Made by a program: the position numbers and the translations under genes
The notes under the pieces: generated by a model
The model's input: only the letters and a program-made list of their open reading frames with translations
The model's database searches: none
Told to the model about the DNA's origin: nothing
Shown here: positions 1 to 25,311 of the stretch, in pieces
How the letters are laid out: every line of letters starts with the position of its first letter
How positions within the stretch are numbered: position 1 is the stretch's first letter
From: a virus
Strand: one strand, 5' to 3'
IMG/VR virus record: IMGVR_UViG_3300021425_000177
Span: 1-25,311 of that record
Length of the DNA stretch: 25,311 nucleotides

Positions 1-206
1 ATGATCTCGCCTTTCTCTGCCGCTTGTTGTCCAGCCTTGAGTCCAGCTTCTAAACCTCTGCGCTCTTGTATACCCGCACCGATATCAAACGCAAGTCCGC
101 CGACCTGTTCAGCCAAGCCAGAGAGAGCCTGCAAGCGTTTAGCCTGAGACGTATCTACACCTGTAGGCGTAAACCTGCCGTAGTAATCAATGCGCTTCTG
201 AGCCAT
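1..206 (-). CDS. Internal virion protein, T7 gp15-like (partial, runs off left edge)
   Basis: The frame opens with ATG at 206 and stays open to the window edge, giving about 68 N-terminal residues (MAQKRIDYYGRFTPTGVDTS and onward). The start YYGRFTPTGVD followed by an Ala/Gly/Gln-rich helical stretch resembles the N-terminus of podovirus internal virion (ejection) proteins of the gp15 type. These sit inside the capsid around the portal and are ejected to span the cell envelope. The gene starts two bases after the stop of the gp14-like gene, which fits the usual gp14-gp15-gp16 order. The bulk of the gene is outside the window, so the family call rests on a short segment and on context. Confidence 0.6.
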   Translation of the reverse strand, partial: MAQKRIDYYGRFTPTGVDTSQAKRLQALSGLAEQVGGLAFDIGAGIQERRGLEAGLKAGQQAAEKGEI

Positions 207-208
207 TC

Positions 209-652
209 TTAATCGCCTTCACCTGTTGGCTTGCTTGACGTACTACCCAAGCCTGCAATCTGCCCTGCGCCACTTAACAATGTGCTTGCCGCGCCAATGT
301 ATGCCGTTTGTTTTGCCGCCCTAGCCTGACGCTCTAATGACGCCCTTCGTAGGCGTTCTGATAGGTCAATAGTCATCTCGCTAAGACCCACTTGCTTCGC
401 GCTTTCCAATGCCAGACTTGCTGGCGTACCTTCCCCAGATATTCCTGCTGTTGAGAGTGCCGCGACGTTAGCCGCCAGCGCCCGGTTTAGCTCCTGACGA
501 CGTGCTAACTCTTGGCTTTGCGCCGCAAACTCTTCCTGCTTTGCTTGCTCTTTAAGCTGTTGCGCTTGCGCTTTGCCAGCCTGCACTTGCCCATACACAG
601 ACGTCAGCGTTCCTGCCGCACTCAAGGCTACTGCCGTTATTACCCAACTCAT
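209..652 (-). CDS. Internal virion protein, T7 gp14-like
   Basis: A 147-aa protein with a hydrophobic, Ala-rich N-terminus (about residues 4-20), a Gln/Ala/Glu-rich helical middle (about 24-62) and a Gly/Ala-rich hydrophobic C-terminal segment (about 118-136). This layout is typical of small podovirus ejection proteins such as T7 gp14, which forms the outer-membrane part of the DNA ejection channel. The ATG overlaps the stop of the upstream cupin-like gene (ATGA at 649-652), so the two are probably translationally coupled. The next gene downstream looks gp15-like, which supports the order. No catalytic motif is visible. The call rests on composition, size and position. Confidence 0.65.
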   Translation of the reverse strand: MSWVITAVALSAAGTLTSVYGQVQAGKAQAQQLKEQAKQEEFAAQSQELARRQELNRALAANVAALSTAGISGEGTPASLALESAKQVGLSEMTIDLSERLRRASLERQARAAKQTAYIGAASTLLSGAGQIAGLGSTSSKPTGEGD

Positions 653-1020
653 TGTTCAGTCTCCAATATCTGCTCGGCAATCTTCTCGGGATTGGTTTCA
701 TCGGTTGGATGATAAGTAGTCCATACCGTATCTGTTACTGCGTAGATAACACGCTTCATGCCGGGCCTAGTCTGTCCTGTATACGGTGCAACAATATGTT
801 CTTTGCCTTCATGCGTCACTGCGTAGCACTCGCCTTGTGAGACCGTGAATATATGGTTGGTTTTATGTAGTGCGCCGACCAAACAAACACCCGCAGGGAT
901 GAACAACTCACGCGCATATAGACCGTCAGCAAAGTGATCTGTCACAACCGTCTCAGCTTGAGGCATCTGAAGCATCAAGTCCTGCGCTTTGAAGATTTCA
1001 TCTTGTAGGGCAAGGTTCAT
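649..1020 (-). CDS. Cupin-like small phage protein
   Basis: A 123-aa protein whose centre (about residues 35-110) reads as successive short beta strands: an ARELFIPAGVCLVGALHKT stretch, then GECYAVTHEGKEHIVAPYTGQ and KRVIYAVTDTVWTTYHPTD. The pattern of H-x(n)-G, a turn, then a terminal H in VWTTYHPTDE is that of a single-domain cupin or RmlC-like jelly roll. I recall similar proteins in podovirus and other phage structural blocks between tail and internal virion genes. Their job is not established; fibre assembly or a minor virion part are possibilities. The start overlaps the nozzle gene's stop as TAATG, which implies coupling. Confidence 0.6.
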   Translation of the reverse strand: MNLALQDEIFKAQDLMLQMPQAETVVTDHFADGLYARELFIPAGVCLVGALHKTNHIFTVSQGECYAVTHEGKEHIVAPYTGQTRPGMKRVIYAVTDTVWTTYHPTDETNPEKIAEQILETEQ

Positions 1021-3560
1021 TAGTTGCCTTCGACCTCGTATTCAATCATCTGTATGTGCATGGGCGTAGGATCAGGACACGTAATCGTCGGTATGACCTC
1101 TCTACCCCAGCCGTTAATGTCGTAAACATCCTCTATTATGCCACTTGTGGGAACAATAGACTCGTTAGTTAGTGGTGACGTGATGCCTGCCTCGCCAAAC
1201 GAGCGAATAGGTACAGGGATACCGTCGATATAGATACCAGAAGACTCGTAGACACGTACGTTCATGCGTACGATTTTCTTCAGCCGCATCTGGTTCTGAC
1301 CTGATCCGATGTTTGTGTTCAGTGGCATCGGTTTAATCGTAGGGACAAACGGCAAGCCAACCTCATACGTGGTTAGCGAGTATTGTTCACTAGCATCAAG
1401 CGTGATTTGCCCACTAGCTACCGTGTAAGACGACAGCACATAGCCCTCGTTCTTGTCCAAATAGCCTTCTCGTGTAATCGCTTTAACCGATTCACCGTCC
1501 AAATGATCCAGCCCGTCAATGACACCAGCGATTTGAGTGCTTTTTATCGAGCAATCCATGAGATAGGTGAAGTCCCAGCGCTCAATAAATAGCTTTGCCA
1601 CGCTGTTTACAGTGCGCTCTACCGTCATAAACAGTTGATCATCTACAACGCAAACGCTCTTGATGTCGCCACTCGTACTCCAGCTAGTGAAGCCATTGAT
1701 GTCTTGGCTTCTCAGGGTGTTCAAGATGCTCGCTGTGCCGTCATTGTTTACGATGAACAGCCAATTAGCGTCGTCACTTGCAGTGCCCGCTAGGAGCGCC
1801 ATATCGACCGGCTGGTTGATCAAATGTGAGGCCAGTACCGACCTATCGTCTGTGGTGTAAGCGTCCTCGTTGAACGAATACAGGAAGCTCAGGAGCGACT
1901 TGCCATGACGATCTACAAATATGGTCGAGCCATCCACATCTTGGACCTCAACATTGTTCGCGCCGTGTGAAGTCTGTGGCTGAATGTTGATACTAGACGG
2001 GGTGACGGGCCTGCTCGTTACAGCAAACTCCGCGCCAGACGTAAATATTTGCAAGTTACGACCGGGGTACACGTCAACAATGTCATTGAGCTTGCGTGAA
2101 GAGATAGTGGCAAAGATCGCCTCATCGTCATCGCCGTCATCAATGTCAAAGTCAAAGAATGCGCCCGTCTTGGACATGAAGATCGACTGAGGCTTAGACC
2201 TAGTGCCACCAAGCACCAATCGGCCTTCATAGAAACACGCGCTGATAGGATATCCACGGGTAGCAGACCAAACATCCTCTTTTCTGGGCGTACCGTTGGC
2301 GGTCTTTACAAACGAAACCGTATTGGTTGCATCGCCTTCAGTGAAATAACCAGAAAACAACTCGAAGTTTTTTGTCGATTCGCCTGATATTGTGATCGTG
2401 TACGTTAACGCACCTGTTCTTGCTACGGCCACACCCGTCTCACCAAAGACTGGCATCTCTTGCAGATTCTTTTGAATGTTGAAAACAGTTGAGGCTTGCT
2501 CATCTGCCGTACCGTCACCCGCGAATGTAATGTTCTTAGACTGGATTGACTCGATATCGACTTGGAATCTATCGCCTTTTGCCAAGCTACTACCGCCCAG
2601 CGTCAGCACTTGCACATCATCCACGGGGGTTGGGCTTTGATCGTCGTCAAAATCGTACTGAGGGACATTAGTAAACGGTATATTGTCAAGAAACCAATCA
2701 GCATCCGCACCAAGATTTACCAAACGCATAGGCTCGAAGTTACCGAATATCAGCATGACGTTCTCGATCTGCGCTGTCCGCACACTTGATACGTCAACAG
2801 TCGAATCATACGTGGGTCTAATGTCTGCAACTCGCGTGGTCAGAATGGTTAGTCCTACAAGCTGAGAGCGGAAGATAGCGATATTGTCCCGCGTAAACTC
2901 GATCAGGTAATGACGATCATCTTCAACACTGAAGTCTTCTAGTTTGCAATCACTATCAGCGCCAGTTTCTTGCTTTAAATTGAATACAGCCAAACTGAGT
3001 GTTGCCGCTCCTAAATCAGTCGTACCAATACGAACCAACCGCCAGTAACGAGCATAAATGCCGATTTTGATTCGGAAGTTTTGCGGATTCGTGCCAATCA
3101 AGGGAACGTCAGCCGCATCGGTATACGTTACATCATCCGACGAATACTGAATCTTAAACTCATCTGAGGTGCCAGCCGATAAGCTGATCTGTCGAACATC
3201 AATAAATTCGATATCAGCTATGTTGGTTGCGCCTTTATCAGCCTTGACTACGACATATTCGTTAGTCGTTCCGATGCCCACTGTGGTTGAAGTTGTTGGC
3301 GTATCTGCTGGACCGTAAAGAACGGACGCTGTGCCGCCATTTGGCATGGTTCCTGTATATGGGAACGTGGTTAAAGCGCGTGTAGTCTGCGCGATGAACT
3401 CAGTGCCCGGACGACGACGCATCCCACCTTGAGGGACGATCACAACATTACTAGCTGTCTCAGCCGCCTGATAATACTGGTTGATATCAATACGGCCCTT
3501 CAGCAGTGGCGATAGTTCACCGCTTACAAAGCTCGACTGTATATAGCGAGTCTTAGCCAT
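1020..3560 (-). CDS. Tail nozzle protein, T7 gp12 (tail tubular protein B)-like
   Basis: An 846-aa protein, the largest in the window. Its N-terminus has SFVSGELSPLLKGRIDINQY (10-29) followed by a GGMRRRPGTEFIA stretch (about 45-57), a signature I associate with podovirus nozzle proteins that form the distal tail tube and act as a DNA gate. The rest is beta-rich, as expected of the beta-propeller-like gp12 fold. Residues about 75-195 look inserted: they include DEFKIQYSSDD (133-143) and ARYWRLVRIGT (170-180), reminiscent of F5/8 type C carbohydrate-binding domains. The gene follows the decoration-like gene with a TGATG overlap and no obvious own Shine-Dalgarno, so coupling is likely. Confidence 0.82.
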   Translation of the reverse strand: MAKTRYIQSSFVSGELSPLLKGRIDINQYYQAAETASNVVIVPQGGMRRRPGTEFIAQTTRALTTFPYTGTMPNGGTASVLYGPADTPTTSTTVGIGTTNEYVVVKADKGATNIADIEFIDVRQISLSAGTSDEFKIQYSSDDVTYTDAADVPLIGTNPQNFRIKIGIYARYWRLVRIGTTDLGAATLSLAVFNLKQETGADSDCKLEDFSVEDDRHYLIEFTRDNIAIFRSQLVGLTILTTRVADIRPTYDSTVDVSSVRTAQIENVMLIFGNFEPMRLVNLGADADWFLDNIPFTNVPQYDFDDDQSPTPVDDVQVLTLGGSSLAKGDRFQVDIESIQSKNITFAGDGTADEQASTVFNIQKNLQEMPVFGETGVAVARTGALTYTITISGESTKNFELFSGYFTEGDATNTVSFVKTANGTPRKEDVWSATRGYPISACFYEGRLVLGGTRSKPQSIFMSKTGAFFDFDIDDGDDDEAIFATISSRKLNDIVDVYPGRNLQIFTSGAEFAVTSRPVTPSSINIQPQTSHGANNVEVQDVDGSTIFVDRHGKSLLSFLYSFNEDAYTTDDRSVLASHLINQPVDMALLAGTASDDANWLFIVNNDGTASILNTLRSQDINGFTSWSTSGDIKSVCVVDDQLFMTVERTVNSVAKLFIERWDFTYLMDCSIKSTQIAGVIDGLDHLDGESVKAITREGYLDKNEGYVLSSYTVASGQITLDASEQYSLTTYEVGLPFVPTIKPMPLNTNIGSGQNQMRLKKIVRMNVRVYESSGIYIDGIPVPIRSFGEAGITSPLTNESIVPTSGIIEDVYDINGWGREVIPTITCPDPTPMHIQMIEYEVEGN

Positions 3561-4261
3561 CAGAATTTAATCACCGAAATCTGTATTGCATTTGTTGCCG
3601 GTGCAAATGCTGTTGCCGCACTGGCTTCCATCCACGCATCAACGTCAGTCGTTGCATAGTTGGCTTGAATATATTGGCCTGCCGCAAGCGTAAGAGACGC
3701 AGAAACACCCACACTAAGATATGACCCATTCTCTTTAATGGTCGATCGAACAGATTTAGCACCTGTATCAGTGCCATTGATCGTGGGCCAGAAGTAAAAC
3801 GTCTTAGCTGATGCGCTGTTACTTAATAGCTGAATGTTACCTGCAATCAAATACGTGCCAGCCTCAGAAAACTCAATCTTCGTGTTGTCTGACTCATTTA
3901 GTTGTATGCCGCTAGTCGCATTCACAGTGAAATTGAACGGCACTTGGTAAGCAGTATTTGGGTTTGTAGCTACGACATCCACATTAGAGCCAAAGATATT
4001 GCTACCAATGCCTGTAGCGGCCACCAGATCCTCTCTGACGACCGTTACAGTCCTAATGCCTACCACAGTAACGCGACACATAAACGTCGTTACAGAGGCT
4101 TTCACGAGGATGTAGTCGTTTACATTGACCGATGAATAGGCGCGATTGAAGTAACCAGTGCCCATGACGACATCCCATGTGTCATCAGTTTGGTATGTCC
4201 ACCAAGATGGTGCCGGAGTAGTTCCCCCGTGACGACTGAATGACTCAAAATCAAAAGCCAT
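3560..4261 (-). CDS. Virion decoration/fibre-like protein with C-terminal C1q-like jelly roll
   Basis: A 233-aa protein with two parts. Residues 1-75 (MAFDFESFSRHGG, then a GTGYFNRAYSSVNVNDYILV segment) match, by eye, the whole 85-aa product encoded at 4865-5122; both share MAFD-x4-SR-x-GG, then GxxYF and VNDxIxV. Residues about 105-233 contain an EFSEAGTYLIAGNIQLLSNS stretch and SLTLAAGQYIQANYATTD. That is the strand-turn pattern of C1q/TNF-like jelly rolls found on phage fibres and decoration proteins, which trimerise and often bind glycans. Its start overlaps the tail-tube gene's stop (TAATG). The virion role is inferred from position and domains. Confidence 0.6.
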   Translation of the reverse strand: MAFDFESFSRHGGTTPAPSWWTYQTDDTWDVVMGTGYFNRAYSSVNVNDYILVKASVTTFMCRVTVVGIRTVTVVREDLVAATGIGSNIFGSNVDVVATNPNTAYQVPFNFTVNATSGIQLNESDNTKIEFSEAGTYLIAGNIQLLSNSASAKTFYFWPTINGTDTGAKSVRSTIKENGSYLSVGVSASLTLAAGQYIQANYATTDVDAWMEASAATAFAPATNAIQISVIKF

Positions 4262-4821
4262 TAGAACCTCACATTAGTGAACGGGTTGCTTCGTAGTTGC
4301 TCCGTTGGGTACTGCTGAGAGTCCGTGAATCGCGCCATACGGGACGCATTCACATAGGCCGCAGCCATCTCACCTCGTGCCGCAGAGCTGTCTCTAATGC
4401 TCGCCGCGAAGTCCATAGCCAATGCGTATTCGATCATCTTTGCGAAGTACACGGGCCACTCATCTTCTGTGACGTTTGCAATGTAGTCAGCGTATAGGGC
4501 TTGGGTAGAGTTACTGTATACCTTGTCACCATATATCTGATAGTTGGAATCAGGGGTGACAGTGATCAAGAACAGCAGGTCAGTGGGTAGCTGGTAGATG
4601 CTTCTCCAGCCATTGGGGTCAACCGGGGTATCCGTCAACAGAGATATCTGTGCCTTCTTACGTGCAAAGCCCCAACGATGCTTGGTCAGCTCGTTTTGAA
4701 CGATGTTGTCGTAGAGATTGTTTGCGACAGTCTCGCGCCGTGATCCGCCAGTAAGTGCGTTAATCGGAGTATCCCCGATCAGAATAAGCGCATTGCTAAT
4801 TAAGTCGATCTTACTCGCCAT
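4261..4821 (-). CDS. Tail tubular protein A, T7 gp11-like adaptor
   Basis: A 186-aa, mostly helical protein starting MASKIDLISNALILIGDTPI, with RRETVANNLYDNIVQNELTK further in and a C-terminal region rich in ARGEMAAAYV-type helices. This is the usual layout and length of the podovirus gp11-type adaptor, which links portal to nozzle. The Shine-Dalgarno AGGTGAG lies just before ATG 4821. The gene sits between two decoration-like genes and upstream of the gp12-like nozzle gene, the standard partner. A terminator-like hairpin lies just upstream (4842-4857). Confidence 0.82.
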   Translation of the reverse strand: MASKIDLISNALILIGDTPINALTGGSRRETVANNLYDNIVQNELTKHRWGFARKKAQISLLTDTPVDPNGWRSIYQLPTDLLFLITVTPDSNYQIYGDKVYSNSTQALYADYIANVTEDEWPVYFAKMIEYALAMDFAASIRDSSAARGEMAAAYVNASRMARFTDSQQYPTEQLRSNPFTNVRF

Positions 4822-4841
4822 AACTCACCTGAAAATAGAAT

Positions 4842-4857
4842 GGCCCCCGAAGGGGCC
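4842..4857 (-). terminator. GC-rich UUCG hairpin between decoration and tail-tube genes
   Basis: Read leftward, GGCCCC-TTCG-GGGGCC forms a perfect six-pair stem with the stable UUCG tetraloop, followed by ATTCTATTTTC. The following run is T-rich but broken, so it may be a weak or partial intrinsic terminator. It would reduce transcription past the highly expressed capsid genes, or stabilise their 3' end. Confidence 0.6.
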
Positions 4858-4864
4858 GAGGAAC

Positions 4865-5122
4865 TTAGCTGTCGCCGAGTGCAGTTCCGGAAGCACAGTC
4901 GATTGTGGTGCCGTTGTTAGTCTTCACAAAAGTGATAGTAACAGCCGCCGCATCCGAGTCGCTTACGAAAATGATGTCGTTGACTTCGAGTTCGTTGATT
5001 GCTGGCAGGAAGTAATCCGAGCCAGTAACAGTAGCGATTGAATCAGGTGACGCGTAAGCGTAAACCTTCTGAGAATCGCCCATACCGCCAATGCGAGAGA
5101 GCTTAGTGTAATCAAATGCCAT
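4865..5122 (-). CDS. Small head decoration-like protein (MAFD family)
   Basis: An 85-aa protein, MAFDYTKLSRIGGMGDSQKV at the start, then a YASPDSIATVTGSDYFLPA segment and ELEVNDIIFVSDSDAAAV. Small beta-rich proteins of this pattern commonly lie directly after the major capsid gene in phage genomes and are thought to bind the head surface; that role is inference here. It has a good Shine-Dalgarno (AAGGAG) before ATG 5122 and follows the capsid gene by 13 bases. The N-terminal domain of the gene at 3560-4261 repeats its pattern, so the two look like paralogues. A hairpin follows its stop, so capsid plus this gene may form one highly expressed unit. Confidence 0.6.
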   Translation of the reverse strand: MAFDYTKLSRIGGMGDSQKVYAYASPDSIATVTGSDYFLPAINELEVNDIIFVSDSDAAAVTITFVKTNNGTTIDCASGTALGDS

Positions 5123-5135
5123 GACTTAGTTCTCC

Positions 5136-5969
5136 TTACGCAGTCTTGTCGTATTGAACTTTAACGAGACCACCCTCATCACGTACAACAGAGCCAGCCT
5201 TCAACATACCGTTTGAAAGCCAAGCTGTACGCTCGGGAATCCAGTTAATTTCGGTCTTCATGTCGATGCCGATAGCAAGGCCAACAGCCGGACGCTGGAA
5301 GAACCAAGAGTCAACAACATTCGCCGCTTCAGTCAAACCACCCTCAGTACGAGTTTCGATCACCATGAACTGGAAACCAACAAGTGTGTTGACTTCGCCA
5401 GATACGAGTGCCTTGATGTTTTGATAGTCGCTAGAAGTTGCCTTCTCGTCGTTCAACAATCCGCCCAAACCGCCTGCTTCGATAACAGCAAACAACTCAG
5501 AAGATGGAACGCCTTGATCGCGAAGCTCAACCTGAGCGTCGATAACCTTAGCCATTGTCAAGTTGGTGCCACCAGCCGCAACTGTAGTAGTTAGCGGAGT
5601 AGAGGCATCCATCGCGTCAATGACAAGCTGGTCACAACGACGGCCAAGAGCGCCAGCGATAGTGTTCGCAAGCTCTTGCTTCTCGTCAAAGTTTACTTCC
5701 TGCTGGTCAAAGATGTCGGTGTACTCAGGTGCGTTCCAGTTTGCGAGAGTCGCATTCTTGAACTCGTGAGTCACGTCCATTGGAGTGACGAGATCAGAAG
5801 TAGATTTTTGGTTAGCCAAGCCCTTACCCATACGGCGGAACTTGTAGATGTCGCCCACAACGTTGTTGCGAACTGTAACAGCAGGCTTGAGCACACCCAT
5901 ACCTTGGTATGCCTGTTTCACCATGCTGTCAAACTCTTGTACGGCAACTGCCGAAAGATTCTTTGACAT
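5136..5969 (-). CDS. Major capsid protein
   Basis: A 277-aa protein. The N-terminus (MSKNLSAVAVQEFDSMVKQA) and a central segment reading EFKNATLANWNAPEYTDIFD, then DEKQELANTIAGALGRRCDQ, are of the type found in podovirus HK97-fold coat proteins. An acidic or glycine-rich turn (GGLGGLLNDEKATSSDYQ) precedes a conserved FMVIETRTEGG strand. Position gives the strongest support: directly after a scaffold-like gene and before a decoration-like gene, with an excellent Shine-Dalgarno (AGAGGAG) nine bases before the ATG. It is preceded by a 146-base non-coding gap, the longest in the structural block, which may hold its own expression signals. Confidence 0.82.
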   Translation of the reverse strand: MSKNLSAVAVQEFDSMVKQAYQGMGVLKPAVTVRNNVVGDIYKFRRMGKGLANQKSTSDLVTPMDVTHEFKNATLANWNAPEYTDIFDQQEVNFDEKQELANTIAGALGRRCDQLVIDAMDASTPLTTTVAAGGTNLTMAKVIDAQVELRDQGVPSSELFAVIEAGGLGGLLNDEKATSSDYQNIKALVSGEVNTLVGFQFMVIETRTEGGLTEAANVVDSWFFQRPAVGLAIGIDMKTEINWIPERTAWLSNGMLKAGSVVRDEGGLVKVQYDKTA

Positions 5970-6027
5970 GGTTCAGTCTCCTCTTGTCAAAGTTGATAAC
6001 AATGATTTTGAGGTTTTGGACTGAGTA

Positions 6028-6065
6028 CCCGATAGTCGGTCAGTCTTTCAACCTAAACTATCGGG
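6028..6065 (-). promoter_or_regulatory. Inverted repeat in the leader of the capsid gene
   Basis: The gap 5970-6115 between scaffold and capsid genes contains CCCGATAG at 6028-6035 and CTATCGGG at 6058-6065, an eight-base perfect inverted repeat with a 22-base loop. In the leftward transcript it would form a stem about 60 bases before the capsid start. I find no convincing sigma-70 promoter in the gap. The element could stabilise the capsid message, act as a processing site, or terminate weakly after the scaffold gene. Confidence 0.4.
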
Positions 6066-6115
6066 CCTTAGAAAAGGGGTATCCGATGTCGCGATGATAC
6101 CACTATTTGTTAGTG

Positions 6116-6850
6116 TTAGCCAAACGTCTGCGTGTATGGCTTATCACCACCAAACTCTTTCATCATGCGCTGAATCTTGCGCTCATGGTTGATGTCAACA
6201 GAGCGAAGCAGATTACCGTTATCATCCTTCCTAAACATCTCCGCCTCAATGTCTGCCCACTCAAGTCCACCGGGTTCGATGTGTCCATCAATCGGTAATT
6301 TTGCGGGTGCCGTTGACTTGATCAATGCCTCAATCAGTTGAACAGACTCAGCACTGTTTACAGCGTAGCGAAGCTCTTCGTATGTATCCGAATCGAGATT
6401 GTTCTTCATGTACTGCTCAACAACCTTGATGCGCTCAACAGCATTGTCGCCCAGCTTTGCCATCTCAGCCTCAACAGAGACCTCTTCAATGGCTTGCTCT
6501 TGTGCGGTCAGTAGCTCCCATGCCTGATTCAATGCAGACTGAGACATATTGGTGCTGTTACCAAACTCTACAAGCTCGCCCCACAGTGCATCATCAGACT
6601 CAACGCCATCATAAAGTGCGTATCCGTCCTTTGGTGCGCCAGTGAATCCGCCAAACTTCTTCTCAAGTTCGGTGTATGCCTTCGCTTGCTCCGCGACTGA
6701 CTTGTATTTGTCGGCTTTGTACCACTCGGGCATCTCGCCAACGCCTTTCACATTGTCAGATAAGAAGTATTCACCTTCGCTCAACGTAGGTTCAGCGGCA
6801 TCAACGAGTGATGTCAGGGTATCGTTTGTTTCTACGGCCTGTTCTTCCAT
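6116..6850 (-). CDS. Capsid scaffolding/assembly protein
   Basis: A 244-aa, strongly acidic, helix-rich protein. I start it at ATG 6850 because GGAG lies six bases upstream; another ATG four codons earlier lacks this. Features include a MPEWYKADKYKSVAEQAKAY segment followed by KKFGGFTGAPKDGY, typical of podovirus scaffolds (T7 gp9-like), then a long charged helical region and a basic C-terminus (NHERKIQRMMKEFGG) of the sort that contacts the coat protein. It lies immediately upstream of the major capsid gene. Scaffolds guide procapsid assembly and leave before or during DNA packaging. Confidence 0.8.
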   Translation of the reverse strand: MEEQAVETNDTLTSLVDAAEPTLSEGEYFLSDNVKGVGEMPEWYKADKYKSVAEQAKAYTELEKKFGGFTGAPKDGYALYDGVESDDALWGELVEFGNSTNMSQSALNQAWELLTAQEQAIEEVSVEAEMAKLGDNAVERIKVVEQYMKNNLDSDTYEELRYAVNSAESVQLIEALIKSTAPAKLPIDGHIEPGGLEWADIEAEMFRKDDNGNLLRSVDINHERKIQRMMKEFGGDKPYTQTFG

Positions 6851-6852
6851 GA

Positions 6853-7170
6853 TTATCTCCAAGGATAGTTAATAACAGCCCTCTTGGGGCTTATGGGTTG
6901 GTGCCTGAGACGTATTTCCTCAAGCCTTCGCTTGCCATTTAGCAAAGACAAGTCGTTGATGTCGATCCAGTCAACGTGTTGCCCAGCCTTGTAGCATCGA
7001 AATGCGCGAAACTTATGCAGATACTCGAATTTATCGAACTGATACTGGTCAGCTAGTCCGCCAAGCCAATCCATGTCGAAGCCTACTGCCTTCAAGTGAT
7101 CGGGTTCAGAGCAGACAACCTCGTACTTGGGCTTCGCTTTGCGCGCCCGCTTCTTGGTTTCTTCAGTCAT
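6853..7170 (-). CDS. Hypothetical protein of the head-gene block
   Basis: A 105-aa protein with a very basic N-terminus (KKRARKAKPKYEVV) and a basic C-terminus ending in NYPWR. The middle includes FDMDWLGGLADQYQFDKFEY and CYKAGQHVDWIDINDLSLL. I do not recognise a family. Its start overlaps the Bbp19-like gene's stop (ATGA at 7167-7170), and it ends three bases before the scaffold start, so it belongs to the head-morphogenesis operon. No catalytic motif or membrane segment is visible. Confidence 0.7.
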   Translation of the reverse strand: MTEETKKRARKAKPKYEVVCSEPDHLKAVGFDMDWLGGLADQYQFDKFEYLHKFRAFRCYKAGQHVDWIDINDLSLLNGKRRLEEIRLRHQPISPKRAVINYPWR

Positions 7171-7442
7171 AGTCGTTCAGCTTGTTGTATGTAGTGGATG
7201 ATCATGCGAATCACGCCAGCCTCGCCATTGTGATACGCCGCTTCATACGCGACGTTCTGGCTAGATAAGGCAGTAGCGTTATCAAAGAGGAATCGACGGG
7301 TGAGGTCTTCTAAAACCTTCTGCCCGTCATCGGTATTGAAGCAACGGGCATAGGCTTTCGATAACTCCGCCTGCTTTTCCCTTATTTCTGCCTGTTGTTT
7401 CTTAGCGTCTGGGCCTTGGCCCTCGATGTTTTCCCAGCTCAT
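7167..7442 (-). CDS. Bbp19-like phage protein
   Basis: A 91-aa protein: charged Gln/Lys/Glu helix at residues 10-30, then a YARCFNTDDGQKVLEDLTRR stretch, and a C-terminal part with YEAAYHNGEAGVIRMIIHYI. The pattern F-x-[ST/N]-x2-G-x3-L-x-DL, then a-x-x-x-GEag-vi-R-x-Ii-x-x-I resembles the Bbp19-like family first seen in Bordetella phage BPP-1, which lies beside portal genes. Function unknown. Its ATG overlaps the portal stop (ATGA), so it is coupled to portal translation. Confidence 0.6.
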   Translation of the reverse strand: MSWENIEGQGPDAKKQQAEIREKQAELSKAYARCFNTDDGQKVLEDLTRRFLFDNATALSSQNVAYEAAYHNGEAGVIRMIIHYIQQAERL

Positions 7443-9001
7443 TCAGCTTCCATCGGTGGTTGTTGTTGCATCATCTGGACTTGTGCGCCAGCTTGGATGA
7501 TCTGTTTTTTCTCAATCTCAGATCGCACCAATTCCGCTGGCATCCCTGTCTTCTCTGCTGCCCACGTACCGAAGTCTTCGATCTTATAGGCAATCTGTAC
7601 CTGATCCGGGCCGGATGTACCCAATACGAACTGTACGGCCTGCTGAACAGCTAACAAATCTTCGCCATCCTGCGCTCGTGCTAGTGGTGACGTGAACTTG
7701 ACGGTGACATCCCGGCCTTCTAGCTCAATGGGGACGATCAAGCCGCGTCGAGTCAGTATTGCGACGACACGCTTGAGTATTGGTACGAGTATCTCGGTCT
7801 GAAGTCGCCCAAATGCCGACCCGATCCGTTTTGCAAGCTCTCGGGATTCAATAGCAACTTCAGTGGCGCTACGAACAGGACCAGCAGGATCACGCAAGTC
7901 GTTGAACAGTGCCAACTTGATAGCTTGTTGAAGCTCCACGATTTCGAATTGCGCGAGAGCAAGGTTCGATCCTGTATCGAGACGTTGAATAGAAGGGTTG
8001 TTGGTGTTGTTTGATCCGACTGGGATCACGACACCCGGTGCAATGACCATATTGTAAGGGTTTGTTACGCCGTCGTCAGTAGCCGTATACATTCCTGCAA
8101 GGTCAATTGCGGCTTTTTGCAATACAAACTCTTTGGCTTTGTTCAGAGAGCGCACATCGGGTAACGCTTGCATCGCTGGACCACGACCACGGACCTCGCC
8201 AGCCACCTTAGTGTAGCGGCCAGTGACCCATGGGCTTGATACGCCGAAGTCTTCAGTCCATGAGAAACGGTTTTCGCCGTTCACCCATAGACATCCGTAA
8301 TACTTCTTGTCCTTGGGATCGAAGATCACGCCCTCGTACACCTTAACCTCAGTGTTGGGGCTGTTCTCGATGAGGTTTCGTACCTTCTCAGACGCCTCAA
8401 AGCCCTGCCACATACGCTCTAGCAGACGCGCCTTGACCTCAAACCGTCGCCAATGTGTCTCAACGCCGCCGTATGGCCCCTCTTCGAACGCAATGCCCTT
8501 CTGTGGGATCGTGTTGAAGCAGATAGGGTTGGTCTCATCGTCCGTTTCTTCGATCTTCATGGTGGCAGTGCCTACCAATAGATCAAGCGCGGCCTCGTAA
8601 AACTGCGTATGGAAGTTAGATCGGTTGATGTAGTCAAAAACGATCTCGCACTGCTGGTCTAGGTTCGCCCGGATGTCCTCTTCTGACACATCGAACTGGC
8701 CTGTTTCGACCAATCGGATGACTTCATCGGTTGGCTGGAAGGTAGCCCAACGCGACATGATCGGAGCGATGTTCTCTTGTAGCTTGCTCGCGCCCTGCTG
8801 GATAGCCGTCAACGCAGTCGAGTCGAAGATTTTATCCATCTTCTTCTGTCCCTTGTCTTCACGGTCGAACAAGTTGCGCTGAGGTAGAAAATACTCATAC
8901 ACATCCTGCAACTGGTCGTGCCACATTGCCTGAGTGTTGAATGCCTTTGCTTCTCGTTCCTTGATATCTTGGATCGAGCCTAGATGCGGGGGCAAGCTCA
9001 T
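7439..9001 (-). CDS. Portal protein (head-to-tail connector)
   Basis: A 520-aa protein of the podovirus head-tail connector family. Seen features are an N-terminal AKAFNTQAMWHDQLQDVYEY helix and YFLPQRNLF, a FDSTALTAIQQGASKLQENI segment, a GVETHWRRFEVKARLLERMW region and a C-terminal RDPAGPVRSATEVAIESREL motif followed by GRLQTEILVPILKR. The last two are hallmarks I associate with T7 gp8-type portals, which form the dodecameric DNA channel and docking site for terminase. Length is close to the family norm (about 500-550). Start ATG 9001 follows AGGTAAACCGT. It lies in the usual terminase-portal-scaffold-capsid order. Confidence 0.9.
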   Translation of the reverse strand: MSLPPHLGSIQDIKEREAKAFNTQAMWHDQLQDVYEYFLPQRNLFDREDKGQKKMDKIFDSTALTAIQQGASKLQENIAPIMSRWATFQPTDEVIRLVETGQFDVSEEDIRANLDQQCEIVFDYINRSNFHTQFYEAALDLLVGTATMKIEETDDETNPICFNTIPQKGIAFEEGPYGGVETHWRRFEVKARLLERMWQGFEASEKVRNLIENSPNTEVKVYEGVIFDPKDKKYYGCLWVNGENRFSWTEDFGVSSPWVTGRYTKVAGEVRGRGPAMQALPDVRSLNKAKEFVLQKAAIDLAGMYTATDDGVTNPYNMVIAPGVVIPVGSNNTNNPSIQRLDTGSNLALAQFEIVELQQAIKLALFNDLRDPAGPVRSATEVAIESRELAKRIGSAFGRLQTEILVPILKRVVAILTRRGLIVPIELEGRDVTVKFTSPLARAQDGEDLLAVQQAVQFVLGTSGPDQVQIAYKIEDFGTWAAEKTGMPAELVRSEIEKKQIIQAGAQVQMMQQQPPMEAE

Positions 9002-9010
9002 ACGGTTTAC

Positions 9011-9319
9011 CTATTTAAGTTGTTGTGGGACGCCGTCAGACGGGCCAAATGGTCCGCCACGGCCACCACGACGGCCAGCTCCACCCATTCCACCCATGCC
9101 GAGCATGGTTCTAGCTGTTGCGGCACGTCCTGCGCCACCTGCGGCTTCAGCACGACTACGAGGTACGCCACCTAATAGTGATCTTACTCCTAGCTTGCCA
9201 CGAGCCATTGCGCGGAAGCGCTCTTCCTGCTCCGCAATTTCTTCATCCAATGCCTGTGCTTGACGACGCTCAACAGCGATTTGCTGTGCTGTGGGTTTAG
9301 GTGCCTTTGGTGATTTCAT
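9011..9319 (-). CDS. Small structural-type protein with Gly/Arg/Met-rich tail
   Basis: A 102-aa protein in two parts. Residues 1-50 are a charged helix (KPTAQQIAVERRQAQALDEE, then AEQEERFRAMARGKLGVRSL) likely to form a coiled coil. Residues 51-102 are low complexity with GG, GM and GR repeats (LGMGGMGGAGRRGGRGG). Proteins with this helical head and glycine-rich tail occur just upstream of portal genes in podoviruses. No role is established. It ends nine bases before the portal start. Confidence 0.6.
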   Translation of the reverse strand: MKSPKAPKPTAQQIAVERRQAQALDEEIAEQEERFRAMARGKLGVRSLLGGVPRSRAEAAGGAGRAATARTMLGMGGMGGAGRRGGRGGPFGPSDGVPQQLK

Positions 9320-9320
9320 T

Positions 9321-9512
9321 TCATCCCATCCTTAACGAGTCGCGGGTTGTCTTTTTCCCATTACGTGTGAAGCTCTCGCCGTCATAACCAATAACCGTCT
9401 CTGAGCCACGTCGCTTTTCTTGAACGCGATCAAGTAAGGCCGGAAAGCCTTTGCGCTTTCGCCCTTTTAGTCCTTTCATCGCCCTAATTCTTGATCCCAA
9501 TTTACCCGACAT
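9321..9512 (-). CDS. Small basic hypothetical protein
   Basis: A 63-aa, strongly basic protein (MSGKLGSRIRAMKGLKGRKR at the start, then RVQEKRRGSETVIGYDGESF). GGAG lies six bases before ATG 9512, and the start overlaps the end of the preceding gene by eleven bases. I do not recognise a family; nucleic-acid binding is plausible from charge alone. Confidence 0.55.
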   Translation of the reverse strand: MSGKLGSRIRAMKGLKGRKRKGFPALLDRVQEKRRGSETVIGYDGESFTRNGKKTTRDSLRMG

Positions 9513-9852
9513 TCTGTTTCTCCAGATACCGATACAGTTGATAAGGCGTCCAGATGAACGGCTTATTGATTCCTAGCACCTGCTTCGTATAACCAACACA
9601 GGTGTTTAGCATAAATAGCCCACGCTTGGGCCTACGTATTTCGGATTTTATCAGAATGTCGTCCTCGACTACATCCTTAATATTCTCGACGATCATTAGC
9701 TCTATGCCTTCCGTTGACTTCCCCAATGCCAGCCATTCGCCATCGTTAGGAATTACCACATAACAGTGCTTGATCTCAGGGTGTAGCATCCACGACCACC
9801 AGTGCGGCCCGTCATCCATACAGAAAGCTACATAAGCGATCTTAGAAGACAT
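9502..9852 (-). CDS. Putative permuted papain-fold protein beside terminase
   Basis: A 116-aa protein. A central KHCYVVIPNDGEWLAL segment carries His29 on a beta strand, and a later LNTCVGYTKQVLGI segment carries Cys85 at the start of a helix. His before Cys, with C-x-x-x-x-K/V-x-x-LG after the Cys, is the order of circularly permuted NlpC/P60-like (YiiX-type) enzymes. An aromatic DDGPHWWSWMLHPEI stretch precedes the His strand. I recall relatives with a CVG-x-x-K-x-x-LGI motif next to podovirus terminase genes, without assigned function. The start lies inside the terminase 3' end. Either a cysteine hydrolase or a non-catalytic structural relative is possible. Confidence 0.5.
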   Translation of the reverse strand: MSSKIAYVAFCMDDGPHWWSWMLHPEIKHCYVVIPNDGEWLALGKSTEGIELMIVENIKDVVEDDILIKSEIRRPKRGLFMLNTCVGYTKQVLGINKPFIWTPYQLYRYLEKQNVG

Positions 9853-11305
9853 TGAACTTGACCTGCGCCTGCCGCACCTGCCTCTGCTGTGTATGTAGGT
9901 TAGTCAATGCCTGTCTGCCTTCGCCTTCGCCCTGCAATGCGTACTCAAGCGCCTCAACCGGGTGCGAGTATTCATTCTTGTCTGGTTCATCGGTGTACTT
10001 CTCGCCCGATACCTGTATCCGCCGGTAACAGAAGCCGCCCTGTAACCCTTTGCGAATCATCTTCGCCTTCGGGCTGATTAAGAATCGAGGCTTGCCATCC
10101 ATGCACAGCTCTTTCATGGGTAGTTCCAAAGCCGCACGTCGCAATGCCGGGTCATTCGTTAGTGTGGGAGTACAAGGTATGCCAGCTGCCCGCATGATCT
10201 TGAATGGTGTATCAGCATTCGCTTGGTTCTTGTTGTCGCCCGAGGGATCGCCCCAGCCACGGAACCTCGCTTTTGGATAGTTCGCCTCGATATACCGCTT
10301 GAGACTGGGCGCAAAGTCCACAGCCCCGGAATCAGTCATACAAAACTCATCGAAACAAATCCAGCGGCCAAGCGCATCCCTTTGAAGAAACGCACAAGCT
10401 GGTGTCCGACCGAAATCGAAACCCAATACGATAGGCTGATCAGTATTAGGCACGTAAAGATCAGGCAGGCAATGGATAGAGTCAGTGTATAGCGGATGAA
10501 CTGGCTTACCTGCTGAGACAAATCCATACTCATTGCCCAGATTGACCTTGATCCAATCGTCTGATTTACCCTGCAAGCCACGTCGATAATAGTCTTCAGG
10601 TAGGTTCGTAAGGTTCTCGGCTTTCTCATTGAGATACCATCCGTCGCCTTCCCGATATACACCACCGGGTTGACGATGGAACTTCCAATCCTCCGGCCTT
10701 TCCTCTTCAGCCAGCTTGTAATACCAGTGATCTTCGTCTGGGGCATTGGAGTCACCTATCATTCCGTAGTGAGTAGGGCGTACACCTTCCTTCATTGACG
10801 GGTATCGACCGCATCGGAGATCGAGCATATCGACAACGCTCTTGGAATGCTCTTTCGCCTCGTTCAGCCACACCCATGTAGTCTGGATACCTCGTGCCTT
10901 TTTGACGTGATCAGGGCGATCAAAGGCGATGAAGATGACCTCACTGCGTACCGTCGTGCCATCCTCTAGCTTGAACTGAATCTTATGCGTGGGCGGTTCC
11001 TTGTTGCCCTGCTTGAACTCGCCCAGATCCCCATGCACTTCGAGCCAGTCTTTGATGGTCGTGGAGAATAGTTCGCTGTAGGTATTACGAGCCGCGATGA
11101 TCCTTGAGAGTCTCACGCCGTAGTTGGGATGGGTTTTACGAGTGACTGGTGCCTGTTCGCACATCAACTCTAAGAACTTCAGGATAACTTGAACGGTCTT
11201 GCCAGAGCCTAGCGGCCCCATGATGAATGAGTTACGAGCGCGACAGTCTGCGAACTCTTCGAGAACTTTGCCTTGCGGCTTCATCACATATTCAATCGTC
11301 GCCAT
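9842..11305 (-). CDS. Terminase large subunit (TerL)
   Basis: A 487-aa DNA-packaging motor. I start it at ATG 11305, inside the TerS end; a start 24 bases earlier is possible. Walker A is GPLGSGKT (30-37). A Walker B-like strand is WVWLNEA (144-150), with the acidic catalytic residue in NEA. The nuclease half shows a beta strand with Asp in VLGFDFGRTPA (293-303) and WGDPSGD (351-357), the usual metal-binding acids of TerL RNase H-like nucleases. The ATPase drives DNA into the procapsid through the portal and the nuclease cuts genome ends. Neighbours are TerS upstream and portal downstream. Confidence 0.93.
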   Translation of the reverse strand: MATIEYVMKPQGKVLEEFADCRARNSFIMGPLGSGKTVQVILKFLELMCEQAPVTRKTHPNYGVRLSRIIAARNTYSELFSTTIKDWLEVHGDLGEFKQGNKEPPTHKIQFKLEDGTTVRSEVIFIAFDRPDHVKKARGIQTTWVWLNEAKEHSKSVVDMLDLRCGRYPSMKEGVRPTHYGMIGDSNAPDEDHWYYKLAEEERPEDWKFHRQPGGVYREGDGWYLNEKAENLTNLPEDYYRRGLQGKSDDWIKVNLGNEYGFVSAGKPVHPLYTDSIHCLPDLYVPNTDQPIVLGFDFGRTPACAFLQRDALGRWICFDEFCMTDSGAVDFAPSLKRYIEANYPKARFRGWGDPSGDNKNQANADTPFKIMRAAGIPCTPTLTNDPALRRAALELPMKELCMDGKPRFLISPKAKMIRKGLQGGFCYRRIQVSGEKYTDEPDKNEYSHPVEALEYALQGEGEGRQALTNLHTQQRQVRQAQVKFNVF

Positions 11306-11582
11306 CGAAGCGCTTACGCTGTACAGCAATGACTAGATCGCCACCTTCTGGGCCAGTTAGCTCAGTTGATTTGAGGTCTGGCAGGAACTTTGAGGCCAGC
11401 TTTAGGTTAAGTTCTGCCGCTGTTCGCATACGTTGCACATCTAATGCGTCATATTCCTTGTCTGGATCTGTCAAATCCTGAGCGATATCAATGACTTTCT
11501 CGATTAGCTTCTGCTTAGATAGGAAGTCTCTCAACCCCTCCTGTCGCATCTGTCTATTGAGCTGTGCTTTTGTCTTTGGCAC
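11292..11582 (-). CDS. Probable terminase small subunit (TerS)
   Basis: A 96-aa protein starting at GTG 11582, with AGGA seven bases upstream. The helical N-terminus (KTKAQLNRQMRQEGLRDFLS) is followed by a helix LDVQRMRTAAELNLKLASKF and then LPDLKSTELTGPEGGDL. That last segment is typical of the oligomerisation and C-terminal part of phage small terminase subunits, often written LPDLKxxELxGxxGG. It lies directly before TerL and overlaps it. TerS recognises viral DNA and loads TerL. No clear HTH is visible at the N-terminus, so the DNA-binding part is uncertain. Confidence 0.7.
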   Translation of the reverse strand: MPKTKAQLNRQMRQEGLRDFLSKQKLIEKVIDIAQDLTDPDKEYDALDVQRMRTAAELNLKLASKFLPDLKSTELTGPEGGDLVIAVQRKRFDGDD

Positions 11583-11724
11583 CGAATATCCTATCCCAGT
11601 TGTCAGCGTATGCCTTCCGGCTTTCTGCTGTAGATTTACGCGCTCTTGATCCTTTCCCGCCGTTCAGTTCTGGGAAGTGTCTATCCCGCGTTTCCTTGTC
11701 TAGTTTACCACGTTGGTCTGGCAT
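11554..11724 (-). CDS. Small basic hypothetical protein
   Basis: A 56-aa protein (MPDQRGKLDKETRDRHFPEL at the start) with a basic middle, GGKGSRARKSTAESRKAYAD. I chose ATG 11724 because it overlaps the previous stop as TGATG, the coupling used throughout this block. Its end overlaps the TerS start by 29 bases. No family recognised. Its place before TerS could mean a packaging accessory role, which is inference only. Confidence 0.5.
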   Translation of the reverse strand: MPDQRGKLDKETRDRHFPELNGGKGSRARKSTAESRKAYADNWDRIFGAKDKSTAQ

Positions 11725-11876
11725 CAGAGATCCCACCTCACTACTTCGAGTATGGTGCCTTTCGCCTCATCCAGTCTCACTACCTTTAGGTTAGACAGTA
11801 TTGCTACGTCTGATCTCCAGGCCTTAGCCATAGAGTCTGCCGCCCGAACTGCAACGATGTATTCATCTATGTCCAT
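11724..11876 (-). CDS. Small hypothetical protein after dcm
   Basis: A 50-aa protein (MDIDEYIVAVRAADSMAKAW at the start, ending in EAKGTILEVVRWDL). Start ATG 11876 has GGGAGAG about six bases upstream and overlaps the methyltransferase stop by 14 bases; a longer reading from 11921 has no comparable ribosome site. It ends with a TGATG overlap into the next small gene. No family recognised. Confidence 0.55.
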   Translation of the reverse strand: MDIDEYIVAVRAADSMAKAWRSDVAILSNLKVVRLDEAKGTILEVVRWDL

Positions 11877-12681
11877 TGATAGCTCTCCCGATAAGCTCTG
11901 GTATTGGCGGAACAACTGCATTGCCTAAGCATTTAAGTCTGTGTGATCTAAAGGGAATCCCATCAGCCACTCTACCCACGTCGGGTTCAGCGCCCCACCC
12001 GCTTGCGCCGACAATGTTGGCGTATTGCGATTGTATTCCGATGGAAAGGCTCCCTCTTTGGCATTGTGCGCCGTTGGCGTTGGCCACATCCTCACGTATT
12101 GCTGAAGAGTTAGCTGCGCCCTGTGCCCGCTTGGCCTGATCGGCTGCCAGTTGGGTGTTGTCCCGCCCGTACTCGCCGCTGGGGTAGGCAATAATCCAGA
12201 TCCGATCTCTGTGATGGTGCGCGCCAAGTTCGGAAGCTGGTATACAGTGCCACTCCGCATCATACCCGATCTGGGAAATGTCCCAGAGAACTCGCTTAAA
12301 CCAAGCTCCCCGTTCTCCATTAAGCAGGTTTGTGACGTTTTCAAAGATGGCGTATCGGGGCTGAAGCTCCCCAATAAGACGGGCGCACTCTGACCATAGG
12401 CCACTGCGTGTTCCGTCTTGTATTCCTGCTCGATTTCCTGAGACTGAGATGTCTTGGCAGGGGAAGCCGCCTGTAATGACATCGACTCCAATTCCGTCTG
12501 AAGCCAATCGCTCTGCTGTGATTGTTCGTACATCGTCATAGATCGGTACTCCTGGCCAGTTCTTTTTCAAGACCTTCTGAGCGTAGGGTTCTATCTCACA
12601 GAATGCTACTGTTTCAAATCCCGCCCGTTCCAGTCCTAACGTGAATCCGCCTATTCCAGCGAATAGATCAAGAACTCGCAC
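11863..12681 (-). CDS. dcm: C5-cytosine DNA methyltransferase (Dcm family)
   Basis: Transfers methyl groups from S-adenosylmethionine to cytosine C5 in DNA; in phages a solitary enzyme like this usually protects against host restriction. The 272-aa protein has motif I DLFAGIGGF (5-13), motif IV GGFPCQDIS (71-79) with catalytic Cys75, motif VI FENV (113-116), motif VIII HHRDRIW (156-162) and motif X GNAVVPP (253-259). I place the start at GTG 12681, with AAAGG eight bases before it, so the protein opens VRVLDLFAG; ATG 12720 is an alternative. It overlaps the membrane-protein gene by 14 bases. The target-recognition stretch is short. No restriction endonuclease is visible nearby. A long second frame lies inside it. 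Confidence 0.93.
   Translation of the reverse strand: MRVLDLFAGIGGFTLGLERAGFETVAFCEIEPYAQKVLKKNWPGVPIYDDVRTITAERLASDGIGVDVITGGFPCQDISVSGNRAGIQDGTRSGLWSECARLIGELQPRYAIFENVTNLLNGERGAWFKRVLWDISQIGYDAEWHCIPASELGAHHHRDRIWIIAYPSGEYGRDNTQLAADQAKRAQGAANSSAIREDVANANGAQCQRGSLSIGIQSQYANIVGASGWGAEPDVGRVADGIPFRSHRLKCLGNAVVPPIPELIGRAINGHR
11925..12539 (-). CDS. Candidate overlapping gene nested in dcm (+1 frame)
   Basis: A 204-codon frame on the same strand as dcm, shifted by +1, from ATG 12539 to TAG at 11925. AGGAG lies nine bases before the ATG, inside dcm. The product has FPRSGMMRSGTVYQL (88-102), LLPTP (116-120), WPTPTAHNAKEGAFP (152-166) and LNPTWVEWLMGFP (184-196). I recall PTPTA...LNPxWVEWLMGxP from phage and prophage proteins of unknown function found beside cytosine methyltransferases; no search was run. 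Under uniform codon use a 204-codon stop-free run has a probability near 6 in 100,000, but dcm coding bias makes that figure soft. It could instead be a shadow frame conserved because dcm is conserved. Confidence 0.5.
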   Translation of the reverse strand: MTMYEQSQQSDWLQTELESMSLQAASPAKTSQSQEIEQEYKTEHAVAYGQSAPVLLGSFSPDTPSLKTSQTCLMENGELGLSEFSGTFPRSGMMRSGTVYQLPNLARTITEIGSGLLPTPAASTGGTTPNWQPIRPSGHRAQLTLQQYVRMWPTPTAHNAKEGAFPSEYNRNTPTLSAQAGGALNPTWVEWLMGFPLDHTDLNA

Positions 12682-12880
12682 AGTCGATGCCTTTGAAATT
12701 GGGATGACCGTTCTCGCCATTGGAGTCAATCCAGATGTCCACGTTGCCGCAGTACCACTCGTGATTGCTGATCTCTTCTTCCATATCAGCGTTGCCCAGT
12801 ATGCCCATTCCAATCACAAATAAGACAATGCCCGCGATTACACGGCCCGGATACTTGTTGAATAATTCCTGTTCGTACAT
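12668..12880 (-). CDS. Small single-pass membrane protein
   Basis: A 70-aa protein with one hydrophobic segment, VIAGIVLFVIGMGILG (about 14-29), following a short basic N-terminus (KYPGR). The rest is acidic and polar and contains three Cys residues. The arrangement suggests one membrane span, but topology is uncertain. GGGAGAAGGAC precedes ATG 12880. The 3' end overlaps the methyltransferase start. I do not recognise a family. A GC hairpin lies just upstream of its ribosome site (12900-12914). Confidence 0.65.
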   Translation of the reverse strand: MYEQELFNKYPGRVIAGIVLFVIGMGILGNADMEEEISNHEWYCGNVDIWIDSNGENGHPNFKGIDCASS

Positions 12881-12899
12881 GTCCTTCTCCCTTTTTTGA

Positions 12900-12914
12900 G
12901 GGGCAAGAAGCCCC
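12900..12914 (-). other. Intergenic hairpin upstream of membrane-protein gene
   Basis: GGGGC-AAGAA-GCCCC forms a five-pair stem. In the leftward transcript it is followed by TCAAAAAAGGGAGAAGGAC, that is, an A run and the ribosome site, not a T run. It is therefore not an intrinsic terminator in either direction as it stands. It is one of several short hairpins placed just before ribosome sites in this genome. Confidence 0.5.
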
Positions 12915-12945
12915 GCGACCTTTTCGGCCTGTTATGTCCCCATGC

Positions 12946-13140
12946 CTAGTGACTGGGGTAATGTTTCGCCATCTCTAACGCTCGTGCATTCTCTAGCTTA
13001 TTGATTGCACATAGATCGAGATACTCGGACTCCGTGAGTCCTTTCAAACGCCCGATCAGTACACAGACTTGATCGAGGTTCTCAATGTGCTTTTCGCCGT
13101 TACGAGTGCAGAACATGGCTCGCTTCACTGTAGTACACAT
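12946..13140 (-). CDS. Small hypothetical protein, possibly from a leaderless mRNA
   Basis: A 64-aa protein from ATG 13140 (MCTTVKRAMFCTRNGEKHIE, then an IGRLKGLTESEYLDLCAINK stretch). A longer reading from 13155 would start upstream of the promoter -10 box and is unlikely. ATG 13140 lies where transcription should begin, so it would be leaderless; ATG 13116 is the alternative but has only a weak ribosome site. The C-terminal half is helical and could be a small DNA-binding or adaptor fold, but no HTH is clear. It is the first leftward gene of the divergent control region, a position often held by a regulator. Confidence 0.5.
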   Translation of the reverse strand: MCTTVKRAMFCTRNGEKHIENLDQVCVLIGRLKGLTESEYLDLCAINKLENARALEMAKHYPSH

Positions 13141-13146
13141 CCTTTG

Positions 13147-13175
13147 ATTATACACAATTTGTGGTTTTGCAACAA
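13147..13175 (-). promoter_or_regulatory. Leftward sigma-70 promoter of the divergent control region
   Basis: Leftward, TTGTTG (13175-13170), a 17-base spacer and a consensus TATAAT (13152-13147). The spacer holds CACAATTTGTG (13153-13163), a perfect 11-base palindrome well placed as an operator. The predicted start site, about seven bases past the -10 box, falls at the A of ATG 13140. No transcription data; the call rests on spacing and match to consensus. Confidence 0.6.
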
Positions 13176-13222
13176 TTTCTGTTCTGCCCCAAATTTACCC
13201 CTCTAAAAATAAATAACATTTT

Positions 13223-13252
13223 TTGTTGCTTTTTGGTTTTACCTGTTTTAAG
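13223..13252 (+). promoter_or_regulatory. Probable rightward promoter of the four-gene operon
   Basis: TTGTTG at 13223-13228, an 18-base spacer and TTTAAG at 13247-13252, preceded by TG in extended -10 position. The stretch is AT-rich. Its -35 element (TTGTTGC) mirrors the leftward one, forming an inverted repeat with GCAACAA at 13169-13175. The match to consensus is moderate. The first gene starts about 42 bases after the predicted start site. Confidence 0.45.
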
Positions 13253-13263
13253 GTTGTCTCATC

Positions 13264-13291
13264 GGCTGACGGACAGCCACTAACCAAGGGA
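13264..13291 (+). promoter_or_regulatory. Leader hairpin plus CTAACCAAGGGA ribosome-site module
   Basis: GGCTG-ACGGA-CAGCC (13264-13278) is a five-pair hairpin near the predicted 5' end of the rightward transcript. CTAACCAAGGGA follows at 13280-13291 and includes the Shine-Dalgarno for ATG 13301. The same 12-mer directly follows a hairpin at the start of the leftward operon at 18959-18983. Confidence 0.55.
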
Positions 13292-13300
13292 AGAAAAAAC

Positions 13301-13528
13301 ATGAAAGACGCAATCAACAACGATTTTTGGGCAACTTTGACTAAAGCTGAAATTGCATTTGAAGATGCGAAAGAGCAGTTGCACGAGATGGAGAGCGAAG
13401 CTCGCGGCGAAGCATATGCATTTGGTGACGCGGCTGTTGGTGCCTTTGTATCAATCTCTCGTCAAGAAAACGAAGTTCAGTATCGACGCAATATTTATCA
13501 AGCGCTCGAATCACAACTGGCCGCATAA
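13301..13528 (+). CDS. Small hypothetical protein, first gene of the rightward operon
   Basis: A 75-aa, acidic, helical protein (MKDAINNDFWATLTKAEIAF at the start, LHEMESEARGEAYAFGDAAV in the middle). I start at ATG 13301 because of the strong AAGGGA upstream; an earlier in-frame ATG at 13223 lies within the promoter. It looks like a helical hairpin or coiled coil. No family recognised. Its stop codon lies in the loop of a GGCCGC-ATAA-GCGGCC hairpin. As the first gene of the only rightward operon it is probably made early or under separate control, which is inference. Confidence 0.65.
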   Translation: MKDAINNDFWATLTKAEIAFEDAKEQLHEMESEARGEAYAFGDAAVGAFVSISRQENEVQYRRNIYQALESQLAA

Positions 13529-13537
13529 GCGGCCTTT
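13519..13537 (+). repeat. Stop-codon hairpin, copy 1
   Basis: GGCCGC-ATAA-GCGGCC followed by TTT: a perfect six-pair stem whose loop contains the TAA stop of the 75-aa gene. It shares 18 identical bases (13520-13537) with copy 2 at 13741-13758. The Shine-Dalgarno of the next gene (CCAAGGGAG) follows at once. Confidence 0.7.
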
Positions 13538-13554
13538 ACCAAGGGAGAAAGGGT

Positions 13555-13749
13555 ATGAATAATTTTAAATCTTGCAACGCGCACATCACTGAAGAACTAG
13601 AGCGTCAAGTACGTTTGATCGAAAGCGCGATGAAGGCAGTAGAAGAAGGTGAGCTTGAGCGAGCAAGGCTTTTCAGCAACAGCGTACAACGATGCGCTAA
13701 CGAGGTTTCATCCTTCTTGGGTGCCATGATCGAAGACAACGCCGCATAA
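13555..13749 (+). CDS. Small helical hypothetical protein
   Basis: A 64-aa protein (MNNFKSCNAHITEELERQVR at the start), almost all helix with heptad-like spacing of Leu/Ile/Val, so a coiled-coil or helical-hairpin fold is likely. GGGAGAAAGGGT precedes ATG 13555. Like its upstream neighbour it ends in -AA-stop, with the stop in a hairpin loop. The two neighbours may be distantly related small helical proteins, but I see no convincing identity beyond the shared 3' end. No function assigned. Confidence 0.65.
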   Translation: MNNFKSCNAHITEELERQVRLIESAMKAVEEGELERARLFSNSVQRCANEVSSFLGAMIEDNAA

Positions 13750-13764
13750 GCGGCCTTTTCTTTT
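13741..13764 (+). terminator. Stop-codon hairpin, copy 2, with T-rich tail
   Basis: GCCGC-ATAA-GCGGC followed by CCTTTTCTTTT. The stop of the 64-aa gene lies in the loop. The T-rich tail makes this copy look like a weak intrinsic terminator or attenuator between the first two and last two genes of the operon. Confidence 0.55.
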
Positions 13765-13776
13765 AGGGGAAGCATT

Positions 13777-13926
13777 ATGTGGGGATACACAATCATTGGC
13801 CGCGATGGTGGCGAGGTTTACACGTCTGAACCTGAGTACGATTCGGAGCTTGAAGCGTACAAGGCGGGCGACTTAACTCTGTGCGATATGAATGAGGGAT
13901 CGGTGGACGTATGGCAAGACCTATAA
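13777..13926 (+). CDS. Small acidic hypothetical protein (49 aa)
   Basis: A 49-aa protein (MWGYTIIGRDGGEVYTSEPE at the start, ending in SVDVWQDL), rich in Asp/Glu. AGGGGA precedes ATG 13777. Its end overlaps the start of the sigma region-4-like gene by 16 bases, so translation is probably coupled. An acidic small protein coupled to a DNA-binding protein could be a partner or inhibitor; that is speculation. No family recognised. Confidence 0.6.
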   Translation: MWGYTIIGRDGGEVYTSEPEYDSELEAYKAGDLTLCDMNEGSVDVWQDL

Positions 13927-14114
13927 GCTACCCGTACCACATGACTCATCAAGAGATTGCGGATGAGTTAGGCATTAGCCGGGTAAGGGTTCGCCAGTTA
14001 GAGGCCAGCGGTATCAAGAAACTCCGCAAGCGTATGGCCTTACACCAATACTATCTGGACCACGTTAGTTCCAACTCTGAATCTCGTAATCAGGATCGCA
14101 TTCCTTACGCCTGA
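13911..14114 (+). CDS. Stand-alone sigma-70 region-4-like HTH protein
   Basis: A 67-aa protein whose residues 11-40 read MTHQEIADELGISRVRVRQLEASGIKKL in two parts (MTHQEIADELGISRVRVRQ, then LEASGIKKLRKRM). This closely follows sigma-70 region 4.2, whose typical form is T-x-E-E-[IV]-x2-x-[FL]-x-[VI]-[ST]-R-x-R-[IV]-R-Q-[IL]-E, then KLR. No region 2 or 3 is present, so it cannot be a full sigma factor; it may bind -35 DNA or core polymerase to redirect transcription. It is the last gene of the rightward operon and its 3' end overlaps the convergent HNH gene by 50 bases. Confidence 0.7.
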   Translation: MARPISYPYHMTHQEIADELGISRVRVRQLEASGIKKLRKRMALHQYYLDHVSSNSESRNQDRIPYA

Positions 14115-14451
14115 CCTCATCGCGGTAGTGCGCCGCGATTTCCTTTCTCACTGCCTCAGTCGTCTTGTAAATCTCATTACTGGTTAGGCGCAACTTATCC
14201 ATGCGCTCGTCCCCATACATCTCTCTCAGCCACTCGTGAAAAATTATTGGCTGTTCGGTCATATACCGATGGCAGTAGTGGCACATACTGACCGCGTTTG
14301 ACATGGCCCAGCGCAACCGCTTGTTACGTCGACCAAAAATATGACAGCACTCAAGTCGTCCTTGCTTGTGGCAGTGTAGACACTCTCCGTCACGTAGCCT
14401 TACAGCTTTGCTAAATGCCCTGTCCGCTGGCCCATTGTTGATTGTTGCCAT
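14065..14451 (-). CDS. HNH-type putative endonuclease
   Basis: A 128-aa protein with zinc-finger HNH features: a DGECLHCHKQGRLECCHIFG segment (CxxC then CH-IxGR), then KRLRWAMSNAVSMCHYCHRY (N and C-x-x-C-H). H, N and H are in the order expected for the beta-beta-alpha-metal nuclease fold. The sequence recalls HNH proteins in the recombination blocks of lambdoid and related phages. It may process recombination intermediates or nick DNA. It is the last gene of the leftward recombination operon and converges on the rightward operon with a 50-base overlap. Confidence 0.7.
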   Translation of the reverse strand: MATINNGPADRAFSKAVRLRDGECLHCHKQGRLECCHIFGRRNKRLRWAMSNAVSMCHYCHRYMTEQPIIFHEWLREMYGDERMDKLRLTSNEIYKTTEAVRKEIAAHYRDEVRRKECDPDYEIQSWN

Positions 14452-14617
14452 CGTCTTCCCTCGTGTATTGACGCTCTCGGAGAATAGCCTTCTCGCTGTT
14501 GCCGCAATCGCACGACCAGCCGTCCAGCTTGTGGGGGTACTCTTTACTAAACTGCGGCACCATGATCTTGTAGCATTCAGTGCACTTCATCTGGGGTAAA
14601 TATGATTTCAATGTCAT
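14411..14617 (-). CDS. Small zinc-ribbon-like protein
   Basis: A 68-aa protein with CTECYK (C-x-x-C) near residue 11 and CDCGN (C-x-C) about 25 residues later, a plausible four-cysteine metal site. I chose ATG 14617 (MTLKSYLPQM), which has GAGGG five bases upstream; the open frame reaches further back to 14665. The gene overlaps the ends of both neighbours. No family recognised. Small ribbon proteins in such operons often assist nucleic-acid transactions, but nothing here shows that. Confidence 0.55.
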   Translation of the reverse strand: MTLKSYLPQMKCTECYKIMVPQFSKEYPHKLDGWSCDCGNSEKAILRERQYTREDDGNNQQWASGQGI

Positions 14618-14822
14618 TTGATCCCTCATCAAATAAAGCAGAGACCCATATCTCCGCGAAGTCATCCAAACTCAGATCGACTGTGATCCCGTTAGCCGCC
14701 CAGCCTAGCACGTACACGTCACACTCTTTCGGGTTCTTGCCGCTGGTTGCGCCGCCGATATCCTGTGTCTTGATGAGCGCTTGACCTCCGCCCGGTAACG
14801 GACAACTGATAATCGGGATCAT
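14577..14822 (-). CDS. Hypothetical protein after the phosphoesterase
   Basis: An 81-aa protein (MIPIISCPLPGGGQALIKTQ at the start), with an acidic C-terminal half, LSLDDFAEIWVSALFDEG. GAGGT lies nine bases before the ATG, which overlaps the phosphoesterase stop as ATGA. No family recognised. Confidence 0.6.
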   Translation of the reverse strand: MIPIISCPLPGGGQALIKTQDIGGATSGKNPKECDVYVLGWAANGITVDLSLDDFAEIWVSALFDEGSNDIEIIFTPDEVH

Positions 14823-15985
14823 GCTTTTACCTCATCAATGCCGACCTTAAACCGGCTGTGCTCGCCATACTTCTTGTCGAGTATAACGCACGACATAGAC
14901 CTCGCTGAACCGTAGCCTGAAGCTGAATGATAAGCATCGGGTGGACATAGGACGCCAAACGATTCCAGGTGCAATCCGCCTAGCTCTGTCACAGTCCGAT
15001 GGTGGATATGACCGTGATACAGATACCGATAGCGAGTGCGGCCCCATTCCTCTGCGTAGTCTCTTGTCACAGCTTCATAAAGCGCCTGAGTCTTCACCCG
15101 GTCCCCATGATGTAGGACCACGAGAGTCTCGCCCCATTCGAAGTGAATCCACTTGGAGAAGTTATCAAAAACCTTGACCCGTGGCTCGTTCGCAAAGTAG
15201 AGGCGCATCATTTCATTCAGCCACAGACTGGCATCGGGATCGTGATTGCCCCGCACGTTGATCAGCCAGACTTCCTTGTGCGTCTCCAGCATACGAGTGA
15301 TCAAGACTCTGAATAGATTGCCGACAATGCGGATGACGCGGCCAAGCCTTCCATCGACATCGACGGGGGTTCCTTTCGCTGTCTTGTTGTCACTTGAGTT
15401 GGCATGAAGGAAGTCACCCAAGTTAATCAGTGCGCCCACTTCCGAATCACCCGCAACTGATACCAGCTTATCGACGGCTTTAATCAATACATCCTGAGCT
15501 ATGTTTGTATCCCAATCATCGCCACCCGTCTCAGGGGACCAGCAGAGCGCGTTCAGGTGATGATCTCCAATGAGGTAAGCCGATAGCCTATCTGCTTCCT
15601 TCGCCGCTTCTGGGGCTTGTACGGGCTTGTAAAGGCCATCTATCTCTTCAAGGAATCCAGCCTTGAATGCCTCAAGCGCGGCCTCAAGCATTGCCTCTTT
15701 ATCAGCAATAGACTTCACCCACTGGTTAATGGGTTTCCCTTCATCATTGTACAGCGTTGAGACACCACGGATTTTAAAGACATCCGGGACCGTATGGATC
15801 ATGTCATGCTGGGGCGAGTAGCCTTGAGAAGCGGCACGATCAGAAATGTTCTTCAGCGTACTCTTGACCGTCTCTCGGGCAATACCTAAGTTCCGCCCGA
15901 TCTCAGTCTTGTTCATGCCAGACTCGTAAAGCCTGACGATCTCCGCTTGTCGTTCAGTGTTGCAATACTCAATTAAGCTCATCAT
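14819..15985 (-). CDS. HTH-metallophosphoesterase fusion protein
   Basis: A 388-aa protein. Residues about 10-48 form a helix-turn-helix (AEIVRLYESGMNKTEIGRNL, then GIARETVKSTLKNI) like resolvase or transposase-type HTHs. Residues about 134-385 are a calcineurin-like phosphoesterase with metal-binding motifs GDHH (140-143), NLGDFLH (188-194), RGNHD (245-249), HHGD (292-295) and GHIHH (325-329). All key residues are present, so a metal-dependent phosphodiesterase or nuclease of DNA or nucleotides is likely. The HTH suggests DNA targeting. It follows the NinB-like gene in the recombination operon. GGGGGGAG precedes two adjacent ATGs (15985 and 15982); which is used is unclear. Confidence 0.8.
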   Translation of the reverse strand: MMSLIEYCNTERQAEIVRLYESGMNKTEIGRNLGIARETVKSTLKNISDRAASQGYSPQHDMIHTVPDVFKIRGVSTLYNDEGKPINQWVKSIADKEAMLEAALEAFKAGFLEEIDGLYKPVQAPEAAKEADRLSAYLIGDHHLNALCWSPETGGDDWDTNIAQDVLIKAVDKLVSVAGDSEVGALINLGDFLHANSSDNKTAKGTPVDVDGRLGRVIRIVGNLFRVLITRMLETHKEVWLINVRGNHDPDASLWLNEMMRLYFANEPRVKVFDNFSKWIHFEWGETLVVLHHGDRVKTQALYEAVTRDYAEEWGRTRYRYLYHGHIHHRTVTELGGLHLESFGVLCPPDAYHSASGYGSARSMSCVILDKKYGEHSRFKVGIDEVKA

Positions 15986-16002
15986 CTCCCCCCGGATTGA
16001 TG

Positions 16003-16398
16003 TTAAGTGCGCCTCCCAAATGGCACGTTGATCGAGTATTTTTCGACAAGCAGTCTACTCAAGACCTCGTAAATGTCGTTGACCTCCATGGGATTGATCT
16101 TCCTCGTGGACTCAACGCCGGTTACAGCCTTTTGAATTGGTCGCCACATATAGTCCTTGATCAGGTACATAGTGGGTTCGATAGGTACGCCGTCTTTGAT
16201 GACGGCCTTCATGTCCATACCGTGTGCCGCCATAACACTAGCGACCTCACGGCAATATGCGTGAATGGCATCGTTCTGCTTTCCGGTACGGGTGACAGGG
16301 ATAATCTCGTAGATATGTCCCTTGTTCTGATTAGCCCGGATGTACTCACAGAACTGATCGGCTTGATACTTGTTGTTTACGAACCAGCGCTCGCTCAT
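16003..16398 (-). CDS. NinB-like recombination protein
   Basis: A 131-aa protein with an N-terminal part rich in aromatic and charged residues, TRTGKQNDAIHAYCREVASV (56-75), and a C-terminal STRKINPMEVNDIYEVLSRL motif (about 96-115) ending near PFGRR. The QN-x-x-x-HAYCREVA helix and the T-x-K-[IL]-x-x-x-[ED]-x-x-D-x-[YI]-[EN] helix followed by a short basic C-terminus fit the NinB/Orf family. Lambda Orf is a recombination mediator that binds SSB and single-stranded DNA. Its ATG overlaps the previous stop (ATGA). Presence of SSB and an annealing protein upstream supports the call. Confidence 0.6.
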   Translation of the reverse strand: MSERWFVNNKYQADQFCEYIRANQNKGHIYEIIPVTRTGKQNDAIHAYCREVASVMAAHGMDMKAVIKDGVPIEPTMYLIKDYMWRPIQKAVTGVESTRKINPMEVNDIYEVLSRLLVEKYSINVPFGRRT

Positions 16399-16778
16399 GC
16401 GGTTACTCGCTCGCCTTCAAACGTCACGTACTGCCCATACTTTTCGAGACAATATGCTCGATAGCTTTCTGATTTCATAAAGTCGTGGGTGATATCGTCT
16501 GCAAAGCTCCAAGCCTTCAGTCCGATTTTACCACTATTTTCCTGCAATTTCGCGGCAAATGGGGACACGCCCTTTTCCATGTCCGCCGCCCGCTTGAGCC
16601 ATGAGGTTATGAACTGCTTGATTCCTCGTGGCGTCTTGCGTTTCTTTGGGTTGGCATCGCACCACATAGCCATCGCATTAAGCTCGGCAAAGACATCGAC
16701 AGTTGAATAAGCCTGTTGCAGTTGGATCAGGTATTCATCGTCGGGTTCGTAGTAAGTACCGTCATTTAAAATAATCAT
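16395..16778 (-). CDS. Phage replication-protein C-terminal-type domain, stand-alone
   Basis: A 127-aa protein. The stretch WCDANPKKRKTPRGIKQFIT followed by SWLKRAAD (about 45-72) is the pattern W-x-x-x-NP-x-[KR]-[KR]-K-T-x2-G-x3-FI-x-x-WL-x-R, which I associate with the C-terminal part of phage replication initiator or helicase-loader proteins. The large DNA-binding N-terminal half of such proteins is missing. ATG 16778 has GGGAA six bases upstream; GTG 16784 is also in frame. It may be a loader-interaction module acting alone or a remnant. It is coupled to the NinB-like gene. Confidence 0.5.
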   Translation of the reverse strand: MIILNDGTYYEPDDEYLIQLQQAYSTVDVFAELNAMAMWCDANPKKRKTPRGIKQFITSWLKRAADMEKGVSPFAAKLQENSGKIGLKAWSFADDITHDFMKSESYRAYCLEKYGQYVTFEGERVTA

Positions 16779-16798
16779 CCACACTTCCCTTTTAATGC

Positions 16799-16812
16799 CG
16801 GAGCAAGCTCCG
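16799..16812 (-). other. Intergenic hairpin before the replication-domain gene
   Basis: CGGAGC-AA-GCTCCG, a near-perfect palindrome (as RNA a five-pair stem with a CAAG-type loop), followed leftward by GGCATTAAAAGGGAAG and the start codon. There is no T run on either side. It matches the hairpin-then-ribosome-site pattern seen elsewhere in the window. Confidence 0.5.
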
Positions 16813-16817
16813 ACAAA

Positions 16818-17057
16818 TCAGTTAGTTAATAATGACGAGCTATGATTACTGTATCGAATCTTGACATCTATCCGCTTGATCTGCTCTCGACCAGCGGGGC
16901 GCATCATAGAGAGGGTCAACTCCGTCTCCGACGTTCTTAGGTTCGTCGGCCTAACGCCCAGTAATCTCTGACAAAAATGAGGATGAAGGGAAACACGGAA
17001 TGGTTTTGTAGTGTATAATCCATTCATCTTCACGATTTGACCCCTTGAAGATATCAC
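16818..17057 (-). CDS. Small basic hypothetical protein, GTG start
   Basis: A 79-aa protein (from VISSRGQIVKMNGLYTTKPF), basic, probably beta-rich at first and polar at the C-terminus (RIDVKIRYSNHSSSLLTN). I chose GTG 17057 because AAGGGAGG stands six bases upstream. The ATG at 17084 lies against the GC hairpin and lacks a spaced ribosome site; ATG 17027 is a further alternative. No family recognised. The region upstream of its start would be covered by a possible rightward antisense RNA. Confidence 0.45.
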   Translation of the reverse strand: MISSRGQIVKMNGLYTTKPFRVSLHPHFCQRLLGVRPTNLRTSETELTLSMMRPAGREQIKRIDVKIRYSNHSSSLLTN

Positions 17058-17084
17058 GTAGTCCCTCCCTTGGACAAGTGACAT

Positions 17085-17110
17085 GCCCCTCGCGAGAGGG
17101 GCTTTTTTTT
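17085..17110 (+). terminator. Strong intrinsic terminator facing right
   Basis: GCCCCTC-GCGA-GAGGGGC followed by eight T residues: a seven-pair GC stem, GNRA-type tetraloop and U tract, a textbook terminator for rightward RNA. All genes here are leftward. For leftward RNA the same stem is preceded by an A run and does not look like a terminator. Confidence 0.7.
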
Positions 17111-17318
17111 ACTCATCCGAAGCCTTCTGCTCAACCAAGTGATACCTGGCGTACCGCTTGCCATCCTTATTGGCTATCTCCGTGTGTATCTGATGACCGC
17201 TCATACGAAGGTCATTGATACGTGCGGCCAGCCTGAAGCACCCATAGTTGTTTAGGGCGTCCATAGCCGTAATCGGGCCTTTGGTTAAGTGGTTAAGAAT
17301 CTGCGCTGAATGGCTCAT
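17109..17318 (-). CDS. HTH_39-type winged helix protein
   Basis: A 69-aa protein: SAQILNHLTKGPITAMDALN then YGCFRLAARINDLRMSGHQI and RYARYHL at the end. This fits the short phage HTH_39 family, a winged helix in which ILxHL, A-x-x-x-x-G, RL-x-x-RI-x-x-L and GY/H-x-I are conserved. Likely a small DNA-binding regulator. Its ATG overlaps the preceding HTH gene's stop (ATGA), so two DNA-binding proteins are made together. Confidence 0.75.
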   Translation of the reverse strand: MSHSAQILNHLTKGPITAMDALNNYGCFRLAARINDLRMSGHQIHTEIANKDGKRYARYHLVEQKASDE

Positions 17319-17539
17319 GCTTTCTCCCTGTATGGCAGATCAAGGAACGTCTCGAAATCCATTTCAAAACGCTCCGCGAAATCAACTATCCGGCCAAGGC
17401 TTGCGTCCTTGCTCTTACGCCATCTGCCGATAGTCATCTCAGTCACACCAAACTCTTCCGCCAGTTGTTTGTTACTGACACGGAATTGCTTTTGTGCTGT
17501 CCGTAGCGACAGACCAATATCAAAATGGAATGTCGTCAC
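17315..17539 (-). CDS. XRE-like HTH regulator, GTG start inside SSB gene
   Basis: A 74-aa protein with an HTH reading SNKQLAEEFGVTEMTIGRWR (21-40), then a SLGRIVDFAERFEMDFETFL helix pair. The pattern Q-L-A-E-x-x-G-V-x-x-x-T-[IV]-x-[RK]-W is that of Cro/XRE-type DNA-binding domains. I place the start at GTG 17539, which overlaps the DDIPF codons of SSB by 20 bases; the open frame extends back to 17659 but that part runs inside SSB. It may autoregulate this operon or act on the divergent region at 13150-13260. Confidence 0.6.
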   Translation of the reverse strand: MTTFHFDIGLSLRTAQKQFRVSNKQLAEEFGVTEMTIGRWRKSKDASLGRIVDFAERFEMDFETFLDLPYREKA

Positions 17540-17822
17540 TGAACTGCTCTGTGGCGGCTGAGGTGGCGAGGGTGCTTCTGACTTGCTGAACGCCATCCGC
17601 ATGAACTTTTGCCGGGTCTGGCTCCCATGTGTCGAGCTTGGCATAAATCTTGTCTCCACTTTTTGCTTTAAGAACTTGAAGGTTTACCCAGTCGCCCGAC
17701 TGAGAATTGATGAACGGAACGAACTCCGACTTTTTGATTGACAGATTGCACACCACAAAATCCGGTGCGTTCTCTTTACGCTTGCAGATCAATCCATCCG
17801 CGAACACTGTTTCTTTACTCAT
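17520..17822 (-). CDS. Single-stranded DNA-binding protein (SSB-like)
   Basis: A 100-aa protein with strand-rich N-terminal region (FADGLICKRKENAPDFVVCN, LSIKKSEFVPFINS) fitting a short OB fold, a Thr/Ala-rich linker and the C-terminal tip FSDDIPF. That acidic tip ending in D-D-I-P-F is the diagnostic SSB tail that recruits replication and recombination proteins. It is short (about 100 aa against 110-180 typical), so the OB fold must be minimal. ATG 17822 overlaps the annealing protein's stop (ATGA), a classic phage annealase-SSB pair. Confidence 0.85.
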   Translation of the reverse strand: MSKETVFADGLICKRKENAPDFVVCNLSIKKSEFVPFINSQSGDWVNLQVLKAKSGDKIYAKLDTWEPDPAKVHADGVQQVRSTLATSAATEQFSDDIPF

Positions 17823-18415
17823 GCTGTCTCTCCCAAGATTAGCTTTCGTGCTTCGTTAAACTCATTGCTTTTGAGATCACTGCGCTCGGCAGTCGTGAAG
17901 ATGCCGCCCTTGCTAGGTGCAACCCACAAGGCTTTCTTGTCTTCATTGCTGATCTCGCCCCACGCCTCTGCTACGGCCTCCCATGCCCGTAATGCGAGAT
18001 GTTCTTTGATGAAATAAACAGACGCATAGTTACGCTGTAGCGCTTCGTTGTGAGCCATGATTGGCCCAGTGTCTTGTTGCTGTTGGATAGCGTTGACCAC
18101 TTCATCGGCGCTTGCTATCTGTAGTTCCTCGCCAGCCATCCCGAAGAATGCCAAGGCCCGGCCCACTGCTGAACTCTCCGCCACTTCCATCGCGGCCTGT
18201 GCATTGATCTTACTAGCGGCACGTACTTCTTCAGCGTGGCCTGTAGCGATGACTACGTTGCCCATAGAGATGGTGGCCTTCATAACAACCAGCACATCAT
18301 TGGCCTCTACGATCTCAGTTGCTATCGTAAAGTCTGGATGTTTAGCCCTAAACTCTGCGACCCTTAGTGCCACGGTTTTATATTCTTTACCGTGGATTTT
18401 TACGACGCCATTCAT
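17819..18415 (-). CDS. Single-strand annealing recombinase (ERF/Rad52-like)
   Basis: A 198-aa protein. Residues about 10-90 give a beta-beta-alpha-type core (KTVALRVAEFRAKHPDFTIA, then VVMKATISMGNVVIATGHAE) followed by EESSAVGR-type helix NAQAAMEVAESSAVGRALAF and FGMAG. The A-x-E-x-[SA]-A-[VI]-GRAL signature is typical of ERF and related phage annealing proteins of the Rad52-like superfamily, which bind single-stranded DNA and anneal homologous strands. The C-terminal half is helical. The SSB gene follows with an ATGA overlap and the NinB-like gene lies further on, forming a recombination module. ERF versus another SSAP family is not certain. Confidence 0.75.
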   Translation of the reverse strand: MNGVVKIHGKEYKTVALRVAEFRAKHPDFTIATEIVEANDVLVVMKATISMGNVVIATGHAEEVRAASKINAQAAMEVAESSAVGRALAFFGMAGEELQIASADEVVNAIQQQQDTGPIMAHNEALQRNYASVYFIKEHLALRAWEAVAEAWGEISNEDKKALWVAPSKGGIFTTAERSDLKSNEFNEARKLILGETA

Positions 18416-18630
18416 AGCGTTTCTCCTGCGTGTTGTGATGCGTCTCGCATCTGGGTTAAGGCATAGCCATCGGCATAGCCTGAAAGGTACATATCCGTAG
18501 CCGGATACTTCTGGCAGTTACATTCCAAGCCATCCATGAATCCCTTGCGGAACTCACGGCTTGCGACCTGTAGCCAGTCTTTATAGCGCTCGGTGAGAAA
18601 GTCCTCATCGGACCTAGATAGATCAATCAT
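18412..18630 (-). CDS. Small hypothetical protein with repeated (F/Y)xxG(F/Y)xxG motif
   Basis: A 72-aa protein with FRKGFMDGLECN (about 27-38) and YLSGYADGYALT (about 48-59). These two matching [FY]-x-x-G-[FY]-x-[DG]-G elements suggest an internal duplication of short helices. I recall such YxxGYxxG repeats in small phage proteins of unknown function. ATG overlaps on both sides (ATGA with the neighbours) place it in the recombination operon. GGGGGAGGA precedes its ATG. Confidence 0.65.
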   Translation of the reverse strand: MIDLSRSDEDFLTERYKDWLQVASREFRKGFMDGLECNCQKYPATDMYLSGYADGYALTQMRDASQHAGETL

Positions 18631-18950
18631 TGGTAATCCTCCCCCATGTCGCGAGCGTGCTTCTCAGCTTCATCCTCGATGAGGCCGACAATCATTGACT
18701 CGGAATAGTTCCACAGCATTTCGCGGGTTTTTTGTACGACGACAGCCGGGTCAACCTCATCATTGAATATGAGGTCTACCCATTCGATCTCACTGCCAGT
18801 TTGTTGCATTGCGGTAGGTGCAATCTCGGATGAGATTTCTTCGACATCGCACATAATCTCCCGACGGATCTCAGGGTCAGTGATGTCGTGATAGTTTTCC
18901 TCCCATGAAGGGTGGTTGATCAGGATTTCATAGAAATCAAAACGTGCCAT
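18627..18950 (-). CDS. Hypothetical acidic protein, first gene of the recombination operon
   Basis: A 107-aa acidic, helix-rich protein (MARFDFYEILINHPSWEENY at the start, LIEDEAEKHARDMGEDYQ at the end). CCAAGGGAG lies nine bases before ATG 18950. It opens the long leftward operon. No family recognised. Acidic, Asp/Glu-heavy early proteins can be host-takeover or DNA-mimic proteins, but nothing specific supports that here. Confidence 0.65.
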   Translation of the reverse strand: MARFDFYEILINHPSWEENYHDITDPEIRREIMCDVEEISSEIAPTAMQQTGSEIEWVDLIFNDEVDPAVVVQKTREMLWNYSESMIVGLIEDEAEKHARDMGEDYQ

Positions 18951-18958
18951 TTGTCATC

Positions 18959-18983
18959 TCCCTTGGTTAGTTCCACATGGAAC
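18959..18983 (-). promoter_or_regulatory. Leader palindrome plus CTAACCAAGGGA module
   Basis: Leftward, GTTCCATGTGGAAC (18983-18970) is a perfect palindrome apart from its central TG; as RNA it is GUUCC-AUGU-GGAAC. It runs directly into CTAACCAAGGGA, the same 12-mer found at 13280-13291. It starts about where transcription should begin, so it can act as a leader hairpin or as a DNA operator. Confidence 0.6.
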
Positions 18984-18990
18984 AATAAAC

Positions 18991-19019
18991 ATATTAAGTT
19001 ATGTTTTAGGGGAATGCAA
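18991..19019 (-). promoter_or_regulatory. Leftward sigma-70-like promoter of the recombination operon
   Basis: Leftward, TTGCAT (19019-19014), a 17-base AT-rich spacer and TAATAT (18996-18991). Four of six -10 bases and three of six -35 bases match consensus. It lies in the only gap (18951-19032) between the lysis genes and this operon, and its predicted start falls at the palindrome. Confidence 0.5.
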
Positions 19020-19032
19020 ACACTTTATGTTG

Positions 19033-19398
19033 TTATTTGGGGTAGTACGTCCACATGACTGGCGTGGTTGTGCGTCCATCAAGATGCACAAAGCCATTGC
19101 CAATGCCTATGCCTTTGAAGTAATCCATCTTCAACGCTTCACGGACAAGGGTTAGCCGATCAAGGCTGTTGGTCACTACGATGTCAGCCGCGAGACCTTG
19201 GCAGTGGTAGCCTGTGCCGGGTTCTTTCTTACGTGCCTCAACCGGGTGAGTCGCATCCCTGTAGGCAGACGTAATGATAAAGGGGAAGCCGCATATCCCT
19301 CTGAGCGTATCGAGGTTACGGATGAACTCGGAATCCATGGAGTTGAGGTTCGTATGCGTACAGTTGAACTCTTCGAGTCTGAAATACTTGAAGCTCAT
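19033..19398 (-). CDS. M15-family peptidase endolysin
   Basis: A 121-aa single-domain D-Ala-D-Ala carboxypeptidase-type enzyme that cleaves peptidoglycan cross-bridges. Zinc ligands are visible as His65 and Asp72 in GYHCQGLAADI (H-x6-D) and His105 in GFVHLD (102-107), with the catalytic acid in that last motif. An upstream ITSAYRDATH segment is also typical. Length fits the short M15A/phage endolysin type without a cell-wall-binding domain. No signal peptide, so release needs the holin gene at 19523-19918. ATGA overlap with the preceding 42-aa gene. Confidence 0.88.
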   Translation of the reverse strand: MSFKYFRLEEFNCTHTNLNSMDSEFIRNLDTLRGICGFPFIITSAYRDATHPVEARKKEPGTGYHCQGLAADIVVTNSLDRLTLVREALKMDYFKGIGIGNGFVHLDGRTTTPVMWTYYPK

Positions 19399-19523
19399 TT
19401 CTTTTTCTTCTTGGCCTTTGATAGTGCGATAGCGATAGCCTGCTTTTCTGGATAGCCTTCACCACGTAACAGGCTTATGTTCTTGCCGATGGTCTTGCGG
19501 CTTCTGCCTTTCTTTAGTGGCAT
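19395..19523 (-). CDS. 42-aa Lys-rich small protein (DUF6496-like)
   Basis: A 42-aa protein (MPLKKGRSRKTIGKNISLLR, then GEGYPEKQAIAIALSKAKKK). Strongly basic with a helix Q-A-[IV]-A-IALSKA near the C-terminus. This fits a family of very short phage proteins that I recall under DUF6496. Its ATG overlaps the holin stop as TAATG and its own stop overlaps the endolysin start as ATGA, so three proteins are coupled. The role is unknown. Nucleic-acid binding or packing in the virion are possible. Confidence 0.7.
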   Translation of the reverse strand: MPLKKGRSRKTIGKNISLLRGEGYPEKQAIAIALSKAKKKKK

Positions 19524-19918
19524 TACTTCCTCGCTACGTTCTTTGTCTTTTCCCACGTTCTCAGGCCACCAAGCCCGAGCATACCCAAGAGAACAGGCAT
19601 CATCTCACTCAGGTCCAAAGGCGGGACAGTAATGGGATGCTTATTGATAGTAAGTATAAAATTGCAAACAGGAATAAACAGGTAATTAGTCGCAAGGCCA
19701 ATAGTACACACCCATCCCACAGCCGGACGCCAGCCGCTAACAAACATTGAATGGTTGCTTGCCTCTGCCTTGTTGACTTCAATCTGAGCCTTGGCAATTT
19801 CATGGGCCTGCCGCTCCGCTAGTGTTGCGATCTCATGGGCTAACCGACCGCGCTCATCCGCATCGGGTATAACCTTGTCCAACAGCTTGGCGATGGGGCC
19901 GACAAGTAGATCAAGCAT
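19523..19918 (-). CDS. Holin (GTA-holin/3TM type)
   Basis: A 131-aa protein. A charged helix (DKVIPDADERGRLAHEIATL and onward, about 12-50) precedes SMFVSGWRPAVGWVCTIGLA (about 57-76), a membrane segment, another hydrophobic segment YLFIPVCNFILTI, and a C-terminal MMPVLLGMLGLGGLRTWEK. The SGWRPAVGW motif and C-terminal LLGMLGLGGLRT-x-EK are characteristic of the holin family with three transmembrane segments found in phages and gene-transfer agents. It forms the lesions that release the endolysin. ATG 19918 overlaps the coiled-coil protein's stop (TAATG). Confidence 0.85.
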   Translation of the reverse strand: MLDLLVGPIAKLLDKVIPDADERGRLAHEIATLAERQAHEIAKAQIEVNKAEASNHSMFVSGWRPAVGWVCTIGLATNYLFIPVCNFILTINKHPITVPPLDLSEMMPVLLGMLGLGGLRTWEKTKNVARK

Positions 19919-20250
19919 TAGATGCCGCCCTTGATCCACAAACCGATAACAGCCATAACGCCAGCCATGATGATGCGCTCAATCCATTGGTTCTTGGCTA
20001 TACTGATCTCGATAGCTTGGATGCGCTTCTCGTGGTTCTTCACCTCATCTTTCAATACAGCTTGAATCTCGTCAATGCGCTTGTGTGCGCGGGCCGCTGT
20101 CTCGGTCAAGTGAACCTGCCTTTGCTCCATGCTTGATAAGTCTTGAAGAGTCTTAGCAATACTTGTCAGCGCAGACTTCATTTCGCTAACGTCTTGCGCC
20201 ATCGCTTCCTGCTGGGCTTCGAGCTTGGCTACTGACCGCTCTATGCTCAT
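19918..20250 (-). CDS. Coiled-coil protein with C-terminal membrane anchor
   Basis: A 110-aa protein. Residues 1-85 are a long heptad-patterned helix (ERSVAKLEAQQEAMAQDVSE and similar), and residues about 90-107 are a membrane segment (ERIIMAGVMAVIGLWIKGG). This tail-anchored layout recalls XhlA-like or spanin/holin-accessory proteins. It immediately precedes the holin, so a lysis-related role is likely (inference). AGAGATAACC precedes the ATG. Confidence 0.65.
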   Translation of the reverse strand: MSIERSVAKLEAQQEAMAQDVSEMKSALTSIAKTLQDLSSMEQRQVHLTETAARAHKRIDEIQAVLKDEVKNHEKRIQAIEISIAKNQWIERIIMAGVMAVIGLWIKGGI

Positions 20251-20252
20251 GG

Positions 20253-20360
20253 TTATCTCTTCTTAGGCTTCGCATAAGCGTTGACCTTTACAGGCTTGCT
20301 ACGCATACGCTTCATCATGCCGTCGTACAAACTTGGCTTTTTCTTTTTGCCATAACTCAT
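20253..20360 (-). CDS. 35-aa basic small protein
   Basis: A 35-aa protein (MSYGKKKKPSLYDGMMKRMR, then SKPVKVNAYAKPKKR) with about a third Lys or Arg. Start overlaps the preceding stop (ATGA at 20357-20360). No structured domain is apparent. It is one of five small basic proteins in a row and probably binds nucleic acid or an acidic surface, which is inference from charge. Confidence 0.6.
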   Translation of the reverse strand: MSYGKKKKPSLYDGMMKRMRSKPVKVNAYAKPKKR

Positions 20361-20617
20361 GTGAATCTCCTAGTCTTACGTGCCACACCTGCTGGCTGTG
20401 CCGCAAACTGTTCGCCTTTCTTCTTGGCCCGGCGCTTGGCCCTAGTTGTAGCCGCGTACTCTGCCGAGCTTAAACTCTTGATAGCCTTCTCGGGTAGATA
20501 GCGCTCACCTGTGGCCTTCGGGCCTTGCGTCGATGGCTTGCCTGACTTGGTGCGCCACTTCTGCTTGGTCCAGTCCATCAGGGATCGCTGTGACTTCTTA
20601 ATCACGATATCCACCAC
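20357..20617 (-). CDS. Basic small protein, DUF5872-like
   Basis: An 86-aa protein from GTG 20617: SLMDWTKQKWRTKSGKPSTQ, then TGERYLPEKAIKSLSSAEYA and a Lys/Arg-rich tail. The W-T-K-Q-K-W-x-T-K-S-G-K-x-S and GERYLP-x-KAI-x-x-L motifs match my memory of DUF5872, found in phages and bacteria. Role unknown. Its start overlaps the end of the 58-aa gene. Confidence 0.65.
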   Translation of the reverse strand: MVDIVIKKSQRSLMDWTKQKWRTKSGKPSTQGPKATGERYLPEKAIKSLSSAEYAATTRAKRRAKKKGEQFAAQPAGVARKTRRFT

Positions 20618-20774
20618 CTTTGGCTTTGTACTGCTTGGCTAACATCTGGGCCTTACGTGCCGACCATTGGCCGGGTGCGCCGCCCTTACCGCCTGCCTTG
20701 ATACGGTCAAACAGGTTCTTTCTCATGGTGGGCTTTGTGTAGTTGCCAGCCTTGTTGACTGTAGACTTTCTCAT
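20598..20774 (-). CDS. 58-aa basic small protein (WSARKAQ family)
   Basis: A 58-aa protein (MRKSTVNKAGNYTKPTMRKN, then LFDRIKAGGKGGAPGQWSAR and KAQMLAKQYKAKGGGYRD). The KGG-x-PGQWSARKAQ motif recurs in short basic phage proteins that I recall alongside DUF6321 and DUF5872 genes. ATGA overlap with the DUF6321-like gene. Function unknown. Confidence 0.65.
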   Translation of the reverse strand: MRKSTVNKAGNYTKPTMRKNLFDRIKAGGKGGAPGQWSARKAQMLAKQYKAKGGGYRD

Positions 20775-21070
20775 GCCTTCCGCGCCTTGTTTCTCTTTGA
20801 GATTGCCGCCGCTTTCCTTCTAGCATCTGCCTTTGAGCTGGCGCCCCATGCGTTCAATGATAACAATAAACGTGTGGGTTCGCCGTCCTTACGTTCTGGC
20901 CCCGGCATATTCCCCATGCGAGCAAGGAACGATGCCCGCCTTGGGTTATCACCGCTCTTTACAGGACGCTTGAGATTCATCCCTTGAGCCTTGGCTGAAC
21001 GTCTACCCGCCTCGTTCAAGCCGCCCTTGGGATTCTTCCCAGCCTTACGTTGCCACGCTGGTGTGCTCAT
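20771..21070 (-). CDS. DUF6321-like small basic protein
   Basis: A 99-aa protein starting at ATG 21070 (MSTPAWQRKAGKNPKGGLNE), with GAGG five bases upstream; a longer open frame to 21151 lies inside the previous gene. The segments TPAWQRK-x-GKNP-x-GGLN, GDNPRRASFLARMG and RLLLSLNAWGASSKADARRK match DUF6321 as I recall it, common in phages of aquatic bacteria. Function unknown. It follows the cysteine peptidase-like gene directly. Confidence 0.75.
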   Translation of the reverse strand: MSTPAWQRKAGKNPKGGLNEAGRRSAKAQGMNLKRPVKSGDNPRRASFLARMGNMPGPERKDGEPTRLLLSLNAWGASSKADARRKAAAISKRNKARKA

Positions 21071-21071
21071 A

Positions 21072-21470
21072 TCAGCCTCTAATCTTTCCCAATAACATCT
21101 TGATCGCAACGGTAATTGGCAGAATGGTTTTGTACCACGGCCAAAACTCATGGCCTAAACCATCGGTCATGCCGTCACGAGTAACCCATGCCTTCGACCA
21201 GTTATCAATGTATTGATCACCATAGCGAAGCACAGCATGGCCTCCGTTCTTCGTATCACAGCCACATAACTCAGCTTGGAAGGTAAACAGTAACCACCAA
21301 AATTTGAGCCACGATCCTTGGCATACAACGTAATACAGGACGGAAAGCGAGTAGTCCTCGCAGTCGCCCCGATACAGACCTTGCTCATTCAGCTTGATTA
21401 CGAACCAAACATCCCGACCTTCTGGGTCGTACTTGTAGTCGTATAAGCTGTTGAACTCATTTAGGTTCAT
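21072..21470 (-). CDS. Transglutaminase-like cysteine peptidase (BTLCP-like)
   Basis: A 132-aa protein with catalytic-looking residues Cys37 in YRGDCEDYSLSVLYYV, His78 in NGGHAVLRYGDQ and Asp89 in YIDN. The order C, H, D with GDCEDY and GHAVL is that of bacterial transglutaminase-like cysteine peptidases. The hydrophobic stretch FWWLLFTFQ lies between Cys and His, and a C-terminal segment TILPITVAIKMLLG could touch membrane. The family acts on protein or peptide amide bonds; here it may mature a structural protein or modify cell wall. It lies between tail-fibre genes and the lysis block. Confidence 0.6.
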   Translation of the reverse strand: MNLNEFNSLYDYKYDPEGRDVWFVIKLNEQGLYRGDCEDYSLSVLYYVVCQGSWLKFWWLLFTFQAELCGCDTKNGGHAVLRYGDQYIDNWSKAWVTRDGMTDGLGHEFWPWYKTILPITVAIKMLLGKIRG

Positions 21471-21477
21471 GCCAATC

Positions 21478-21783
21478 TTACGACGACAGATAGTCGATCC
21501 ACTTACAACCGAGTCGGACCTTGCAAGTACCCGAACCGAAGTCGCCAGTCTTAACGCCTACGCGATAGTTCTGACGCTCTGCCTCAAAGCCAAAGGTCTC
21601 GATGTCGGATGAGAATGTATCAACGTCGGTCCAGTTAGTGCCATCAACGCCTGACTGCTTCTGTACTGTGACGACAGTGCCGCCAGCAATTCCAGAAATA
21701 GACAGGTTAAAATAGCCCTGAGTCTTGATCGTATCGCTGAATGTGTTTTGAGCTGTAATGCTCTTAGTTACTACACCTGACAT
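21478..21783 (-). CDS. Small beta-rich tail/fibre accessory protein
   Basis: A 101-aa protein with alternating strands: SITAQNTFSDTIKTQGYFNL, GGTVVTVQKQSGVDGTNWTD, then RQNYRVGVKTGDFGSGTCKV and RLGCKW. This pattern of a small beta sandwich with a DGTNWTDVDTF segment is common in phage proteins attached to fibres or heads. No named family can be assigned. It overlaps the upstream gene's stop as TAATG. Confidence 0.55.
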   Translation of the reverse strand: MSGVVTKSITAQNTFSDTIKTQGYFNLSISGIAGGTVVTVQKQSGVDGTNWTDVDTFSSDIETFGFEAERQNYRVGVKTGDFGSGTCKVRLGCKWIDYLSS

Positions 21784-22034
21784 TATTCAACCTCCTGTGC
21801 CGCGTATGCCGCCTTAGCTTCATCGCTAAATACAGTTGACGCGATAGCCATAACGTCAGCATCTTCTCCAGACAAATCCGCATTTGGCATAAGTACATGA
21901 CGATGGAATGAGCGAGATATTTCTTCGCCATCGCGCAAAATAATTGTCGCAGTGCGTACCTGTACTACTGGATAACCAGCGGCAAGGTGCAACACCTCAA
22001 TTTTGTCGTTCATTGTTTGTTCAGTAAGTGCCAT
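21783..22034 (-). CDS. Small phage protein of the tail-fibre region
   Basis: An 83-aa protein (MALTEQTMNDKIEVLHLAAG at the start) with ATIILRDGEEISRSFHRHVL, a segment I recall from small proteins found beside tail-fibre genes in T7-like and other podoviruses. AGGAGG stands five bases before ATG 22034, a very strong ribosome site. Two hairpins lie between it and the tailspike gene. Function unknown. Confidence 0.6.
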   Translation of the reverse strand: MALTEQTMNDKIEVLHLAAGYPVVQVRTATIILRDGEEISRSFHRHVLMPNADLSGEDADVMAIASTVFSDEAKAAYAAQEVE

Positions 22035-22054
22035 TGCGGCCTCCTATGTTTATC

Positions 22055-22085
22055 GCCCTATCGGGCCTGTCCACCCTTAAAGGGT
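22055..22085 (-). terminator. Two adjacent hairpins after the tailspike gene
   Basis: ACCCTT-A-AAGGGT (22073-22085) and GCCC-TATC-GGGC (22055-22066) lie between the tailspike stop and the AGGAGG of the next gene. Neither has a T tract, so they are more likely RNA stabilisers or processing sites than terminators. Confidence 0.4.
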
Positions 22086-22086
22086 A

Positions 22087-24102
22087 TTATTTAGCGACCC
22101 AACCAGTGTCACCAGTTCCGCTTTCTTTCACATAAAATGTAGTTGATGTTCCACCGTCTGTTCGCAAAAAAATACTGCCAACGTCTGCACTGACTGCATT
22201 TTCAGGCGCTCCCGTTCCAGAGTATATTTTCTGAACGGTATCACGAACATCAACAAGTTTTGAGTTGCTAATCTTAACTGCGGTTTCGGTGATGCTTAGA
22301 TTTGTTTGAACAGTGATCGTTGAACCTGAAATGTTTTCGACCCGCAGATAAGTTGGATAGCTGCTATTGTCCAAAGAAATCCAATCACCAATAGCAAAGT
22401 TGCTGACATTGGTGACGTTCGTAATATCGGCGCTTCCGCTTGTCGTATCACCTACGGACTGGGTTCCATTTATGAAGAGAGGCACATCAATGGTAACAGA
22501 AGACGGAGAATATGTTGTATCAACATTCCCAAAAATCTTGCACGTCACCGTGGTGCTGACAATGTTTGTGACACGGATAGCAGGGACAATAGCCGTGGCT
22601 TCAGTGCCTCCCTCAATCGCAGGCGTGATACAGCGCCAGTAAAGCACATCACCAACACGAAGGGGTCTCGTGGCATCAATGGTGTGCGAGAAAGTCAAAG
22701 TGTCTGCGTCAGTATAAACCACAGATGAAATGGTGACATCTCTTGTCGAAAAAATAGGGTCAATGGCATACCGTTTTGCATCATTAGTGACCACAATTTC
22801 AGACGTGTTTTGTCCGATTAAAGCCCGTGCAGGGAGCGAGAAGATATACTGGCTATCGTCAAAATACTTCGTTCCAGAATATACCCTCTGTTCTGAGTTA
22901 GTGACTGTAATCCGCTGCACTGACTGTGGTCCTGCAAGGCGGAAACTGTTTTGTTCAGCAGTCGTGATGCTGTCGCCATTGGCTCGGAAAGTGCAAGTGT
23001 CAAAGCGAACAGGTGCATTACCAGCAACAAACTGCATAAACTGGGCAACAAAAGAGCAGCCAATAAAACTGGTTGGCATATTTGAAAAAATAGCGATGTC
23101 TTTATTTCGTTCTGCTTGTGTTGCGCCAACACCGATAAAGGAAAAATTTGTGCCGATGAATTGAGCTGATTGTCGAGCCGATGAATTGCTAACACCAATC
23201 ATTCCTATAGACGCAACATCTTCACAGTAGCCACCAACCATAGACATTGGGCCGATTGAGCCATTTAGCTGAAACATCCGATAGCACTTGGCGTGAATGC
23301 CATCACGGACGCGAATCGGGGGGCCATTCCGATCGCCGAATGTTGCTGTATCAATATTTACCCAATGCCCATTAAAGTCGCAGTTGTTTGCAATGACATT
23401 GCGTTGCTGAGAACCAGACATAACAATAGCGTATTTGTTTTCTACAAACTGACAACGATCAAAAACAAAATTCTCCGAACCAGTTGAAGGAATGCCAGCA
23501 ATACCAACAACAAACGCTTCAGTGCGGCAACGCTCGACACTTATTTTGGAAGATGTGCCTTGCCCATAAGAGCCGTAAGTATATTGATCGGATGGACTAG
23601 CTGGCGCAGAGCCAGAAAGCAAATCAATTCCAATAGCAGGATATGGATTATATCTTCCAGTTGAACATCCAGCAGTAACGTAGTCAGCAGGATCAGGATT
23701 TCTATAACCAGAAACGCCTCCATTTGCGGCTGGAGCAGTGTTGTTTCCACTAAAACGAATATCTGTGATTCTTACATCACGCATCGCTTGGACGGCAAGC
23801 AGTGGGTTTAATTGCTGTCCAGAAGCATGTTGAAGTTTTGTGGTCCCAAGAAATGACCCGTTGTCCCCACGAAGCCAGATTGTATCAAATCCACTTGGGA
23901 TCGGACGAATTTGAAGCGTCCCATCAATCAGATAAGTTCCAGCAGGGATGAAAACTTCGCCAACATTTGCGGTAAGGGCAGCGTCAATAGCTGCTTGAAT
24001 TGCTGCGGTATCGTCAGTTACCCCGTCCCCAATAGCGCCATAGTCTTTGGCGTTTATGGGAGACCCGTCAACCATTCTGAAGTGTGCTTTTGTCAAAGCC
24101 AT
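22087..24102 (-). CDS. Tailspike with pectate-lyase-like beta-helix
   Basis: A 671-aa protein. Residues about 15-80 contain [20 protein letters not shown] then [10 protein letters not shown] and [14 protein letters not shown], the entry to a pectate-lyase-3 type right-handed beta-helix. Repeating short strands with [15 protein letters not shown]-like turns run to about 420. The C-terminal 250 residues are Thr/Ser/Val-rich beta modules ending in TGWVAK. Such tailspikes bind and cut host polysaccharide. Catalytic acids cannot be assigned by eye. AAGGAGA precedes ATG 24102. Base use in this gene looks more AT-rich than its neighbours, fitting exchange of receptor-binding modules. Confidence 0.8.
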
Positions 24103-24112
24103 GACGATCTCC

Positions 24113-24685
24113 TTATGCCGCCGTGTAGCAAATGGTTGCGGTAATATCTGCCAAGTTTGTTGTTACCTCACCAACAGTAATGTAATCATCGTCAACATTA
24201 GATGCATATTCTACCAATCTGGCATAGGTTTCATTACGAGGTAATTCTAAGGACACCGCACCAGTAAAGGTAATTTTTTCGAGTGATACTGTGCCGATGT
24301 TGTCATTGTAAGTTGTGCCTTCTGATAGGAAAGGAAAACCACGGATAAAGAAATCGTTGCCCGATGTCATCCCTGACGTATTAATGTTTAATACCTTAAA
24401 ACGACATACAACAAGGTTTCCAGCTTTTGTATAAGTTCCGACAAGTGCCGCTTGAGAGGGCGAAGTATTCCCCCCAGAAGCGGCATCAGCAAACTCAGGC
24501 GTCCACGTTCCTTCTTCGTAGTCATCAAAAAGTTCGCTTGTGCCAGTGCCAGAAGTGGCAGAAAAGTCGATACCTTTACCGTTTGCCATAACGATGTTGT
24601 CATTCATAGACAATGGCCCATCAATAGTTACATCGTTAAATGTTGGATTGCGACCAAAAATGCCGCCTAAATGTTTGATAGTCAT
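24113..24685 (-). CDS. Tail-fibre protein
   Basis: A 190-aa protein. N-terminus has [20 protein letters not shown] followed by [20 protein letters not shown], a repetitive strand-turn pattern of the kind found in fibre shafts. Then [20 protein letters not shown] begins a globular beta domain; D-Y-E-E-GTWTP is a recurring motif at the start of phage receptor-binding tips. It lies between the gp17-like anchor and the tailspike, so the three probably form one adsorption apparatus. GAGG precedes ATG 24685. Confidence 0.7.
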
Positions 24686-24711
24686 ATCAGCCTCTTAGTT
24701 TTGCCATTGAC

Positions 24712-25311
24712 TTACACGGCAAATATTAATGTTTCAATTGCCGCATTAACTGGTGGTGCGGCTGTAAATGTCAAAGTGCTACCAGACACAGAATAAGCTG
24801 TGCTTTGTTGATGAACTCCATCAATGTTTACCAATAAATTCGCACCTGCCGATGCGGGTGTTGTTGTCAGTGAAAATGCAGTTGTTGATCCGTTTCCTGT
24901 AAAGCTCTGTCTGACAATAGATAGCGTGTTGCTGGCTAGTTCTGCGACTGGCGCGCCATTAGCATCAAACCTTAAGAATTTATTTGCGCGACTAGCCGCC
25001 GCAGGTAGCTCCATCGAGATAGAGTCAGAGTCGGTAATAGGCTTGCGGATAGACTGTGAGAATGATCGGTTGGTCTGTTCACCTGCCAGCCATAGATTAT
25101 CGAAGTCGCTGTTTACCTCAGAGGCAAGGAAGTCACCAGAGTTTGTGTAGTTCTGGGTGCGAGCGTATGGCATATCCCGATACAGGGTCAGAATGTCGCC
25201 TGCTGTAGCGCCAACGGTAAGGGTTACATTACCCCCGCTATCATTGCCCACGTTCGACACAGTGTAATTAGTGCCTTCTGAGAGGGTAGTGCCGTTCTTC
25301 AATACGACAAT
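24712..25311 (-). CDS. Tail-fibre anchor, T7 gp17 N-terminal-like (partial, 5' end off right edge)
   Basis: The frame is open to the window edge, reading VVLKNGTTLSEGTNYTVSN, then GDILTLYRDMPYARTQNYTN and EVNSDFDNLWLAGEQTNRSF. This is the N-terminal domain of T7 gp17-type fibres that docks on the tail, here lacking its first residues. After a linker (about 100-125 of the visible part) comes a short beta domain, ending at the stop at 24712. The protein is short for a full fibre, so it likely serves as adaptor on which the separate fibre and tailspike mount. An in-frame TTG at 25302 is not the true start. Confidence 0.85.
   Translation of the reverse strand: MVVLKNGTTLSEGTNYTVSNVGNDSGGNVTLTVGATAGDILTLYRDMPYARTQNYTNSGDFLASEVNSDFDNLWLAGEQTNRSFSQSIRKPITDSDSISMELPAAASRANKFLRFDANGAPVAELASNTLSIVRQSFTGNGSTTAFSLTTTPASAGANLLVNIDGVHQQSTAYSVSGSTLTFTAAPPVNAAIETLIFAV

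Follow-up and report, generated by a model that had tools for sequence, protein, structure and literature searches.

A second protein-coding gene almost certainly lies within the C5-cytosine methyltransferase (dcm) gene of this phage, read from the same strand in the +1 frame. Comparison of sequences indicates that its product, termed beta, is probably the second polypeptide of a two-polypeptide C5-methyltransferase encoded by nested genes, the first being the frame-0 product, alpha. Two-chain C5-methyltransferases are a kind of enzyme already known; no report of this phage overlap, or of its scale and the switch of selected frame along it, was found in the literature searched.

Organisation of the nested genes

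The stretch of DNA analysed, referred to here as the window, is a phage sequence of 25.3 kb recorded in IMG/VR, and its minus strand encodes terminase, portal/head-tail adaptor, major head and tail proteins. Alpha occupies positions 11863..12681 of the minus strand and comprises 272 amino acids when read from a GTG at 12681. The first possible start of this ORF (11863-12813) is a TTG at 12813, although GTG 12681 is the likelier. A probable start signal for alpha, AAAGG-N8-GTG, was recognised by sequence at 12679..12694 (minus strand), and relatives likewise start at the equivalent (M)KVLDLF.

The preliminary description had reported a same-strand +1 frame intact over 204 codons, with AGGAG nine bases ahead of its ATG and an end shortly before the dcm stop, and each of these particulars was confirmed. 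Beta (204 aa, 11925..12539, minus strand) is open from ATG to TAG, lies wholly within alpha and covers 75% of its length; its TAG at 11925-11927 falls approximately 60 nt before the alpha stop at 11863-11865. The translation start of beta, AGGAG-N9-ATG, is placed at 12537..12553 (minus strand) on the basis of sequence and codon bias. Approximately 11 nt are common to the start of beta (12525-12539, ATGACGATGTACGAACAA, encoding MTMYEQ) and that of a small upstream gene (12668-12880, ATGTACGAACAG, encoding MYEQ), a match that is possibly due to chance.

Within the overlap, frame 0 of the minus strand carries motif IV (GGFPCQDIS, 12445-12471), motif VI (FENV, 12334-12345) and motif VIII (RDRIW, 12196-12210). 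The segment from motif IV to motif VIII (12196..12471, minus strand) is double-coded with beta SPAKTS...FSGTFPRSGMMRSG, and both frames are constrained. Downstream is the target-recognition region (11989..12186, minus strand), where the +1 frame reads beta ...PTPAAS...WPTPTA... and the frame-0 reading appears to be an unconstrained linker. Motif IX, LNPTWVEWLMGFP, is read in the +1 frame at 11952..11990 (minus strand) over frame-0 EPDVGRVADGIP (11953-11988), and this overlap is placed directly upstream of motif X (CLGNAVVP, frame 0, 11908..11931, minus strand), which itself contains the stop codon of beta. The suggestion that one segment of DNA encodes two conserved motifs is supported, the WVEWLMGFP segment being situated just upstream of motif X.

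Distribution of methyltransferase motifs between the two chains

Alpha matches PF00145 with an E value of 4.7e-50, over profile positions 2-168 of 324 only, and PHROG_363 at 7e-80. Motifs I, IV (PCQ), VI (ENV), VIII and X are present in this one catalytic chain, in keeping with membership of PF00145. A canonical motif IX was not found in the alpha chain, where the PF00145 match ends at 168 and frame-0 EPDVGRVADGIP is unconstrained. An AlphaFold2 model of alpha yielded pLDDT values mostly above 90 for the catalytic core and mostly below 50 for residues 206-254, and resembled only the large domain of M.HhaI (167 columns, rmsd 1.4).

Beta matches PHROG_1008 at 8e-23, as do 103 of 103 members of the beta family, and its profile matched no Pfam family. 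When modelled alone it is predicted to be mostly disordered, with a pLDDT of 58, a result that carries no information on its fold within a complex. The best match of the beta profile to a solved structure was the motif-IX segment of plant DRM methyltransferases, LEPDEVEMLLGFPKNHT, a weak match with an E value of 1.1. Profiles of beta compared directly with those of six ordinary enzymes did not recover motif IX, and single-frame intermediates were therefore used for its assignment. In two relatives, L329 and L238, the sequence LN(A/P)DWVEWLMGFP (LNADWVEWLMGFP / LNPDWVEWLMGFP) shares one frame with the catalytic motifs and motif X, and these proteins cover positions 1-319 and 2-319, respectively, of the 324 in the PF00145 profile. 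This stretch aligns under RKLTPRECWRLQGFPDW, the classic motif IX of ordinary enzymes, and the beta profile matches L329 exactly at this point with a probability of 97.5%. Since WVEWLMGFP aligns with motif IX in the single-frame relatives, LNPTWVEWLMGFP represents motif IX of a C5-methyltransferase, supplied by beta. The earlier view of WVEWLMGFP as a motif of no known function is corrected by this assignment, under which beta would be a piece of the enzyme itself and not an unrelated factor.

Selection along the gene was assessed by counting changes according to their effect in both frames, in 54 independent pairs drawn from a set of 249 distinct nested genes, with omega values obtained as simple pairwise counts. 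Values for frame 0 and the +1 frame, respectively, were 0.19 and 1.48 over motifs I-III, 0.15 and 0.74 over motifs IV-VI, 0.30 and 0.57 over motifs VI-VIII, and 0.22 and 1.09 over the motif X region. Over the target-recognition region, where the alignments are gappy, omega was 1.15 (1.05-1.27) in frame 0 and 0.71 (0.56-0.88) in the +1 frame. Over the motif IX/EPDVGRVADGIP region it was 0.04 (0.01-0.07) in the +1 frame and 2.26 (lower bound 1.00) in frame 0. The same pattern was obtained from 23 pairs in an earlier run. These values point to constraint on frame 0 over motifs I-VIII and X, whereas over the target-recognition region and motif IX the +1 frame alone is constrained; the selected frame changes at the domain boundary. 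The low pLDDT of residues 206-254 and the restriction of the structural match to the large domain of M.HhaI agree with this frame switch. As the target-recognition region is unselected in frame 0, target recognition probably resides in beta.

The arrangement suggests a scheme in which the frame-0 ORF would yield alpha, providing cofactor binding and catalysis (motifs I-VIII) together with motif X, while a ribosome binding site inside alpha would permit internal initiation of the +1 ORF and so the production of beta. Beta would contribute motif IX and, it is inferred, the target-recognition segment. The two chains would then assemble into an enzyme able to methylate phage DNA, and methylation would probably afford protection against host restriction.

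Beta might instead be a real protein with a separate role, whether in anti-restriction or as a regulator of alpha or of the host, and merely derived from a methyltransferase. Two observations would suit such a role: the portion of beta that overlies motifs IV-VIII, its N-terminal part, is selected yet corresponds to no known methyltransferase segment, and in a second family, described below, motifs IV-VIII are overlapped by another conserved +1 ORF, a different one, even though motif IX is in frame 0. However, beta ends in a motif IX that is absent from alpha, the target-recognition region is unconstrained in frame 0, and the PHROG_1008 proteins of split relatives carry motif X too, so that a separate role is considered unlikely. 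Among the functions originally put forward for the second protein, that of a partner of the methyltransferase is the most likely; no evidence for an anti-restriction role was found in the analysis, and none is needed to account for beta.

Initiation of beta and selection on the +1 frame

Bias at the start of beta was measured in relatives sharing the same beta start. In the codons underlying the Shine-Dalgarno (SD) sequence, glycine was encoded by GGA in 22 of 24 cases compared with 40% elsewhere in the same genes, and glutamate by GAG in 16 of 17 compared with 50%. At the ATG, tyrosine was encoded by TAT in 52 of 70 cases compared with 41% elsewhere in the same genes. An SD-like sequence was present ahead of beta in 38 of 52, where 19 were expected. 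The SD and start codons of beta are thus selected beyond the needs of alpha.

A change of selected frame just past motif VIII, and split relatives in which the catalytic ORF ends near the same point, might also be expected from programmed frameshifting after motif VIII, giving a single chain in which the target-recognition region and motif IX come after motifs I-VIII. This is very unlikely: the +1 frame is open and selected for approximately 110 codons upstream of the switch point, beta has its own selected SD and start, and nested forms could return to motif X only by shifting frame once more. The bias in the start signals, together with selection on those upstream codons of beta, favours internal initiation over frameshifting.

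Openness of the +1 frame was compared with that after permutation of synonymous codons within the dcm gene, which retains both the protein and the codon usage. The observed open run of 213 codons exceeded the maximum of 194 (mean 77) obtained from 1000 shuffles of alpha. No excess openness of the +2 frame was detected in the same test (p = 0.56).

When viral contigs were searched with beta, at least 592 related stretches were recovered, and in the loci examined first the beta frame was +1 to the dcm frame in 88 of 88. Since these loci had been picked by similarity to beta, the search was repeated with alpha, taking the best 80 viral relatives (45-79% identity) chosen by methyltransferase similarity alone. 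A match to beta was present in the +1 frame at 80/80 of these loci, and the permutation test gave p<0.01 in 65 of them. Beta was clearly broken at only one of the 80, L158. This locus (L158/L345, same contig) possesses a stop over motifs VI-VIII and an alpha without the EPDVGRVADGIP segment; both halves of the small domain look to have degenerated together.

Four-fold sites at conserved alpha residues differed at a frequency of 0.40 inside the overlap, compared with 0.70 and 0.69 on the flanks. At 70-80% alpha identity, four-fold differences amounted to 62% over motifs I-III, 27% over motifs IV-VI, 11% over motifs VI-VIII, 34% over the target-recognition region, 0.1% over EPDVGRVADGIP and 53% over motif X. 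Over motifs VI-VIII, 6 stops were found in the +1 frame of 300 nested loci compared with 624 expected by synonymous shuffling, and another count for this segment gave 1 compared with 237 expected. At L066:1970-2870 the alpha frame is stopped in-frame after VRTLTK and the beta frame is intact, the opposite of what neglect of beta would lead one to expect; the stop in alpha may be a sequencing error.

The preliminary description had named stops in homologues, absence of synonymous constraint and loss of the start signal as the marks of a shadow frame, open and similar only through conservation of the dcm protein, with no second protein made or selected; none of these was the pattern observed. 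Some resemblance is automatic, as SPAKTS under FPCQDIS is a direct shadow of the catalytic motif, but the synonymous constraint and absence of stops fall exactly over beta and not outside it, the +1 frame is conserved over motif IX where frame 0 is not, the start signals of beta are selected, and the +1 frame is interrupted by a stop over motifs VI-VIII in each of L238, L329 and L368, related enzymes that carry motif IX in frame 0. Given the codon-permutation, four-fold-site, stop-count and two-frame omega tests and the match at 80/80 loci, the shadow explanation was rejected as extremely improbable, unless an unrecognised constraint at the nucleotide level were to mimic every test. A genuine overlapping gene pair, as first proposed, is supported by the stop counts, four-fold sites, two-frame omega and start-codon bias.

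Relatives, comparison with known systems and significance

Classification of 370 sequences gave 279 nested, 14 split and 23 fused arrangements; the only non-nested forms were split genes still overlapping the catalytic gene and single-frame fusions. The preliminary description had placed proteins resembling beta near cytosine methyltransferases as separate proteins, but no convincing stand-alone homologue away from the catalytic frame was found among the loci classified. No catalytic domain was recognised at L215, L229 and L281; two of these three loci lie at the edge of a contig and show the alpha frame. Bacterial genomes from many phyla carry nested pairs as well, and within the Gammaproteobacteria 12 of 369 had a match, most of the 12 nested. 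The nested, double-coded design appears to be common to hundreds of phages and prophages, for which databases usually annotate one of the two proteins.

Split forms include SchoolBus gp6/gp5, Skipitt gp78/gp77, L260, L308 and L317. In the split actinophage forms the catalytic ORF stops soon after motif VIII, and in split forms an overlapping +1 ORF holds the target-recognition region and motifs IX and X. The +1 proteins belong to PHROG_1008, like beta, and the catalytic parts to PHROG_363. In the actinophage fusions L294, L295, L261, L266 and Tweety gp72 (L094), an LLPTPxAxD unit is repeated several times in the recognition region, and the +1 frame is still free of stops over motifs VI-VIII, where approximately 1-2 would be expected in each. 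Two Mycobacterium phages show unusual annotation: in XFactor (L092), gp67 is the beta frame, annotated instead of the methyltransferase, and in Jinglebell (L091) a shift of the alpha frame mid-gene leaves each half readable in a different frame, while the annotated genes at this locus run antisense.

A second C5-methyltransferase family (L093, L096, L090 and L391-L470, from Streptococcus, Lactobacillus and related phages) has motif IX in frame 0; its motifs IV-VIII are also overlain by a conserved +1 ORF, with the ending ...SLSDILEEEVPEKYFLS (PHROG_16143 in pST). Stops in the +1 frame over motifs VI-VIII numbered 7, compared with 224 expected, and just past motif VIII omega was 1.08 in frame 0 and 0.44 in the +1 frame. 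No report of this ORF was found in the literature searched.

In M.EcoHK31I, a two-polypeptide C5-methyltransferase of YGGCCR, motif IX is described as residing in the smaller chain and motifs I-VIII and X as residing in the larger (PMC3404938), and a paper by Lee, Kam and Shaw (1995, NAR 23:103), cited there, states in its title that two proteins are required in vitro (PMC3404938). Compared by published motif layout, the pair described here is alike, with motifs I-VIII and X in alpha and motif IX in beta. In the window the beta gene is nested within the alpha gene in another frame, and the smaller subunit of M.EcoHK31I is presumably also read in an alternative frame inside the larger one. The two systems differ in that the target-recognition domain of M.EcoHK31I is described as predicted in its larger chain (PMC3404938), whereas the region considered here appears constrained in the +1 frame only. 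The sequence of M.EcoHK31I was not found among the plasmids and E. coli genomes searched. In M.AquI (CYCGRG), alpha is described as carrying motifs I-VIII and beta as carrying part of the variable region and motifs IX-X, the division falling between the halves of that region (PMC3404938), a layout matched by SchoolBus gp6/gp5 and Skipitt gp78/gp77. The window departs from it in that motif X stays in alpha and beta is fully nested.

The catalogue entries for PHROG_1008 and PHROG_363 ('DNA methyltransferase') make no mention that both families are read from a single DNA segment in two frames. In one phage group this nested +1 ORF has been annotated, as SHELLY_56 ('g55 internal gene') of Paenibacillus phage Shelly, and the deposited record calls it hypothetical and recognises neither a function nor a motif. 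A parallel is the ShiLan domain, an out-of-frame HNH endonuclease in an actinophage methylase (PMC11855218), where a phage methylase gene likewise conceals a second protein in a different frame. However, it is a sporadic mobile insertion element, whereas here the core enzyme is overprinted and the pair is universal in the sampled subfamily.

It is moderately likely that a large and ancient class of phage and prophage 'single-chain Dcm' proteins consists of obligate two-chain, two-frame enzymes whose true recognition module lies, together with motif IX, in the +1 gene, the frame-0 'target-recognition domain' being an unselected read-through linker. The nested gene accounts for a protein that has gone unannotated, or been misannotated, in phages and in many bacterial phyla alike. 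A 'Dcm' ORF cloned without the inner start might show no activity or odd activity, because the chain it encodes lacks part of the small domain. As an example of gene overlap in dsDNA phages the pair is both deep and densely sampled, selection measurably switches frame at a domain boundary, and the origin and splitting of overprinted genes become testable on hundreds of natural variants, whether nested, split or fused.
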